This document shows, piece by piece, positions 1-64,000 of a stretch of DNA of 64,000 bases (its first letter is position 1; the number at the start of each line of letters is the position of its first letter). The notes beneath the pieces are model-generated. The model did no database searches. It was given only the letters and a program-made list of their open reading frames with translations, and was not told the origin of the DNA. Position numbers and translations under genes: made by a program. Source of the stretch: Egicoccus halophilus (lineage in GTDB: Bacteria; Actinomycetota; Nitriliruptoria; Nitriliruptorales; Nitriliruptoraceae); the NCBI RefSeq assembly GCF_004300825.1, contig NZ_CP036250.1:3545001-3609000 (forward strand), written 5' to 3'.

Positions 1-1077
1 CAGCGCCAGCCCGACGCCGGCGGCGACGAGCAGCCACGGCAGCAGACGCACCATGGGCACGAACGTGGGGCCGACCGAGCCGAACGCCAGCAGCGCCGAC
101 CAGTAGTACAGCACCAGCACCGCCCGCCGGTGCGAGTGCCCGAACGCGATCAGCAGGTGGTGCAGGTGGCCGCGGTCCCCGGTCGCCAGCGGCCGGCGTT
201 GCAGCGCCCGGCGCACGACCGCGAACGCCGAGTCGAGGAACGGGATCGCGAGCACCAGCACCGGCACGAGCAGCGGGATCGAGCCGTAGAAGTCGGTGTT
301 GGACGGCGAGGTGGAGCGTGCGGTGTAGGACACCCCGGCCGCGCCGAGCAGCAGACCGAGCAGCATCGCGCCGGTGTCGCCCATGAAGATCCGTGCCGGG
401 TGCCAGTTGTGCACCAGGAAGCCGGCCCCGATGCCGGCCACCACGGCCGCGATCAGCGTGGCCGAGGACGGGACCAGGGTCTCGCGGATCCCGCTGCCCT
501 CGGTCGCCACGCTGAAGGCGAAGAACGCCAGCGCGGCGATCACGCAGACGCCGGCGGCGAGCCCGTCGAGCCCGTCGATGAGGTTGACCGCGTTGATCAT
601 CGCCACCAGCGCGAGGATCGTCACCACCAGCCCCAGGTCGCTGGACAGCGCGACGATCTCCACACCCGGCACCCACACGTAGACCAGCTGCATGCCGAAC
701 AGCACCACACCGAGCGCGGCCACGATCTGCCCGGCCAGCTTCACCGTCGGCGGCAGGCCGACGAGGTCGTCGGCGACACCGACCAGCACGATCACCAGCG
801 CTCCGACCAGCAGGGCCACCGGCTCGGAGGTCGAGGCGAACAGCGGTGCGAACGGGCCGCCGAGCGCCCAGGCGACCGCGAGGGCGGCCAGCACCCCGGC
901 CAGCATCGCCAGGCCCCCGAGGGTGGGCACTGCGCGCGTGTGGACCCGACGCCCGTCGCCGGGATGGTCCAGTGCCCCCAGCCGGCGTGCCAGCCGGACC
1001 ACCACCGGGGTGATCCCGGCGGTGACGACGAACGCCGTGAGCGCCACCACCAGGTGGTGGAGCAGGGGGCTGTCCAC
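1..1077 (-). CDS. wecA: Undecaprenyl-phosphate GlcNAc-1-phosphate transferase (WecA/TagO family), 3' end off the window
   Basis: This membrane enzyme transfers a sugar-1-phosphate from a UDP-sugar to undecaprenyl/decaprenyl phosphate, starting cell-wall linker or surface glycan synthesis. The 359 visible codons are strongly hydrophobic. They carry the family's GVADD motif (D103-D104) and the NAVNLIDGLDG signature (about residues 162-172), both part of the Mg/substrate site. The GTG start is chosen because it lies 2 nt after the glyA stop, implying co-transcription. The C-terminal end runs off the left edge. In mycobacteria this gene (Rv1302) sits between sua5 and the atp operon, so an ATP synthase operon is expected just beyond the edge (inference). 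Confidence 0.93.
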   Translation of the reverse strand, partial: MDSPLLHHLVVALTAFVVTAGITPVVVRLARRLGALDHPGDGRRVHTRAVPTLGGLAMLAGVLAALAVAWALGGPFAPLFASTSEPVALLVGALVIVLVGVADDLVGLPPTVKLAGQIVAALGVVLFGMQLVYVWVPGVEIVALSSDLGLVVTILALVAMINAVNLIDGLDGLAAGVCVIAALAFFAFSVATEGSGIRETLVPSSATLIAAVVAGIGAGFLVHNWHPARIFMGDTGAMLLGLLLGAAGVSYTARSTSPSNTDFYGSIPLLVPVLVLAIPFLDSAFAVVRRALQRRPLATGDRGHLHHLLIAFGHSHRRAVLVLYYWSALLAFGSVGPTFVPMVRLLPWLLVAAGVGLAL

Positions 1078-1079
1078 GC

Positions 1080-2366
1080 TCAGGCCGAGGTCGGGGGCAC
1101 CGGCCCGGCCTGCGGGTAGGCCGGGAAGGCGGTGACGAGTTCGCCCACCTCGGCCCGCACGGCGCCGAGTTCGGACTCCGCGCCCGTCAACGCCCGGTCG
1201 ATCAGTTCGGCGACCCGGGCCATCTCGGCGGTGCCCATCCCCTGGGTGGCCACACACGACGCACCGGCCCGGATGCCCGAGGCCACCGCGGGCGGGTGGG
1301 TGTCGAACGGGATCGCGTTCTTGTTGAGCACGATCCCCGCCGCGTCGCAGCGCGCCTCCGCCTCCGCCCCGGTCAACCCGCGCGGCGTGACGTCGGCGAG
1401 GAACAGGTGCGTGTCGGTGCCTCCGGAGGTGACCCGGTAGCCACGCTCGACCAGCCCCGCCGCCAGGGCGCGGGCGTCGTCGAGGATGCGCTGGCCGTAC
1501 TCCTTGAAGCCCGGGTCCATGGCCTCCTTGAGGGCCACGGCCTTGGCGGCGATCACGTGCTCCAGCGGTCCGCCCTGCGTGCCGGGGAAGACCGCCTTGT
1601 CGATCTTCCTGGCCCACTGCTCGTTGGTCAGGATGATCGCCCCGCGCGGGCCACGCAGCGTCTTGTGGGTGGTGAAGGTCACGATGTCGCAGTAGGGCAC
1701 CGGGCTCGGGTGCACGCCGGCGGCGACCAGGCCGATGAAGTGGGCGGCGTCGCACATCAGCACGGCGTCGACCTCGTCGGCGATCGAGCGGAACGCCTCG
1801 AAGTCGAGCTGACGCGGGTAGGCCGACCAACCGGCGATGATCAGCTTCGGACGGTGTTCGCGCGCGAGCCGGCGCACCTCGTCCATGTCGATGCGGTGGT
1901 CGTCCTCGCGCACCCCGTAGGACACGACGTCGAACCACTTGCCGGAGAAGTTGATCGGCATGCCGTGGGTGAGGTGGCCACCGTGCGGCAACGACATCGC
2001 CAGCACCTTGTCGCCCGGGGCGACCGTGGCGAAGTAGGCGGCGATGTTGGCACTCGCGCCGGAGTGCGGCTGCACGTTGGCGTGCGCCGCCCCGAACACC
2101 TGCTTGGCCCGGTCGATGGCGAGCTGCTCGAGCGGGTCGACCGCTTCCTCGCAGCCGCCGTAGTAACGCTTGCCCGGATAGCCCTCGGCGTACTTGTTCG
2201 TCAGCACCGACGCCTGCGCCGCCATCACCGCCGGCGAGGCGAAGTTCTCGCTCGCGATCAGCTGCAGCTTGCTGCGCTGCCGGTCGAGCTCGGTGATCAG
2301 CCCGTCGGCGACCTGGGGGTCCAGGGCTCGCAGCTGGTCGAAGTCCGGACCCCAGAAGGTGGTCAA
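1080..2366 (-). CDS. glyA: Serine hydroxymethyltransferase
   Basis: A PLP enzyme interconverting serine and glycine while charging tetrahydrofolate with a one-carbon unit in the cytosol. The 428-residue product has the family features: IASENF near residue 37, the NKYAEGYPG(K/R)RYYGG block at about 57-71, and [10 protein letters not shown] with the PLP lysine at K235. The TTG start is chosen over a much longer upstream open frame because a GGAG ribosome-binding site lies 8 nt before it and it gives the usual family length; the upstream extension is arginine-rich shadow sequence. The stop is 2 nt from the wecA start. Placement between sua5 and wecA matches some actinobacteria but not Mycobacterium. 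Confidence 0.95.
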
Positions 2367-2438
2367 CGCAATCGCTCCACGTTCGACGGATGGGTGCAGG
2401 GCGCGCGGGACGGCGCCGGGAGGGCGCGACCAATCTAC

Positions 2439-2457
2439 CCGCGGGGACTGCCCGCGG
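2439..2457 (-). terminator. Short GC hairpin between sua5-like gene and glyA
   Basis: A 7-bp perfect inverted repeat (CCGCGGG/CCCGCGG) with a 5-nt loop lies 55 nt downstream of the sua5-like stop and upstream of glyA. There is no T-tract. It may be a weak terminator or part of the glyA leader. Confidence 0.25.
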
Positions 2458-2511
2458 ACAGTCCGGCGCCGACGCCCCGGGGACCGGTCGCGACCGTGGG
2501 GCGTGCCCGCC

Positions 2512-3279
2512 TCACACCGGCCGTGCGTCGTCGAGCGGGTCCTCGCCGTCCTCGTCGGGCACCGCCGCGACGTCGCTCGCACCGGTCGACGCCGGTCCGA
2601 CGGCGTCCTCGTCGGGCGGCGGCATCGTGGCCGCGAACGGGTCGAGCTCCCCGCGGGCGACGGCCAGCACCTCGTCGGCGTCGAGCAGGCCGGCGCGCAG
2701 GACCGCCGGTTCCCGACGGGTGAGGTCCACGATCGTGGAAGCCGCCGCTGCGGGGCGCGGCCCGTCGTCGAGGTAGACCTCGACCGCCTCCCCCAACGCC
2801 TCGCGCGCCGCGGCCGCGGTGGCCGGTGCCGTCTCCCCGCAGCGCGACGCCGCGGTCATCGCGACCGGCCCGACCGCCCGCACCACGGCGAGGGCGACGT
2901 CGTCGAGGGGCATGCGGACCGCCACGGTGCCCTCGTTGCGACCGAGGTCCCAGCGCAGGTTCGGCTCGGCGAACAGCACGATGGTCAGGGCGCCGGGCCA
3001 GTAGGCGGCCACCAGCCGCTCGGCCGCCTCGGGCACGACCGTGGTCAGGCCGGCCAATTGCTTGGGCGAGCGCACCAGCACCGGCAGCGGTGTCCGGCGC
3101 GGCTGGTCGCGCGTGCCGAAGATCCGGGCGGTGCCCCGGGTGTTGAAGGCGTCGGCCGCCACCCCGTAGGCGGTGTCGGTCGGCAGGACGGCGAGCTGAC
3201 CGGCCCGCAGGGCCTCCGTGGCGCGCAGCACGGCGTCCTCGCGGCCGTCGCCGGTGACGTCGAGCAGTTCGCCGGTCAC
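2512..3279 (-). CDS. Sua5/TsaC/YrdC-family protein with altered signature motifs
   Basis: The family makes threonylcarbamoyl-AMP from threonine, bicarbonate and ATP for the t6A37 modification of ANN-decoding tRNAs. The fold is recognisable from [13 protein letters not shown] (33-45), PLPVLV (64-69), WPGAL (94-98) and STIVDLTRR. Position and length match mycobacterial Rv1301 plus an acidic tail of about 40 residues. Two canonical motifs are changed: the KxR element reads RDQ (57-59), and the SSAN element reads TAAS (142-145). Either the enzyme is divergent or it has another role, with a second TsaC elsewhere. The GTG start has AAGGAG 9 nt upstream. It lies between rfbB (minus, 42 nt upstream) and glyA. 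Confidence 0.8.
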
Positions 3280-3321
3280 GGCCTCGGTCTCCTTCGGGCG
3301 GACGGGGTGGACAGCCGAACG

Positions 3322-4311
3322 CTACTGGGCCCGGCCACGGCGCTGCGACGCACCGGCCTGCTTGAGCGGCCGCCACCACGACTCGTTGGCGCGGTACCAG
3401 GCGATCGTGCGCTCGAGCGCCTCGTCGAGGCTGGTGGCGGGCTCCCAGCCCAGGGCCCGGACCTTGCTGCTGTCGATGCTGTAGCGGCGGTCGTGCCCGG
3501 GTCGGTCGGCGACGAACTCGACGTGGTCCTCCCCCAGCCCGAAGTGGTCGAGCAGGCGGTAGGTCAGCTCCTTGTTGGAGCGCTCGTTGTCGGCACCGAC
3601 GTTGTAGACCTCGCCGGGCGCGCCCTGGGTGAGCACCAGCCACTGGGCGGCGGCGTTGTCGAGCACGTAGGTCCAGTCACGCACGTTGCCGCCGTCGCCG
3701 TACAACGGCACGGTGCCGCCGTCGATGAGGTTGGTCACGAACAACGGGATCAGCTTCTCCGGGTAGTGGTACGGGCCGAAGTTGTTCGCCGTGCGGGTGA
3801 TCGTGATCGGGTGGTCGTAGGTGGTCGCGTAGGACTGGGCGAGCAGGTCCGCCGACGCCTTGGACACCGAGTAGGGGCTGTTGGGGTGCAGCGGGTCGGA
3901 CTCGACGAACGAGCCGGTGTCGATCGAGCCGTAGACCTCGTCGGTCGAGATGTGCAGCGTGCGTTCGATCCCGTGACGGCGCGCCGCCTCGAACACCACG
4001 CCGGCACCGAGCACGTTGGTGCGCAGGAACGCCGAGGGCCCGTCGATGGAACGGTCGACGTGGCTCTCGGCCGCGAAGTGCACCACCGCGTCGACGTCAC
4101 GCATCGCCGCGTCCATGGCCTCGGCGTCGCACACGTCGGCCCGGACGAAGGCGTAGCGCGGGTCGTCCTCGACGTCGCGCAGGGAGGCCAGGTTGCCCGC
4201 ATAGGTGAGCGCGTCGAGGTTGGTGACGCGCACGTCGTCGGTCGTCGACAGCACGTGGCGGACGAAGTTGCTGCCGATGAACCCGGCACCGCCGGTGACG
4301 AGCACGTGCAT
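3322..4311 (-). CDS. rfbB: dTDP-glucose 4,6-dehydratase
   Basis: Second step of dTDP-L-rhamnose synthesis: NAD-dependent conversion of dTDP-glucose to dTDP-4-keto-6-deoxyglucose. A 329-residue short-chain dehydrogenase with GGAGFIG at 7-13 for NAD binding, the TDE catalytic triplet at T123-D124-E125 and the YxxxK pair Y147/K151. It also has the family NNFGPYHYPEKLIPLF block. Its ATG directly abuts the rfbA stop codon (TGAATG), so it is the last gene of the D-C-A-B operon. The product likely feeds cell-wall rhamnose; no rhamnosyltransferase is adjacent. Confidence 0.96.
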   Translation of the reverse strand: MHVLVTGGAGFIGSNFVRHVLSTTDDVRVTNLDALTYAGNLASLRDVEDDPRYAFVRADVCDAEAMDAAMRDVDAVVHFAAESHVDRSIDGPSAFLRTNVLGAGVVFEAARRHGIERTLHISTDEVYGSIDTGSFVESDPLHPNSPYSVSKASADLLAQSYATTYDHPITITRTANNFGPYHYPEKLIPLFVTNLIDGGTVPLYGDGGNVRDWTYVLDNAAAQWLVLTQGAPGEVYNVGADNERSNKELTYRLLDHFGLGEDHVEFVADRPGHDRRYSIDSSKVRALGWEPATSLDEALERTIAWYRANESWWRPLKQAGASQRRGRAQ

Positions 4312-5385
4312 TCAGGAGCCTCCCTCGATCTCGACCTGGCTGTGGTCGCCGAGCAGGAACCGGTGCGCCGCCGGTCGACGCCGCGTGCGGGTGAGCTCGA
4401 CGTTGCGGCCCAGCAGCGACCCCTCGAGGCGGGAGATGCCCCGCACCAGGCAGTCCTCGAGCACCACGGAGAAGTCGACCTCGCTCGACTCGATGCAGGT
4501 GCGTGCGCCGATGGAGGTGAACGGGCCGACGAAGCTGTCCACGATCCGGCAGCCGGCGCCGATGACCGCCGGCCCCCGCACCGTCGAGCGCACGATCGAG
4601 GCACCGGCCTCGACCATCACCTCACCGACCACCTCCGAGTCCGCGTCGACCTCGCCGGCGACCGACCGGCCGATCGACCCGAGCACGATCCGGTTGGCGT
4701 CGAGCAGTTCGTCCTTCTTGCCGGTGTCGAGCCACCACCCCTCGAGCAGCGACGAGCGCACGCGTGCGCCGTCGTCGAGCAGCCGCTGGATCGCGTCGGT
4801 GATCTCGAGCTCACCACGCGCCGAGGGTTCGATGCGGCGGGCGGCGTCGAGGATCTTGGACGTGAACAGGTAGATGCCGACCAGGGCGAGGTCGGAGCGC
4901 GGCTCGGCGGGCTTCTCGACCAACCGGGCGATGTCCCCCGACGGCGTGAGCTCGGCGACGCCGAAGCGTTCCGGGTCGGGCACCTGCTTGAGCAGCAGTT
5001 GCGCGTCGGGGCGCTCGCGCCGGAAGGTCTCGACCGCGTCGGCGATACCGCCCTCGACGAGGTTGTCGCCGAGGAACATCACGAAGTCGTCGTCGCCGAG
5101 GAAGTCGGCCGCGGTCAGCAGCGCGTGCGCGAGCCCGAGCGGCGCCTGTTGCGGGAGGTAGGTCGGGGTGATCCCGAGCGCGGTGCCGTCACCGACGGCC
5201 GCCTCGATCTCCGCCCGGGTGTCCCCGACGATGATGCCGACGTCGGTGATGCCGGCGTCGCGGATCTGCTCGAGCCCGTAGAACAGGATCGGCTTGTTGG
5301 CCACCGGGACCAACTGCTTGGCACTGGTGTGGGTCAGCGGACGCAGCCGGGTACCGGCGCCGCCCGCGAGGACGAGGGCCTTCAT
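4312..5385 (-). CDS. rfbA: Glucose-1-phosphate thymidylyltransferase (long form)
   Basis: First committed step of dTDP-rhamnose synthesis: dTTP plus glucose-1-phosphate to dTDP-glucose. The 357-residue protein has the nucleotidyltransferase signature LAGGAGTRLRPLT at 6-18, the conserved Lys-containing motif and the FLGDN metal site. It is longer than the enterobacterial type (about 290) because of a C-terminal left-handed beta-helix-like region with hexapeptide-like V/I-G repeats (about 240-340), typical of the long RmlA subgroup of actinobacteria. Its ATG overlaps the rfbC stop (ATGA). Confidence 0.93.
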   Translation of the reverse strand: MKALVLAGGAGTRLRPLTHTSAKQLVPVANKPILFYGLEQIRDAGITDVGIIVGDTRAEIEAAVGDGTALGITPTYLPQQAPLGLAHALLTAADFLGDDDFVMFLGDNLVEGGIADAVETFRRERPDAQLLLKQVPDPERFGVAELTPSGDIARLVEKPAEPRSDLALVGIYLFTSKILDAARRIEPSARGELEITDAIQRLLDDGARVRSSLLEGWWLDTGKKDELLDANRIVLGSIGRSVAGEVDADSEVVGEVMVEAGASIVRSTVRGPAVIGAGCRIVDSFVGPFTSIGARTCIESSEVDFSVVLEDCLVRGISRLEGSLLGRNVELTRTRRRPAAHRFLLGDHSQVEIEGGS

Positions 5386-6020
5386 CGCACGGACTCCTGT
5401 TCGTCACCCGCATGCCCGACCACGTGCGCGCCTGCACCGGTCCGGTCGCGGCGTCGCGGCGTCGCGGACGCGAAGGCGGGATGGTCGGGGAACCGCTCAC
5501 GCAGGGTCGGGTTGGCCCGGTCGGCCTCGGAGACCTGTGGACGCGCGACCGGCCACGCCACGGCCAGGTCCGGATCGTCCCAGGCGACGGCGCGCTTGTC
5601 CGCACCCGGGTACCACTCCTCGGTCACGTCGTAGAGGTAGTCGACGTCGTCGTCACCGTGGGTGCAGTAGGAGTTGGCCAGTCCGGCGGCGACGAACAGC
5701 CGGATCCGCTCCACGCCGTCACCGAGTTCGAACGTGCGGACCTGGCCGAACGTGGGGCTCTCGGGCCGGATGTCGGCGATGGCGGCCATCGCCCGGCCAC
5801 GCACGACCTGGACGAGCTTGTCCCACGGCTCGGCGTGGAAGCCGCGCAGCACGCCGGGGGCCGAGCGGGCGTGGTTGCCCTGTCGGAACGCGACCGGACG
5901 ACCGAGCGCCTCCTCGAGCTCGCTGCGTTGGTAGGTCTGCCGGAAGAACCCGCGACCGTCCTCGTGCACGGGCCAGGAGACGACGAGCAGACCCTCGATG
6001 TCGGTGCGCCGGACGGTCAC
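5382..6020 (-). CDS. rfbC: dTDP-4-dehydrorhamnose 3,5-epimerase family protein
   Basis: Cupin enzyme epimerising C3 and C5 of dTDP-4-keto-6-deoxyglucose. The 212-residue product has GVLRGFH with catalytic His62, an SPTFG motif, Tyr130 at the position of the catalytic tyrosine and a WDDPDLAVAWPV tail. The usual FAHGF motif reads LANSY (N116 in place of the second active-site His). That is a pattern of an actinobacterial/cyanobacterial subfamily ending in an SEADRANPTLRE-like motif. The GTG start overlaps the rfbD stop (GTGA), and the gene's own stop overlaps rfbA, so translation is coupled throughout. Confidence 0.88.
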   Translation of the reverse strand: MTVRRTDIEGLLVVSWPVHEDGRGFFRQTYQRSELEEALGRPVAFRQGNHARSAPGVLRGFHAEPWDKLVQVVRGRAMAAIADIRPESPTFGQVRTFELGDGVERIRLFVAAGLANSYCTHGDDDVDYLYDVTEEWYPGADKRAVAWDDPDLAVAWPVARPQVSEADRANPTLRERFPDHPAFASATPRRRDRTGAGAHVVGHAGDEQESVR

Positions 6021-6925
6021 GGGCAGGCCTGTCGTGTGGGGGCGGGCAGGGAGGCGACGGTGTCGGCCGGCGCAGCGAGCTCCCCCATCTCGGCGAGCAG
6101 GCGGGTCAGGCCGTCGCGCCAGTGGGGCAGCGCCAGCAGCCCGCTCGCCTCGGCGTGCAGGTTGTCCAGCACCGAGAAGCCGGGGCGCGGCGCCGGCCGG
6201 TCGAGCTCGTCGCTGCCCATCCGCTGCAGGTCGACCTCGATGCCGGCCAGTTCGAAGGTCACCGCGGCGAGGTCGTACCAGGAACACCGCCCCGCGTTGG
6301 TGCGGTGGTAGGTCCCGTACCGGCCGCTGACCGCCAGCTCACGGATGGCAGCGGCGAGGTCGCGGGTGCAGGTCGGCGAGCCGACCTGGTCGTCGACGAC
6401 GCGCACCACCTCGCGTTCCCGGCCCAGGCGCAACATCGTGCGCACGAAGTTGGCACCGCGGGCACCACACACCCAGGCCGTGCGCACGAGGTAGTGCTCG
6501 GGCAACGTCTCGCGCACGAGCTGTTCCCCCGCGGCCTTGCTGCGGCCGTAGGCGTTGATCGGGCACACCGGGTCGAACTCGGCCAGGCCACGACCGTCGA
6601 CGCCGTCGGGCGCGGTGCCGTCGAAGACGTAGTCGGTCGAGACGCTCACCAGCGCGGCACCCGCCGCCCGACAGGCCCGGGCCAGCCACCACGGCCCGAG
6701 CGCGTTGACCCGGTGGGCGCGGGCCGGGTCCGCCTCGCAACCGTCCACGTCGGTCCAGGCGGCGGCGTTGACCACCAGGTCCGGCGCATGGTCTCGGACC
6801 GCGGCCCACACGGCCGGCTCGTCGGCGACGTCGAGGTCGGCGGCGCTCAGGCCGACCGCGTCCTCGAAGACGTCGAGCAGGTCGAGACCGAGTTGTCCCC
6901 CGGCCCCGGTGACGACGACGCGCAC
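6017..6925 (-). CDS. rfbD: dTDP-4-dehydrorhamnose reductase
   Basis: Last step of dTDP-L-rhamnose synthesis, NAD(P)H reduction of the 4-keto group. It has GAGGQLG near the N-terminus, NAAAWTDVDGCE, STDYVFDG and the YGRSK (YxxxK) catalytic motif, ending at about 302 residues. The GTG start at 6925 is preceded by AGGAG 4 nt upstream; an ATG ten codons further up is an alternative without a better site. It is the first gene of the rml operon. The operon interrupts the prmC-sua5 linkage found in other actinobacteria. Confidence 0.93.
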   Translation of the reverse strand: MRVVVTGAGGQLGLDLLDVFEDAVGLSAADLDVADEPAVWAAVRDHAPDLVVNAAAWTDVDGCEADPARAHRVNALGPWWLARACRAAGAALVSVSTDYVFDGTAPDGVDGRGLAEFDPVCPINAYGRSKAAGEQLVRETLPEHYLVRTAWVCGARGANFVRTMLRLGREREVVRVVDDQVGSPTCTRDLAAAIRELAVSGRYGTYHRTNAGRCSWYDLAAVTFELAGIEVDLQRMGSDELDRPAPRPGFSVLDNLHAEASGLLALPHWRDGLTRLLAEMGELAAPADTVASLPAPTRQACP

Positions 6926-6956
6926 CTCGCTCCTCGTGTCGTGGCAGCCACCCACG

Positions 6957-7849
6957 CTAGCCGCGCGTGGGGTGTCCCGACGTCGGGGGCCGTTCCTGAC
7001 GGCGCCGGGCGACGACCGCCCGCTCGGCGCCGGTGAGGTCGTGGACCAGTGCCACGTCGGTCAGTCCGACCGCGGAGGCCGCCGTGCGGGCGTCGGCGCC
7101 GCGCCGGTCGTCGATCTCGAGCACCACCAGGCCCCCGGGCCGCAGCCAGTCGACGGCGAGGGCGAGCAGGCGGTCGACGACCTCGTGGCCGTCCACACCA
7201 CCGACCAGTGCCCGGTCGGGGTCGTGGTCACCCACCTCGGGCTCCCAGCTGCCGCGGTCGGCGGCCGGCAGGTACGGCGGGTTGGACACCAGCACGTCCA
7301 GGCGCCCCCGCAGCTTGGGTGCCAAGGGTTCGAGCAGGTCGCCGGGCAGGACCTCCACCTGGTCGGCGACGAGCGGCGGGCCGGCGTCGCCGGCCAGCAC
7401 GCGCCCGAGGTTGTCGCGAGCCAGGTCCACCGCCGCCGCGTCGAGGTCGGTGGCCACCACCCGCGCACCGGGTACCTCCACGGCCACGGACAGGGCGATC
7501 GCGCCGGTACCGGTGCACGGCTCGGCCACGATGGGCGCGTCCAGCCCACGGGCCTCGTCGATCGCCACGCCGGCCACGATCTCGGTCTCCGGTCGCGGCA
7601 CGAACACGCCGGGGGCGACCAGCAGTTCGAGCTCACGGAACCAGCTGCGGCCGAGCACCAGCTGCAGCGGCTCGCGTGCGGCCCGGCGCGCCACCAGTCC
7701 GTCGAGCAGCGCCGCACCGCACCCGGTGCAGGATCCGGCCACCTCGACCACGTGCTCGACCAGCCAACGCGCGTCGACGGCGGGGGTGGGCACGCCGGCA
7801 GCGGTGAGACGGGCGGCGACCGCCTCGACGGTCGCGCGGTCCACCGGCG

Positions 7850-7853
<4 letters not shown>
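6957..7853 (-). CDS. prmC: Release factor glutamine methyltransferase
   Basis: N5-methylates the glutamine of the GGQ motif in peptide release factors using SAM. The 298-residue protein has an N-terminal helical substrate-binding domain, FVPRPETE (84-91), the SAM motif EPCTGTGAIALSVA (from about 111) and the catalytic NPPY at 191-194. Its ATG overlaps the prfA stop by 4 nt (ATGA), the expected pairing of enzyme and substrate genes. An Arg-rich upstream extension of the open frame is antisense/overlapping shadow and is excluded. Confidence 0.94.
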
Positions 7854-8935
<1,082 letters not shown>

Positions 8936-8940
8936 GTCGA

Positions 8941-10059
8941 TCAGCCCTCGTCGAACGGCGCATCGGCCGGGTCGGTCCCACGGTCGGGGGTCACCGCCGG
9001 GGCGCCGTCGACGCGCACGTCGGCGTCGGACAGCGTCACCGGCAGGCCGTCGCGGGCGAGCACGACGGGGCTGTCCAGCGTGTGGGGGACCCGGCCCTCG
9101 CGCAACTCGGCCGGCACGACCGCTTCGAACGAGCGGATGGCGACCTCGATCTGGTCGCGGGTCGGCGGCTTGGTCGTGATCCGCTGCAGCCACAGGCCGG
9201 GCTGCATCAACGCCCGCACGAGCGGGTGCTCGCCCTTGGCGGCGCCGAGCCGCAAGCCCTCGTAGGCCAGCCCCGCGACCACCGGCAGCAGCACCACCCG
9301 CAGCGCGACGTGGTAGAGGATGCTGACCAGCAGGCCCGCACCCTCGGGCGGCGGCACCAGCACCCCGGCCAGCGTGTAGATCACCACGGCGAGCAGCATC
9401 ACCATGATCAGGAAGTTCGTGCCGCAGCGCACGTGCAGGGTGGAGTAGCGGTCGACCGTCTCCGGCTCGAGCGTCTCCCCGTGCTCCCAGGCGGCGATGG
9501 TCTTGTGCTCGGCGCCGTGGTACTGGAACACCCGTCGGATGTCGGCGAGCAGCGAGATCGACCACAGGTAGCCGAGGAAGATCACGATGCGAACGAACGA
9601 CTCGACGAGGTGGAACCACACACCGTCGCCGAGGTGGCCGCCGACGAGCGCGTCGACCGCCTTGGTCCCGGCCGAGGGCAGGAAGATGAAGATGCCGACG
9701 AACAGCAGCAGGGCGACCAGCAGCGACGCCCCGATCGCGCCGCCGCCGAGCTCCTCCTCGCCGTCCTCGTCGTCGAAGGCCTGCGTCGCCGAGATGCCGA
9801 GCGCCCGCATGCCCACCGCCAGCGAGTCCGCCAGCGCGTAACAACCGCGCACCAGCGGCTTGCCCAGGATCGGGCGTCGCTGCGGCAGGTCGGACACGGC
9901 GTGGCACTCGAGCCAGATGTCCCCGGCCGGCCGGCGCACCGCCACGGCCCAGCGGTCGGCGCCGCGCATCATGACGCCCTCGATGACCGCCTGACCGCCG
10001 TAGTAGTGCGGCGCCGCCGCGAGCGGCTCGGGCCGGAGCGGGGAGACGTCGGAGCTCAC
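8941..10059 (-). CDS. DUF1385 (YqhQ-like) membrane protein
   Basis: Conserved integral membrane protein of unknown function, often found beside rpmE/prfA/prmC. 372 residues from a GTG preceded by AGGAA 5 nt upstream. It has the family N-terminal motif YYGGQAVIEGVMMRG, a histidine-rich YHGAEHKTI segment that suggests metal or cofactor binding, and about four hydrophobic segments (roughly residues 110-130, 150-175, 225-250 and 260-285). The C-terminal 50 residues are acidic and variable. It is first in a DUF1385-prfA-prmC unit with 5 nt and -4 nt junctions. Confidence 0.88.
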   Translation of the reverse strand: MSSDVSPLRPEPLAAAPHYYGGQAVIEGVMMRGADRWAVAVRRPAGDIWLECHAVSDLPQRRPILGKPLVRGCYALADSLAVGMRALGISATQAFDDEDGEEELGGGAIGASLLVALLLFVGIFIFLPSAGTKAVDALVGGHLGDGVWFHLVESFVRIVIFLGYLWSISLLADIRRVFQYHGAEHKTIAAWEHGETLEPETVDRYSTLHVRCGTNFLIMVMLLAVVIYTLAGVLVPPPEGAGLLVSILYHVALRVVLLPVVAGLAYEGLRLGAAKGEHPLVRALMQPGLWLQRITTKPPTRDQIEVAIRSFEAVVPAELREGRVPHTLDSPVVLARDGLPVTLSDADVRVDGAPAVTPDRGTDPADAPFDEG

Positions 10060-10180
10060 ACGGGTTCCTGGCGGGACGGAGGGCGGCGCGGTCGGCGGAC
10101 CGGTGCCCGCGACGGGCACGGTACCGGTCGGCCCACCGCGACAACCCGCGGACGGTCGCTCGAAGACCGCCCCGCGTGCC

Positions 10181-11251
10181 TCAGACCCCGTGGCGCAGGG
10201 CACGACCGGTGACGGCGTCGAACAGGTGCACGGCGCGCGCCGGCGCACCCAGGGTCAGGGAATCACCGACGCGCGGCCCCGGGGTCGCCAGCACCGCCAC
10301 GACCTCGCCGGCCGGGGTGTCGAGACGCACCTCGACGGCCGCGCCGACGAACGCCGCCGTGCGCACCGTCCCGGCGAGCTGGCAGGCGTCGGTCGCCCGC
10401 CAGGGCGCGAGTGCCGTCGGACGCACGCCGACCAGCAGCGTTCCCGACGGCCGCCACCCTGGCCGGCTCGGCACGACCGCGACCCGGGACGCGCCCGGAT
10501 CGACCCGCTCGCCCAGCACACCCGGCAGCAGGTTCATCGGGGGCTCACCGACGAAGCGGGCCACGAAGGTGTCCGCCGGCCGGTCGAACAGCGCCTGGAG
10601 ACGGTCCACCTGCCGCAGCCGTCCCCCGTCGAGCACCGCGACCCGGTCGGCGACCACCCCGGCGGTGCGCTGGTCGTGGGTCGCGATCACGGTCGTGACC
10701 CCGTACCCCTGCTGCACCGCGACCAGCTCGTGCGCCAGCTCGTCACGGCGGTGCACGTCGAGTCGGGAGAACGGCTCGTCGAGGAGCAGGACCCGTCCGC
10801 GCCGGACCAGCGAACGCGCGAGGGTCACCGTGCTGTGCTCGCCCGCGGCCAGCTGGCGGGGTCGGCGCCGGAACAGGTGGGTGATGCCGAACGCGCGACC
10901 CTCGGCGCGGGTGCGGTCCGCGACCTCCTCGGCCGGACGCCGCCGCACGCGCAGCGGGAACCCGAGGTTGCGTTCGACGTCGAGGTGGTCGAGCAGCGGC
11001 GCGTCCTCGGCGACGAACACCACGTCACGCTCGCCCGGCGACGCCGAGGTGACGTCGACGCCTCCGAGCAGCACCGCGCCCGAGCTCGGCGGCTCGAGTC
11101 CGGCGACGACCCGCAGCAGGGTCGACTTGCCGGCCCCCGACGGGCCGAGCAGGGCGAGCCGTTCTCCGGCCGCCACCGTGAGGTCCACGCCGTCGAGGAC
11201 CGTCAGCCCCTGGCGTTGCAGGCGCAACCGTCGCAGTTCGAGCGTGTCCAT
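10181..11251 (-). CDS. Orphan MalK/UgpC-like ABC transporter ATPase with degenerate motifs
   Basis: An ATP-binding subunit resembling sugar/molybdate importer ATPases: Walker A GPSGAGKST at 36-44, Walker B VLLLDEP (154-160), H-loop ATHD, and a C-terminal TOBE-like regulatory domain (about 235-350). Two key positions are unusual. The signature LSGGQ reads LAAGE (134-138), and the Q-loop glutamine appears to be Glu82. No permease or binding-protein gene lies nearby, so the substrate cannot be assigned. It may serve a permease encoded elsewhere or have become regulatory. Confidence 0.85.
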   Translation of the reverse strand: MDTLELRRLRLQRQGLTVLDGVDLTVAAGERLALLGPSGAGKSTLLRVVAGLEPPSSGAVLLGGVDVTSASPGERDVVFVAEDAPLLDHLDVERNLGFPLRVRRRPAEEVADRTRAEGRAFGITHLFRRRPRQLAAGEHSTVTLARSLVRRGRVLLLDEPFSRLDVHRRDELAHELVAVQQGYGVTTVIATHDQRTAGVVADRVAVLDGGRLRQVDRLQALFDRPADTFVARFVGEPPMNLLPGVLGERVDPGASRVAVVPSRPGWRPSGTLLVGVRPTALAPWRATDACQLAGTVRTAAFVGAAVEVRLDTPAGEVVAVLATPGPRVGDSLTLGAPARAVHLFDAVTGRALRHGV

Positions 11252-11353
11252 GTCCCCAGCTTCGCCGCTGCCGGGGGGGCGCGCCAGCCGGCGTCACCGA
11301 CGTCCGCGGCGACGGCGCCCCGGCCGACGACCGCGACACCGGAGACCGCGTCG

Positions 11354-12331
11354 TCAGCGTGAGCGGTCCTCGACCGGATGGCGCCAGCGGAAGGCCACGT
11401 AGCTGTCGAGCGTCGCGTCGATCCCCTCGCGGTAGGTGGGATACCGCGGGGTGATGCCGAGCTGCGGCCACAGCGCATCCGGAGCCACCGGCATCGAGAA
11501 GTTCCAACTGCGCACGGCGTCGACCGTCTGCAGGGTCGGCTGGCGCCGGAGCGCGACCGCCGGCGCGAGCAGCGTCGTTCCGACGCGGGCCAGCGACTCC
11601 GGGACACGGACCACCCGCAGGTCGGGCATGCGCGCCTGCAGGTGACCGAGCACCTCGTCCCAGCCGGCCGGCTGGGCGTCACCGATGGCGCTCGCACCCT
11701 GCCAGCGCTGCTCGCTGGCACGGATCAGCGCCCGTGCCGCGTCCGTGACGTGCAGGTGCGCGTACGGCCGTGAGGTGCGGCCAGGGACGAGCAGCACCCG
11801 CCGGTGCACCCGGCCGAACAGCTGGTCGGTGGGTCCGTAGACGTGCGGGAGCCGGACACTGCCGACCGCCAACCCGGTTCGCGCCCCGAAGGCGGCCAGC
11901 TTGCGCTCCACGAACCACTTCGTGCGGCCGTAGTCGGTCACCGGATCCGGCGGCGTGTCCGCGGTGATCGGCTCGTCGGTCGGTGCGTGCACCAACAGCG
12001 ACGAGGCGAACAGCAGGTGCTCCACGCCGGCGTCCGCCGCCGCCTCGGCCAGGTGCCGGGTCCCGTGCACGAAGGAGTCGACCAGCTTGCGGGCCGGCTC
12101 GAACACCGCCCGACCGGCGAGATGGATGATGCGGTCACAACCCGCCACCGCCCGCGCGAGGGTCTCCGGCGCCCGCAGGTCGGCATGGACGATGTCCGCG
12201 TCCAGACCGTGCAGCAGCGGCCCACGGGCGCGCCGCCGCACCACGAGTCGCGGCCGTTCGCCGGCGGCGGCCAACTGGCGGGCCACCTCGTGGCCGATGA
12301 AACCGGTCGCACCCGTCACCAACGTCGTCAT
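11354..12331 (-). CDS. NAD-dependent epimerase/dehydratase family protein
   Basis: An extended short-chain dehydrogenase of 325 residues with TGATGFIG near residue 7 for NAD(P) binding, IIHLAGRA, and YGRTK as the catalytic YxxxK. The serine partner lies in a FASSLLVH segment. Substrate is unknown; nucleotide-sugar or steroid-like substrates are possible for this family. It is followed on the same strand by the ABC ATPase after about 100 nt and sits just downstream of rpmE's terminator, so it is probably transcribed separately from rpmE. Confidence 0.82.
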   Translation of the reverse strand: MTTLVTGATGFIGHEVARQLAAAGERPRLVVRRRARGPLLHGLDADIVHADLRAPETLARAVAGCDRIIHLAGRAVFEPARKLVDSFVHGTRHLAEAAADAGVEHLLFASSLLVHAPTDEPITADTPPDPVTDYGRTKWFVERKLAAFGARTGLAVGSVRLPHVYGPTDQLFGRVHRRVLLVPGRTSRPYAHLHVTDAARALIRASEQRWQGASAIGDAQPAGWDEVLGHLQARMPDLRVVRVPESLARVGTTLLAPAVALRRQPTLQTVDAVRSWNFSMPVAPDALWPQLGITPRYPTYREGIDATLDSYVAFRWRHPVEDRSR

Positions 12332-12498
12332 GTTCCCGTTCCTTCACCTCGTCCGGCCCGACCGCCTCATGACGGCGTCCACCGCGCATGGACGACGGTC
12401 CGCCGCCTGACAGGAATCCGGAGCGCCCCACCCCCGTCGGATGGACGCCCGGCCCGGCCGCGACCGTGCCGGTCGCTGGACGAGCTCGTCTCCACGCA

Positions 12499-12535
12499 CG
12501 AGAACGCCGTCGGCGACTCGCCGACGGCGTTCTCG
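12499..12535 (-). terminator. Strong intrinsic terminator downstream of rpmE
   Basis: An 18-bp perfect stem (arms 12499-12516 and 12518-12535) with almost no spare loop bases lies about 70 nt past the rpmE stop. It is GC-rich and lacks a long T-run, as is common in actinobacteria. Confidence 0.7.
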
Positions 12536-12556
12536 AACGGGTGCATCAGAAGGCCT

Positions 12557-12624
12557 GCCCTGCGCCTTCTCCAGGCTTCAGCCCTGCGCCTTCTCCAGGC
12601 TTCAGCCCTGCGCCTTCTCCAGGC
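12557..12624. repeat. 24-bp tandem repeat (2.8 copies) duplicating the rpmE 3' end
   Basis: Copies lie at 12557-12580, 12581-12604 and 12605-12624 (partial), and the overlapping parts are identical. On the minus strand each unit encodes LEKAQG, and the two upstream-most are each followed by an in-frame TGA. The true C-terminus and stop of rpmE have therefore been duplicated downstream. The unit length is a multiple of three, so the frame is kept. Confidence 0.95.
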
Positions 12625-12808
12625 GACGCTTGAACCGGTCGACGCGGCCACCGGTGTCGACCAGCTTCTGCTTGCCGGTGTAGAACGGGTGGCACTGGTT
12701 GCACAGCTCGACGCTGATCTTGTCGACGGTGGCGCGGGTCTCGAACGAGTTGCCGCACGAACACGTGACGGTCGCGACCGAGTAGTCGGGGTGGATGCCC
12801 TGCTTCAT
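12602..12808 (-). CDS. rpmE: 50S ribosomal protein L31 (zinc-ribbon type)
   Basis: A 68-residue large-subunit protein bridging subunits. Starts MKQGIHPDY and contains four cysteines (C16, C18, C36, C39), marking the zinc-binding C+ form rather than the zinc-free paralogue. FYTGKQK is conserved. The ATG has AGGAACCC-like pairing just upstream (GAGGAAC about 5 nt before). The last codons and stop are part of a 24-bp tandem repeat that continues downstream. Position between rho and prfA matches the actinobacterial backbone, but unrelated genes are inserted on both sides. Confidence 0.95.
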
Positions 12809-13248
12809 GGGTTCCTCCGTGCGGCACGGGTACCGCGGGAGTGGACGGCGTGGGGGGTGGTCGACTCGTGTGGGGGCGCGCGAAGACGCGTGCTGGTCTC
12901 GCGAGTCGGGACGCTGCTGGAGTCCCGCGTGCGAGGTCGGCCCGCTCACACGACAGCGCGCCCGAGGCGCGCACCTGGTCAGGTTAGCAGTCGGGGGCAC
13001 CACCCCGCCAGGGGTTCGAGCCGACGTGCGACCCAACGACCGGCACCGGTCCGACATTCCCCGCGGCGATGCGCGCCACACCGGCGGGCACGTCGCGCTT
13101 GCGCCGCGACGTCGTGGTCGTGCGGCGCTGCCTGCGTCCCCGTGGCGCATTCCCTGTCCGAACGGGGCCGGGAACGGTAGCCTTACGGAACCTGACTTCC
13201 CCTTTCTCCGGCGCGGACGCGCCGACGACGAGGAGACACGGAACCTTC
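12809..13248. promoter_or_regulatory. Divergent intergenic region between rpmE and the BI-1 gene
   Basis: About 440 bp with no credible coding sequence; the open frames here are Arg/Gly/Pro-rich shadows. It must hold the rpmE promoter (minus) and the BI-1 promoter (plus). A possible plus-strand -10 hexamer TAGCCT is at 13178-13183, with a weak -35-like TGTCCG 17 bp upstream (13155-13160). I see no clear Zur-type palindrome. Confidence 0.35.
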
Positions 13249-13986
13249 ATGAGCCAGTCGTTCACGCCGCCCCCGCCGCCGGGCGCCGCTCTGCCGCACG
13301 CGCCGATCGCCCAGCAGTCCGTCGACGTCCGCGCCGACTTCATGCGCGGGGTCTACACCAACCTGGTGCTCGGCATCGTCGCCTTCATCGGCATCTCGTT
13401 CGTGCTGCTCAGCGACGTGTTGTTCGCGACGCCGCCGGCCGCCGTCATCTACGAACTCGTCGTCGGCACGAACTGGCTGCTGATCCTGGGCGGTTTCATG
13501 CTGGTGTCCTGGCTCGCCAGTCGCCTGAGCGTCAGCGCCCGGACGCCCGGACAGCAGTGGGCCGGGTACGGCCTGTTGGTGCTGGCCAACGCGCTGCTGT
13601 TCGCGACGCCGCTCTACATCGCCACCCAGCGGCCGGAGCTGCAGGGCACCGTCGGCACCGCCGCACTGCTCTCCGTGCTGGCGTTCGGTGGACTGTCACT
13701 GGTCGCCGTGCGCAGCTCGAAGGACTTCAGCTTCCTCGGCACGCTGCTCAAGTGGGGCGGCATCCTCGCGCTCGTCGCCATCGTGGCCGGTGTGCTGACC
13801 GGTTCGGGCCTCGGCACGCTGTTCGTGGTCGCCATGATCGGCTTCGCCGGCGGCGCGATCCTGTACGACACGCAGAAGATCTACCGGTCGTTCCCCCCCG
13901 GGACCGAGGTGATCGCCGCGATGCACCTGTTCAGCTCCATCGCGCTGCTGTTCTGGTATGTCCTGCAGTTGCTGATGCGCCGCTGA
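13249..13986 (+). CDS. Bax inhibitor-1/YccA family membrane protein
   Basis: A 245-residue polytopic protein of the BI-1 (TMBIM) family, members of which form pH-gated calcium leak channels or interact with the FtsH protease. A proline-rich N-terminal tail of about 20 residues precedes seven hydrophobic segments. The family motif near the sixth and seventh segments appears as GGAILYDTQKIY. The ATG at 13249 is chosen for family length, with GGAA 7 nt upstream; the open frame extends further but is low-complexity there. It is transcribed alone and closed by a strong hairpin. Confidence 0.9.
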   Translation: MSQSFTPPPPPGAALPHAPIAQQSVDVRADFMRGVYTNLVLGIVAFIGISFVLLSDVLFATPPAAVIYELVVGTNWLLILGGFMLVSWLASRLSVSARTPGQQWAGYGLLVLANALLFATPLYIATQRPELQGTVGTAALLSVLAFGGLSLVAVRSSKDFSFLGTLLKWGGILALVAIVAGVLTGSGLGTLFVVAMIGFAGGAILYDTQKIYRSFPPGTEVIAAMHLFSSIALLFWYVLQLLMRR

Positions 13987-14003
13987 GACCGCACCACCTT
14001 CGT

Positions 14004-14033
14004 CGACGGGCACCGGGCGACCGGTGCCCGTCG
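14004..14033 (+). terminator. Intrinsic terminator of the BI-1 gene
   Basis: A 13-bp perfect stem (14004-14016 with 14021-14033) and GCGA loop begin 17 nt after the stop codon and are followed by a short T-containing stretch. Confidence 0.75.
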
Positions 14034-14252
14034 TCGCGTTCCGGCACCTCGCCGGGTCCAGGCGGGCCTCGGCCACACCGGGCGCACGTCGCGCCGAACC
14101 GGCCCCGGTGCGGAGGGACGAGGTGCTAGACAGCGCGGAGCGTCGACGTTCGGCGGGGACGGCCACGGCGGCGCACGAGACGGCCACGCGACCGCGTGGA
14201 CCGGCGGGGGTCGCGCCACCCGTGGGGGCCGACGACGACGAGGGAGCACGCG

Positions 14253-14789
14253 ATGACCGAGATGGACGGCAACGGGCTCTCCCGACGTGACGTGCTGCAA
14301 CGCGCCGCCGGACTGGGACTGTCGCTGAGTGTCGCCACACCGCTGGTGCAGGGGCTCGGCCGGATCCCCGCCTTCGCGACCGCCAGCGACGTCGCCGCCC
14401 CGCCGCAACCGCTGCCGCCGGTGTACCGCGCCCCGTCCGCCGTGCAGGTCGCCTTCCGTGACCCCTCACCGCGACGGGTCGTCTATGCGCTCCGCCACCA
14501 CGGCGGTGCGTGGCAGGACCTCGGCCGCAGCGACGACTGCCTGGGCCTGAACGAGACCATCGGGCGGACCGGAGGGCTGCGCCTGTACGGCCAGCGCTTC
14601 GACGGCACGATCAGCCCGCTCGGCGTCGACGACGGCCTGCGCTTCACCCCACCCGCGGGACTCGAGATCCTGCACGTGGCGCTCGAGGACGCCGCCGTCA
14701 GCGGCGGCCCCGCCGCTGCCTGCTCCGCGCCCGTCGTCGCCGAGGCCGACGGCACCTACCTGCTGCGGGTGCCGGTGCCGACCCCGTAG
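14253..14789 (+). CDS. Tat-exported protein of unknown function (first gene of PqqD/HprK-like cassette)
   Basis: I do not recognise this 178-residue family. The N-terminus is a clear twin-arginine signal: S10-R11-R12-D-V-L, then a hydrophobic stretch to about residue 35 and a likely cleavage after FATA. The mature part is a small, Pro-rich, soluble-looking domain with two cysteines (in DDCLG and AACSAP) and no known motif. AGGGAG 7 nt before the ATG supports the start. The PqqD-like gene follows after 8 nt, suggesting one transcript. It may be the exported product or partner of the PqqD/kinase pair (inference). Confidence 0.75.
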   Translation: MTEMDGNGLSRRDVLQRAAGLGLSLSVATPLVQGLGRIPAFATASDVAAPPQPLPPVYRAPSAVQVAFRDPSPRRVVYALRHHGGAWQDLGRSDDCLGLNETIGRTGGLRLYGQRFDGTISPLGVDDGLRFTPPAGLEILHVALEDAAVSGGPAAACSAPVVAEADGTYLLRVPVPTP

Positions 14790-14797
14790 CCCGGTCG

Positions 14798-15064
14798 GTG
14801 TCCCAGCGGCGGCCCCGACGCTCGCCGTCGGTCGTCCTCACCGAGACGACCGACGGTGTGCTGGTGCTCGACACACGCACCAGCGAGCTGCTGCTGCTGC
14901 GTCGCGATGCCGGCCTGCTGCTCGCGCAACTCGACGGCGCCGCCACGCTCGACGAGCTCGTCGAGGACGCGGCCGACGGTTCCGACGCCGACGCGGTTCG
15001 CGCCTGGCTCCTCGCGACGCTCGACGGTCTGCGCGACGCCGGCCTGCTGGCCGGGGACCCGTGA
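14798..15064 (+). CDS. PqqD-like (RiPP recognition element) small protein
   Basis: An 88-residue protein that fits the PqqD winged-helix fold: a beta hairpin with TDGVLVLDTRT, then LLRRDAGLLLAQLDG and a TLDELV helix followed by a C-terminal helix. PqqD-like domains bind leader peptides of ribosomally made, modified peptides. It starts with GTG 8 nt after the Tat protein stop and its stop overlaps the HprK-like start (GTGA). No radical-SAM, cyclase or transporter gene is next to it, so the usual RiPP partners are absent. Confidence 0.78.
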   Translation: MSQRRPRRSPSVVLTETTDGVLVLDTRTSELLLLRRDAGLLLAQLDGAATLDELVEDAADGSDADAVRAWLLATLDGLRDAGLLAGDP

Positions 15065-15936
15065 CCGCGGGGAAGGCGACCGGGGGCGGGGCGACCGGCG
15101 AGCCGCGTATCGGACCGTTCCTGGCCGTCGCCCACGCGTTCACGGTCGTCACCGACGAACCGTCCCTGACGCGCCACCTCGACACCGTGCTCGCGCCGCT
15201 GGCCACGGCGAGCACCACGGTGCCCACGTCGCACTACCGACTGGCGGTGCGTGCCCGACCCGCGACGTTGCACGCCGACGATCGGCTGTTGATCCGCGCC
15301 GACGAGCCGTCCCGTCCACTCGCCCACCTCCTGCACGCCGTCAACGAGGCGGCGCGCCGGTCGACGAGCGCCTGCGTCCTGCACGCGGCCGTCGCCGACC
15401 GCGGCGACGGCGCGGTGGTGTTCGCCGCCGCGTCCGAGTCGGGGAAGAGCACGCTGGTCCGCGCGCTGGTCGACGCGGGGTGGGGCTACCTCAGCGACGA
15501 GTACGCGATCGTCCACGACGACCTGACCGTGCAGCCCTATGCGCGTCCGATCTCGCTCGATCCAGGATCGTGGCAGCTGTTCGCGCAGCACCGGCCGGAT
15601 CCGCCGCCGGCCGTGACCGCACTGCTGCCCGACCAGTGGCAGTTGCCCGTCCCCGACCCGGTGCGCGAGCGCCGTCCCGTCCGTGCCGTCGTGCTCCCCC
15701 GCCACGTACCGGGTGCGGCGTCCCGACTCGTGCCGGTGGCCCCGCTCGACGCGGTCCGGCTGCTGCTCGGATGCTCGTTCAGCCGGCAGGAGCAGCCAGG
15801 TCGCGATCTGGCACTGCTCTCCCGCCTCGCGCACACCGTTGCCGTCGCCCGCCTGCAGGTGGACGGGCTCACGAGCGCCGTCGACGTCCTGCGAAACGTC
15901 GGACGTGCACGCTCACCCGGGCATCAGCAGAGGTAG
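15061..15936 (+). CDS. HPr kinase-like P-loop protein
   Basis: A 291-residue protein with a P-loop ASESGKST (124-131) and a GYLSDEYAIV segment (about 143-152), the arrangement of the HprK-like kinase fold. True HPr kinases act on the PTS protein HPr; no PTS gene is present here. HprK-related kinases paired with PqqD-like proteins occur in peptide-modification loci, for example kinases acting on lasso peptides, so it could phosphorylate a peptide or sugar substrate. Translation is coupled to the PqqD-like gene. The 3' end overlaps the convergent 51-residue ORF by 13 nt. Confidence 0.78.
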   Translation: MTAGKATGGGATGEPRIGPFLAVAHAFTVVTDEPSLTRHLDTVLAPLATASTTVPTSHYRLAVRARPATLHADDRLLIRADEPSRPLAHLLHAVNEAARRSTSACVLHAAVADRGDGAVVFAAASESGKSTLVRALVDAGWGYLSDEYAIVHDDLTVQPYARPISLDPGSWQLFAQHRPDPPPAVTALLPDQWQLPVPDPVRERRPVRAVVLPRHVPGAASRLVPVAPLDAVRLLLGCSFSRQEQPGRDLALLSRLAHTVAVARLQVDGLTSAVDVLRNVGRARSPGHQQR

Positions 15937-16079
15937 TGCGCTTCGCGCTTCGCCTCCCCGGCGAGGTTGGCGGCCTCGACGTCACCCTGTGCCCGCGCGA
16001 GCACCTCGACCGCCTTGGCGAGGGCGTGCACCGCACTCGCCAGCTCCCGCAGGCCGTCCGTGGGCTGTTCGGCTCCCAT
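15924..16079 (-). CDS. 51-residue Ala-rich helical protein ending in Cys, convergent with HprK-like gene
   Basis: A short ORF with a strong ribosome-binding site (AGGAAG 4 nt before the ATG), which argues that it is translated. The product starts MGAEQPTDGLRELA, is predicted amphipathic and helical through most of its length (heptad-like A/L/V spacing), and ends in HYLC with a C-terminal cysteine. It has no signal peptide. It lies downstream of the csp terminator and overlaps the end of the HprK-like gene. It could be a substrate peptide of the PqqD/HprK pair or an unrelated small protein; I cannot distinguish these. Confidence 0.6.
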   Translation of the reverse strand: MGAEQPTDGLRELASAVHALAKAVEVLARAQGDVEAANLAGEAKREAHYLC

Positions 16080-16118
16080 GAGGCTTCCTCTCCCGACCGG
16101 TACCTGCCGTGAACGCGT

Positions 16119-16147
16119 CGAGCCCCGCTGTCAGCCAGCGGGGCTCG
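16119..16147 (-). terminator. Intrinsic terminator of the cold-shock gene
   Basis: An 11-bp stem (CGAGCCCCGCT with its complement) and 7-nt loop lie 70 nt after the csp stop and just before the small ORF. Confidence 0.65.
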
Positions 16148-16219
16148 TCTCGATCTCGTCGTCCTCGCAGGTCGATGACCTGCCCGAACATCCGGATCGC
16201 TCGCGCGTCGGTCGAATGC

Positions 16220-16423
16220 CTAGATGGCTTCGACCTCGGTCGCCTGCGGGCCCTTCTGGCCCTGACCGACGTTGAAGCTGACGCGCTGTCCGTCGTCCAG
16301 GGACTTGTATCCCTGGGACTGGATCGCGGAGAAGTGGACGAACAGGTCATCGCCGCCGTCGCTCGGGCTGATGAACCCGAAGCCCTTGTCGGCGTTGAAC
16401 CACTTGACGGTGCCTTCTGGCAT
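16220..16423 (-). CDS. Cold-shock domain protein (CspA family)
   Basis: A 67-residue single-strand nucleic acid binding protein and RNA chaperone. Carries RNP1-like KGFGFI and RNP2-like LFVHFSAI motifs. The start at [10 protein letters not shown] is the standard family N-terminus; the longer open frame upstream would instead be the 5' leader, and csp mRNAs are known to have long regulatory leaders. Terminated by a hairpin. It lies between rho and the plus-strand island. Confidence 0.95.
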
Positions 16424-16575
16424 GTACCAGTTCCAATCTGCACGCGCACCGAACCGGATGTTCGACGAGATGCGGAACCTGAGGCCCCGTTCGGACGCGA
16501 CGTCGACCACCGTAGCGTGCCCTCGACCCGTGCGCTGATCGATCGGACGCGCCGCACCGGTGGGCGAACCGGACG

Positions 16576-18231
16576 TCAGGAAAGGTTGGACTTCGAGATC
16601 ATCTGCAGGAACTGGGCGTTGTTCCTGGTCGCGCGCAGCTTCTCGATCAGCAGGTGCAGCGCGGCCTCGTTGTCCATCGACGACAGCAGACGACGCAGCT
16701 TCCAGACCGTCTCGAGCTGGTCACGTCCGAGCAGCAGGTCCTCGCGGCGGGTGCCCGACGCCTGGATGTCCACGGCGGGGAAGACGCGCTTCTGCTCCAT
16801 GCGCCGGTCGAGCCGCAACTCCATGTTCCCGGTGCCCTTGAACTCCTCGAAGATCACCTCGTCCATCTTCGAACCGGTCTCGATCAGCGCCGTCGCGATG
16901 ATCGTCAGGCTGCCGCCGTCCTCGATGTTGCGGGCCGCACCGAAGAACTTCTTGGGCGGGTACAGCGCCGCCGAGTCGATCCCCCCCGACAGCACGCGCC
17001 CGCTGGCGGGCGTGGCCAGGTTGTAGGCACGACCGAGCCGGGTGATCGAGTCGAGCAGCACCACCACGTCACGACCGCTCTCGACCAGGCGCTTGGCCCG
17101 TTCGATGGCGAGCTCGGCGACCTGGGTGTGGTCCTCGGCCGGCCGGTCGAACGTGGAGGAGATGACCTCACCGTCGGTGGAGCGCTCGAAGTCGGTGACC
17201 TCCTCGGGACGCTCGTCGACCAGCACCACCATCAGGTGGACGTCCGGATTGCTGGTCTCGATCGCCTTGGCGAGCTGCTTGAGGATCGTCGTCTTGCCCG
17301 CCTTCGGCGGCGACACGATCAACCCACGCTGCCCCTTGCCGATCGGGGCCATCATGTCGACGATGCGCATCGAGATCGGCGACGACTCGTCGGTCTCGAG
17401 GACCAGGCGGTCGTCGGGGAACAGCGGCGTGAGGTCCTTGAACTCGACCCGCTTGCGCGGCAGGGAACGCTCGTCGATCGCCTCGCCCTCGATGGCGTCG
17501 ATGCGCGCCAGGGCGGGGAACTTGTCGTTGTTCTTGTTGCGACGGATCGGCCCGGCGACCCGGTCCCCGCGGCGCAACTCGAAGCGGCGCACGAAGGACT
17601 GGCTGACGTAGACGTCCCGGCTGCCCGACAGGTAGCCGGTGCAGCGCAGGAAGCCGTACCCCTCGGGGAGCAGGTCGAGGATGCCCTCGCGGACCTCGGC
17701 GTCGTCCGAGGTGTCCTGGCCGTTGCGTCCCTTGCGGCGGCGGTCGCGCTTGCCCCGGCCCGCGTCGTCGTCGCTCTCGTCCCGGGCCCGCTCGCCCTCG
17801 CCGTTGCGCTCGCGCCCGTCGCGGCCGTCGTCACCGTCGCGGTGACGTCCGCGGGTGTCCTCGCGCTCGTCGCGGCCGGTGCGGCCCGTGCGCTCCTGGG
17901 GGGCGTCGTCGTCGCCTGCGGGGCGCGGCTCGGTGCGAGGGCGGAACGGCCGCTCCGGTGTCCGGGCACGGGCCCGGACACGTTCAGGGCCTTCCGTGAC
18001 GGGCTCGTCCGCCGCCGCCGACTCGTCGGGCGTCAGCTGCGGCTGCGAGGGTTCGCCGTTCTCACCGGCGGCCGGTGCCTCGGGTGCTGCGGCGACCGCG
18101 GCGCCGCCGGCGTCGATGATGAGGCTGACCAGGTCGGCCTTCTTCATCCGCTGGAAGCCCTTGAGCTCCAGGGCCGAGGCGATCTGGCGGAGCTCGGCGA
18201 GCGCTTTGCGCTCCAGCGTCGAGCGGTCCAT
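16576..18231 (-). CDS. rho: Transcription termination factor Rho (actinobacterial long form)
   Basis: Hexameric RNA-dependent ATPase/translocase that terminates transcription. At 551 residues it is much longer than E. coli Rho (419). An N-terminal Rho_N helical part (1-45) is followed by about 130 residues rich in Arg, Asp, Glu and Gly (50-178), then the cold-shock-like RNA-binding domain (about 181-255) and the ATPase with Walker [10 protein letters not shown] (307-315). Such charged inserts are known in actinobacterial Rho and bind RNA. The upstream hairpin between tal and rho may take part in autoregulation. Confidence 0.96.
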
Positions 18232-18271
18232 ACGGGTCTCCGTGTTCGAACGGTCGAGCAGCGGGCGGCGA

Positions 18272-18299
18272 CACCGCCGCGGCGTGGGCAGCGGCGGTG
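18272..18299 (-). terminator. Hairpin between the transaldolase-family gene and rho
   Basis: A 9-bp perfect stem (CACCGCCGC/GCGGCGGTG) with 10-nt loop lies 20 nt after the tal stop and about 40 nt before the rho ATG. It could terminate tal or act as an attenuator in the rho leader. Confidence 0.45.
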
Positions 18300-18318
18300 C
18301 GGCTGGGCCGTCAGCGGG

Positions 18319-18972
18319 TCAGCCCATCGCCTGCAGGTAGGCGTCCCAGTCGGCGAGGAAGCGCTCGAGCCCGATGTCGGTCAGCGGATGCTTGACCATC
18401 TGCTCGAACACCTTGGCGGGCAGGGTCGCGATGTCGGCGCCGGCCAGCGCGGCCTGGGCGACGTGCTGGGGACTGCGCAGCGAGGCCGCCAGTACCTCCG
18501 TCTCGTAGCCCTGGACGCGGAAGATCTCGCAGATCTCGGTCAGCAGCGCGATGCCGTCGTTGGCGATGTCGTCGAGCCGGCCCAGAAACGGCGACACGTA
18601 GGTCGCGCCCGCCTTGGCCGCCAGGATCGCCTGCGTCGGCGAGAAGCACAGCGTGACGTTGGTCCGGATCCCCTCGCTGGACAGCTGCGAGCAGGCGGCG
18701 AGACCGGCCGGGATCAGCGGCAGCTTGATCACGACGTTGTCGGCGATGTCGGCGAGCTTGTGGGCCTCGTCGAGCATGCTCGACGTGTCGGTGGAGACGA
18801 CCTCGGCGCTGACGTCACCGCTCACCTCCGCGCAGATGTCCTTGATCATCGACGCGAAGTCCCTGCCCTCCTTGGCGGCGAGCGTCGGATTGGTCGTCAC
18901 GCCGTCGAGGACACCCCATCGGTTGATCTGTGCGATCTCGTCGAGGTTGGCCGTGTCGAGGAAGAGCTTCAC
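18319..18972 (-). CDS. Transaldolase / fructose-6-phosphate aldolase family protein (TalC/Fsa type)
   Basis: A 217-residue class I aldolase of the short transaldolase type, acting in the non-oxidative pentose phosphate pathway or on fructose-6-phosphate. Starts MKLFLDTANLDEI, has GVTTNPTL and the Schiff-base lysine in NVVIKLPL, and ends with the family helix FLADWDAYL. The GTG start at 18972 has GGGAG 6 nt upstream and fits the conserved N-terminus; an upstream ATG in frame is less likely. Transaldolase and Fsa activity cannot be told apart by eye. Confidence 0.88.
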   Translation of the reverse strand: MKLFLDTANLDEIAQINRWGVLDGVTTNPTLAAKEGRDFASMIKDICAEVSGDVSAEVVSTDTSSMLDEAHKLADIADNVVIKLPLIPAGLAACSQLSSEGIRTNVTLCFSPTQAILAAKAGATYVSPFLGRLDDIANDGIALLTEICEIFRVQGYETEVLAASLRSPQHVAQAALAGADIATLPAKVFEQMVKHPLTDIGLERFLADWDAYLQAMG

Positions 18973-19137
18973 GAATGGCTCCCGAGGAAGGACGCGGACG
19001 CTCGTCCCCACCCGGGGCGCGTCGGCGAATGGCGCCGCGCGACGGCGGCGGATGCAAGGACGTCGACGCCCGTCGACCGGGGAGGTGATCTGCGCAGAAG
19101 ATCGGTCCGCAACCGATCGGTGCGGCGACGGGGCGCA

Positions 19138-20121
19138 TCATAACCCCTGACGAGGGCAGTGCGCACAGGTCCGCTGGACCCCGGAGAGCGCGCAGCCGCC
19201 GTCCGCGCAGGCGAAGGCGCCCCGCAGATCCGGCCGCAACGACCGGACGGTGACGTCGTGCGCCCGGCCGATCGCCTCCAGTTCGGCGAGCTCGACACCC
19301 GCGGTCCCGTCGAGCAGGCACACCGCCGTGGGGCCGGCGCCCGACAGGAAGGCGTGCAGACCCCGCTCGCGCAGCGCCGCCAGCACGGCGCCGGTGGCGG
19401 TCATCACCTCGAGGCGTGCGGGCTCGTGGAGTCGGTCGCCGGCCGCCCCGGCAGCCACGGGCCATGCACCCAGCAGGCCTGCCAGCACATGACCGGCACG
19501 GGCGGCCTGCTCGGCGACCTGCGCGCGCGGCAGCGTGGCCGGGAGCACGGCGCGCGCCGCCGTCGTGGCCTGCCGTGCCTGCGGCACGAACGCCACCGGA
19601 CGCAGGCCGGGTGCGGGGTTGCGACGACGCACGACCAGGCTCCCGTCGTCGTCGCGCGCGCAGGCGACCAGGCCGCCGAGCAGCGCCGGCGCGACGTTGT
19701 CGGGGTGCCCCTCGATCTCGGTGGCGAGCTCGACCAGCTGACGGTCACCGACGCGGACGTCACACAGGGCTCGGCCCAGCACGAGGCCGGCGACGATCGC
19801 GGCCGAGGACGAGCCCAGCCCACGCTCCAGGGGAATGGCGTTGACCACCTCGAGCCGCACCGGTGGTGGCTCGACACCCTGCTCCACGCACAGCCGCTCC
19901 AGGCTGCGCCACACCAGGTTGTCGTCGCCCTCGGTGACCTCACCGGCGCCCTCGCCACGCGTGGTCACCCGTGGGCCGTCGCCGCCGGGCACGGCACGGA
20001 CCACGAGCTCGCACGCCAGCGCGAGCCCGAAGGCGTCGAAGCCCGGGCCGAGGTTGGCCGTGGTCGCGGGGACCCGGGCCGTGACCGCGACCCCCGTCGC
20101 CCCAGCCGTCGACGTCTGCAT
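19138..20121 (-). CDS. thrB: Homoserine kinase with Cys-rich C-terminal tail
   Basis: GHMP kinase phosphorylating homoserine for threonine synthesis. 327 residues, with an ATP loop PLERGLGSSSAA (97-108) and an N-terminal PATTANLGPGFDAFG block. The ATG has AGGGG 7 nt upstream. Unusually, the last 23 residues hold four cysteines (C305, C310, C319, C322) in a CX4C...CX2C arrangement that looks able to bind metal; this is not part of the usual kinase. thrC lies about 4.3 kb upstream, separated by three surface-glycan genes, instead of adjacent as in Mycobacterium. Confidence 0.94.
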   Translation of the reverse strand: MQTSTAGATGVAVTARVPATTANLGPGFDAFGLALACELVVRAVPGGDGPRVTTRGEGAGEVTEGDDNLVWRSLERLCVEQGVEPPPVRLEVVNAIPLERGLGSSSAAIVAGLVLGRALCDVRVGDRQLVELATEIEGHPDNVAPALLGGLVACARDDDGSLVVRRRNPAPGLRPVAFVPQARQATTAARAVLPATLPRAQVAEQAARAGHVLAGLLGAWPVAAGAAGDRLHEPARLEVMTATGAVLAALRERGLHAFLSGAGPTAVCLLDGTAGVELAELEAIGRAHDVTVRSLRPDLRGAFACADGGCALSGVQRTCAHCPRQGL

Positions 20122-20200
20122 GCTCGAACCCCTCCGGCCGCTCGGCGCCGCGGAGCGTAGCGACGGCGTGGTCCTCGCGAGACCGCGACCCAGCCGACGC

Positions 20201-20216
20201 CGAGGACCGGTCCTCG
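20201..20216. repeat. 16-bp perfect palindrome between sugar transferase and thrB
   Basis: CGAGGACCGGTCCTCG is self-complementary and lies 80 nt upstream of the thrB start. It might be an operator or a small hairpin terminator for the sugar transferase gene. Confidence 0.4.
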
Positions 20217-20237
20217 ACCGCCCCCGGGGGTCGCCGG

Positions 20238-21845
20238 CTACTCGAGCGGCGCGCCCCGCTGCGGGACCAGGGCACGCAGGCCGCGGACCACGACCGAGGT
20301 CGCCGTCCGGGCGATGACCGCCAGATCGAGCGAGAGCGACCAGTTCTCCACGTAGAGCAGGTCGTAGCGCCGGTAGAGGTCGAAGCTCGCGAGGTCCCGT
20401 GCCTCGACCTGCCACAGCCCGGTCACGCCCGGCTTGACCCGGGTGCGTGAGGCCAGCTCCGGGTCGAAGTGGACGGTCTCCTCCGGCAGCGCCGGACGCG
20501 GCCCGACCAGGCTCATCGACCCGCCCAGCACGTTGAACAGCTGCGGGATCTCGTCGAGGCTGGTCGCCCGCAGCAGCCGTCCGACGCGGGTGACCCGCGG
20601 ATCCCGGTCGAGCTTGAACAACGGTCCGGAACGGGCGTTGCCCGCCTGCAGCTCGGCGAGGCGACGCTCGGCGTCCACGGCCATCGTGCGGAACTTCAGC
20701 ACCGTGAACGGCTCGCCGTCCTGACCGACCCGGGTCTGACGGAACAACACGGGCCCGCCGTCGGCGACCTTGACCGCGAGCGCGATCACCGCGAGCAACG
20801 GCAGACCGAGCAGCAGCACGCCCGCCGACACCCCGACGTCCAGGATCCGCTTGGCCAGCCGCTGCGCCTGGCTCAGTCGGGTGGGCGCGATGTGGAGATA
20901 GGTCTCGTCGGCCAGCGGCGAGACCGTGATCCGCCGCCAGTCCACCCCACGCAGACCGCTCGAGAGGTGCACGTGCAGGTCGGTGTCGGCCAGCTGGCGC
21001 AGGGTGTCGTTGAGCTGCCGTCCCGTGAGGCTGCCACCATCGACGACCACACCGGTGGCACCGTGCGTCAGGGCGACGTCACGGACGTCCTCGTGGTCGC
21101 CGAGCCAGGCCGGCCCCTCCGGTGTGCCAGGTGGCACCGGTCCGACCACACCCAACACGTCGAAGCCGAGTACCGGATGTTCGGCCAGGAAGCTCGCAGT
21201 GGCCAGCGCGTCGTCGCCGGCGCCGACCACGACGACCGGCGCGCGGAACTCGCCGCTCGCGCGACAGCCCTGGATCCATTCCCGGAGGAACCCGCGTTCC
21301 ACCAGCAGCACGAGGGTCCAGACGCCGGCAGCCGTACCGGCGACGAGCATGGCCGTCTCCGTGCCGGCGCCGCCGGAGACGACGGCGGCCAGTGCGGTCA
21401 GCATGGCCACGACCCGGAGCAGCCGCGCCACCTCGACGCTGCGGACCTGACAGACCCGGCGCCGGTACAGGCCGTTGGCGGAGAACAGGAACAACCCGGC
21501 CGCGACCCCGAAGACGACGGTGGCCAGCACGCGCAGACCGCCCGGCGCCGTCTCCGCCCCCGCCGTGCGCAGGTCGAAGACCAACTGGGCGACCAGCCAG
21601 CCCACCAGCAACGCCGCGGCGTCGGCGAACACGAGGATGCGCCGCAGGGGCAGGGCTCGCGAGGTCCCCTCGGCTTCGGTCCGCTCCGTCGCCGCAGGAT
21701 CGGCGGCGGGGCCCTCCGGTGCCTCGATCAGATCCGACGCCTCGATCCGGTCGAGGTCGTCGGTGGTGACCAGCCGGGGGTAGTCGTCGCGGACGCCACC
21801 GAGCGAACCCGGTGGGTCGACGAAGAACCGTCGTTCCTGGTGCAT
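20238..21845 (-). CDS. Polyprenyl glycosylphosphotransferase (exopolysaccharide initiating enzyme)
   Basis: A 535-residue membrane enzyme that loads a sugar-1-phosphate on a lipid carrier to start exopolysaccharide synthesis. After a soluble, acidic N-terminus of about 65 residues come four hydrophobic segments, a Rossmann-like CoA-binding_3 region (VVVVGAGDDALATASFL), one more membrane segment and the catalytic bacterial sugar transferase domain. That domain has KRILDVGVS, FRQTRVGQ, LKFRTM, RATSLDEIPQL and SLVGPRPALPEE. The ATG at 21845 is preceded by GGGGACGGG. It probably works with the neighbouring DUF4012 protein. Confidence 0.9.
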   Translation of the reverse strand: MHQERRFFVDPPGSLGGVRDDYPRLVTTDDLDRIEASDLIEAPEGPAADPAATERTEAEGTSRALPLRRILVFADAAALLVGWLVAQLVFDLRTAGAETAPGGLRVLATVVFGVAAGLFLFSANGLYRRRVCQVRSVEVARLLRVVAMLTALAAVVSGGAGTETAMLVAGTAAGVWTLVLLVERGFLREWIQGCRASGEFRAPVVVVGAGDDALATASFLAEHPVLGFDVLGVVGPVPPGTPEGPAWLGDHEDVRDVALTHGATGVVVDGGSLTGRQLNDTLRQLADTDLHVHLSSGLRGVDWRRITVSPLADETYLHIAPTRLSQAQRLAKRILDVGVSAGVLLLGLPLLAVIALAVKVADGGPVLFRQTRVGQDGEPFTVLKFRTMAVDAERRLAELQAGNARSGPLFKLDRDPRVTRVGRLLRATSLDEIPQLFNVLGGSMSLVGPRPALPEETVHFDPELASRTRVKPGVTGLWQVEARDLASFDLYRRYDLLYVENWSLSLDLAVIARTATSVVVRGLRALVPQRGAPLE

Positions 21846-21975
21846 GTCGCCCGTCCCCGTACGAGAGCCGGCCCGTGTGCGAGACGAACGCGTGGGTGAG
21901 GTACCCGCCGGGATCCCGACGGAAGCAGCCACGTGGTTCGAATCGAACGCTCCGGCGTCAGCTCGTGGTTTGCGA

Positions 21976-22344
21976 TCAGCTCCCGCGCACGCGGCTGGGA
22001 GTCAGCCGACGCAGCAGTACGCCACCTGCCGCCAGCAGGAGGAACGCGACGGCCGTGAGCGTGCCGGCGTCCCCGCCGGTCCGACTCAGCTCACCGTCAC
22101 CGACGGCGACGGGTACCCCACCGTCACCGATTCCTTCCGGACCGTCCGGGGAACTGCCCTCGAGCGGAGGTGCGTCGAGCACCTCGTCGTCGACCTCGGG
22201 CGGGGTCTCCAGCCCGCCGTCGTCGGTCGGGCAACCCTCGACGGGCACCGGATAGCAGGGCTCGACCTGTGCCACGGCCGCTGGCGCCACCGAGAAGGAC
22301 AGCAGGACCGCCCCCACTCCGAGCCCCGTCAGCCGTCGACGCAT
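21976..22344 (-). CDS. Small LPXTG-like (LSRTG) sortase-anchored surface protein
   Basis: A 122-residue secreted protein. Residues 1-25 form a signal peptide (RRRL, hydrophobic core, APAAVA). The mature part is short, Pro/Glu/Asp/Gly-rich and has a CX7C pair near its start. The C-terminus is a full sorting signal: L86-S-R-T-G90, a hydrophobic helix (94-111) and an Arg-rich tail. This points to sortase anchoring in the wall. The ATG at 22344 has GGGGA 5 nt upstream; an in-frame ATG five codons earlier is possible. It sits between the sugar transferase and DUF4012 genes. Confidence 0.75.
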   Translation of the reverse strand: MRRRLTGLGVGAVLLSFSVAPAAVAQVEPCYPVPVEGCPTDDGGLETPPEVDDEVLDAPPLEGSSPDGPEGIGDGGVPVAVGDGELSRTGGDAGTLTAVAFLLLAAGGVLLRRLTPSRVRGS

Positions 22345-22501
22345 GCCGTCCCCGATCATCGTTCTGAGTCGTTCTGGAGTCCGTGAGGACCCACCCGGAA
22401 CGCAGCGAAGAACATGTCCGGACCGACCGGAACGTAGCAGTGCGTCTCGTCGGCCGCCGTCCCTGTCCGCATGACCGAACGGCCGAGGCCGCTGGCCGGC
22501 C

Positions 22502-24436
22502 TCAGCTCCCCCCGGCGGCCGCCAGCCGGGCGAAGCGCACGGGAACCTCGAGGTCTCCCACGCCGTGCCCGTCGAGTCGGACCCGCCCGTCGGCGTGCTC
22601 GGCACCCTCGGGCAGGTCCACGGGCCAGTAGCCGCGGGGTACCCGCACCTCGATGGTGTAGGTGACCCCGGGGACGGTCGTCTGCAGCAGGTGCCGCACG
22701 GGCACCTCGATGCCGCCGTCGTCGCGTCGCTGCCAGCCGTGCGGTGTCTGGGTCGTGAAGCTCAGGGAGCGCGACGTGCCGGCGGGGACCTGCAGTCGCA
22801 CGTCGACGGCCGTCGCACCGGCCTCGTTCCCGCGGGCGGGCGCACCCCCCGGTGCGTGCAGGATCTGGCAGCCGGTGCCGCACACCAAGGTGACCAGCGA
22901 CTCGTTGTCGCCAGGACCGAGGTGGTCCACGGTCGGGCCGAGGACGTAGTCCGGCAGCCCGTCGGTCGGTGCGGTGTTGGTGAACGTCGCCTCGATGCGC
23001 GCACGCGTTCCACCGTCGGGCCGGAGCGACACCTCGTGGTGGACCCGTCGCTCGCCGAAGTAGTCGACCTTGTTGCCGGCCACGTTGTTGACCAGGATCC
23101 CGGCGAACTCCTGCGGCGCCGCAGCCAGTGCGCCGCCGACCCCGACCTGGTCGAACACCCGCTGGGTGTCCTCGTCGACCGAGTAGACCCGGACGCTGCC
23201 CTCGCGGGCGAGCCCGGCCAGCAGCTCGGCGGTCGCGACCACGTCCTCGTCCTCGAGCAGGGCGAGCAGTTCGGTGAAGGTCGCGGCGGCGACCGCGCCG
23301 AGCACGGCCTTGCGCTGCTCCTGGTCGTCGAACACGCCGTACGCCTCGACGCCGACGAACTCCTGCACCCGATGGGGCTCGAGCGTGCCGATCCCCGGCA
23401 CGTCGAGCCCGCCAGAACGCTCGGCGACCCCGACGAACGTCCGGCTGTCGGCCAGGATCACCCCGTCGACGGGCTCGTTGCCGCGGGCCTCCCACTGCTG
23501 GAGCACGGTGCGCGCGGCGCTCGGGAAGTCGGCGGTGAAGTTGGCGCTGTGCCAGTGCCGCAACGCGCCGACGCGGCTCCAGCGCTCGACGTACCAGTCC
23601 GCCGGACCCCCGACCTCGCGCGCCAGCCACGGGTCGTCGCCGCTGTCGTGGAACTCCCCGAAACGCAGTGCCCCGTCGCTGACCTCGAGCAGCGCGTAGG
23701 AACCGAGCAGGCCCGAGGACCCGCGCAGCTCCGAGAGCGTCGAGGCCACCAGCAGGTAGCGACGCGGCTCGTCGGCGCCGAAGAATCCGGGAACCACCTC
23801 GGCGACGTCCGCGGCCTGCTCGAGCAGCTCGGCGGCCGGGCCGGCGACCTCGAGGAACTGGGTGCGCACGTCGAGCACCGGCCCGAGCAGCCCGTGCTCC
23901 GCCGTGGCTCCCACGTCGTTGACCGCCCGTCGCAGGGCGAGCGCACTGGCACGCAACGGCGGCGTGAGCTCCTGCACGTAGGCCACCGGGACGACCCCGA
24001 CGCCGCCCGAGTCACGCTCGTCGTGCACGATCGCCGACGCCACCGCGAGCAGTTCGGTGGCCGGTGCACCGACCTCGTGCAGCCGTTCGCTCAGGCGCAC
24101 CGTGAAGCGCAGGTCGTCACCGACCACCGGCAGCGCACGGGCCGGCGCCAGCAGGGGGGAGCCGAGCCGGGAGGCGGCCGTTCCGGCCCCCTCGGTCGCC
24201 CGTGCCAGCGAGGCGCGCGCACCGGAGAGGTCGGTCGAGCGCAGCGCACGCTCCGTGGCCGACAGCTGTGCACGGGTCTCGCGCAACTCGAGCGCCGCGG
24301 TCCCGGCCAGGACTCCCGCGGCGACCCCCCACACCACGAGCACGGCCCCCAGGGCCACCACGAGCCGCGCGCGGCGAGTTCGCACCTCCGCTGTCCCTTT
24401 CGTGCCCGGAGCGTCGAGCGCCGGTCCTGCCGTCAC
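22502..24436 (-). CDS. DUF4012 domain-containing membrane-anchored protein
   Basis: A 644-residue protein with one N-terminal membrane anchor (about 24-48), a coiled-coil-like region to about residue 90, and a large extracellular part matching DUF4012. Features include YLLVASTLSELRGSSGLLGSYALL and GVILADSRTFVGV, which resemble the domain seen next to exopolysaccharide glycosyltransferases in actinobacteria and chloroflexi. The domain has some likeness to LytR-CpsA-Psr folds (known of the family, not visible by eye). It is upstream of the sorting-signal protein and the sugar transferase, so a role in attaching or exporting surface glycan is inferred. Confidence 0.85.
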   Translation of the reverse strand: MTAGPALDAPGTKGTAEVRTRRARLVVALGAVLVVWGVAAGVLAGTAALELRETRAQLSATERALRSTDLSGARASLARATEGAGTAASRLGSPLLAPARALPVVGDDLRFTVRLSERLHEVGAPATELLAVASAIVHDERDSGGVGVVPVAYVQELTPPLRASALALRRAVNDVGATAEHGLLGPVLDVRTQFLEVAGPAAELLEQAADVAEVVPGFFGADEPRRYLLVASTLSELRGSSGLLGSYALLEVSDGALRFGEFHDSGDDPWLAREVGGPADWYVERWSRVGALRHWHSANFTADFPSAARTVLQQWEARGNEPVDGVILADSRTFVGVAERSGGLDVPGIGTLEPHRVQEFVGVEAYGVFDDQEQRKAVLGAVAAATFTELLALLEDEDVVATAELLAGLAREGSVRVYSVDEDTQRVFDQVGVGGALAAAPQEFAGILVNNVAGNKVDYFGERRVHHEVSLRPDGGTRARIEATFTNTAPTDGLPDYVLGPTVDHLGPGDNESLVTLVCGTGCQILHAPGGAPARGNEAGATAVDVRLQVPAGTSRSLSFTTQTPHGWQRRDDGGIEVPVRHLLQTTVPGVTYTIEVRVPRGYWPVDLPEGAEHADGRVRLDGHGVGDLEVPVRFARLAAAGGS

Positions 24437-24460
24437 GCGGTGTCGACCGCCGGCCCGCGG

Positions 24461-25558
24461 CTACACGAGGTCGAGTTCGCGGGCTGCGGCGTCGAGCTCC
24501 GCGGGGATGGTCACCGGGTCGGCCGCCCCGGCGATCGCCCACTCCGGGTCCTTGAGCCCGTGCCCGGTCAGCACGCACACGACCGTCTGCCCGGGCTCCA
24601 GTTCCCCGGCGGCGTGCAACTGCAGCAGTCCGGCGACCGACGAGGCCGAGGCCATCTCCGCGAACACGCCGGCGCGGGCGAGCTGACGGAAGGCGGCGAT
24701 GATCTCGCGGTCGGTCACCGAGCGGATCGAGCCCCCCGAGTCCCGGGCGGCCTCGACGGCCGGTTCCCAGGAGGCGGGGTTGCCGATGCGGATCGCGGTG
24801 GCGATCGTCTGCGGCTTCTCGACCGGGTGGCCGAGCACCAGCGGTGCCGCTCCGGCGGCCTGGTAGCCCCGCATCACGGGCAGGCCCCCCGTCAGCCCGT
24901 CGGCGGCGTACTCGCGGTACCCACGCCAGTAGGCGGTGATGTTGCCGGCGTTGCCGACCGGCATGCAGTGCACGTCGGGCGCCCGGCCGAGCTGGTCGAC
25001 GATCTCCCAGGCACCGGAGCGCTGGCCGTCGATCCGGTAGGGGTTGACCGAGTTGACGAGCCCGACCGGATAGGTGTCGGCCAGCTTTCGGCACAGCGTC
25101 AGCGCCTGATCGAAGTTGCCCTCGATCTGGATCACCTTGGCACCGTGGACCAACGCCTGGGCGAGCTTGCCCATGGCGATCTTGCCCTTGGGGATGATCA
25201 CCCCGCAGGTGAGCCCGGCCTTGCCGGCGTAGGCGGCCGCGGAGGCCGAGGTGTTGCCCGTCGAGGCACACAGGACGGCCTCGGCCCCCTCCTCCTTGGC
25301 CTTGGTGATGGCCATGGTCATCCCCCGGTCCTTGAAGGAACCGGTGGGGTTGGAACCGTCGAACTTCAGGTGCACCTCGCACCCGGTCAGCGCCGAGAGC
25401 GCCTCCGAGTGGATCAGCGGGGTGCCGCCCTCGCGCAGGGTCACGACCGGCGTGGCGTCGGTGACCGGCATGCGGTCGCGGTACTCCTCGATGATGCCCC
25501 GCCAGACGTGGGGGCCGCGCTGCTCGGCGCCGGATCCGGGGACGGACAGGCCGGTCAT
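24461..25558 (-). CDS. thrC: Threonine synthase
   Basis: PLP enzyme converting O-phosphohomoserine to threonine. 365 residues. PLP lysine K76 lies in [11 protein letters not shown], with [15 protein letters not shown] and the phosphate-binding PVGNAGNIT segment. The ATG overlaps the hom stop by 4 nt (ATGA), so the two are coupled. thrB is not adjacent: a DUF4012/LSRTG/sugar transferase module has been inserted between them. Confidence 0.96.
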
Positions 25559-26856
25559 GACGCGAACACCTCCGACTCGACCCGCAGCACGCTGGCGACG
25601 CTGCGGACGTTGGTCATCGCGGCCAGGGCACCGACGGTCTGCTGCAGGTCGCCCTCCCGCGCCCGGTGGGTGATCAGCACCAGCTGGGCCGAGTCGCCCG
25701 CACCCTCCTGCCACACCTGCGCGATCGACACGCCGTGGTCACCGAAGGTCCGGGCCACGTCGGCCAGCACGCCGGCCTGGTCGTCGACGGCCAGCAGCAC
25801 GTAGTACTGGGTCTGCAGGTCCTCGATGGGGCGGATCGCCTTCGCGCGGTGCACCGACTCGGCGGCGCCGCGGGCGGTCTGCAGCAGGTTGCGCGCCACG
25901 TCGATGACGTCGCCGACGACGGCCGAGGCGGTCGGCATCGCGCCGGCCCCACGGCCGTAGAACATCAGCTGACCGGCGGCCTCGGCCTCGACGTACACGG
26001 CGTTGAACGCGTCACGGACGCTGGCCAGCGGGTGCTCCTTGGGCAGGAACACCGGATGGACGCGGGCGCCGACCCGGTCGTCGACCTCGCTGGCGATCCC
26101 GACGAGCTTGACGACGTAGCCGAGCCGGTCGGCCACGCGCAGGTCGGTGGCGGTGATGGCGGCGATGCCCTCGCGGAACACGTCGGAGGCATGCACGACG
26201 GTGTCGAACGCCAACGAGGCGAGGATCGCGCACTTCGCGGCGGCGTCGTGGCCACCGACGTCGGCGGTCGGGTCGGCCTCGGCGTACCCGAGCCTCTGCG
26301 CGTCGGCCAGCACCTCGGCGTAGTCGGCACCCTCCTCGCTCATCTTCGTGAGGATGTAGTTCGTCGTGCCGTTGAGGATGCCGACCACCCGCGTGACGCG
26401 ATCGCCCGCCAGCGACTCCTTCAGGGGGCGGATGATGGGGATCGCCCCCGCGACGGCGGCCTCGTAGGCGAAGTCGACACCGGCAGCCCGTGCGGCCTCG
26501 TACAGCTCCGGCCCGGCGTCGGCGACCAGTTCCTTGTTCGCGGTGACGACCGGCTTGCCCAGCTCGAGGGCCCGACGGATCAGGCCCCCCGCGGGGTCGA
26601 GCCCACCCATCACCTCGACGACCACGTCGACGTCCGGGTCCTCGACCACGGCCGAGGGGTCGGTGGTGAAGACGTCCCGGGACACCGGCAGTCCCCGGGC
26701 GCTCGCCTTGTCGAGGTCGCGGACCGCGATGCGGACCACCTCGAGACGCGCGCCCGTCCGGGCCGTGATGTCGTCGACCTCGCCGGACAGCAGCGTGACG
26801 ACACCGCCCCCGACGGTGCCACAGCCGAGCAGGCCGATGCGCAGAACACGGTCCAA
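25555..26856 (-). CDS. hom: Homoserine dehydrogenase with ACT domain
   Basis: Reduces aspartate semialdehyde to homoserine, the branch point to threonine and methionine. 433 residues: NAD(P)-binding [12 protein letters not shown] near the start, the catalytic region with GTTNYIL and [17 protein letters not shown], and a C-terminal ACT domain (about 350-425) expected to mediate threonine feedback. The TTG start is preferred because GAGG lies upstream at suitable distance and the product then has family length. A GTG three codons later is the alternative. Translationally coupled to thrC. Confidence 0.95.
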
Positions 26857-26946
26857 GGGGCGTGCCTCGTGTCGACGGTGCGAGAGGGACGCGAGCCTAT
26901 CCGTGCGCACCAGCCCGCCCGTGCCCGTCCGCGGGACACGCCGAGC

Positions 26947-27837
26947 CTACGGGCGCAGGTGACGGCCGGTCGCGGTCCAGACCGTGGCGTGCGGGACGAA
27001 GCCGAGGCGGCGGTAGATCTGTTCGGCACGTCCGCCCGGTTCGGCACCGACCCCGACGCGTGCGTCGGGCTCGAGGTGCAGATGGCCGGTGACCGCGGCG
27101 TGGGTCAGCGCGGCGGCGACCCCGAGCCCCCGGTGCACGGGGTGGACGATCACGTCCTCGACGGCCGCGAGCCCCTGGCGGTCGTGGACGAGCGTGGCGC
27201 GGGCGACCGGAGCACCGTGCCGCTGCGCGACCCACACCTGGGCGCGCTCGGCCGTCGCGAGCTCCCGCTGCACGTCGACGCTCCAGGCGACGAACTCCTC
27301 GTCCCAGGCCCGCCACCGCTCGGGATCACCGACGTCGTCGGCGTCGTAGCGGTACAGCACCGTCGCCGCGTGCCAACGACGGTCGGTCGGCTGCGGGTCC
27401 ACCGCCGACGGCGGCGGGACGGGTGCGATCGTGACGGGCGCGGCCGGGGGGGCGTGCAGCTCGTCGAGCAGCAGCACGGTCAGGGGTTCGAGGTGCAACC
27501 CCAGCACGTCGGCCGCGCGTCGCAACGCCGGGTCCGGGGTCGGAGCGGCCGGCGGCGCGTCGTCGGGCAGCGGCACCTCCCACCGCAGGCGGGCCTGCCG
27601 GGCACCGAGGACACCGATCGTCTCGTCGAAGCGCGTCGTCCAGCGCTCGAGGTCGTCGGGGGTCGGCACCGCCAGCAGGTCGAGGGTGTTGCCGTCGCGG
27701 AAGTCGGGACGCGACGGGGTCCGGACGCTGACGTGGTCGCGTGCGTAGGTGACCAGCGACCGACCCGACAGCGACGTGCGCAGCACGGCCAGGCCCAACC
27801 GCTCGTCGACCCGGCGCAGACCTCCGCTGCCGCCCAC
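26947..27837 (-). CDS. GNAT-family N-acetyltransferase
   Basis: A 296-residue protein whose C-terminal half is a GNAT domain: the acetyl-CoA pyrophosphate-binding motif A reads VHPVHRGLGVAAAL (about 218-231), followed by YRRLGFVP typical of motif B. The N-terminal half (1-140) is not recognised; it could be a decayed second GNAT domain, as in two-domain members such as mycothiol synthase. Substrate unknown. It lies 33 nt downstream of lysA on the same strand and is probably in the same transcript. The GTG start is tentative. Confidence 0.75.
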   Translation of the reverse strand: MGGSGGLRRVDERLGLAVLRTSLSGRSLVTYARDHVSVRTPSRPDFRDGNTLDLLAVPTPDDLERWTTRFDETIGVLGARQARLRWEVPLPDDAPPAAPTPDPALRRAADVLGLHLEPLTVLLLDELHAPPAAPVTIAPVPPPSAVDPQPTDRRWHAATVLYRYDADDVGDPERWRAWDEEFVAWSVDVQRELATAERAQVWVAQRHGAPVARATLVHDRQGLAAVEDVIVHPVHRGLGVAAALTHAAVTGHLHLEPDARVGVGAEPGGRAEQIYRRLGFVPHATVWTATGRHLRP

Positions 27838-27870
27838 GGCCTCGTCCTTCCAGCTCGGAGTCCCCGCCGC

Positions 27871-29181
27871 TCAGCGCAACGGGACGTCGCGTGCGACCAG
27901 GTCGTCGAGCGTCTCGCGTCGGATGATCGTGCGGACCTGGCCGTCGCGGACGAGCACGGCGGCGGGGCGCGGGAGACGGTTGTAGTTGGACGCCATCGAC
28001 TCGGTGTAGGCACCGGTGGCCGCGACGGCGAGCAGGTCCCCGACGGCCACGTCGGCCGGCAACGACGCGTGCTCGCGGACGAGGTCACCGGACTCGCAGT
28101 GCTTGCCCACCACCGTGGTGGAGATCGGGTCGTCGGCCCCGAGCCGGTTGGCGAGCGCCACCTCGTGCTCGGCGTCGTAGAGCGCCGGACGGATGTTGTC
28201 GGACATGCCCCCGTCCACGCTGACGTAGGTCCGTAGACCGGGCAGCACCTTGATGGTCCCGACCTCGTAGAGGGTGAGCGTGGACGGGCCGACGATCGCG
28301 CGGCCGGGTTCGACCACCAACCGCGGCCGCTCGAGTCCCCGTCGCCGGCACCGCTCGTCCACCGCGTGCAGGACCGCCTCGCCGTAGCGCGCCACCTCGA
28401 CCGGATGGTCCTCGTGGGTGTAGCGGATGCCCATGCCGCCGCCGAGGTTGAGCTCGGCCAGCGTCACGCCGAGCTCGTCGCGCCAGCGGGCGAGCAGGTC
28501 GAGCATCACCTCGGCGTTGGCGACGAACGGATCGGTACCGAAGATCTGCGAGCCGATGTGGGCGTGCAGGCCGACGACCTCGACGTGCTCGAGGTCCCGG
28601 GCGCGGGCGACGGCGCGGTCGGCCAGACCGAGCGACAGCGTGAACCCGAACTTCGAGTCGTCGTGTCCGGTACGAACGTACTCGTGCGTGTGCGCGTCGA
28701 TGCCGGGCGTGATGCGCAGCCAGACAGACGCGATCGTGTCGCGCGCGGCGGCGAGCCGCTCGAGCCGGTCGAGCTCCTCGAACGAGTCGACCACGATGCG
28801 CCCGACGCCGACCTCGAGCGCCCGGTCGAGCTCGACCAGCGACTTGTTGTTGCCGTGCAGCACGATCCTCGACGGGTCCACCCCCGCGACCAGCGCCGTG
28901 TGCAGCTCCCCACCGGAGACGACGTCGACCAGCAGGCCCTCCTCGTCGACGAGTTGCAGGACGGCGGTGGTGCACCACGCCTTGGACGCGTAGGCGACCT
29001 CGACACCCGGGAACCCCGCGCGGTAGGTGCGGCACCGCTCGCGCAGGTCGGCCTCGTCGACGACCCACAGCGGGGTGCCGTGCTCGCGGGCGAGCTCGGA
29101 CAGGGCGACACCACCGACGTGCAGTCCCCCGTCGGCGTCCCGTTCGGCCGTCAGGGGCCAGGGTCCGGCAGTCATCGTCAC
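27871..29181 (-). CDS. lysA: Diaminopimelate decarboxylase
   Basis: PLP enzyme making L-lysine from meso-diaminopimelate. 436 residues of the fold III decarboxylase family: YASKAW with the PLP lysine near residue 67, HAHIGSQ, LNLGGGMGI, EPGRAIVG, and the second active-site segment CESGD. The GTG start overlaps the argS stop (GTGA) and has GGAACGGA just upstream; an ATG two codons later is possible. The argS-lysA-hom order is the usual actinobacterial one, here with a GNAT gene inserted before hom. Confidence 0.96.
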   Translation of the reverse strand: MTMTAGPWPLTAERDADGGLHVGGVALSELAREHGTPLWVVDEADLRERCRTYRAGFPGVEVAYASKAWCTTAVLQLVDEEGLLVDVVSGGELHTALVAGVDPSRIVLHGNNKSLVELDRALEVGVGRIVVDSFEELDRLERLAAARDTIASVWLRITPGIDAHTHEYVRTGHDDSKFGFTLSLGLADRAVARARDLEHVEVVGLHAHIGSQIFGTDPFVANAEVMLDLLARWRDELGVTLAELNLGGGMGIRYTHEDHPVEVARYGEAVLHAVDERCRRRGLERPRLVVEPGRAIVGPSTLTLYEVGTIKVLPGLRTYVSVDGGMSDNIRPALYDAEHEVALANRLGADDPISTTVVGKHCESGDLVREHASLPADVAVGDLLAVAATGAYTESMASNYNRLPRPAAVLVRDGQVRTIIRRETLDDLVARDVPLR

Positions 29182-30959
29182 ATCCGTTCCGGGGCGGTGA
29201 CCCGCAGCAGGCCCAGCGCGTTGGCCAGCACCTGCCGGGCGGCGACCGCCAGCCAGTAGCGCGCCCGGCTCAGCGCCTCGTCACCCTCGACCAGCACCCG
29301 GCACTCGGTGTAGAAGCGGTGGAAGGTCGCGGCCAGGTCCTCGGCGTAGCGGGCCAGGCGCTGGGTGGCGCGCAGCTCGGCGGCGTCGTCGACCACGATC
29401 GGCAGCTGGGCCATGGCGCTCAGCAGCTCGACCTCCGCCGGGTGGGTCAACCGGGACAGTTCGGCGTCCTCGGGCGCACCCGCCTCGAAGCCGCGTTCGT
29501 CAGCGGTGCGCACCAGGGAGTTGATGCGCGCGTGGGCGTACTGCACGTAGTAGACCGGGTTCTCCATCGACTGTTGCGCGACCACCTCGAGGTCGAAGTC
29601 GACCATCGTGTCCAGGCCCTGGCGCAGGAAGTGGTACCGGGTCACGTCCGCGCCGACCTCGTCGACGACCTCGTCGAGGGCGATCATCTCGCCGGTGCGC
29701 TTGGACATGCGCACCGGTTCCCCACCGCGCAGCAGGTTCACCAGCTGGCCGATGCGGATCTCGACCCGCTCGCGCGGGATGCCCAGGCACTCCGCGGCGG
29801 CGAGCAGCCGTCCCACGTAGCCGTGGTGGTCGGCCCCGAGCAGGTAGTACAGCCGCCCGCCCCCACCGGCGTCGCCGCCGGTCACGCGGGCCCACTTGTC
29901 GCGCAGATAGGCGCAGTCGGCCGCGAAGTAGGTCGGGCGACCGTCGGAGCGCACGATCACGCGGTCCTTGTCGTCCCCGAACTCGCTGGTGCGCAGGAAG
30001 GTCGCGCCCTCGGACTCGTAGGTGCGTCCGTCGTCGGTCAGCTGGGCGATCGCCGCGTCGATCGACCCGGTGTCGTGCAGGGTGCGCTCCGAGAACCACA
30101 CGTCGAAGTCGACCCCGAGCTGGTGCATCTGGCCGGCGATGCGCTGGCGCATCGCCTCGACGGCCAGGACCCCGACCCGGGCGCCGATGCGAGGGTCGAT
30201 CCGCGGGTCGGCGCCGGTCGCGGCGTCCTCGACCAGCCCGTCCTCGCCGGCACCGTCGTGCTCGACCCCACCACCGAGCTCGATGTCGGCGTCGGGCACG
30301 TGCTCGAAGACGTCCTCGCCGTGCTCGGCCCGCACCTGCTCGACGAGCTCGGGCAGGTAGCTGCCGCGGTAGTGGCCCTCGCCGAGCGGCAGTCCGCGGG
30401 CGGTGAGCACGACCGACTCCCCGAAGCGCCGGATCTGCTCCCCCGCGTCGTTGACGTAGTACTCGCGCGTCACCTCGTGCCCGTCGGCCTCGAGCAGGGC
30501 GGCGATCGCGTCGCCGACGGCGGCCCACCGACCGGCGCCGACGTGCAGCGGGCCGGTGGGGTTCGCCGAGACGAACTCGAGGTTGATCGTCTCCCGCTCC
30601 CGGGCGTCGCGGTGGCGGCGACCGAACGCCTCCCCCTGCGCGATCACGTGCCGGACCAGGTCCTGGTGGTAGCGGTGCGCGAGCCGGAAGTTGACGAAGC
30701 CGGGCCCGGCGATCTCGACGGCCTCGACGGCGTCGGGCAGTTCGAGGTGGTCGACGATGGCCTGCGCGATCTCCCGCGGCGGGCGCTTGGCCGGCTTGGC
30801 CAGCCGCAGCGGAACGGTCGTCGCCCAGTCCCCGTGCTCGGCCTGGCGTGGGCGCTCGAGATCGGGGTCCGCCTCGGGCAGGCCGGCCGCTCCCAGCGCC
30901 GATCGGATCCGGCCGGCGAGGTCGGCGAGAACGGGGTCGAGCAGTTCGGGGCGGGCCAT
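29178..30959 (-). CDS. argS: Arginyl-tRNA synthetase
   Basis: Class I synthetase charging tRNA-Arg. 593 residues. It has the N-terminal additional domain and the HIGH motif in the form HVGAG within ANPTGPLHVGAGRW. The KMSKS motif reads RMSKRTG, and a C-terminal DALR anticodon-binding domain follows (about 465-593). An acidic, Gly-rich insertion of about 50 residues (around 215-265) is lineage-specific. The ATG has GGAG 7 nt upstream. It heads the argS-lysA unit. A tRNA-Arg gene is 700 bp away, probably by chance. Confidence 0.97.
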   Translation of the reverse strand: MARPELLDPVLADLAGRIRSALGAAGLPEADPDLERPRQAEHGDWATTVPLRLAKPAKRPPREIAQAIVDHLELPDAVEAVEIAGPGFVNFRLAHRYHQDLVRHVIAQGEAFGRRHRDARERETINLEFVSANPTGPLHVGAGRWAAVGDAIAALLEADGHEVTREYYVNDAGEQIRRFGESVVLTARGLPLGEGHYRGSYLPELVEQVRAEHGEDVFEHVPDADIELGGGVEHDGAGEDGLVEDAATGADPRIDPRIGARVGVLAVEAMRQRIAGQMHQLGVDFDVWFSERTLHDTGSIDAAIAQLTDDGRTYESEGATFLRTSEFGDDKDRVIVRSDGRPTYFAADCAYLRDKWARVTGGDAGGGGRLYYLLGADHHGYVGRLLAAAECLGIPRERVEIRIGQLVNLLRGGEPVRMSKRTGEMIALDEVVDEVGADVTRYHFLRQGLDTMVDFDLEVVAQQSMENPVYYVQYAHARINSLVRTADERGFEAGAPEDAELSRLTHPAEVELLSAMAQLPIVVDDAAELRATQRLARYAEDLAATFHRFYTECRVLVEGDEALSRARYWLAVAARQVLANALGLLRVTAPERM

Positions 30960-31109
30960 GGCGACGCTCCGGCGGGAGAGGGGACGGACAGGAACTCGGG
31001 ATCGCCGCAGGACGACGACGGGCGTCGGGCACCGACGTCGGCGACGCGCCGCGGACGCACCGGGCGGGCAGCCTACGGGTCGGCGGCCACGACGTGCACC
31101 GTGTGCCCG

Positions 31110-31478
31110 TCAGCGGCGGCCGGCCGCGAGCCGCTCGATGGTCTCGACGAGGTCCACCGGGTCGAACGGCTTGGTGATGTAGGCGTCCGCACCGCTGGCG
31201 AAACCGCGGTCGAGGTCCGCCTGCTGGGCCCGCGCCGAGACGAACACGATCGGGGTGGCGGTCAGCTCGGGGTCGGCGCGCACGGCCTCGCAGACCTGGA
31301 ACCCGTCCATCTCCGGCATCATCACGTCGAGCAGGACGACCTCGGGCTGCTGGGCACGGATGGTGTCCAGCGCCACCCGCCCGTTGTCAGCGAGCAGCAC
31401 CTCGTGCCCCTCCATCTCCAGGTTCACCTGGAGCAGACGCAGGATGGTGGGATCGTCGTCCACAGCGAGCACGCGCAC
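31110..31478 (-). CDS. Single-domain response regulator (CheY-like)
   Basis: A 122-residue receiver domain with no output domain. Phospho-acceptor D51 in LLDVMMPEMDG, acidic pair D7-D8, conserved Ser in VFVSARA and Lys in YITKPFDP. It probably signals by protein contact. The GTG at 31478 has AGGGG 5 nt upstream; a TTG one codon earlier is too close to the site. No kinase gene is adjacent; the nearest is the PdtaS-like gene 6.5 kb away, so pairing is unknown. Confidence 0.9.
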   Translation of the reverse strand: MRVLAVDDDPTILRLLQVNLEMEGHEVLLADNGRVALDTIRAQQPEVVLLDVMMPEMDGFQVCEAVRADPELTATPIVFVSARAQQADLDRGFASGADAYITKPFDPVDLVETIERLAAGRR

Positions 31479-31656
31479 CAAGGCCCCTCACCTCCGGGCG
31501 CGAACGCTATCCCGTCGACACGCGTGTCAGGTCGCGTCTCCCCGACCGCCGTGCCGGTGCGCTCGGGCCGCGCGTTCGGGCCGTCTGGCGTGCGTGCTAC
31601 GGTGTGCGTCCGCGAACGCTGGTGCCGGTGCGGCCCCGCGCCGTCGCGAACGACCC

Positions 31657-31731
31657 GCCCCCGTAGCTCAGTGGATAGAGCACTGGCCTCCGGAGCCAGA
31701 AGCGTAGGTTCGATTCCTACCGGGGGTACCA
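31657..31731 (+). tRNA. tRNA-Arg (anticodon CCG)
   Basis: A full cloverleaf is visible. The acceptor GCCCCCG pairs with CGGGGGT (first pair G-U). The D arm is GCTC...GAGC, the anticodon stem CTGGC/GCCAG has loop CTCCGGA giving CCG, and the T arm contains TTCGATTC. The 3' CCA is genome-encoded. It reads the CGG codon, which is common in this GC-rich genome. No integrase or attachment-site duplication was seen next to it. Confidence 0.96.
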
Positions 31732-31851
31732 CCGGCCGGCCGCCGAGCGATGCTCGACGGCCGTTCGTGCGTTCCGGCGCCGCCGTCGTCGGTGGGGGTC
31801 GGCGGGAACCACGGCGAGCGGTCCGTGCTGGTGGCGTCCGTGTGTGTGGCG

Positions 31852-32499
31852 TCAGTGCGTGGCGAGCAACCACTTCTCGTCGAGCCGCCCGAACCGCTCG
31901 AGTCCGGCCTGCGCGAGCGAGGCGTCGAGCCCGTCCTCGTCGAGGACCTCCGCGGTGAAGTGCTGGGTCCACTCCCGCTCGCCGAGCACGTAGGTGATTG
32001 CGGCGTCGAAGCTCGCCCCGCGCTGCTCGAGCAGCCGGAACCGCAGCGTGACCTCGCCGGCCGTGCCCTCACCGTCACGCAGGTCGTCGATCGCCGCCGG
32101 GTTCCAGTGCTCGAGGTAGGCCGACCCACCCGGGGCCAGATGTCGGGCGACGGCCAGCAGCAGGGCGCGCCGTTCGTCGCGGTCGGCGGTGTTGACCAGG
32201 TGGCTGGCCAGCACCACCGCCGAGAAGCGGCGGCCGAGGTCGAGTTGCTCGATGCGGGCCTGCACGCCCTCGACGCCCGGGGCGAGGTGGGCGAGCATCT
32301 CGGCGGACTCGTCGACCCCGACCACCTCGTGGCCGCGTCGCGCCAGCTCGTTGGCGAGCCGTCCGACCCCGCATCCCAGGTCGAGCACGCTCGCGCCGGG
32401 GTAGAGGTCGTCGAGCACCGGGGCGAAGTCGCGCTCCGCCGGGATCGCGAGGTAGATCGGTACCGGCGAACCGTCCGGCGTGACCTCGACATCCGTCAC
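31852..32499 (-). CDS. Class I SAM-dependent methyltransferase
   Basis: A 215-residue methyltransferase-fold protein with motif I VLDLGCGVGRLANEL (about 37-51), acidic residue D61 ending strand 2 (VVGVDES), and a motif-II-like region around VVLASHLVN. Substrate unknown. The GTG at 32499 has GAGGGGG 5 nt upstream. It is transcribed toward the tRNA gene on the other strand and lies 84 nt downstream of the DUF1206 gene. Confidence 0.82.
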   Translation of the reverse strand: MTDVEVTPDGSPVPIYLAIPAERDFAPVLDDLYPGASVLDLGCGVGRLANELARRGHEVVGVDESAEMLAHLAPGVEGVQARIEQLDLGRRFSAVVLASHLVNTADRDERRALLLAVARHLAPGGSAYLEHWNPAAIDDLRDGEGTAGEVTLRFRLLEQRGASFDAAITYVLGEREWTQHFTAEVLDEDGLDASLAQAGLERFGRLDEKWLLATH

Positions 32500-32583
32500 C
32501 GGGACCCCCTCGCAACGACGCGGCGGCCGCGGTCGACGGCCGGCGCGCACGCTACCGGGCCGTGCCGCCGGGACACCGGGAAC

Positions 32584-33399
32584 TCAGTCCGCGTGCACGG
32601 GCCGCAGGTAGCGGGCCTCGACCAGGCAGAACGCGCCGAACACGACCAGGCCGACGCCGAGCAACGGGAGCAGGAGACGGCCGTAGGGCGCCTCGACCAC
32701 CTGCTGCAGCGTGTTGTCGAGACCCACGCCGGCCTCCGGGTCGTGCCGCCAGGCCGCCAGCCCCACGAAGCCACCGGCGAGCAGGAACACCACCCCCCGG
32801 GCCGCGTAGCCGACGCGACCGACGAACTCGAGTCGACGGCGGGTGCGACCCGCCAGTGCCTGCACGTCGACGTGGTCGCGGAAGGCCGCGCTCCACGCCT
32901 CGCGCAGCTGGACCACCCCGACCACCAGCACCCCGAACCCGACCGCCGCGACGGCCAGCCGTCCCCCCGGTCGAGCCAGGGCGAGGGCGGTCAGACTCTC
33001 CTCGGCGCCCTCGGCCCCGTGGCCCTGACCCGAGGCCTCCCACCAGGCCAGCACCGCGAGGGTCCCGTACAACGCCGCCCGGGCGGCGAACGTCAGCCGC
33101 GCGAGCCAGCCCGGCAGCGAGCTGACGCGCGCCGAGGCGCCCCGCACGCTCTGCCAGGCACGGAACAGCGCGTAGCCGCTCAGGCCGAGCGCGAGCACCG
33201 TCACCAACGCGCGACCGAAGGGCTGCCGCGCCACGAGGGTGATGGCCCCCTGCTGGTCCACCTCCTCGGGCGCGCTACCGGCCGCCAACCGAACGGCGAG
33301 CACACCCAGCACGGCGTAGAGCACGCCCTTCGCGGTGAAGCCGGCACGCGCCAGGCGATCGACGCTGCGCCGGCCTCCCGCCGCGGTCGCACTGGCCAT
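32584..33399 (-). CDS. DUF1206 membrane protein
   Basis: A 271-residue protein with six hydrophobic segments arranged as three similar two-helix units, each starting with a G(F/Y)xAKGVLYxVLG-like motif (near residues 20, 105 and 197), which is the DUF1206 signature. Function unknown. The ATG has a perfect AGGAGG 6 nt upstream. It is divergent from the cystathionine beta-synthase gene across a 211-bp region. Confidence 0.88.
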   Translation of the reverse strand: MASATAAGGRRSVDRLARAGFTAKGVLYAVLGVLAVRLAAGSAPEEVDQQGAITLVARQPFGRALVTVLALGLSGYALFRAWQSVRGASARVSSLPGWLARLTFAARAALYGTLAVLAWWEASGQGHGAEGAEESLTALALARPGGRLAVAAVGFGVLVVGVVQLREAWSAAFRDHVDVQALAGRTRRRLEFVGRVGYAARGVVFLLAGGFVGLAAWRHDPEAGVGLDNTLQQVVEAPYGRLLLPLLGVGLVVFGAFCLVEARYLRPVHAD

Positions 33400-33610
33400 G
33401 CCACTCCTCCTGCATTCGGGTGCATCGATAGCACAGGACCGGCAGGAGGCCGGCCGGCCGGTCACGGGCACACGTCCCGTCCGCGTGTCGGTCGCGGTCG
33501 GGCCGGGCACTACGCTCGGGTGTGTCCACCGCGCTCACGACGGTTCGCGACGGCACGGGTCGACCCTCGGGGTCGCGCCGTCGGGCGCACCGACCGCCTG
33601 CGAGGCCTGC

Positions 33611-35089
33611 ATGTCCGCCCCCCTCGACGTGTCCGACCGTTCCCTGTACTCCCGCACGGTCGGCATCGACCACGATCCGCTGGCAGGACCGCGCCGGCAC
33701 GTCGACGAACGCGGGCGGGAGGTCGCACCCGACCTGCTCGCGCTCATGGGCGACACGCCGCTCGTGCGCCTCGACCGGCTGTCGAAGGACGTCGGCCCGA
33801 CGCTGCTGGCCAAGCTCGAGATGCTCAATCCGGGCGGCAGCGTCAAGGACCGCATCGGCATCGCGATGATCGAGGCGGCGGAGGCGGCCGGGGTGCTCCA
33901 TCCCGGGGGCACGATCGTCGAGCCGACCTCCGGCAACACCGGCGTCGGCCTCGCGATCGCCTCCGCCCGCAAGGGCTACCGGTGCGTGTTCGTGGTGCCC
34001 GACAAGGTCTCGACCGACAAGATCTCGCTGATGCGGGCCTACGGCGCCGAGGTGGTGGTCTGCCCGACCTCGGTCGAACCCGACGACCCGCGCTCCTACT
34101 ACTCGGTGTCCGACCGGCTCGCCGCCCAGCCCAACGCGTTCAAGCCCAACCAGTACTTCAACCAGGCCAACCCGCAGACCCACGTGTTCTCCACCGGCCC
34201 GGAGCTGTGGCGACAGACCAACGGGCTGATCGACGCGTTCGTGTGCGGCGTCGGCACCGGCGGGACCGCCACGGGCGTGGGGCGCTACCTGAAGGACAGG
34301 AACGCGTCGGTGCAGATCGTCGGTGCCGACCCGGAGGGCTCGCTGTACTCCGGTGACGAGGTCCACACCTACCTCGTCGAGGGCATCGGCGAGGACTTCT
34401 GGCCGCAGACCTTCGATCCGGCGATCGTCGACCACTGGTACCGGGTCAGCGACCGCGACTCGTTCCTGACCGCCCGCCGCTGCGCCCGTGAGGAGGGGAT
34501 CCTCGTCGGTGGCTCGTGCGGGACGGCGCTGTGGGCCGGGCTCGAGTACGCCAGGGACCAGCCCGAGGACGCGACCATCGTCGTCCTGCTGCCCGACTCG
34601 GGCCGCGGCTATCTGTCGAAGTTCTACGACGAACGCTGGCTCGCCGAGCACGGGTTCGTCGAGCACGCCTCGGGTGCCGGCACCGTGGGTGACGTGCTGC
34701 ACGCCAAGGGCGCCGAGCTGCCGCCCCTGGTCCACCTGCACCCGGGCGAGCAGGTGTCCCAGGCGATCTCGCTGCTCAAGGAGTACGGCGTGAGCCAGAT
34801 GCCGGTGTTCCGCGAGGGGGTCCACGACGACGCGACCGCCGACGACATCCTCGGCTCGGTGCGCGAGAACGCCCTGCTCGACGCGGCGCTGCGCGACCCG
34901 GAGGCGATGAGCAAGCCGGTCATCGAGGTCATGCAGCCCCCGTTGGCGACCGCCGCCACCGACGACGCGCTCGACCACGTGCTGGCGGGCCTGGCCACGG
35001 GCGCGCCGGCGGTGGTCGTGCACGACGCCGGCCGCGCCGTCGGCGTGCTCACCCGCGCCGACCTGCTGACGTTCCTCGCCACCCGCTGA
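33611..35089 (+). CDS. Cystathionine beta-synthase
   Basis: PLP enzyme condensing serine with homocysteine to cystathionine, the first step of reverse transsulfuration. 492 residues: a fold II PLP domain (about 40-360) with K79 in NPGGSVKDR and the TSGNTG loop, then a pair of CBS domains (about 375-492). The two CBS domains distinguish it from simple cysteine synthase. No heme-binding N-terminus is evident. The ATG has GAGG 5 nt upstream. The next gene starts 11 nt after its stop. Confidence 0.92.
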   Translation: MSAPLDVSDRSLYSRTVGIDHDPLAGPRRHVDERGREVAPDLLALMGDTPLVRLDRLSKDVGPTLLAKLEMLNPGGSVKDRIGIAMIEAAEAAGVLHPGGTIVEPTSGNTGVGLAIASARKGYRCVFVVPDKVSTDKISLMRAYGAEVVVCPTSVEPDDPRSYYSVSDRLAAQPNAFKPNQYFNQANPQTHVFSTGPELWRQTNGLIDAFVCGVGTGGTATGVGRYLKDRNASVQIVGADPEGSLYSGDEVHTYLVEGIGEDFWPQTFDPAIVDHWYRVSDRDSFLTARRCAREEGILVGGSCGTALWAGLEYARDQPEDATIVVLLPDSGRGYLSKFYDERWLAEHGFVEHASGAGTVGDVLHAKGAELPPLVHLHPGEQVSQAISLLKEYGVSQMPVFREGVHDDATADDILGSVRENALLDAALRDPEAMSKPVIEVMQPPLATAATDDALDHVLAGLATGAPAVVVHDAGRAVGVLTRADLLTFLATR

Positions 35090-35100
35090 AGGCTTCCGCG

Positions 35101-36225
35101 ATGCAGTTCGAGACCCGCGCCATCCACGTCGGTCAGGAACCCGAGCCGCGCACCGGCGCGGTGGTGGTCCCGATCTACCAGACCTCCACCTTCGCCCAGC
35201 CCCGCGTCGGTGAGCACACCGGCTACGAGTACGCCCGCACCGGCAACCCGACGCGCACCGCCCTGCAGGAGTGCCTGGCCAGCCTCGAGGGAACCGAGCA
35301 GGCGGTGTGCTTCGCCTCGGGTCTCGCCGCCGAGGACGCGGTGCTGCGCCTGCTCGCTCCCGGCGACCACGTCGTCATGGCCAACGACGTCTACGGCGGC
35401 ACGTGGCGCCTGATCAGCAAGGTGCACGCCCGCTACGGCATCGAGGTGTCCGCGGTCGACCTGACCGACCTCGACGCGGTCGCGGCGGCCTTCCGGCCGA
35501 CCACCCGGTTCGTGTGGGCCGAGACGCCCTCGAACCCACTGCTGAAGGTGCTGGACCTGGCCGCGCTGGCCGAGCTGGCCCATGACCGGGACGCCTGGCT
35601 GGTCGCCGACAACACCTTCGCCACGCCCTACCTGCAGCGCCCCACCGACCTCGGTGCCGACCTGGTGGTGCACTCCACCACCAAGTACCTCGGCGGGCAC
35701 TCGGACGTGGTCGGGGGCGCGGCGTGCACCGACGCGCAGACCGCCGCCGACCTCGCCTTCCTGCAGAACGCCGTCGGCGCGGTGCCCGGCCCGTTCGACT
35801 CGTGGCTCACCCTGCGTGGCATCAAGACGCTCGGTGTGCGCATGGACCGCCACTGTGCCAACGCCGGCCGCATCGCCGAGTTCCTCGCCGACCACGACCG
35901 GGTCGAGCAGGTCCTCTACCCGGGTCTGTCCGACCACCCGGGTCACGAGCTCGCGGCCCGGCAGATGACCGGGTTCGGCGGCATGATCAGCTTCCGGGTC
36001 GCCGGCGGGGTCGAGGCCGCCCGCCGTGTCGCGGAGGGCACGCGCCTGTTCTTCCTGGCCGAGTCGCTCGGCGGCGTCGAGAGCCTGATCGAGCACCCCG
36101 GCATCATGACCCACGCCTCGGTGGTGGGCACCGACCTCGAGGTCGCCGACGACCTGCTGCGCATCTCGGTGGGCATCGAGTCGGTCGACGACCTGCTCGC
36201 CGACCTCGCCACGGCCCTGGACTGA
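35101..36225 (+). CDS. Cystathionine gamma-lyase / gamma-synthase family PLP enzyme
   Basis: A 374-residue Cys/Met metabolism PLP enzyme, with PLP lysine K195 in HSTTKYLGGHSDVVGG, the YxR motif YARTGNPTR at 44-52, and the DNTFATPYLQRP block. Directly after cystathionine beta-synthase in an operon, it most likely acts as cystathionine gamma-lyase, giving cysteine, 2-oxobutyrate and ammonia. Gamma-synthase activity for methionine synthesis cannot be excluded from sequence. Confidence 0.92.
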   Translation: MQFETRAIHVGQEPEPRTGAVVVPIYQTSTFAQPRVGEHTGYEYARTGNPTRTALQECLASLEGTEQAVCFASGLAAEDAVLRLLAPGDHVVMANDVYGGTWRLISKVHARYGIEVSAVDLTDLDAVAAAFRPTTRFVWAETPSNPLLKVLDLAALAELAHDRDAWLVADNTFATPYLQRPTDLGADLVVHSTTKYLGGHSDVVGGAACTDAQTAADLAFLQNAVGAVPGPFDSWLTLRGIKTLGVRMDRHCANAGRIAEFLADHDRVEQVLYPGLSDHPGHELAARQMTGFGGMISFRVAGGVEAARRVAEGTRLFFLAESLGGVESLIEHPGIMTHASVVGTDLEVADDLLRISVGIESVDDLLADLATALD

Positions 36226-36233
36226 CGGGCCCG

Positions 36234-37142
36234 GTGCGCGCGCTGCTGCTGTTCAACCCGAACGCGACCACGACCGACGACCGGGTCCGTGACGTCATCG
36301 CCTCGGCGCTGGCGTCGGCGGTCGAGCTCGACGTGCAGCCGACCAAGCAACGCGGACATGCGACGCACATCGTCGCCGGCGCCGTGCACGAAGGGGTCGA
36401 CGCGGTGTTCGCCCTCGGCGGCGACGGCACCGCCAACGAGGTCCTGCAGGCACTGGTGGGCACCGACGTCCGGCTCGGGATCATCCCTGGCGGGGGCGCG
36501 AACGTGCTCGCGCGCTCGCTCGGGCTGCCCAACGACGCGGTCGCGGCGACCTCGGTCCTGCTCGAGCACCTGCGGGCCGACCGCACCCGCCGGATCACGC
36601 TCGGACGGGCCAACGAGCGCTGGTTCGGGTTCAACGCCGGCTTCGGCTTCGACGCCGCGGTCGTCCGCCACGTCGAACAGCACCCGCAGGTCAAACGCGT
36701 GTTCCGTCAGGCCGCCTTCGTGGCCTCCACGACCCGCGAGTGGTTCGTGGGTGAAGGCCGCGGATGCCCGCGCATCACCCTGCACCACGCCGACGGCAGC
36801 GTCGCGGGTCCGTACCTGGTGGCGGTCGTGGCCAACACCGATCCCTACACCTTCCTCGGGCCGCGGCCGATGCACGTCCACCCCCGGGCGTCGTTCGATC
36901 TCGGCCTCGACCTGGTGGGCATCCGGCGGGTGTCCACCGTCGCGCTGCTGCGCATCCTCAACCGGGTCTTCCGCGACGGCGAGCACGTGCGGGCCAAGGG
37001 CCTGGACTACGTCCACGACCTGGCGGCGTTCACCCTCTCGTCACCCGAGCCGTTGCCACTGATGGTGGACGGTGATTACTCCGGTGAGCACCTCCAGGTG
37101 ACCTTCGCGGCCGTCCCGGACGCGCTCCGCGTGCTCGCCTGA
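36234..37142 (+). CDS. Diacylglycerol/lipid kinase family protein
   Basis: A 302-residue DAGK-catalytic-domain protein (LCB5/YegS type). The ATP site reads LGGDGTANEVLQAL (about 63-76) and IIPGGGANVLARSLG follows. It probably phosphorylates a lipid such as diacylglycerol at the membrane. The GTG start is 8 nt after the upstream stop, so the gene is likely the last of the transsulfuration operon. The link between lipid phosphorylation and sulfur metabolism is probably just co-transcription. Confidence 0.86.
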   Translation: MRALLLFNPNATTTDDRVRDVIASALASAVELDVQPTKQRGHATHIVAGAVHEGVDAVFALGGDGTANEVLQALVGTDVRLGIIPGGGANVLARSLGLPNDAVAATSVLLEHLRADRTRRITLGRANERWFGFNAGFGFDAAVVRHVEQHPQVKRVFRQAAFVASTTREWFVGEGRGCPRITLHHADGSVAGPYLVAVVANTDPYTFLGPRPMHVHPRASFDLGLDLVGIRRVSTVALLRILNRVFRDGEHVRAKGLDYVHDLAAFTLSSPEPLPLMVDGDYSGEHLQVTFAAVPDALRVLA

Positions 37143-37554
37143 GCGTCGTCGTCCGCGCCGCAGTCGCGGCTGTCCGCTGCCTGGCCCCTCCCAACGCCGC
37201 GTTCCGGGCCAATCGGCACAGGCGGCCCGCGTCGCGTTCGGCGCCCGGCCCGGCTCGTGCGGTCATCGCTCGCCTGCACGCAACGGCAAGCACTCCTCCG
37301 ACCAACCCCTTGACTTGTGCTCCAGGAACGTTACGGTCCCGTTCCGGGTTCGAGAATTCGTTCACAAGCCGACGGCCGTGCCCCGCAGGTCCCCCTCGGT
37401 GAGCGAGTTCTTCGCGAGTTCACACGGCGGAGGCCACCTGGCGGTCGCCTCCTGCTCGGGCCCGGCCCCACCCACCCCACCCACCTGACGTTCTCCGTCG
37501 CCCGGCCCCGAGGCGTGCCCGGGGACCTCGGCGACGTCGACAGGGAGAAGACCC
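37143..37554. promoter_or_regulatory. Intergenic region upstream of whiB with long leader
   Basis: About 410 bp without a credible gene. The first 160 bp hold nothing that I recognise. From about 37310 a sigma-70-like promoter and a leader of about 215 nt precede the whiB ATG. The leader contains a GAGGC...GCCTC inverted repeat near 37430-37455. A long leader suggests post-transcriptional control of whiB. Confidence 0.4.
37310..37337 (+). promoter_or_regulatory. Candidate promoter of the first whiB gene
   Basis: TTGACT (37310-37315) and TACGGT (37332-37337) are separated by 16 bp. The -35 matches TTGACA at 5 of 6 positions in an otherwise very GC-rich context. Confidence 0.5.
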
Positions 37555-37806
37555 ATGGACTGGCGAAGCCGCGCCGCGTGCATCGACGAGGACCCGGAGC
37601 TGTTCTTCCCGATCGGGACGACCGGCCCGGCGGTCGAGCAGGCCGACGCTGCCAAGCGGGTCTGCACCCGTTGTGACGTCCGTGAGCAGTGCCTCGAGAT
37701 GGCACTGAGCACCAACCAGGACGCCGGCATCTGGGGCGGCCTCACCGAGGACGAGCGCCGCACCCTCAAGCGTGCCCGTCAGCGCCGCCGCCGTATGGCG
37801 AGCTGA
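37555..37806 (+). CDS. whiB1: WhiB-family iron-sulfur regulator (WhiB1-like)
   Basis: An 83-residue DNA-binding regulator holding a [4Fe-4S] cluster that responds to NO or redox state. The four cluster cysteines are C9, C37, C40 and C46 (CX2CX5C core), followed by the GIWGG turn (59-63) and an Arg/Lys-rich C-terminal DNA-binding tail. AGGGAG 7 nt before the ATG. Position next to a divergently oriented PdtaS gene is exactly that of mycobacterial whiB1 (Rv3219/Rv3220c). Confidence 0.92.
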   Translation: MDWRSRAACIDEDPELFFPIGTTGPAVEQADAAKRVCTRCDVREQCLEMALSTNQDAGIWGGLTEDERRTLKRARQRRRRMAS

Positions 37807-37960
37807 CACGACGCGGGCCCCGCGCGAACGACGCGAGGACGGGCCCACGATGCACCCGCACCCGCAGCACGCGAGACGACCCCGGCAACCGTGCGGCGCC
37901 CCGACGGCGCCACGCGGACCGGGGTCGACGCGTGTCCGGCGACGGACGGCCCGGGCGGCC

Positions 37961-39403
37961 TCAGCGGGGCAGGGGCAGCAGGGACTCGCAGACCGTTCCC
38001 GTCGCGTCGGTGCGTCGGCGCACCTCCAGCGTCCCGCCGAGCTCGGACTCCACCAGGGTCGCGGCGATCCGCAGCCCGAGGTTGGCATCGCGCTCCAGCG
38101 ACCAGCCGTCGGGGACGCCGACGCCGTCGTCACACACCTCCAGGTGCAGACTCGCCGAACGTCGCTCGAGTGCGACGACGATGTCGCCACCGCGGGTCGG
38201 GAACGCGTGCTCGACCGAGTTCTGCAACAGCTCCGAGAGCACCAGGGCGAGCGGGGTGGCCACTTCGGCGGGCAGCTCACCCGCACCGCCGTCCAGCAGC
38301 ATGCGCACGGGCCGCTCCGGATCGGTCAGGCCGGTCGAGAGCATGTCGATCAGCCGCTGCGCGACCTTGTCGAAGCTGACCCGCTGCCGTGAGTCCTGCG
38401 AGAGGGTCTCGTGCACGAGGGCGATCGAGGAGATCCGGCGGACCGACTCCCCCAGCGCGTCGCGGGCCTCGTCGGAGGTCAACCGCCGCGACTGCAGCCG
38501 GAGCAGTGACGCCACCGTCTGCAGATTGTTCTTCACGCGATGGTGGATCTCGCGGATCGTGGCGTCCTTGTAGAGCAGCAATCGCTCGTGACGCCGCAGC
38601 TCGGTGACCTCCCGGATGAGCATCAGGCCCCCCAGGACGTGGTGCTCACGCGTGAGCGGTAGCAGACGCCGCAGGACGACCGCGCCCCTGGCCTCCACCT
38701 CGGACTCGAGCGGTTCCCCGTCCGCCAACGCCTCGAGCACGGCAACGTCGTCGAGGTCGAAGTCCCCGAGGTTGCGGCCCAGGATGTTGTCGACGACCCC
38801 GAGTCGCCGGTAGGCACTGATCGCGTTCGGGGACGCGTAGACGACCGTCCCGCTCGGGTCGACCCGGAGCAGGCCGTCACCGACCCGGGGGGCGAGCTCG
38901 CGTTCGGGGTCCTCGCCGGGGAAGGGGAACGAACCGTCGGCGAGCATGTTGGACAGCTCGTTGGCGACCTGGAGATAGGTCAGCTCGAGCTGGGACGGCG
39001 CGCGCACCATCGAGAGGTTGGCCTCCCGGGTGACCACGGCGATGACCTCGCCCTCGAAGGGGACCGGGATCGCCTCCTCGCGCACCGGCACCCCGGTGGA
39101 CCAGTCCGGCTCGCCGTCACGGACGATCCGTCCGCCGTCGAAGGCGCGCTGGACGGCCGACCGCTCCTGCGGGCCGAAGACGGTCCCGACCAGATCGTCG
39201 TAGTAGATGGTCTGCGCCGTGTAGGGGCGCATCTGCGCCACGACCGTCAGCTCACCGCTGGACGGGTCGCGACAGAACATCAGCAGGTCCGCGAACGACA
39301 GGTCGGCGAGGATCTGCCAGTCGGAGACGATCGCCTGCAGGGTGTCGACCGCGGCGCCGAAGAGGCCACCGTGGTTCTCGACCAGCTCCTGGAGCGACGA
39401 CAC
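37961..39403 (-). CDS. pdtaS: PdtaS-type sensor histidine kinase (GAF-PAS-HisKA_2)
   Basis: A cytosolic 480-residue histidine kinase: an N-terminal GAF-like domain (about 5-150), a PAS domain (about 170-270), then HisKA_2 with EIHHRVKNNLQTV (phospho-His H287/H288) and an HATPase_c domain with N-box LSELLQNSVEHAF and G-box DDGVGVP. No membrane segment. The mycobacterial homologue senses nutrients/NO and signals to PdtaR, an ANTAR antiterminator; no ANTAR regulator is in this window. The GTG start lies 1 nt after the upstream stop. Confidence 0.92.
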   Translation of the reverse strand: MSSLQELVENHGGLFGAAVDTLQAIVSDWQILADLSFADLLMFCRDPSSGELTVVAQMRPYTAQTIYYDDLVGTVFGPQERSAVQRAFDGGRIVRDGEPDWSTGVPVREEAIPVPFEGEVIAVVTREANLSMVRAPSQLELTYLQVANELSNMLADGSFPFPGEDPERELAPRVGDGLLRVDPSGTVVYASPNAISAYRRLGVVDNILGRNLGDFDLDDVAVLEALADGEPLESEVEARGAVVLRRLLPLTREHHVLGGLMLIREVTELRRHERLLLYKDATIREIHHRVKNNLQTVASLLRLQSRRLTSDEARDALGESVRRISSIALVHETLSQDSRQRVSFDKVAQRLIDMLSTGLTDPERPVRMLLDGGAGELPAEVATPLALVLSELLQNSVEHAFPTRGGDIVVALERRSASLHLEVCDDGVGVPDGWSLERDANLGLRIAATLVESELGGTLEVRRRTDATGTVCESLLPLPR

Positions 39404-39404
39404 G

Positions 39405-39851
39405 TCAGCGCGGCAGGAAGCGCTGCAACTGCTGCAGCGGTACGGCTTCGCGGATGTGCTCGAAGGCGCGCTTCTCGATGTCACGGGCCTCGCTCATCGA
39501 CAGCCCCAGGGTGCGGGCGGTGTCGGCGAGGTCGTGCGGGTGCCCGTCGGTCAGCCCCATGCGCAGCTCGAGGACCCGGCGTTGGGTCTCCGGGAGCCGC
39601 TTGAGCACCTTCTCGAGCGGACCGGCGAGCTGACTGACGGTCTCGTTCTCGGTCGGTGCGGAGCGGCCACCGCGGCGGCCGGCGGGGGCGCCGTGACGAC
39701 CCCCCTGCCCACCGGCACCTCCACGCCCGCCTCCGGCACCACCCCGGGCGCCGCCGCGCGTGCCCCCACCACCGCGGGAGGCACCGTCGCCGGCGTTCCG
39801 GCGACCGTTTCGGCCACCGGAACCGGATCCACGCTTCGAGGAATCGTCCAT
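39405..39851 (-). CDS. RGG-rich protein with C-terminal sigma-70 region 4 domain
   Basis: A 148-residue protein of unusual design. Residues 1-65 are disordered, with repeated RGG, GGR and RGGA motifs like eukaryotic RGG boxes. Residues 85-138 match sigma-70 region 4 (LPETQRRVLELRMGL, then a helix-turn-helix ending in ARDIEKRAFEHIR). Regions 1 to 3 are absent, so it is not a normal sigma factor. There is no Shine-Dalgarno; TACCCT 7 nt before the ATG suggests a leaderless mRNA. pdtaS starts 1 nt after the stop, so the two share a transcript. Confidence 0.75.
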   Translation of the reverse strand: MDDSSKRGSGSGGRNGRRNAGDGASRGGGGTRGGARGGAGGGRGGAGGQGGRHGAPAGRRGGRSAPTENETVSQLAGPLEKVLKRLPETQRRVLELRMGLTDGHPHDLADTARTLGLSMSEARDIEKRAFEHIREAVPLQQLQRFLPR

Positions 39852-40000
39852 GCGGGGCAGGGTAGCCGCACCGACCGATGGCCGAGCCGGGCACCGCCAC
39901 CCCGACCATCGGGACGCTGCCGGCGGCTGCGCGCGCTCGCGTGCGCGGCCATGCTGCGGCTCTGCCCGATCGCACGCCGACCCCCGGGGGTATCGCGACC

Positions 40001-40390
40001 ATGCGCCTGCGCCGTTCCCGACTGCTCACCACCTGCGCCGCGGGCCTGCTCCTGGCGGCCTGTTCGGGAGGTCCGGAGGAGACCGACGCCAGCGACGCGC
40101 CACCGCCGCGGGACGACGAGACGGCCGAACAGGACCCGGCTGCGGCCGGCGAGGCCTGCGAGCAGGCGTTCGCCGACGCCGAGACGGCCGAGGACGGGCA
40201 GGCCGCACTGATGGCGGCCGTGGCGGCCTGTGACGACATCGCGTCGTTCACGGCCGCGTCCGCCGAGCACCCCGACGCGCTCGGGGACGTCGAGCCGCAC
40301 GTGTTCCTGGCCGAGGCGTGCGACGACGCGACCGAGCCCGCCGTGAGCGAGAGCCCGTTGTGCGACGAGGTCGCCGGCGAGCAGAACTGA
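40001..40390 (+). CDS. Small secreted lipoprotein of unknown function
   Basis: A 129-residue protein with a lipoprotein signal peptide (MRLRRSRLL, hydrophobic core, lipobox LLAAC with the lipidated Cys at 21). The mature part is short, very acidic and Ala-rich, with five further cysteines including CEQ, CDD and LCDEV segments that could form disulfides. No known domain. The in-frame upstream extension is rejected because the signal peptide fits the ATG at 40001. It is divergent from the RGG-sigma4 gene and convergent with the Xre regulator. Confidence 0.72.
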   Translation: MRLRRSRLLTTCAAGLLLAACSGGPEETDASDAPPPRDDETAEQDPAAAGEACEQAFADAETAEDGQAALMAAVAACDDIASFTAASAEHPDALGDVEPHVFLAEACDDATEPAVSESPLCDEVAGEQN

Positions 40391-40417
40391 GCGGACCGGG
40401 TACCGCCGCGAGCCGTC

Positions 40418-40879
40418 TCAGGCGTCCTGCAGGACCCCGAGCTCGCGCAGGCGTTCGACCAACTCGTCGGGCGGGACGTCCTGGATGACCGCGAGCGCCC
40501 GCAGGTCGTCGCCGCGGACCGAGAGCACCCGGCGGTTGAAGTCGCCCCGCTGCACCTGGATCGACTCGCAGTAGCGCCGCAACGCCTGCCAGCCGTCGCC
40601 CAGCGCGTCGAGCCGCTCCAGGTCGATCACGAGTCCCGCCGCCTCGTCGGGATGCCGCGGTGGGGCCTCGCCCGGCAGGATCTCGCCCGGCGCGACGCCG
40701 TAGAACTCGGCCAGCTCGAGCAGGCGGGTGGCCGTGATGTTGCGGTCACCGCGCTCGTAGGAGCCGATGACCGCGGCCTTCCACCGGCCGTCGGAGCGGC
40801 GTTCGACGTCCTGCAGTGACAGCCCTCGGTCGATGCGCACACGCCGCAACCGTTCGCCGACCTCGTGGGTGTACGTCAC
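40418..40879 (-). CDS. Xre-family transcriptional regulator
   Basis: A 153-residue protein with an N-terminal helix-turn-helix (about 5-70): VGERLRRVRIDRGLSLQDVERRS, then GSYERGDRNIT and LAEFYGV. This is a conserved actinobacterial BldD-like arrangement. The C-terminal half has a helical region with FNRRVLSVRGDDLRALAVI. GGAGG 5 nt before the GTG start. The target is unknown. It is followed by convergent transcription from the lipoprotein gene. Confidence 0.88.
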   Translation of the reverse strand: MTYTHEVGERLRRVRIDRGLSLQDVERRSDGRWKAAVIGSYERGDRNITATRLLELAEFYGVAPGEILPGEAPPRHPDEAAGLVIDLERLDALGDGWQALRRYCESIQVQRGDFNRRVLSVRGDDLRALAVIQDVPPDELVERLRELGVLQDA

Positions 40880-40937
40880 CGTTGCCTCCGCCGTTCGAGC
40901 GCGAAAGGTATCCGGCCACCGTGCGCGGCGGGGCAGG

Positions 40938-41897
40938 TCAGGCGCGCGATGTGCCAGCCGCCCAGGCCAGGGTCGCGGCCAGCCCTTCCTCGAGGGTGGT
41001 CCACGGCTTCCAGCCCAGCTCCCGCGCCGCCGCCCTGGCGTCGACACAGCTGTGGTGGACCTCGCCGTCGCGAGCGGGCGCATGCACCGGCTCGTGCGGG
41101 TAGCCGGTCGCCGCGGCGAGGGCACGGAACAGCTGGAGCACGCTGGTGCGCTCCCCCGTCCCGATCAACAGGCGTCGGCCGGGCGCCCGGTCCGCGGCCA
41201 GCACCAGCGCATGCACGACGTCGTCGACGTAGACGAAGTCCCGGGTCTGTTCGCCGTCGCCGAACACGGTGCAGGGCTGCCCGGCCAGCATGCGACCGGC
41301 GAAGGTCGCCACGACCCCGCCCTCGCCCGCGGTGGTCTGGTGCGGGCCGTAGACGTTGGCCAGCGTCAGCGCGGTCCAGTCGATCCCGTGGAGCAGTTCG
41401 TAGGAGCGCAGGTAGTCCATCGCCACGCGCTTGGACACCCCGTACGGCGAGAGTGCCGGCCGGTCGAACGACTCGTCGACGGGCAGTTCGTGCTCGCTCG
41501 GCTCGCCGTAGGACCCGATGGAGGACGCGTAGACGATCTTGCGCACGTCGACCGCACGGGACGCCTCGAGCACCGCCAGGGTGCCCAGGACGTTGATCGA
41601 GGCGTCGTGGACCGGGTCCTCGACGCTGCGACGCACGTCGACCTGCGCCGCGAGGTGGAACACGACCTCCGGGTCGAGGCGCTCGAACAGGCGGGGCAGA
41701 CCGCCCTGGCGGATGTCGAGGCGATCGAACTCGAAGCGCCCGGCGTGGCGTTCCCTCGCCACCGCGAGGTTGCCGAGCGCGCCCGTCGAGAGGTCGTCCA
41801 CCCCGATGACCCGGTGACCGTCCTCGAGCAGCCGCAGCACCAGGTTGGAACCGATGAAGCCGGCGGCGCCGGTGACCACGACGGGACGATCGGACAC
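40938..41897 (-). CDS. NAD-dependent epimerase (UDP-glucose 4-epimerase-like)
   Basis: A 319-residue extended short-chain dehydrogenase: VTGAAGFIGSNL for NAD, HLAAQVDVRRSV, ASSIGSYG and YGVSK as catalytic YxxxK, and VYGPHQ. The overall pattern resembles GalE-type UDP-sugar 4-epimerases, so it may supply UDP-galactose or a related sugar for surface glycans. The GTG start has GAGGG 6 nt upstream. The next upstream gene on the same strand (Xre is downstream) is the anti-sigma gene 97 nt away. Confidence 0.85.
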   Translation of the reverse strand: MSDRPVVVTGAAGFIGSNLVLRLLEDGHRVIGVDDLSTGALGNLAVARERHAGRFEFDRLDIRQGGLPRLFERLDPEVVFHLAAQVDVRRSVEDPVHDASINVLGTLAVLEASRAVDVRKIVYASSIGSYGEPSEHELPVDESFDRPALSPYGVSKRVAMDYLRSYELLHGIDWTALTLANVYGPHQTTAGEGGVVATFAGRMLAGQPCTVFGDGEQTRDFVYVDDVVHALVLAADRAPGRRLLIGTGERTSVLQLFRALAAATGYPHEPVHAPARDGEVHHSCVDARAAARELGWKPWTTLEEGLAATLAWAAGTSRA

Positions 41898-41994
41898 GGC
41901 GAACCCTCGACTGCCAGACGCCAACGGCCCCGGAGCCTAGCGGCGTCGGTGGCCCGGCCCGGTGAGCCGACGTCGCGGTCCGCGCGGGCGGTCG

Positions 41995-42258
41995 TCAGCG
42001 CTCGTCGTCGACGGTGGCGAGGTGCTCACGGATGCGCACGAGCAGCGACGGCGGCGGGGCGTCGACGCAGTCACGGCGCACGATCGCGCGCAACTGCTCC
42101 TCGAACGATGCCCGATCGGTACAGGGATAGCAGGCCACCAGGTGGGTCTTGATCTGCTCGAGCGTCGTGTCGGGGAGCTCGCCGTCGAGATAGCGCTCGA
42201 GCTGTGCGAGCGCCTCCTGGCACGGCGCGCCGCAGTCGGGGACGTTGCCGGCACTCAC
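41995..42258 (-). CDS. rsrA: Zinc-binding anti-sigma factor (RsrA/RshA family)
   Basis: An 87-residue redox-sensing anti-sigma factor. The zinc motif HX3CX2C is present as H39, C43 and C46, with further cysteines at C9 and C13 near the N-terminus. On oxidation a disulfide forms, zinc is lost and the sigma factor is freed (known for RsrA). The GTG start overlaps the sigma gene stop (GTGA), the typical coupled pair. The family is linked to mycothiol-based thiol homeostasis in actinobacteria. Confidence 0.92.
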
Positions 42259-42899
42259 GCGTCCACCTCCGCTTCGTCGATCAGGCCCCGCTGGAGGGCG
42301 TAGCCGGACAACGCCCGCTGCAGTTGTTTCCTTCCCCGGTGCAGTCGCGACATCACCGTGCCGACCGGGGTGTCCATGATCTCGGCGATGTCCTTGTAGG
42401 CGAAGCCCTCGACGTCGGCGAGGTACACGGCGAGCCGGAAGGTCTCGGGCAGGTCCGCCAGCGCCTGCTTGACCTCGTCCGCCGTCAGCGACTCGAGCAC
42501 CTCGCGTTCGGCGGAGCGTCCGCCCGAACGCGCGATCTCGTCGTAGAACGAGTAGTCCTCCAGCGTCTCCTGCAGGTCCTCCTGCGGCCGACGCTGGGCC
42601 TTGCGGTACATCGAGATGTAGGTGGTGTGCAGCACCCGGTACAGCCAGGCCTTGAGGTTGGTGCCCGGCCGGTACTGGTGGAACGAGCGGTAGGCCTTGA
42701 CCACCGTCTCCTGCACCAGGTCCTCAGCGTCGGCCCCGTTGCGGGTGTAGCGGAGCGCGGCCGAGTACAGCCGGTCGAGGTGCGGCAGGACCTCGGACTC
42801 GAAGCGCTCCCGGCGCTCGCTCTCCGACAGTTCGGCGCGGGCGATCGAGCCGTCGGCCTGCCGGCCGTCGCCGATCTCGGCAGCGGGGAGATCACTCAC
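42255..42899 (-). CDS. sigR: ECF sigma factor SigR/SigH (thiol-oxidative stress)
   Basis: A 214-residue ECF sigma factor. Region 2 contains [34 protein letters not shown] and region 4 has [26 protein letters not shown] followed by [14 protein letters not shown]. The [13 protein letters not shown]-like linker is specific to the SigR/SigH group. It controls thioredoxin, mycothiol and protease genes in relatives. The GTG at 42899 is chosen although AGGAG is 11 nt away; an upstream in-frame start is possible. I did not find the GGAAT-N18-GTT autoregulatory promoter nearby. Confidence 0.92.
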
Positions 42900-43155
42900 G
42901 CGCGACGGCGCTCCTGCGACGGGGTACGCCAGCGTAACGCGGGTCGGGTGACGACTGGCCACGACCGCCGGGTACCACGGCGGTTCTCGATGTCACATCG
43001 GTCCTCTTCACATCTTTTCGCGTCTTTTCGTTGCCATCCATCGCTCCCCCGCCTACGTTGTCCTCGCCCCGACGGCGGCCCGGTGCGGGCGTCGCGTCGC
43101 CCCCACCGACGCCCGCACCAGACGCCGTGCCGGCGCGACGAGGAGGCCTGCACCG

Positions 43156-44181
43156 ATGCGCGACGAACTGCCCGACTGGATGGACGTGCCCGACGCCGAC
43201 GACCCGCCCCCACGGCGACGGGTGCACCGGCTGCTGATGATGGCGGCCGTCCCCTGGGTGTTGGTCGCCGTCCTCGTCGGTTGGCGTGGCGCCGCCGGGG
43301 AGCCCGACGCTGCGACGGCACCCGAGCGGTCCACCACCCCCGACGCGACCACGACCGCACCGGCGATCGACGAGCCGCCCGGGACCGCTCCCGCGCCGGA
43401 CCCCGGCGACGAGCGAGCGACGACCGCACCGACGACGAGCGCCGACGGCGGGTCGGGGACGGACGGATCGGGGACGGACGGATCCGGGGAGACCGACCAC
43501 ACCGGTGCGCTGGCGCTGGACGAGCTGGTCGTCGAGCAGTGGGGGGGCTACCGCGACCGGCCTGGTGACGGTGGTGCCGTCGTCGTGGCGCTCGCGGTGG
43601 CCCGGGCGTGGTTGACCGGCGTCGCACCCGTGTTGGAGTTGCCGCTGCCCGCCACGCCCGACGAACGCCACTACGCCGAACACCTGGTGGTCGAGGCGAT
43701 CGAGCGCGAGAGCGAGGGCGCCGCCGTGGTCACCCTGGTCGCCACCGTGTTGGAGACCGGCGACCCGCACCGCGTGACGTTGCGCCGGCTGGCGGTCCCG
43801 GTCGACGAGTCCGGCGACCAGCCGCGGCCGGCCGGCGCCCCGTGGGACCTGCCGCCGCCCGAGCTGACCCCGACCTCGCCGCCCGTCACCGAAGAGATCG
43901 ACCGGGAGCACTGGCCGGCAGCGCAGGCCGCCCTGCACACGGCCGGCTTCGTCGACGCCGAACTACGCGGACTGCAGCAGACCGCGGGCTGGCCGGTCCT
44001 GGCCTCGATCCGGCGTACCACCGCCGAGGGGAACGAGGACCACGTCGTCTGGCTGCGACGACACCAGCACGAGTACGTCGTGGCCGGGCTGCCCCTCTCG
44101 GAGGCCCTGCCCTCCCGCTTCGGGCGTGGGCCCGACACCACCTACGGCATCGATCCCGACGCGCAGGAGGACCGACGATGA
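43156..44181 (+). CDS. Membrane-anchored protein of unknown function upstream of secA
   Basis: 341 residues, not recognised. A short cytosolic Asp/Pro-rich N-terminus (1-24) is followed by one membrane segment (about 25-43), a Thr/Pro/Ala/Gly/Asp-rich linker (45-115, with a GTDGS repeat) and an outer domain (about 120-330). This looks like a single-pass protein with an extracytoplasmic domain. It is divergent from the SigR operon, across 256 bp, and overlaps the next gene by 4 nt (ATGA). Confidence 0.72.
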   Translation: MRDELPDWMDVPDADDPPPRRRVHRLLMMAAVPWVLVAVLVGWRGAAGEPDAATAPERSTTPDATTTAPAIDEPPGTAPAPDPGDERATTAPTTSADGGSGTDGSGTDGSGETDHTGALALDELVVEQWGGYRDRPGDGGAVVVALAVARAWLTGVAPVLELPLPATPDERHYAEHLVVEAIERESEGAAVVTLVATVLETGDPHRVTLRRLAVPVDESGDQPRPAGAPWDLPPPELTPTSPPVTEEIDREHWPAAQAALHTAGFVDAELRGLQQTAGWPVLASIRRTTAEGNEDHVVWLRRHQHEYVVAGLPLSEALPSRFGRGPDTTYGIDPDAQEDRR

Positions 44182-44654
44182 AGCCCACCGCACCCGCACC
44201 GGGCCGTCCACCCGCCGGGCGGCCCGGTCGCGGCCCTCGACGCCCCGCGGCGCCCGACCCGCAGCGGCTCGCCGGCCTGCTGGTGCGCGCCTGGCTCGAG
44301 GTTCGCGCCGGGCGGCGCACGCTGCGACAGCTCGAGCCGCTGGTGTCTCCGAGCGTCTACCAGCGCCTGGCCGACCAGCTGCCGCCCGCGCCGAGGCGGG
44401 CGCCGTTGGGCCGCGTCGTCCGCGTCCGGGCCACCTCCCCGACCCCACGGGTCTGCGAGGCCGCGGTGCTCGTGCGCTGCGGACCCCGCACGACCGCCGT
44501 CGCCGTGCGCATCGAGCGACACCTCGGTCAGTGGCGCGCGGTGGAGCTCACCGCCCCGGAGTCCGGACTCGCTCCGCTGACGACGGCGACACTGCCGCCC
44601 GACTGGCGGCCGCGTGACAGCTTCGACGAGGTCCTGGCCGGCGAGGACGCCTGA
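44178..44654 (+). CDS. Conserved actinobacterial small protein near secA (DUF6459/Rv3231-like region)
   Basis: 158 residues. A Pro/Arg/Gly-rich tail of about 35 residues precedes a compact domain: LLVRAWLEVRAGRR, LEPLVSPSVYQRL, then a beta-rich part ending RIERHLGQWRAVELT. This resembles a family commonly encoded beside secA in actinobacteria; I place it by pattern only, and the family name is uncertain. AGGAGG 7 nt before the ATG is a strong site. Coupled to the upstream membrane protein and closed by a hairpin shared with secA. Confidence 0.7.
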   Translation: MKPTAPAPGRPPAGRPGRGPRRPAAPDPQRLAGLLVRAWLEVRAGRRTLRQLEPLVSPSVYQRLADQLPPAPRRAPLGRVVRVRATSPTPRVCEAAVLVRCGPRTTAVAVRIERHLGQWRAVELTAPESGLAPLTTATLPPDWRPRDSFDEVLAGEDA

Positions 44655-44675
44655 CGCACCGCGTCAGGCGTCCTC
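44643..44675. terminator. Bidirectional terminator between convergent small protein gene and secA
   Basis: A 15-bp perfect stem (44643-44657 with 44661-44675) and ACC loop. It overlaps the stop codon of the plus-strand gene and lies just after the secA stop. Confidence 0.8.
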
Positions 44676-44684
44676 CCCACCGGC

Positions 44685-47678
<2,994 letters not shown>

Positions 47679-47770
47679 GCCGGCGGCTTTCCTCGATCGC
47701 GGCTCGAGCTACGTGGGTCCCCGGCGGGCGCCGACGCGCATGCCGAGGAGACCCCCGGCGATGGTACGCG

Positions 47771-47796
47771 ACGGCCCGCGGGTGCACGCGGGCCGT
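47771..47796 (-). terminator. Hairpin between the LuxR-type regulator and secA
   Basis: A 9-bp stem (ACGGCCCGC/GCGGGCCGT) and 8-nt loop lie 76 nt after the regulator stop and about 90 nt before the secA start. Confidence 0.45.
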
Positions 47797-47871
47797 GGTG
47801 GGAGGCGGCGCAGATCCGGTCGTGGCGGCCCGCACGGCAGCCCGGGCCGGGATCGGCCCGGTCTGCCCGGA

Positions 47872-48540
47872 TCACTTGATCTCGAGCAGCTTCTCCCGCA
47901 CGGCGTAGACGACCGCCTCCATGCGCGAGTGCAGGTGCAGCTTCTCGAGGATGTTGCGCACGTGGTTCTTGACCGTGTTCTCCGAGATGAACAGCGCCTT
48001 GGCGATCTCGCGGTTGTTCATGCCCTGGGCGACGTGCTGCAGGACCTCCATCTCGCGCGGCGTCAGCCGCGGCGCGGGGACCTGCTCCTTCTCCTCGTCC
48101 TTCTTGATCATGGCCGCGAACTCGTCGAGGAGCTTGCTGGCCATCGAGGGCGAGATCAGCGACTGCCCACCGTGGACGGAGCGCACGGCGTTGCCGATCT
48201 CGTCGATCGAGATCTCCTTGAGCAGGTAGCCGTTGGCACCGGCCTTGATCGCCTCGTAGAGGTCGTCCTCCTCGTCGCTGATGGTCAGCACGAGGATCTT
48301 GGCGCCCGGCTCCTCCTCCTTGATGCGGCTGGCCGCCTCGATGCCCGAGAGCGCCGGCATGCGCACGTCCATGACGACGACGTCGGGCGCGTGTTCGCGG
48401 GCGAGCTCGACGGCGGCCGCGCCGTCGCCGGCCTCGGCGAGGACCTCGATGTCCTCCTCGTCCTCGAGCACCATGCGCAGGCCACGACGGAACAGCTCGT
48501 GGTCGTCCGCGATGAGGATGCGGATACGGTCGTCGGCCAC
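47872..48540 (-). CDS. NarL/FixJ-family response regulator
   Basis: A 222-residue two-domain regulator. The receiver has D12-D13, the phospho-acceptor D58 in VVMDVRMP, and K108-like residue in YLLKEIS; a charged linker (about 135-155, Lys/Glu-rich) leads to a LuxR helix-turn-helix (LTPREMEVLQHVAQGMNNREIA ... ENTVKNHVRNILEKL). The GTG start has GAGG 5 nt upstream. No sensor kinase is adjacent, so it is an orphan here. Confidence 0.92.
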   Translation of the reverse strand: MADDRIRILIADDHELFRRGLRMVLEDEEDIEVLAEAGDGAAAVELAREHAPDVVVMDVRMPALSGIEAASRIKEEEPGAKILVLTISDEEDDLYEAIKAGANGYLLKEISIDEIGNAVRSVHGGQSLISPSMASKLLDEFAAMIKKDEEKEQVPAPRLTPREMEVLQHVAQGMNNREIAKALFISENTVKNHVRNILEKLHLHSRMEAVVYAVREKLLEIK

Positions 48541-48750
48541 GGTGTCCTCGTTGTGCTTTCGCCGCGCGCGTCCCGCCGAGCGGAGGGACCGTCCTCGTCC
48601 CTCGACGGCCGGCGCGCGCACCGGGATAGCGGGATTGCAGTTTTCCGAGTCTAGCCCCTGCTCCGGCGGGATGATTCGGGCGCCACCCGCCCGTACGGGC
48701 GCGCAGACCGCGTGTCCGCGTTCTCGTCGGAGCCGGTCAGGGTCGGCCCG

Positions 48751-48780
48751 GGGTCGCGACGGCCACGCCCGTCGCGACCC
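48751..48780 (-). terminator. Intrinsic terminator of the hpf gene
   Basis: An 11-bp perfect stem (GGGTCGCGACG and complement) with 8-nt loop, 14 nt after the hpf stop. Confidence 0.7.
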
Positions 48781-48794
48781 GCAACCTGGCTCGT

Positions 48795-49178
48795 TCAGGT
48801 GAGCCGTTCGTCCTCCCGCGACTGCTCGCGGATCGGCGCGACGCCGGCCAACTCGACCGCCGGCGTCTGCTGCCGGGGTCGGGTGACCCGGCGGGTCTTG
48901 AGCTTGCGCACCTGCCGGGTGAGCTTCGCCTCCACCCGGTCGACTGCCGTCAGGGGATCGGGCGCCGCAGCCGCCGCCCGCAGGTACTTGCCCTTGGCGT
49001 GGAGCACCACCTCACAACGCACCCGGTCCTCGATACGGGGGTTGGTCTCCTCGCGGAAGACGACCTCCATGTCGATGAACCGGTCGAACAGGCGCCGGAC
49101 ACGCGACAGCTTCGTGATCGCGTGATCCCGCACGTGCTCCGGGACATCGAGGTTCTTGCCCTTGACGGTGATCCGCAC
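48795..49178 (-). CDS. hpf: Ribosome hibernation promoting factor, short form
   Basis: Binds the 30S decoding region and stores inactive ribosomes. A 127-residue protein with the HPF/YfiA N-terminal fold: MRITVKGKNLDVPEHVRDHA, and HAKGKYLRAAAAAPDPLTAVDRVEAKLTRQVRKLK. The long-form C-terminal dimerisation domain, usual in actinobacteria at this locus, is absent; the protein ends in a Glu/Arg tail. GAGGAGGAG directly before the GTG. Located between secA/regulator and comF as in mycobacteria (Rv3241c), where the homologue is longer. Confidence 0.88.
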   Translation of the reverse strand: MRITVKGKNLDVPEHVRDHAITKLSRVRRLFDRFIDMEVVFREETNPRIEDRVRCEVVLHAKGKYLRAAAAAPDPLTAVDRVEAKLTRQVRKLKTRRVTRPRQQTPAVELAGVAPIREQSREDERLT

Positions 49179-49216
49179 GGCTCCTCCTCGTTCGCACCCC
49201 GGTCGGGGTGACTGGG

Positions 49217-49236
49217 CCGCACCCGGCAGGGTGCGG
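49217..49236 (-). terminator. Short hairpin between comF and hpf
   Basis: An 8-bp perfect stem (CCGCACCC/GGGTGCGG) with GGCA loop, in the 229-bp gap downstream of comF. It might terminate comF or lie in the hpf leader. Confidence 0.35.
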
Positions 49237-49407
49237 ATGGGTCACCACCCGGGTACGACGAGCGACTGGGCCGTCCGGCCGCACCGCGCGCGGTGTCGAT
49301 CCACCGCGGCGTGGGGCCGCGGTGCCACGTCGGGGCCGTCGGCGTCTTCGGCGGGACTCGACGTTCCCGTCCGTGCCCGGCCGACGCTAGCAGTCGGTCC
49401 GCCGCGT

Positions 49408-50121
49408 TCACCGGGGTCCAAGGACCCGGCGCACACCGCCGTCCGGCCCGGGCGCACCGGGTGGCACCGTGGCGCCGACGTCGACCAGGGCGTGACTTCC
49501 CGCCCGGGCCAGGACCGCCAGGTGGATGCGTCCCGCGCCCGCATCGCGCAGCACGCCCGCCACGCGGGACGCCGTCGCCCCCGTGGTCAGCACGTCGTCG
49601 ACGAGCAGCAGGTCACTTCCGGGCAGGCGCAGGCGGGCGGTGAACCGGTCCGGACCGTGGCGCGGCGCCCGCGCGTGCAGGGTGTCGAGCAGCGGCACCT
49701 CGAGGCGGTCGGCGACCTCGGCGGCCAGCAACCGGGCGTGGTCGACGCCGCGCGCACGACGTCGCGCCGCGGCGGTGGCCACCCAGGTGACCGCGTCGAG
49801 CTCCGGTGGGCACGTCGCGACCCGTTCGGCCAGCAACCGTCCCAGCGGTCGCCAACCGCGCCGGGCGCCGGCCAGCTTCGCCGTGACCACGGCCGCCGCG
49901 ACCGGACCGCGGTAGTCGAACACCGCCGTCGTGGTGGCGATGGGCGCGCCGGTCGGCCAGCACGCATGACCGGCCGTCCTCGCCCCCGCACACCGCTCGC
50001 AGCCGGCGCCCAGCGGTCGGACCACCGCCGCACAACGGGCGCACCAGGGCAGCGCAGCGCGCGCCCGACAACCCAGACATCGACTGGGCACGAGCAGCTC
50101 GAGGACGTCGCGGGCGGACAC
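49408..50121 (-). CDS. ComF-family phosphoribosyltransferase-like protein
   Basis: A 237-residue protein with an N-terminal double zinc-ribbon (CLGC, CARC, CERC spacing, about 15-45) and a C-terminal phosphoribosyltransferase fold with the PRPP-loop LLLVDDVLTTGAT (about 170-182). ComF proteins aid DNA uptake or repair in competent bacteria; the reaction is not settled. The GTG start is preceded only by a weak site. Its place after hpf matches Rv3242c. Confidence 0.87.
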   Translation of the reverse strand: MSARDVLELLVPSRCLGCRARAALPWCARCAAVVRPLGAGCERCAGARTAGHACWPTGAPIATTTAVFDYRGPVAAAVVTAKLAGARRGWRPLGRLLAERVATCPPELDAVTWVATAAARRRARGVDHARLLAAEVADRLEVPLLDTLHARAPRHGPDRFTARLRLPGSDLLLVDDVLTTGATASRVAGVLRDAGAGRIHLAVLARAGSHALVDVGATVPPGAPGPDGGVRRVLGPR

Positions 50122-50214
50122 GACACCCAGCCGAGCAGGAGCGCGGCCGGCACGCCCGTCCGCGACCGTCCGGCCTGTGGACGGCGGACAGGCGCCCTCG
50201 CCGTGGCGCCGGCG

Positions 50215-50397
50215 TCAGCCCTCCGTGCGGCGGCCGCGGGTGGCCTCGTCGACGAGCATGACGGGGATGCCCTCCCGCTCCGGGTACTGCAGGCCGCAAC
50301 CGGTGCACACCACCACGTGCCGGCGTTCCTTGTACTCGACACCGGCCTGACAGGCCGGACACACGAGGATGTCGAGCAGGCGCTCGTCGAGGGCCAC
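50215..50397 (-). CDS. Trm112-like zinc-ribbon protein
   Basis: A 60-residue protein: LLDILVCPACQ at 7-17, then CTGCGLQYPEREGIPVML (31-48), giving two CX2C pairs for one zinc ion. Trm112/YcaR-type proteins activate methyltransferases or accompany sugar-nucleotide genes. It lies between the phosphomannomutase and comF genes. Confidence 0.9.
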   Translation of the reverse strand: MALDERLLDILVCPACQAGVEYKERRHVVVCTGCGLQYPEREGIPVMLVDEATRGRRTEG

Positions 50398-50444
50398 GAA
50401 TCTCTCCTGGAATGCGTGCCGGCGGGCGGCGGGACGGACGGGCC

Positions 50445-50471
50445 GACGACGGTGCCTCAGGCACCGTCGTC
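50445..50471 (-). terminator. Intrinsic terminator directly after the manB stop
   Basis: A 12-bp perfect stem (GACGACGGTGCC and complement) with TCA loop starts 1 nt after the phosphomannomutase stop codon. Confidence 0.75.
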
Positions 50472-50472
50472 G

Positions 50473-51831
50473 TCAGTGCACGAGCTCGGCGACCTCGTCG
50501 CGCAGGGCGGCCATGCCCTGCTCGTCGGCCGCCTCGACGTTGAGGCGCAGCAGCGGCTCGGTGTTGCTCGGCCGCAGGTTGAACCAACCGCGGTCGGTGA
50601 CCACCGTCAGACCGTCCTCGGTGTCGACGCTACCGCGGTCGGCGAACGCTGCCGCCACCCGTTCGAGCGCGCCCGCCTGGTCGGCCACGGCGTAGTTGCG
50701 CTCCCCCGAGGCGGCGTAGCGGTCGTAGGGAGCGACGACCTCGGACAGCGGGGCTCCGGCGTCGGCCACCGCCTCGAGCAGCACCAGCGCCGCGATCATG
50801 CCGGAGTCCGCCCGGAAGTTGTCCCGGAAGTAGTAGTGCCCCGAATGCTCGACGGCGAAGATGGCGTCGGTCTCCGCCATGCGTCGCTTGATGAACGAGT
50901 GCCCCACGCGCGTGCGCACCGCCCGGCCACCGGCCGCCTCGATGGTCTCGGGCACGGTGTCGGAGCAGATCAGGTTGTACAGCACCGTCGCGCCCGGATG
51001 CCGCGCGAGCAGCCGGTCGGCCACGACCGCGCCGATCAACGACGAGGACACCGGCCGCCCCCGCTCGTCGACGGCGAAGACCCGGTCGGCGTCGCCGTCG
51101 AAGGCGAGGCCGACCGCATGGTCCCCGGCGACCACCGCGGCCTGCAGATCCCGCAGGTTCTCGGGTTCGAGCGGATTGGCCGGATGGTTGGGAAAGCTGC
51201 CGTCGAGCGCGAAGAACAGGGGCGTGGTCTCGAACGGCAGTCCCTCGACGACGGCCGGCCACACGTGTCCGGCCATGCCGTTGCCGGCGTCGACGGCGAC
51301 CCGCACGGCCCCCAGGGCGTCGAGGTCGACGAACGAGCGCACGTGGGCGGCGAACCGGTCGGTGAGATCCTGCTCGGAGCGCTGCCCCGCACGCTCGGCG
51401 GGCGGCAGGTCGTCCACCGTCGGCGCGAGGTCGCGGATGTCGCCGAGCCCGGTGTCGATCGCCACCGGGACGGCCCCCGGCCGGCACAGCTTGAGCCCGT
51501 TGTAGCCGGCCGGGTTGTGGCTGGCCGTGAACATCGCTCCCGCCGCGTCGAGGATCCCGGAGGCGAAGTACAGCTGGTCGGTGGAGGCCAGGCCGATGTC
51601 GACCACGTCGACACCGCGTGCGGTCGCACCGTCGGTGAACGCGTGCGCGAGCGACGGCGAGGAGGGCCGCATGTCGTGCCCCACGACCAGACGCCCGCCG
51701 TCGGGCAGCAGCACGTGCGCCGTGGCCGCTCCCAGCGCCCGGGCCAGCGGCGCGTCGAGCTGCTCACCGACCAGACCACGGACGTCGTAGGCCTTGACGA
51801 TGGCGTGCAGTACGTCCGGGTCGACCGGCAC
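50473..51831 (-). CDS. manB: Phosphomannomutase/phosphoglucomutase
   Basis: Interconverts hexose 6- and 1-phosphates, giving mannose-1-phosphate for GDP-mannose and glycan synthesis. 452 residues with catalytic phosphoserine S104 in TASHNPAGYNG, metal loop DGDADR (245-250) and the sugar-binding VEHSGHYYFRDN segment; RPSNTEPLLRLN is the phosphate loop. The GTG at 51831 is chosen because AGGA lies 8 nt upstream and the family N-terminus (IVKAYDVRG) follows. A GTG at 51900 overlapping the DUF3499 stop would add 23 residues and cannot be excluded. Confidence 0.93.
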   Translation of the reverse strand: MPVDPDVLHAIVKAYDVRGLVGEQLDAPLARALGAATAHVLLPDGGRLVVGHDMRPSSPSLAHAFTDGATARGVDVVDIGLASTDQLYFASGILDAAGAMFTASHNPAGYNGLKLCRPGAVPVAIDTGLGDIRDLAPTVDDLPPAERAGQRSEQDLTDRFAAHVRSFVDLDALGAVRVAVDAGNGMAGHVWPAVVEGLPFETTPLFFALDGSFPNHPANPLEPENLRDLQAAVVAGDHAVGLAFDGDADRVFAVDERGRPVSSSLIGAVVADRLLARHPGATVLYNLICSDTVPETIEAAGGRAVRTRVGHSFIKRRMAETDAIFAVEHSGHYYFRDNFRADSGMIAALVLLEAVADAGAPLSEVVAPYDRYAASGERNYAVADQAGALERVAAAFADRGSVDTEDGLTVVTDRGWFNLRPSNTEPLLRLNVEAADEQGMAALRDEVAELVH

Positions 51832-51896
51832 GGGCGGGATCCTGTCGTCGGGGAGCCGCGAGCCTACTTCCCAGGCGCGTGGTCCCCGCCCGAACG

Positions 51897-52601
51897 TCAC
51901 CAGTCGGTGGCGGGGTCCCCGGACGGCGCCGTGCGCCGACGCGCGGCGAGCACCGGACGCGGCCGTGCGGCCGACTCGGCACCGCCGTCCGCATCCTCCC
52001 GTGGTGCCGGTGCCTGAGCCGGCAGGGCCGTCGATCCCGCACGCGTCGCCGGTGCCGGCGTCGGCAGGGCCGTCGATCCCGTGCGCGACGTCGTCGAATC
52101 CTCCTGCGACGTCGTCGAATCCTCCTGCGACGTCGTCGAATCCTCCTGCGACGTCGTCGACGCCCCGAGGACCGGGGAAGTGCTGCCCTCGGCGGCGTCG
52201 ACGTCGCCGGTGCGCCCGGACGACGACACGTCGGCGACGGGCAGGTCGGGAACGGCTCGCAGGGCGGCGGCCAGGACGGCGACGGTGTCGGGTCCACCGA
52301 GGGCGCCGGCACCTGCCCCCGACGACGACCCGTCCTCGTCCTCCCGCCGGTCACGCAGGTCCCAGCCGTGCGGCGGCTGGGTCCGTTCGGCGTGAGGAGC
52401 ACACAGGTCGTAGGACTGCGGGAGACGCGACGCGGCCAGGTCCGTGATCCAGGCCTCACGCTCGGCGTAGTTGAAGGTCAGCGTGGCGCTGGCCGGCGCG
52501 GGACAACTCGGCCGCGAGCATGCTCGTTCGGCCGCCAGGGCGAGGGGGCGGACGACGGCGCCTCGCTGGACGCCGGCACGGAGCTCTCCGGAGGAAGACA
52601 C
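51897..52601 (-). CDS. DUF3499 family protein with tandem repeats in its tail
   Basis: An actinobacteria-specific protein of unknown function. The conserved part (about 25-85 of the chosen form) has a zinc-ribbon look: CSRPSCPAPASATLTFNYAE, then LCAPHAERTQPPHGW. The C-terminal 150 residues are disordered and include three exact copies of a 7-residue unit DSTTSQE plus related Ala/Pro segments. The start is uncertain: a GTG at 52601 is used, while a GTG at 52643 is also open; neither has a good site. Neighbour of manB as in Mycobacterium (Rv3258c). Confidence 0.78.
   Translation of the reverse strand: MSSSGELRAGVQRGAVVRPLALAAERACSRPSCPAPASATLTFNYAEREAWITDLAASRLPQSYDLCAPHAERTQPPHGWDLRDRREDEDGSSSGAGAGALGGPDTVAVLAAALRAVPDLPVADVSSSGRTGDVDAAEGSTSPVLGASTTSQEDSTTSQEDSTTSQEDSTTSRTGSTALPTPAPATRAGSTALPAQAPAPREDADGGAESAARPRPVLAARRRTAPSGDPATDW
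52087..52159. repeat. 21-bp tandem repeat inside the DUF3499 gene
   Basis: Three identical 21-bp units start at 52087, 52108 and 52129, with a partial fourth from 52150. The unit keeps the reading frame and encodes a Ser/Thr/Gln/Glu/Asp heptapeptide. Confidence 0.95.
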
Positions 52602-52713
52602 GTCGCGTAGTGAATCACACGACTGGAATTCCCCGAAGCACACCGGTCGCCCGATCTGCCGGTGGCCCCGACCAGCCGACGTCGGCGCTCCCGGGCGCCG
52701 CTAGGATCGCCCG

Positions 52714-53136
52714 GTGTCCGACCGTCACGCCCGCTCCCGCCGCTCTCCCGCCGACCGCCGACGTCGTCCGGTCGAGGGCTTCCGCGTGGCCGGGGTCGAG
52801 CGCTTCGACCGCCTGCTCGACGACGCCATCGGGGCCCTGCCCGAGGCCCTGCGGTCGTACCTCGATGACGTGGAGCTGGCGGTCGCCGAGGTCCCCGTGG
52901 TCCGCGACGGAGACGCAGCGGTCAGCCTCAGTGACCTGCGCCGGCTGCATCCCGGGCGGGCACGTCGTCGCGGCAGCTCCGCCAGGGCCCGCCTGACGCT
53001 GTACCGACGTCCGCTCGAGGCCCGCGCCACGAGCCGGGACGACCTCGTCGACCTGGTCCAACTGGTGGTCGTGCAGGAGCTCGCCGACCACTTCGGCATC
53101 GACGACGACCGGCTCGACGAGCTCGGGTTCGGTTAA
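52714..53136 (+). CDS. Zincin-like metallopeptidase family protein lacking the first catalytic His
   Basis: A 140-residue protein matching the small actinobacterial metallopeptidase family found between DUF3499 and whiB2 (Rv3259-like). The C-terminal signature normally reads HExxHHFGxxxDRLxELG. Here the helix is Q121-E122-L-A-D-H126 followed by FGIDDDRLDELGFG, so the first zinc-binding His is Gln and the family's second His pair is reduced to one. The Arg-rich N-terminus is typical. It is probably catalytically weak or inactive. Stop codon shares the TTAA with the convergent DUF5719 gene. Confidence 0.85.
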   Translation: MSDRHARSRRSPADRRRRPVEGFRVAGVERFDRLLDDAIGALPEALRSYLDDVELAVAEVPVVRDGDAAVSLSDLRRLHPGRARRRGSSARARLTLYRRPLEARATSRDDLVDLVQLVVVQELADHFGIDDDRLDELGFG

Positions 53137-54710
53137 CCGGCAGCTCCGTCGGCGGCGGGCGGCGCGTCCAAGGACGGCGCGTCGGGGACCGACGGGTCGC
53201 CGTCGGCGCCCAGCCGTTGCACGATCCCGGGCTCCGCACGCACGGGCACGGGCACGTTGGACGGAGACCAGGCGGCCTCGGGAGTCGCCGCATGCGCCAC
53301 CAGGTGCAGGGCGTCGGCACGGCGGATGCCGACCCGACCGACCACGACCGGCGCCCCCTCGTCCACCGCCAGCTGCGCCGACCAGTCCCCCACCTCACCC
53401 AGCGCCTCGGACAGCGGTACCGACAGGTGCTGACCGGGCGCGACCTCCAGCTCGGCGAGCTCCGCGGGCCGCAGCACGGTCGAGCCGTTGAACAGGGTCA
53501 CGGTGAACCGGGACGTTTCGCTGCCGGTGTTGACCACGTCGAGCCGCTCGAGGCGACCGGTCGTGTCTCCGCCCGAGGCCACCCACGTATCGTCGGCCTC
53601 GGGGGCGCCGAGCTGGACCGCGAATCCGGTGCGGGCCGGATCCTCGTCCGAACGCTGCACCGCGCCCGCGACGTGGATCGGGGTGCCGTCGGACCGGGCC
53701 GTGAGGGCCCCGGCGGTCACCCCCTCCGGGAAGGTGCCGCGCAGGTCGACCCGCCGCAGCTGCCCCGGGGCCACGGTCACCTCGGGCAGCCCTTCGGGCG
53801 GGACGCCACCTTCGGCGGTGTGCAGCGTCAGCTCCACCGGAGCCGGTCGGTCCCCGAGATTGACGATCCAGAGCCAGGAGGCGTCGCCCTCCCGACCCGA
53901 CACCCACGGCACCGTCCACGTCTCGGCCGATGCCGGGCTCGCGCCCAGCAACGACGCGCCGTCGATGCCGCCGATCTCGCTGCTGGCGAGCTGGTAGCCC
54001 TCGACCACGGCGCGGCCGGAGAGCACGCGCACGACCGCGCTGAGGTCGGGCTGCTCGGGCATCGACTCGGTCACCGGCAACTCGAGGGTGCCGTCGGCGG
54101 GAACGGTGAGGTTCTGCAGTGCCAGGGGTTCCTGCGGGCCCTGCGGGGTCACGAAACCGACCGCCACGGTGGCGTCGGTCGGGAAGGGGTTCGCGATCCG
54201 CAGGCGGGCGTCGTTGCCGCCGTCGGTGCTCATCCCCGGGAGCACCCACCGGTCGGACCATGCCGACGCGCAGGGTCCGGCGACCGTGGCCGGCGGCAGG
54301 TCGTCGCCCTCGTCCAGCCGCCACTCCCGGGCCACCGCGACGGGCGCCTCACGCCAGCGGGCGAAGGTCGCCGTGTCCTGGTCACCCTCGAGCCCCGTGC
54401 GCACGTGCGCCCCGGGGAAGACCGGTGGCAGGGACACCGGATCGGCCTCGTCCGCGGCCAGCGCGTACAGCTCGACGACGCCGGGACCCGCGCCGAGTTC
54501 GCCCGGACGGGCGGCGGTCACGGCCAGCTCCGTGCCCGCGCGGGCGTCACCGACGGCGCAGGTCCAGGCCCCCGCAGTGGCCACCTCGGCGACCGACGGG
54601 ACGGCTGCCGGGGCGGGCTCCGGCGGTGGCAGGACCCGGTCGGCGAGGACGACGGCTGCGGCCGTGACGATCGAGAGCACCGCGGCGGTCCACGTACGTC
54701 GGCGATTCAC
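53133..54710 (-). CDS. DUF5719 secreted/membrane-anchored protein
   Basis: A 525-residue protein with an N-terminal signal anchor (about 7-24), a Pro/Ala linker and a long beta-rich extracellular part. Repeated segments such as LRIANPFPTDATVAVGFVTPQG and WLWIVNLGDRPAPVELTLHT look like immunoglobulin-like repeats, which fits DUF5719. Function unknown. The GTG start overlaps the stop of the large glycosyltransferase gene (GTGA), so the two are made together. This pairing is common in actinobacteria beside whiB2 and F420 genes. Confidence 0.82.
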   Translation of the reverse strand: MNRRRTWTAAVLSIVTAAAVVLADRVLPPPEPAPAAVPSVAEVATAGAWTCAVGDARAGTELAVTAARPGELGAGPGVVELYALAADEADPVSLPPVFPGAHVRTGLEGDQDTATFARWREAPVAVAREWRLDEGDDLPPATVAGPCASAWSDRWVLPGMSTDGGNDARLRIANPFPTDATVAVGFVTPQGPQEPLALQNLTVPADGTLELPVTESMPEQPDLSAVVRVLSGRAVVEGYQLASSEIGGIDGASLLGASPASAETWTVPWVSGREGDASWLWIVNLGDRPAPVELTLHTAEGGVPPEGLPEVTVAPGQLRRVDLRGTFPEGVTAGALTARSDGTPIHVAGAVQRSDEDPARTGFAVQLGAPEADDTWVASGGDTTGRLERLDVVNTGSETSRFTVTLFNGSTVLRPAELAELEVAPGQHLSVPLSEALGEVGDWSAQLAVDEGAPVVVGRVGIRRADALHLVAHAATPEAAWSPSNVPVPVRAEPGIVQRLGADGDPSVPDAPSLDAPPAADGAAG

Positions 54711-57700
54711 GCGACCACCTCCGGGGTCCGGCTCGGCGTGCTCGGCGGTGCGGTCGGTGGTGGGGTTCCCGGCTGCCGGCGTCGGGCGAAGCGCGGCGGG
54801 CGCAACGCCAACGAGATCACGAGCAGCAGCACGAGCAGCTGGCCGGCGACGGCCACGGCGCGCGGACCGTCACCGAGGTGGGTCAGCTCCACGATCCCGT
54901 CCCCGTCGAGCTGCTCGAACACGAGTGGACCGTCGCCGTCGGTCACCGGCGACAACCGGCCCGCGCCGAGCTGACGTGCCGACCAGTCGCCGTGGTCGGG
55001 CTCGGCGAGGACGACGAGATCACCGTCCTGACCGCTGCCACGCCAGCTGCCGTCGGGGCGGGCCTGCAGCGGCGTCACCGTGGCGGTCGCGGGCAGCTCC
55101 CCGGCGAGCAACGTCTCCGCGTCGACCCCACCGACGAGCGCCGCCCGCGGCAACCAGTCCGGCACCGCGAACAGGCGTCCCTCGCCGATGGGCCGCGGCT
55201 CCAGCCCGAGCTGGGCCTGCAGGACGGCGTCGAGGCGCTCGGTGACCGCTCCCGCCGGGACCAGCACGTAGCGGACGTTGAGCGGCCCGAGCGCGCGGGT
55301 GGCGGTCGGATCGGCGCCTCCGAGGGTCGCCTCGACGACCGGACCGACCAGCGTGCGGGCAACGGCCGCGTCGTCGACGCCGTACGCCGCCATGGTCGGA
55401 CCGGACGCCTCGACGACCTCCCAGCGCACGCCGTCGTCGCCGTCGGCCAGCACCAGGACGCGGAAGCTGCCCTCCTCCTCCGCCGCCGAGGCCACGAACG
55501 CCGGTAGCGCCGGCTCGTCGACCACGTACGCCCCCCACGGTCCGCGGGCGAGTTCGGCGGCGATCACGGCGAGTCCGACGGCGACGGCCAGGCCGGTCGT
55601 CAACGCTGCGAGCTGACGCCACCCGAACGCATGGCTGGTGAGCTGCGCCTCCGCGGTCGCGAAGGCCAGGGCGAGCAGTCCGGCGAAGGCGAGCGCGGTG
55701 AGCAGCAGGGGCACCCCCGGCCACGTCGTGGCGCCGTCGCGGGCCAGCTGCCAGGCGGTTCCCGCGCCGACGAGGGCGACGGTCCACAGCCCGGCGACCA
55801 GCCCCGGTCGTCGGGGCGTACCCAGCACCAGACCGAGCAGCCCGGCCAGGACGAACGCGCCACCGACGTAGGGGACGATGCCCGGGAGCTGCGGTGTGAG
55901 GCTGAGCCAGCGCCACAGCGGGTCGGTCGCCTCCAGCCCGCCACCGACACCCGACGGCCCTCCGCCGGCGAACACCGAACCGTCGACGAAGGCCTGCCAG
56001 CTCCACGGCAGCAGCAGCACCACGGGGGTCAGTGCGGCGGTGAGGGCGCGCAGCGCGAGTGCACGTCGCCACCCGGGCTCGGCGGCCCCTGGTCGCGCCC
56101 ATCCGATCGCGACCACGAGCGCACCCGCCAGCACCACGGCCGGCAGGACCAGCGGTACGAAGGCCGCGGCGATCGCCGACAGCAGGGCTGCGGCGGCCAC
56201 GGCCCGCCACGCGCGCGACGGCGACGAGGACCGGCGGGCCAGGACCGTGCCCGCCGCCACGATGCCGGGCAGCGCGGCCAGCACGACCAGCGCCCCGACG
56301 CGTCCCGTGGACAGCGCGGCCAGCGCCGGCGGCGACAACACGTACGCCGTGGCAGCGACGACCCGCGGCAGGCGCCGTCGGGAGAACCCCTGTGCGGCCC
56401 GCAGGGCGAACAGCCACGCCACCAGCGGCAGCCCGAGCAGCAGCAGGCGCGGGGCCGCGTAGGAGCTGCCGAACACGAGCAGGTGCAACAGCCCCAGCAG
56501 CGCCTGCGCGGGCGAGGGCGCCTCCGCGGTCCCGAACGCCCCGGCCGTGTGCCAGCCGGCGGCGTAGTCGGTCAGGAACGCCGCCGGCGTCACCGGCCAG
56601 GGAGCGAGCTCGCCGCCACGCAACTCCCCCGGGAGCAGCAGCGGCCACGCGCCGACGAGCACCACCAGGCTCAACACCGTGCCGACCGCCAGCACCGGTC
56701 GGCGCTTGACGGCCGCTGCCAACCGACGGGGGGCGGATCGCCGCGGGCCGTCGGCCGGCGGACGCGTACCGGCGAGGGATCCGCCGCTGTCGACGTCCCC
56801 GCCGGCGACCCATTCCCCGATCGCCTCGGCGTAGGCCCGCACGCGCGGGATGACGCGACCGAACAGCTCGCGCAGCTCGCCGTCGGCGCGACGTCTGGCG
56901 GACTGCACCTCCCGGCGCAGCCGCAGCGTCTCGCGCAGGTGCCAGACGTTCCACAGCCACGCCCGCACCGTCTGCCACGCGTCCGACACCCGCCGCGTGA
57001 GCAGGAAGCCGAAGACCTTGGCGATGCCGACCAGGAAGTACAGCGGTACGACCAGGGCCAGGCGGGCCGGTCCGTAGTTCTTCAGCAGCGTCGCCAGCGT
57101 GTTCCGCTCGGCGAAGTACCGCGGGCCGATGAACCGGGTCTGTCCCAGACGCAGGTAATTGGTCGCCGCCGCGACGTGGGCGCTGACGGCGTCGGGGACC
57201 ACCTCGACGTCGTGACCGGCCAGCCAGGCCCGCCAGCACAGGTCGAGGTCGTCACGGAAGAGGTGGTAGCGGCGATCGAATCGCCCGAGCGCGTCGAAGA
57301 CCTCGCGCCGGACCAGCATGCCGCTGGTCGACACGTACAGGGTGCGCCGCTCGTTGTCCCGCTGCCCCTGGTCCAGCTCACCCTCGTCGACCCCGGAGTC
57401 GGCCCGCCCGGTGAGGTCGACGGTCCACCCGACCGCCTGCAGCTCGTCCTCCCGACCCCAGATCCGCTGCTTGGGTCCGACGATCGCGAGCCGCGGGTCG
57501 GCCTCCATCGCCACGACCAACCGCTCGACGGCGTCGGGGGCCAGGGCGGTGTCGTCGTGGAGGAACAGCACGTACGGCGCCCCGCCGGTCCGCGTCGCGG
57601 CCGGCCGGGCGTCCAGCGCCATCGAGACCGCGGCCCCGAAACCGAGGTCGCGCTCGGCGACCAGGACCTGCTCGGGGCGCAGGGAATCGAGCAGGATCTC

Positions 57701-57856
57701 CCGGGTGTGGTCCGTACTGCCGTTGTCGACCGCGACCATGTCCACGCTCGGGTGGGTCTGCTCGGCCAGGGCCGCCAGGGTTCGCGGCAGCCAGCTCGCG
57801 CCGTCGTGCGTGACGAGCACGACGAGCACGGCGGGGGACGTGGAGGAAGCCGGCAC
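54707..57856 (-). CDS. Large GT2 glycosyltransferase fused to multi-pass membrane region
   Basis: A 1049-residue protein. The N-terminal GT2 domain (about 5-245) has VLVTHDGASWLPRTL, DNGSTD and the metal-binding FLHDDTAL region, then FRDDLDLCWRA for acceptor handling. The C-terminal two-thirds has about 12 hydrophobic segments (from about residue 395) and a large external loop (about 800-960). It probably adds sugars to a lipid-linked glycan and exports or polymerises it. The GTG at 57856 is tentative: AGGAG is 11 nt away, and the upstream open frame is Arg-rich and unlikely to be coding. Confidence 0.82.
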   Translation of the reverse strand: MPASSTSPAVLVVLVTHDGASWLPRTLAALAEQTHPSVDMVAVDNGSTDHTREILLDSLRPEQVLVAERDLGFGAAVSMALDARPAATRTGGAPYVLFLHDDTALAPDAVERLVVAMEADPRLAIVGPKQRIWGREDELQAVGWTVDLTGRADSGVDEGELDQGQRDNERRTLYVSTSGMLVRREVFDALGRFDRRYHLFRDDLDLCWRAWLAGHDVEVVPDAVSAHVAAATNYLRLGQTRFIGPRYFAERNTLATLLKNYGPARLALVVPLYFLVGIAKVFGFLLTRRVSDAWQTVRAWLWNVWHLRETLRLRREVQSARRRADGELRELFGRVIPRVRAYAEAIGEWVAGGDVDSGGSLAGTRPPADGPRRSAPRRLAAAVKRRPVLAVGTVLSLVVLVGAWPLLLPGELRGGELAPWPVTPAAFLTDYAAGWHTAGAFGTAEAPSPAQALLGLLHLLVFGSSYAAPRLLLLGLPLVAWLFALRAAQGFSRRRLPRVVAATAYVLSPPALAALSTGRVGALVVLAALPGIVAAGTVLARRSSSPSRAWRAVAAAALLSAIAAAFVPLVLPAVVLAGALVVAIGWARPGAAEPGWRRALALRALTAALTPVVLLLPWSWQAFVDGSVFAGGGPSGVGGGLEATDPLWRWLSLTPQLPGIVPYVGGAFVLAGLLGLVLGTPRRPGLVAGLWTVALVGAGTAWQLARDGATTWPGVPLLLTALAFAGLLALAFATAEAQLTSHAFGWRQLAALTTGLAVAVGLAVIAAELARGPWGAYVVDEPALPAFVASAAEEEGSFRVLVLADGDDGVRWEVVEASGPTMAAYGVDDAAVARTLVGPVVEATLGGADPTATRALGPLNVRYVLVPAGAVTERLDAVLQAQLGLEPRPIGEGRLFAVPDWLPRAALVGGVDAETLLAGELPATATVTPLQARPDGSWRGSGQDGDLVVLAEPDHGDWSARQLGAGRLSPVTDGDGPLVFEQLDGDGIVELTHLGDGPRAVAVAGQLLVLLLVISLALRPPRFARRRQPGTPPPTAPPSTPSRTPEVVA

Positions 57857-58160
57857 GATCGCGGGCGCTCCTGAATCCGTCGGACGGGCCGCGTCGCCGT
57901 CGACACGGCGGGGCGTGCCACGGCGCGGCCGGGCGGGGGAACCGGTCGGCGGGCGGCCGTCGCCACGACGTCGACGTCGTGCGGTGGCCGGATCCAGCCG
58001 TCTTCCGCGCCCCGGTTCGGAGCGCGGCGGAACGGTACCACAGGCCGACCGACGGGTCCTTGGGACCCGTGGCACGCCGCTACCGGCGCCGTGAGCGCGC
58101 CACGACGCCGGTCATCAAGCTCACGTCCCCGCGCGGTCATGTCCTCGCGCGATCAGGCCC
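57857..58160. promoter_or_regulatory. Gap between the glycosyltransferase and whiB2-like genes
   Basis: About 304 bp holding no convincing gene. The minus-strand frame open through it is Arg/Gly/Pro-rich and lacks homology. It probably carries the promoter of the glycosyltransferase operon. I see no strong terminator for whiB here. Confidence 0.4.
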
Positions 58161-58427
58161 TCACGCGGTCAGGCGCTTGGCCCGTCGACGTTCCCGTTCC
58201 GACAGACCGCCCCAGATCCCGAACCGCTCGTCGTTACTCAGGGCGAACTCGAGGCACTCGTCGCGCACCGGGCAGGCTGTGCAGATGCGCTTGGCCTCCC
58301 GGGTCGACCCGCCCTTCTCCGGGAAGAAGGCTTCCGGATCGGCGTCGAGACACTTCGCCTCGAGCATCCACTCGCGGTCGTCGGCGTCGAACGCCAGCCG
58401 AGCGCTCAGCTCCGCGATGGCCCCCAT
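58161..58427 (-). CDS. whiB2: WhiB-family regulator (WhiB2/WhmD-like)
   Basis: An 88-residue iron-sulfur regulator with cluster cysteines C26, C49, C52 and C58, the GIWGG turn (70-74) and a basic tail RERRRAKRL. The longer N-terminus and position divergent from fbiA and downstream of the DUF3499/metallopeptidase pair match WhiB2/WhmD (Rv3260c), a cell-division and septation regulator. AGGAG 7 nt before the ATG. Confidence 0.92.
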   Translation of the reverse strand: MGAIAELSARLAFDADDREWMLEAKCLDADPEAFFPEKGGSTREAKRICTACPVRDECLEFALSNDERFGIWGGLSERERRRAKRLTA

Positions 58428-58625
58428 ACGCTGGCTCCTGATCTCGACGACAACCGGTGAACTACACGGACGTCATTCTTCGCAGATCTCCCGCCGTGTC
58501 AAGCCGGAGACCACCACCGGTTGGGCTCGACCGCCTTCAGCGGCCCCATCCGTGGGGTGCGGCGCGCCGTGCGCACGTTCGCGGCGTCGACCGCGCGCCA
58601 TGCACGGTCGTGCGTGGCGACACCG

Positions 58626-58657
58626 ACGACCCCGCCGTCCGAGGACGGCGGGGTCGT
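58626..58657 (-). terminator. Intrinsic terminator of the ECF sigma gene
   Basis: A 14-bp perfect stem (58626-58639 with 58644-58657) and CGAG loop, 44 nt after the sigma gene stop and upstream of whiB2. Confidence 0.72.
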
Positions 58658-58701
58658 GGCGAGGACTGACTGCTCCGGCGCGGGCGTCGGCGCGCCGACG
58701 C

Positions 58702-59322
58702 CTAGACGTGCCCTTCCAACGCCTGGCGCAGCCGCAGCAGACCGTCGCGGAGTCGGCTCTTGGCGGTGCCTTCCGGAATGCCGAGCACCCGGGCCACGTC
58801 GCGGTAGGTGTGGCCGGCGAAGTACGCGAGCTCGATCGCCTCGCGTTGCCGTTCGCTCAGCTCCGCGAGCGCGCGGCGGACCTGCCAGTGCTCGAGGCGG
58901 ACCTCCACCTCTGCGGCGACCTCGTCGAAGGCGCGGACCTGGTCACGCCGGGAGACCCGCTGATCACGATCGCGGCTCGCCTGCTCCGAACGCACCCGGT
59001 CGACCGCGCGACGGTGGGCGAGCGTGGTGATCCATCCGGACGCGGTCCCCCGGTTCGGGTCGAAGCGGTCGGCCTTGCGCCACACCTCGACCAGGACCTC
59101 CTGGGTCACCTCCTCGGCGAGGGCACGGTCGCGCAGCACCCGCAGGGCGACACCGAGCACCTGCGGACACACCCGGTCGTAGAGGGCCGCGAACGCCGGC
59201 TGGTCCCCCTCGGCGCTGCGGACGAGCAGTTCCTCGCTCGTGGCCGCCGAGATGTCGACGGTCGGAACCACGGCGCGGCGATCGTGCGTCCTGGTGCTGG
59301 CGACGGCGGTCGTGCTCGACAT
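58702..59322 (-). CDS. ECF sigma factor (SigK-like)
   Basis: A 206-residue RNA polymerase sigma-70 factor. Region 2: FAALYDRVCPQVLGVALRVLRDRALAEEVTQEVLVEVWRKADRFDP. Region 4: LSERQREAIELAYFAGHTYRDVARVLGIPEGTAKSRLRDGLLRLR. The N-terminal 25 residues are Thr/Ala-rich. No anti-sigma gene follows; a hairpin terminator comes next. The ATG has AGGAAG 8 nt upstream. Three phased 10-bp repeats lie in its upstream region shared with fbiA, a likely control site. Confidence 0.9.
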   Translation of the reverse strand: MSSTTAVASTRTHDRRAVVPTVDISAATSEELLVRSAEGDQPAFAALYDRVCPQVLGVALRVLRDRALAEEVTQEVLVEVWRKADRFDPNRGTASGWITTLAHRRAVDRVRSEQASRDRDQRVSRRDQVRAFDEVAAEVEVRLEHWQVRRALAELSERQREAIELAYFAGHTYRDVARVLGIPEGTAKSRLRDGLLRLRQALEGHV

Positions 59323-59411
59323 GGGTCCGACTTCCTGCCCGCTGCGGGGCGCTGGCGTGTCCGTCTCGCGTGGCGCTCGCCGGAACCGAGCGCCTCGGCA
59401 GCGAAGCAATC

Positions 59412-59467
59412 TGTACAGGTTTCGTCAAGGGCTGTGTATAGGTTCTGACGGACAGGGTGTACAGGTT
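59412..59467. promoter_or_regulatory. Three 10-bp direct repeats at 23-bp period between sigma gene and fbiA
   Basis: TGTACAGGTT at 59412-59421, TGTATAGGTT at 59435-59444 and TGTACAGGTT at 59458-59467. The first and third are identical, the second differs at one base, and start-to-start distance is 23 bp both times. On the minus strand they read AACCTGTACA and sit 90 to 145 bp upstream of the sigma ATG. Candidate operators or repeated promoter elements. Confidence 0.7.
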
Positions 59468-59593
59468 CCTCGCGCGGGCGAGTCGCGGGACGGCGATCTC
59501 CCTCCGCCACCCGCGACCAATCGCTCCCGGACCCCGGTGCGGTGCGCCGCCCGCTGCCCACTACGGTGCTCGGCTCGCGAACGAGGACTCGGC

Positions 59594-60532
59594 GTGTACG
59601 CGGTGGTGGCCGGAGGCGTGGGCGGCGCGCGGTTCCTGCGGGGGCTGACCGCGGCGGTACCCGCCGACGAGGTCGTGGCGATCGTCAACGTCGGCGACGA
59701 CCTCACGCTGCACGGGCTGCGGATCTGTCCCGACCTCGACTCGATCACCTACTGGCTCGGGGGCGTGGTCCATCCCGAGCAGCAGTGGGGGCGGGCCGAC
59801 GAGCGTTCCACCGTGTCCGAGGAACTGCGCCGCTTCGGCACCGAGGCCTGGTTCACGCTCGGTGACCGGGATCTCGCCACCCATCTGCACCGGACCTCCC
59901 GGCTCGCGACCGGCGCGCCCCTGTCGGTCGTCACCGACGAGATCCGCCGCGCCTTCGGCGTCGAGGTGCGCCTGCTGCCGGCGACCGACGACCCGCTCGA
60001 GACCCGCATCCGCACGCGGGACGGTCGAGACCTGCACTTCCAGGAGTACTGGGTGCGCGAGCGGGCCGAACCCCGGGTCGCCGAGGTCGTCTTCGCCGGG
60101 GCAGCGGCGGCCGAGCCCGCGCCCGGCGTCGTCGAGGCGCTCCTCGACGCCGACGCGGTGCTGCTCGCCCCCTCCAACCCGGTGGTGTCGGTCGGACCGG
60201 TGCTGGCCGTCCCGGCGGTCGCCGCCGCCCTGCGGGCGACCACGGCCCCGGTGATCGGGGTCTCCCCCGTGATCGGTGGACGGGTCGTGCGCGGCATGGC
60301 CGACCGGCTGCTGCCGACGGTCGGCGCGGAGGTCAGCGCCGCCGGGGTCGCCGCCCACTACGGCACGTTGCTCGACGGGTGGGTCGTCGACACCCGGGAC
60401 GCGGACGCCGTGGCGAGCGTGTCCGCCACCGGCGTGCGGTGTGTCGCGTGTCCCACGCTGATGGACGACGTCGAGGTGGCCGCCGCGCTCGCGCGCACCT
60501 GTCTCGAACTGGCCGAGGAGGTGGGCCGATGA
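59594..60532 (+). CDS. fbiA: Phospholactate/phosphoenolpyruvate transferase of F420 biosynthesis
   Basis: CofD/FbiA joins the activated three-carbon phosphate (LPPG or EPPG) to the deazaflavin Fo, giving F420-0 or dehydro-F420-0. 312 residues, with the family N-terminus [39 protein letters not shown], and [13 protein letters not shown]. The GTG start has GAGG 7 nt upstream. The fbiB ATG overlaps its stop (ATGA). Orientation and neighbours match mycobacterial fbiA/fbiB next to whiB2. Confidence 0.94.
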
Positions 60533-61857
60533 CCCCGCGCGTCGAGATCGTGGCACTGCCGACGAGCCAACGCTTCGCCGCCGGCGACGACCTCGCCGGC
60601 GCGCTGCTCGACGCCGCGGCCTCGGCCGGCGTGGAACTGCGCGACGGGGACGTGGTGTGCGTCGCCTCGAAGGTGGTCAGCCTGGTCGAGGACGCCTCCG
60701 AACCGCTGCCGCCGGCGGCCGACCCCCGCCAGGCACGTCGCGAGCTGGCCCGCCGGCTCGCCGACCGGGTCGTCGCCGACACGCCGGGGGTCCTGGTCAC
60801 GCAGACGCCGCACGGGTTCGTCGCCGCCAACGGCGGCATCGACGCGTCCAACGTGTCCGGCGACGACCTCGCCCTGCTGCTGCCGGCCGATCCGGACGCC
60901 TCCGCCGCACGTCTGCGCCGACAGGTGCGCGACCGCGCCGGCATCCGGGTCGGGATCGTGGTGACCGACACCTTCGGCCGCCCGTGGCGGCTGGGCCAGA
61001 CCGAGGTCGCGCTCGGCGTCGCGGGGACCGCCGCCCTGCGCGACGAACGCGGTGGCGTCGATCTCGACGGCCGCCCGCTGCAGGTGACCGAGGCCGCCGT
61101 CGCCGACGAGGTCGCCGGCGCCGCGGACCTCGTGCGCTCCAAGGCCAGCGGCACCCCGTTCGTGCTCGTGCGCGGTCTGCCGCCGGCTCCGGTGGGCACC
61201 GGACGCGACCTGGTGCGGCCGGCCGCCCAGGACGCCTTCCGCACCGGCGGGCCGACCGCGGCCGAGGAGGCCGTCGCCGCCCGACGCACGGTGCGCCGTC
61301 TCGACCCCGACCGGTCGGTGCCACCGCAGGCCCTGCACGCCGCCGTCGTCGCCGCGTCGCGCGCGCCAGCCCCCCACGGCACCCGGCCATGGCGCATCGT
61401 CCGCCTGCGCTCGTCCACGCGCGCACGGTTGCTGGACGCCATGGCCCGGCGCTGGCGCGCCGACCTCGCCGCCGACGGCGTCGCCGCGGACGCCGTCGAG
61501 CGGCGCATCGCCCGCTCCGACGCGGTCCTGCGGGCCGCACCGGAGCTGCTGGCGCCCTTCGTGCTCCTCGACGGTGCCCACGACTATCCCGACCGACGCC
61601 GGCGCACGGCCGAACGCGACCTGTTCGTGCTGTCCACCGGCGCGGCGCTGCAGAACCTGCAGGTGGTGCTGGCCGGTCACGGGCTCGGTGCCGCCTGGAT
61701 CTCCTCGACCGCGTTCTGCGCCCCGACGGTCCGGGACGTGCTCGACCTGCCCGACAGCTGGCAGCCGGTCGGGATGGTGGCGGTCGGGTACCCGGCCGGC
61801 CCGCCACCCCGACCGCGCGAACCGGGCTCCAGCGACGGGCTGCTGCTCGAGCGCTGA
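60529..61857 (+). CDS. fbiB: F420 biosynthesis bifunctional protein FbiB
   Basis: 442 residues in two parts. The N-terminal CofE domain (about 1-245) is the F420-0:gamma-glutamyl ligase, with [20 protein letters not shown] and NVAIG-like ALGVAG segments. The C-terminal nitroreductase-fold domain (about 255-435, with [14 protein letters not shown] and [18 protein letters not shown]) reduces dehydro-F420-0 using FMN and adds glutamates in actinobacteria. Translationally coupled to fbiA. Confidence 0.94.
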
Positions 61858-61978
61858 CCCGCACCGGCCCGGACACGCGACACCTGTGCGCGGGCCAACC
61901 GTCCGCCGGGGGCCACGGCCGTTCGGCGGGTAGGCTCCCCCCCGTGTGTCCTTCCCCGCTCGACGAGGTGTTGCCCCC

Positions 61979-62983
61979 GTGGCCGAACGCGAACGTCTCA
62001 CCAACAAGGAGCGCCGCAACCAGGCGCGCGAGGAGCGCAAGCGCCAGGAGGCCGAGGCCGCCAAGAAGCGCAAGACCTCCACGATCCGCAACGGCCTCAT
62101 CACCGCCGTGATCGTCGGTGTCGTGGGCGCCGTGGTGCTCCAGGCCTTCCTCGGCGGGCCCACCGCCATCGACGAGGCGATCCTGATCAACTCCGAGGAG
62201 GTCGCCGACGCCCGCGCCGCCGCCGGGTGCGAGGTCCTCGTCGACCGGGAGCCGCTGCCCGACCGCACGCACTTCGAGGCCAACGCCGCGCCGGCCGCCG
62301 ACGCGATCTACGGCGACGTGCGTCCGACCCACTCGGGTCCCCACACCGTCCAGTTCCACCCGCTCGTGACCGCCGGTGCCGGCAGCCAGCTCGACGAGCG
62401 CTCGACCACCCACAACCTCGAGCACGGGTCCGTCATCGCCTGGTACGACCCGGACCAGGTCGAGGGGGGCGTCACCGACGAGATGGGCACCTGGAGCGAG
62501 ACCCTCAACGCCAACGGCTTCCGCGTCGACCGCGGTGGCGTCGGCATCTTCGTCTCGCCCTACACCGAACCGGGCATCAGCTCCGGTCAGGCGATCGCCT
62601 TCCGTGCCTGGGGCGTCGCCATGGACTGCGACACCTGGGACGAGGACGTCGCCAACGCGTTCGTCATCGACCACTTCGGCATGCACGGCATCGCCCCCGA
62701 GCGGGTGTTCGGGCCGTTCCCCGAGGACGTGCTCGAGTACGAGGACATCGAGGTCGGCGACAACGTCGAGGCCCCGATCGACGACCAGTTGATGGAGGGT
62801 GTGCCCAGCGACGGCGGCGTCGAGACCGACGAGGACGCCACCGACTCGGCCGAGGAGGGCGAGATCGACACCGGTGGTGCCGAGCAGCCCGACGAGGACA
62901 CCGCGCAGGACACCGCTCCGGACGCGCCGGACACCGACGCGGACGACGCGGCGGACACCGACGCCGACGCGACCGACGAGTAG
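61979..62983 (+). CDS. DUF3105 membrane-anchored protein with acidic tail
   Basis: A 334-residue protein. A highly charged N-terminus (Arg/Lys/Glu-rich, likely coiled) precedes one membrane helix (about 39-58), an extracellular DUF3105 domain (about 80-225, signature TTHNLEHGSVIAWYDP) and a C-terminal tail of about 80 residues made mostly of Asp, Glu, Ala and Thr. Function unknown. GTG at 61979 with GAGG 10 nt upstream is chosen; an in-frame GTG at 61946 lies only a few bases after a TAGGCT -10-like element, so a leaderless longer form is possible. Confidence 0.83.
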   Translation: MAERERLTNKERRNQAREERKRQEAEAAKKRKTSTIRNGLITAVIVGVVGAVVLQAFLGGPTAIDEAILINSEEVADARAAAGCEVLVDREPLPDRTHFEANAAPAADAIYGDVRPTHSGPHTVQFHPLVTAGAGSQLDERSTTHNLEHGSVIAWYDPDQVEGGVTDEMGTWSETLNANGFRVDRGGVGIFVSPYTEPGISSGQAIAFRAWGVAMDCDTWDEDVANAFVIDHFGMHGIAPERVFGPFPEDVLEYEDIEVGDNVEAPIDDQLMEGVPSDGGVETDEDATDSAEEGEIDTGGAEQPDEDTAQDTAPDAPDTDADDAADTDADATDE

Positions 62984-62997
62984 GACGCGCCCGCACG

Positions 62998-63037
62998 GCG
63001 ACGCGGCCCGGACCGGCGACGGTCCGGGCCGCGTCGC
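62998..63037. terminator. Bidirectional terminator between DUF3105 gene and glycosyltransferase
   Basis: A 17-bp perfect stem (62998-63014 with 63021-63037) and 6-nt loop between two convergent genes, 14 nt after one stop and 1 nt from the other. Confidence 0.8.
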
Positions 63038-63038
63038 G

Positions 63039-64000
63039 TCAGACCCCGAGCGCGCGTCCGGTGACCCGCCGCCACCAGGTCCGCACCCACGGGCGCCAGC
63101 GGAACGGCTCGACCCAGCGGGACACGACCGCGGCCGCCGGCACGCGCGCCCGGGCCTGCAGTTGCCGCCGCCGCCAGACGCAGGCACGCAGGTACCGCAG
63201 TCGCCCCAGCGCCGGCCCGAGCGCCGAGGGCACACTCAGCGCCAGCTCGAGCGTCTTGAGCAGCGTGGTGACGGTCACCAGCGGCGCGACGCGCCGCAGG
63301 GCGCGGGCGTCGTCGCAGGTCGCGACCACCAGCACCCGGTTGGCCCAGTTGAGGGCCTCGACCGTCGGCGTCCGGCGCACACCGGACCCGCCGCGCTCGT
63401 GTCGGCCGACGGCCGCCGGCTCGTACCAGGCCCGCCAGCCGAGCAGCCGCGCCCGCCAGTCGAGCTCCACGTCGTCGAAGTAGGCGAACAGGTCCTCGGT
63501 GAGGACCTCGCGGCGCCCGTCGGGCCGCCGCCAGGCGACGTCGTCCAGCATGGCCCGTCGGTGCAGGACCAACGCCCCGGACGCGCCGAAGACCTCGCCG
63601 GGAGTGTCGTACTGCCCGACGTCACGCTCGCCCTCGCCGCGGTTGCGCACGAGTCGGGCGTCGGTCAGCACGTGACCGGTGGTGTCGAGCACGGCGGTGC
63701 CGTCGGCGGCCGCGACGAACCGCCGCAGCTTGGGTTGCACCGACCCGACCCGCTCGTCGGCCGCGAGCACGGCGACACACCGTTCGACCAAGGTCGGGTC
63801 GGCGTCCACGTCGACGTTGCACAGCAGGACGGCATCGACGTCCCCGGTGGCGTCGAGCCCGTCGTTCACCGCTCCCGCGAAGCCGCGGTTGGCGTGATTG
63901 CGCACGACCCGCAAGGGATGTCGACGGGGTGCGGCGATCGCCGCGCGGAGCACCTCGTCGGTGCCGTCCGCGCTGGCGTTGTCGACCACCACCACCTCGA
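63039..64000 (-). CDS. GT2-family glycosyltransferase, 5' end off the window
   Basis: About 320 residues are visible, missing the N-terminus beyond the right edge. It has VVVDNASADGTDEVL and NHANRGFAGAVNDGL for nucleotide-sugar binding, LLCNVDVDADPTLV as the DxD-like metal region, GASGALVLHRRAML, and EDLFAYFDDVELDWRARLLGW for the acceptor. This is the rhamnosyltransferase-like GT2 pattern (WbbL type), which would suit the dTDP-rhamnose made by the rml operon, but the sugar is not provable here. The C-terminus has a positively charged, Arg/Trp-rich segment. Confidence 0.85.
   Translation of the reverse strand, partial: EVVVVDNASADGTDEVLRAAIAAPRRHPLRVVRNHANRGFAGAVNDGLDATGDVDAVLLCNVDVDADPTLVERCVAVLAADERVGSVQPKLRRFVAAADGTAVLDTTGHVLTDARLVRNRGEGERDVGQYDTPGEVFGASGALVLHRRAMLDDVAWRRPDGRREVLTEDLFAYFDDVELDWRARLLGWRAWYEPAAVGRHERGGSGVRRTPTVEALNWANRVLVVATCDDARALRRVAPLVTVTTLLKTLELALSVPSALGPALGRLRYLRACVWRRRQLQARARVPAAAVVSRWVEPFRWRPWVRTWWRRVTGRALGV

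Follow-up and report, generated by a model that had tools for sequence, protein, structure and literature searches.

The locus and its genes

The window (the whole 64,000-nucleotide stretch of DNA that was analyzed) comes from the genome of Egicoccus halophilus, a single contig of 3.98 Mb. On its minus strand it carries a gene for a small protein with a sigma region 4 domain, referred to here as the lone sigma-4 protein. This gene, its parts, and the neighbors that matter for its interpretation are as follows.

39405..39851, minus strand: coding sequence of the lone sigma region 4 protein, 148 amino acids (Pfam match, orthologs, dN/dS)
39651..39851, minus strand: variable Gly/Arg-rich N-terminal tail, residues 1 to 67 (predicted to be disordered in the structure model)
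39411..39650, minus strand: conserved sigma region 4 core, residues 68 to 147, with five predicted helices (alignment A1, structure model, fold matches)
39444..39497, minus strand: degenerate recognition helix H4, residues 119 to 136 (−35-reading residues replaced; helix limits taken from the model)
39859..39864, minus strand: TACCCT, a −10-like box of the form TANNNT, 7 nt before the ATG (box in 53/57 orthologs)
37961..39403, minus strand: PdtaS-type histidine kinase (GAF_PdtaS at 169.9 bits, HisKA_2, HATPase; GTG start)
37555..37806, plus strand: WhiB1-like Wbl protein, convergent neighbor (Whib at 93.3 bits; W3, F17, F18, and W60 present)
40418..40879, minus strand: BldD-like regulator, neighbor in part of the class (NCBIfam BldD at 180.6 bits, under the cutoff of 250; synteny)
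41995..42258, minus strand: RsrA-like zinc anti-sigma factor, conserved neighbor (zf-HC2; synteny)
42255..42962, minus strand: SigH/SigR-type ECF sigma factor, conserved neighbor (TIGR02947 at 260 bits, above cutoff; synteny)

The Pfam family Sigma70_r4 (PF04545) matches residues 82 to 135 of the lone sigma-4 protein with 39.3 bits against a cutoff of 24.1. No other Pfam family scores above its cutoff, and region 2 and region 3 give no match, which bears out the description in the earlier note of a sigma-70 region 4 standing alone without regions 1 to 3. The best NCBIfam matches are RpoD/SigA-type sigma factors, with scores far under their cutoffs. Elsewhere in the same genome, the stretch L163 (548-1261, minus strand) holds an ECF-like frame in which region 2 occurs without a recognizable region 4 and which may be a broken gene.

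Conservation and distribution

Orthologs of the lone core (at least 58 bits) were found in 59 of 66 genomes of the Nitriliruptoria-type class to which the window belongs; in the remaining seven, matches occurred solely in frames of sigma-factor size. We do not find it convincing that those seven genomes have truly lost the gene. A pdtaS gene could be located in five of them, and in three of these five it lies at, or at most 56 bases from, the end of the stretch. In the two short stretches where pdtaS is away from the ends (L169 and L171), no sigma-4 gene was seen. Among 396 genomes sampled from the phylum, the core reaches at least 110 bits in 36 of the 39 that belong to the class, and no match among the 357 genomes outside the class exceeds 64.4 bits; among the outside matches listed, for which frame sizes are known, the smallest frame is 257 amino acids. 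A set of 43 loci with a core match, one of them weak, belongs mainly to Nitriliruptoraceae, Nitriliruptorales, Egibacteraceae, and Euzebyaceae, and includes one isolate, Salsipaludibacter albus.

Fifty-seven orthologs, with start codons picked by eye, were used for comparisons of whole proteins, two of the 59 loci having been dropped as ending within the gene. Their lengths run from 89 to 186 amino acids, and nothing but a low-complexity tail precedes the core. A tree of 58 of the 59 cores and 21 sigma region 4 sequences separates the two groups with support of 100/100; it is built on 81 columns, and we therefore use this split alone and leave aside the branching within the lone-core family. 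Core dN/dS values of 0 to 0.11 across 14 pairs indicate that the lone sigma-4 homologs of the class are under purifying selection. The earlier note had allowed for a truncated sigma factor pseudogene, should homologs prove to be full sigma factors lacking the RGG region. The 59 stand-alone orthologs and the dN/dS values rule this out: the class homologs are not truncated sigma factors.

Origins outside the chromosome were also considered and rejected. Among viral sequences, 47 stretches fit a pattern and none was confirmed as a relative; one unannotated phage record reached 35% identity. Four plasmid records matched, every one of them annotated as a sigma factor.

A TANNNT box ending 5 to 10 nt before a start codon is present in 53 of the 57 orthologs (44 with the start as chosen, 9 with an alternative start 9 or 12 nt further on), against 33 of 1,120 random ATGs from the same loci (at most 20 per locus, with no alternative starts allowed). 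Such a box would suit a leaderless transcript as its −10 element and supports the start codons used.

The core domain

The structure model, made with 21 ortholog rows, predicts five helices over residues 68 to 145, with a pLDDT of about 90 in most of the core. Among the best 50 matches of the fold search, the core pairs with region 4 of Thermus sigma A (VIA Z of 11.3, root mean square deviation of 3.5 Å, 83 residues) and with 1rio_H (Z of 9.6, 1.2 Å over 61 residues); gp33 is not among these 50, to which we attach no weight. The closest solved sequences are those of Mycobacterium tuberculosis SigA region 4 in complexes with WhiB proteins.

Alignment A1 contains 38 of the 59 cores, chosen for spread. 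For residue comparisons, all 59 were set against 21 sigma region 4 sequences, a reference set of mixed RpoD-type groups comprising 20 picked from genomes of the class and M. tuberculosis SigA. In E. coli numbering, the Arg at 554, R584, E585, and Q589 are present in 21/21 sigma sequences and lost from 59/59 lone cores, and R586, an Arg in the sigma sequences, has become Glu in every lone core. These five positions we take to be the −35-reading residues of sigma region 4. Judged by its sequence, then, the lone sigma-4 protein is not a sigma factor of the sigma-70 family, because region 2 and the −35-reading residues are both absent; what it shares with that family is the fold and sequence of region 4. 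Position 589 in the lone cores is acidic in 33/59, basic in 26/59, and never Gln, and this acidic/basic switch spans the class. Arg or Lys is kept at R588 in 56/59 lone cores, and Arg stands at 593 in all 59. The window core has a net charge of 0, and the charges of the lone cores overlap those of sigma region 4. Given R588 and this sigma-like charge, some contact of the core with DNA is possible.

According to a review (PMC2988021), sigma contacts the β flap through H1, H2, and H5 and their surroundings. Helices 1 and 5 retain their hydrophobic positions in at least 57/59 lone cores, and helix 2 does so in at least 53/59, a conservation that is suggestive and no proof of flap binding, because the same positions largely form the core of the domain.

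The N-terminal tail

The tail of the window protein contains 28 Gly and 12 Arg among its 67 residues. It has five RGG triplets against 2.1 expected when those residues are shuffled (P = 0.024), so RGG is just mildly above what composition would give. Mean pLDDT is 46 to 57 in seven blocks covering residues 1 to 70 of the model. The earlier note had raised the question of whether the RGG segment varies in length, and it does: with the tail limit set 18 residues before the LP motif, tails range from 8 to 105 residues across orthologs, and their charge ranges from −2 to +17. A limit 12 residues before that motif served in a separate count. The 30 tails from the window's family are 37% Gly, 15% Arg, 9% Gln, and 8.5% Lys. 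Together they hold 40 RGG triplets against 26.2 expected by composition, and 10 of the 30 have none. The 27 tails from outside the family have a median length of 15, and 24 of them are without RGG.

In total, 34 of 57 orthologs lack RGG. Several have GQGGK repeats in its place, and GGK/GQ repeats are common substitutes. Because length varies, RGG is often missing, and GQGGK repeats can replace it, what has been conserved amounts to no more than a disordered tail, basic and rich in Gly, and this in just part of the class. The repeats reported in the earlier note are thus real in the window, where all five RGG triplets stand, but they lie near the level set by composition and are missing from most orthologs. 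Its suggestion of an RNA-binding or condensation role through RGG is accordingly weak for so variable a tail. Conserved RGG repeats of the kind expected in an RGG-box RNA-binding protein were not found, and the data do not support a eukaryotic-type RGG region as a defining property of the lone sigma-4 protein.

Two orthologs distant from the window's family (L050 and L052) also have longer Gly/Arg/Lys-rich tails, which points to more than one origin of such tails.

The gene neighborhood

Across 59 loci of unequal length, many of them too short for the full gene set, a class-wide gene order recurs: sigH, rsrA, galE, in some bldD, then the sigma-4 gene and pdtaS. Beyond pdtaS, on the opposite strand, whiB and a diacylglycerol kinase-like gene follow recurrently. 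A neighborhood of WhiB1, PdtaS, and SigH is known in mycobacteria. In the window, the C-terminal part of the BldD-like protein (40418-40879, minus strand) contains RGD-x8-RGDD, which we take to fit the cyclic di-GMP motif of BldD, RxD-x8-RxxD. Between the bldD-like gene and the sigma-4 gene, on the plus strand, lies a short frame (40002-40390, within the open reading frame 39878-40390) that resembles a small lipoprotein, with a segment ending in LLLAACSGG.

The GTG start of the kinase gene lies 1 nt past the stop of the sigma-4 gene in the window, a distance that makes co-transcription of the two plausible. By gaps extrapolated from tblastn ends, the interval from sigma-4 stop to pdtaS start measures between −1 and 10 nt for 29 of the 31 orthologs from the window's order; among the 26 other members of the class, pdtaS lies at most 400 nt away in 9, lies 1.5 to 3.1 kb away in 13, and is absent from the stretch read in 4. 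The putative co-transcription with a PdtaS-type kinase that the earlier note described is therefore backed by tight spacing just in the window's order. In two stretches examined, the intervening gene was recognized by eye as an amidase-like cell wall protein. The earlier note had also pointed to other actinobacteria as a place where sigma-4-only proteins might sit by pdtaS, and no counterpart was found in the sample read: none of 30 pdtaS stretches from two other actinobacterial classes (15 of the 26 matching genomes in one and 15 of the 19 in the other) has a lone sigma-4 gene. One of the 30, L193, carries within its first 515 bases a frame that runs off the end of the stretch and reads as a sigma factor extending beyond region 4.

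A candidate DNA-blind mimic on the β flap

In the lone core, the fold and the hydrophobic positions of the flap-contacting helices are kept and the DNA-reading residues are lost, which is the pattern expected of a flap-bound mimic of sigma region 4. Our best explanation, which we hold tentatively and at somewhat less than an even chance, is that the protein is a host-encoded sigma-4 mimic that docks on the β flap of RNA polymerase in the manner of phage T4 gp33, an idea drawn from the residue pattern and from analogy. The flap, which the earlier note had named as a possible binding site, is still the most probable one. The core would dock there, either replacing sigma factor region 4 or competing with it, and once docked it could alter transcription without reading DNA, as gp33 does. 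The tail, if it takes the place of the sigma region 3.2 linker, would be close to the RNA exit channel and to upstream DNA, where its basic, Gly-rich sequence could contribute nonspecific contact with nucleic acid; such contact would be accessory, because many orthologs are short tailed. A link to PdtaS signaling may also be supposed. Against this explanation, H5 is remodeled, with R603 replaced by Pro in 58/59 lone cores, and the Phe or Tyr with which H2 ends in 21/21 sigma sequences has given way to Met or Thr in 59/59.

A more specific version seems possible but rather doubtful to us: that the protein is a core chromosomal, class-wide, DNA-blind substitute for region 4 and a cellular counterpart of gp33, which from its seat on the flap frees the polymerase from −35 recognition or joins it in elongation, its basic tail placed where the RNA leaves the enzyme.

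Other explanations have to be weighed. The protein could serve as a decoy for, or a partner of, regulators that recognize sigma region 4, such as Wbl proteins or anti-sigma factors, either titrating them off the housekeeping sigma factor or receiving them. The WhiB1-like gene and the sigH-rsrA pair at the locus are in keeping with this, as is the likeness of the core to SigA in WhiB complexes, and the neighboring Wbl protein retains W3, F17, F18, and W60 in 24/24 loci. Yet a Wbl protein that has kept these residues looks suited to the housekeeping sigma factor instead. Moreover, H516 of M. tuberculosis SigA is needed for WhiB3 binding, the H516A substitution abolishing the complex, by the passages cited from PMC10245118. 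The lone cores have no His at the equivalent position, which is Glu in 58/59 and Gln in 1/59, and the Pro that follows is lost from all 59. Also, the core is RpoD-like, whereas RsrA-type anti-sigma factors act on ECF sigma factors. We regard a decoy role as unlikely.

The helix-turn-helix of sigma region 4, whose fold is retained in the model and the fold match, might otherwise have been retuned to other sites, making the protein an ordinary repressor or activator. The basic residues at 588 and 593 would suit such a regulator, and a basic tail could raise its affinity. The DNA face, however, has the invariant Glu at 586 and an acidic residue at 589 in 33/59, the window core carries no net charge, and the alternation of acidic and basic residues at 589 across the class is unlike a conserved DNA reader. 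This, too, we think has a low probability.

Less probable again is a role as adaptor in the PdtaS-PdtaR (ANTAR) pathway, with signaling proteins as the target in place of RNA polymerase. The near contact of the two genes in 29/31 members of the order and the six ANTAR matches in the genome argue for it; against it, 17 of the 26 members of the class outside the order have pdtaS more than 1.5 kb off or missing from the stretch, and the sigma-4 gene has its own promoter-like box.

Two readings retain very little probability. Two-part sigma factors are known (parts of PMC10141391 and PMC2988020), and the protein might be half of one, with region 2 supplied separately as in SigO-RsoA or T4 gp55-gp33, but 20 of the 22 region-2 matches in the window's genome share a frame with region 4, the other two are a frame with a divergent region 4 by eye and a broken-looking ECF gene, and no RpoD-type, region-2-only partner was seen among the 22. 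As scarcely credible is a protein that binds RNA or forms condensates through an RGG box of the eukaryotic kind, given that, for all the RGG excess in the window and its family, most orthologs lack RGG and the tail shrinks to 8 amino acids while the core stays conserved.

To return to the flap-bound mimic, phages are known to redirect RNA polymerase with DNA-blind mimics of sigma region 4. If the present proposal is right, it would suggest that bacteria apply phage-type sigma-4 mimicry to their own polymerase, nature would offer a tool that separates flap binding from −35 recognition, and the WhiB1-PdtaS-SigH neighborhood would have an extra player. No paper on the lone sigma-4 protein was found among the openly licensed PMC papers listed, and its class-wide conservation, together with the loss of the DNA-reading residues and the variable tail, points to a polymerase regulator not described so far.

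Comparison with known systems

Region 4 of the group 1 and group 2 RpoD/SigA factors has the same fold as the lone core and detectable homology with it; the lone core differs in having no regions 1 to 3 and in the loss, in 59/59, of residues for DNA reading and Wbl docking. Bacillus subtilis SigO-RsoA, as presented in the cited part of PMC10141391, resembles the present case in placing sigma domains on separate polypeptides, but here no region-2 partner was found in the window's genome. T4 AsiA is, in the passages cited from PMC6755090, a functional mimic of sigma region 4 that contacts the flap tip helix; in the same account it differs in being without sequence homology to sigma region 4 and in acting by binding and remodeling that region.

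The precedent is T4 gp33, a late transcription coactivator. The cited part of PMC2988020 describes it as a sigma-4 mimic that binds the flap tip with no DNA sequence recognition and whose N-proximal third is highly variable; in the lone sigma-4 protein the base-reading residues are lost. Both proteins are small, have a variable N-terminal part, and mimic sigma region 4, by proposal in our case. A difference is that gp33 is phage encoded and without discernible sequence similarity to sigma, whereas the lone sigma-4 protein is chromosomal, clearly resembles RpoD region 4 in sequence, and is conserved in a bacterial class. Flap binding has been demonstrated for gp33 (PMC2988020, same part) and is predicted from sequence for its candidate cellular counterpart.
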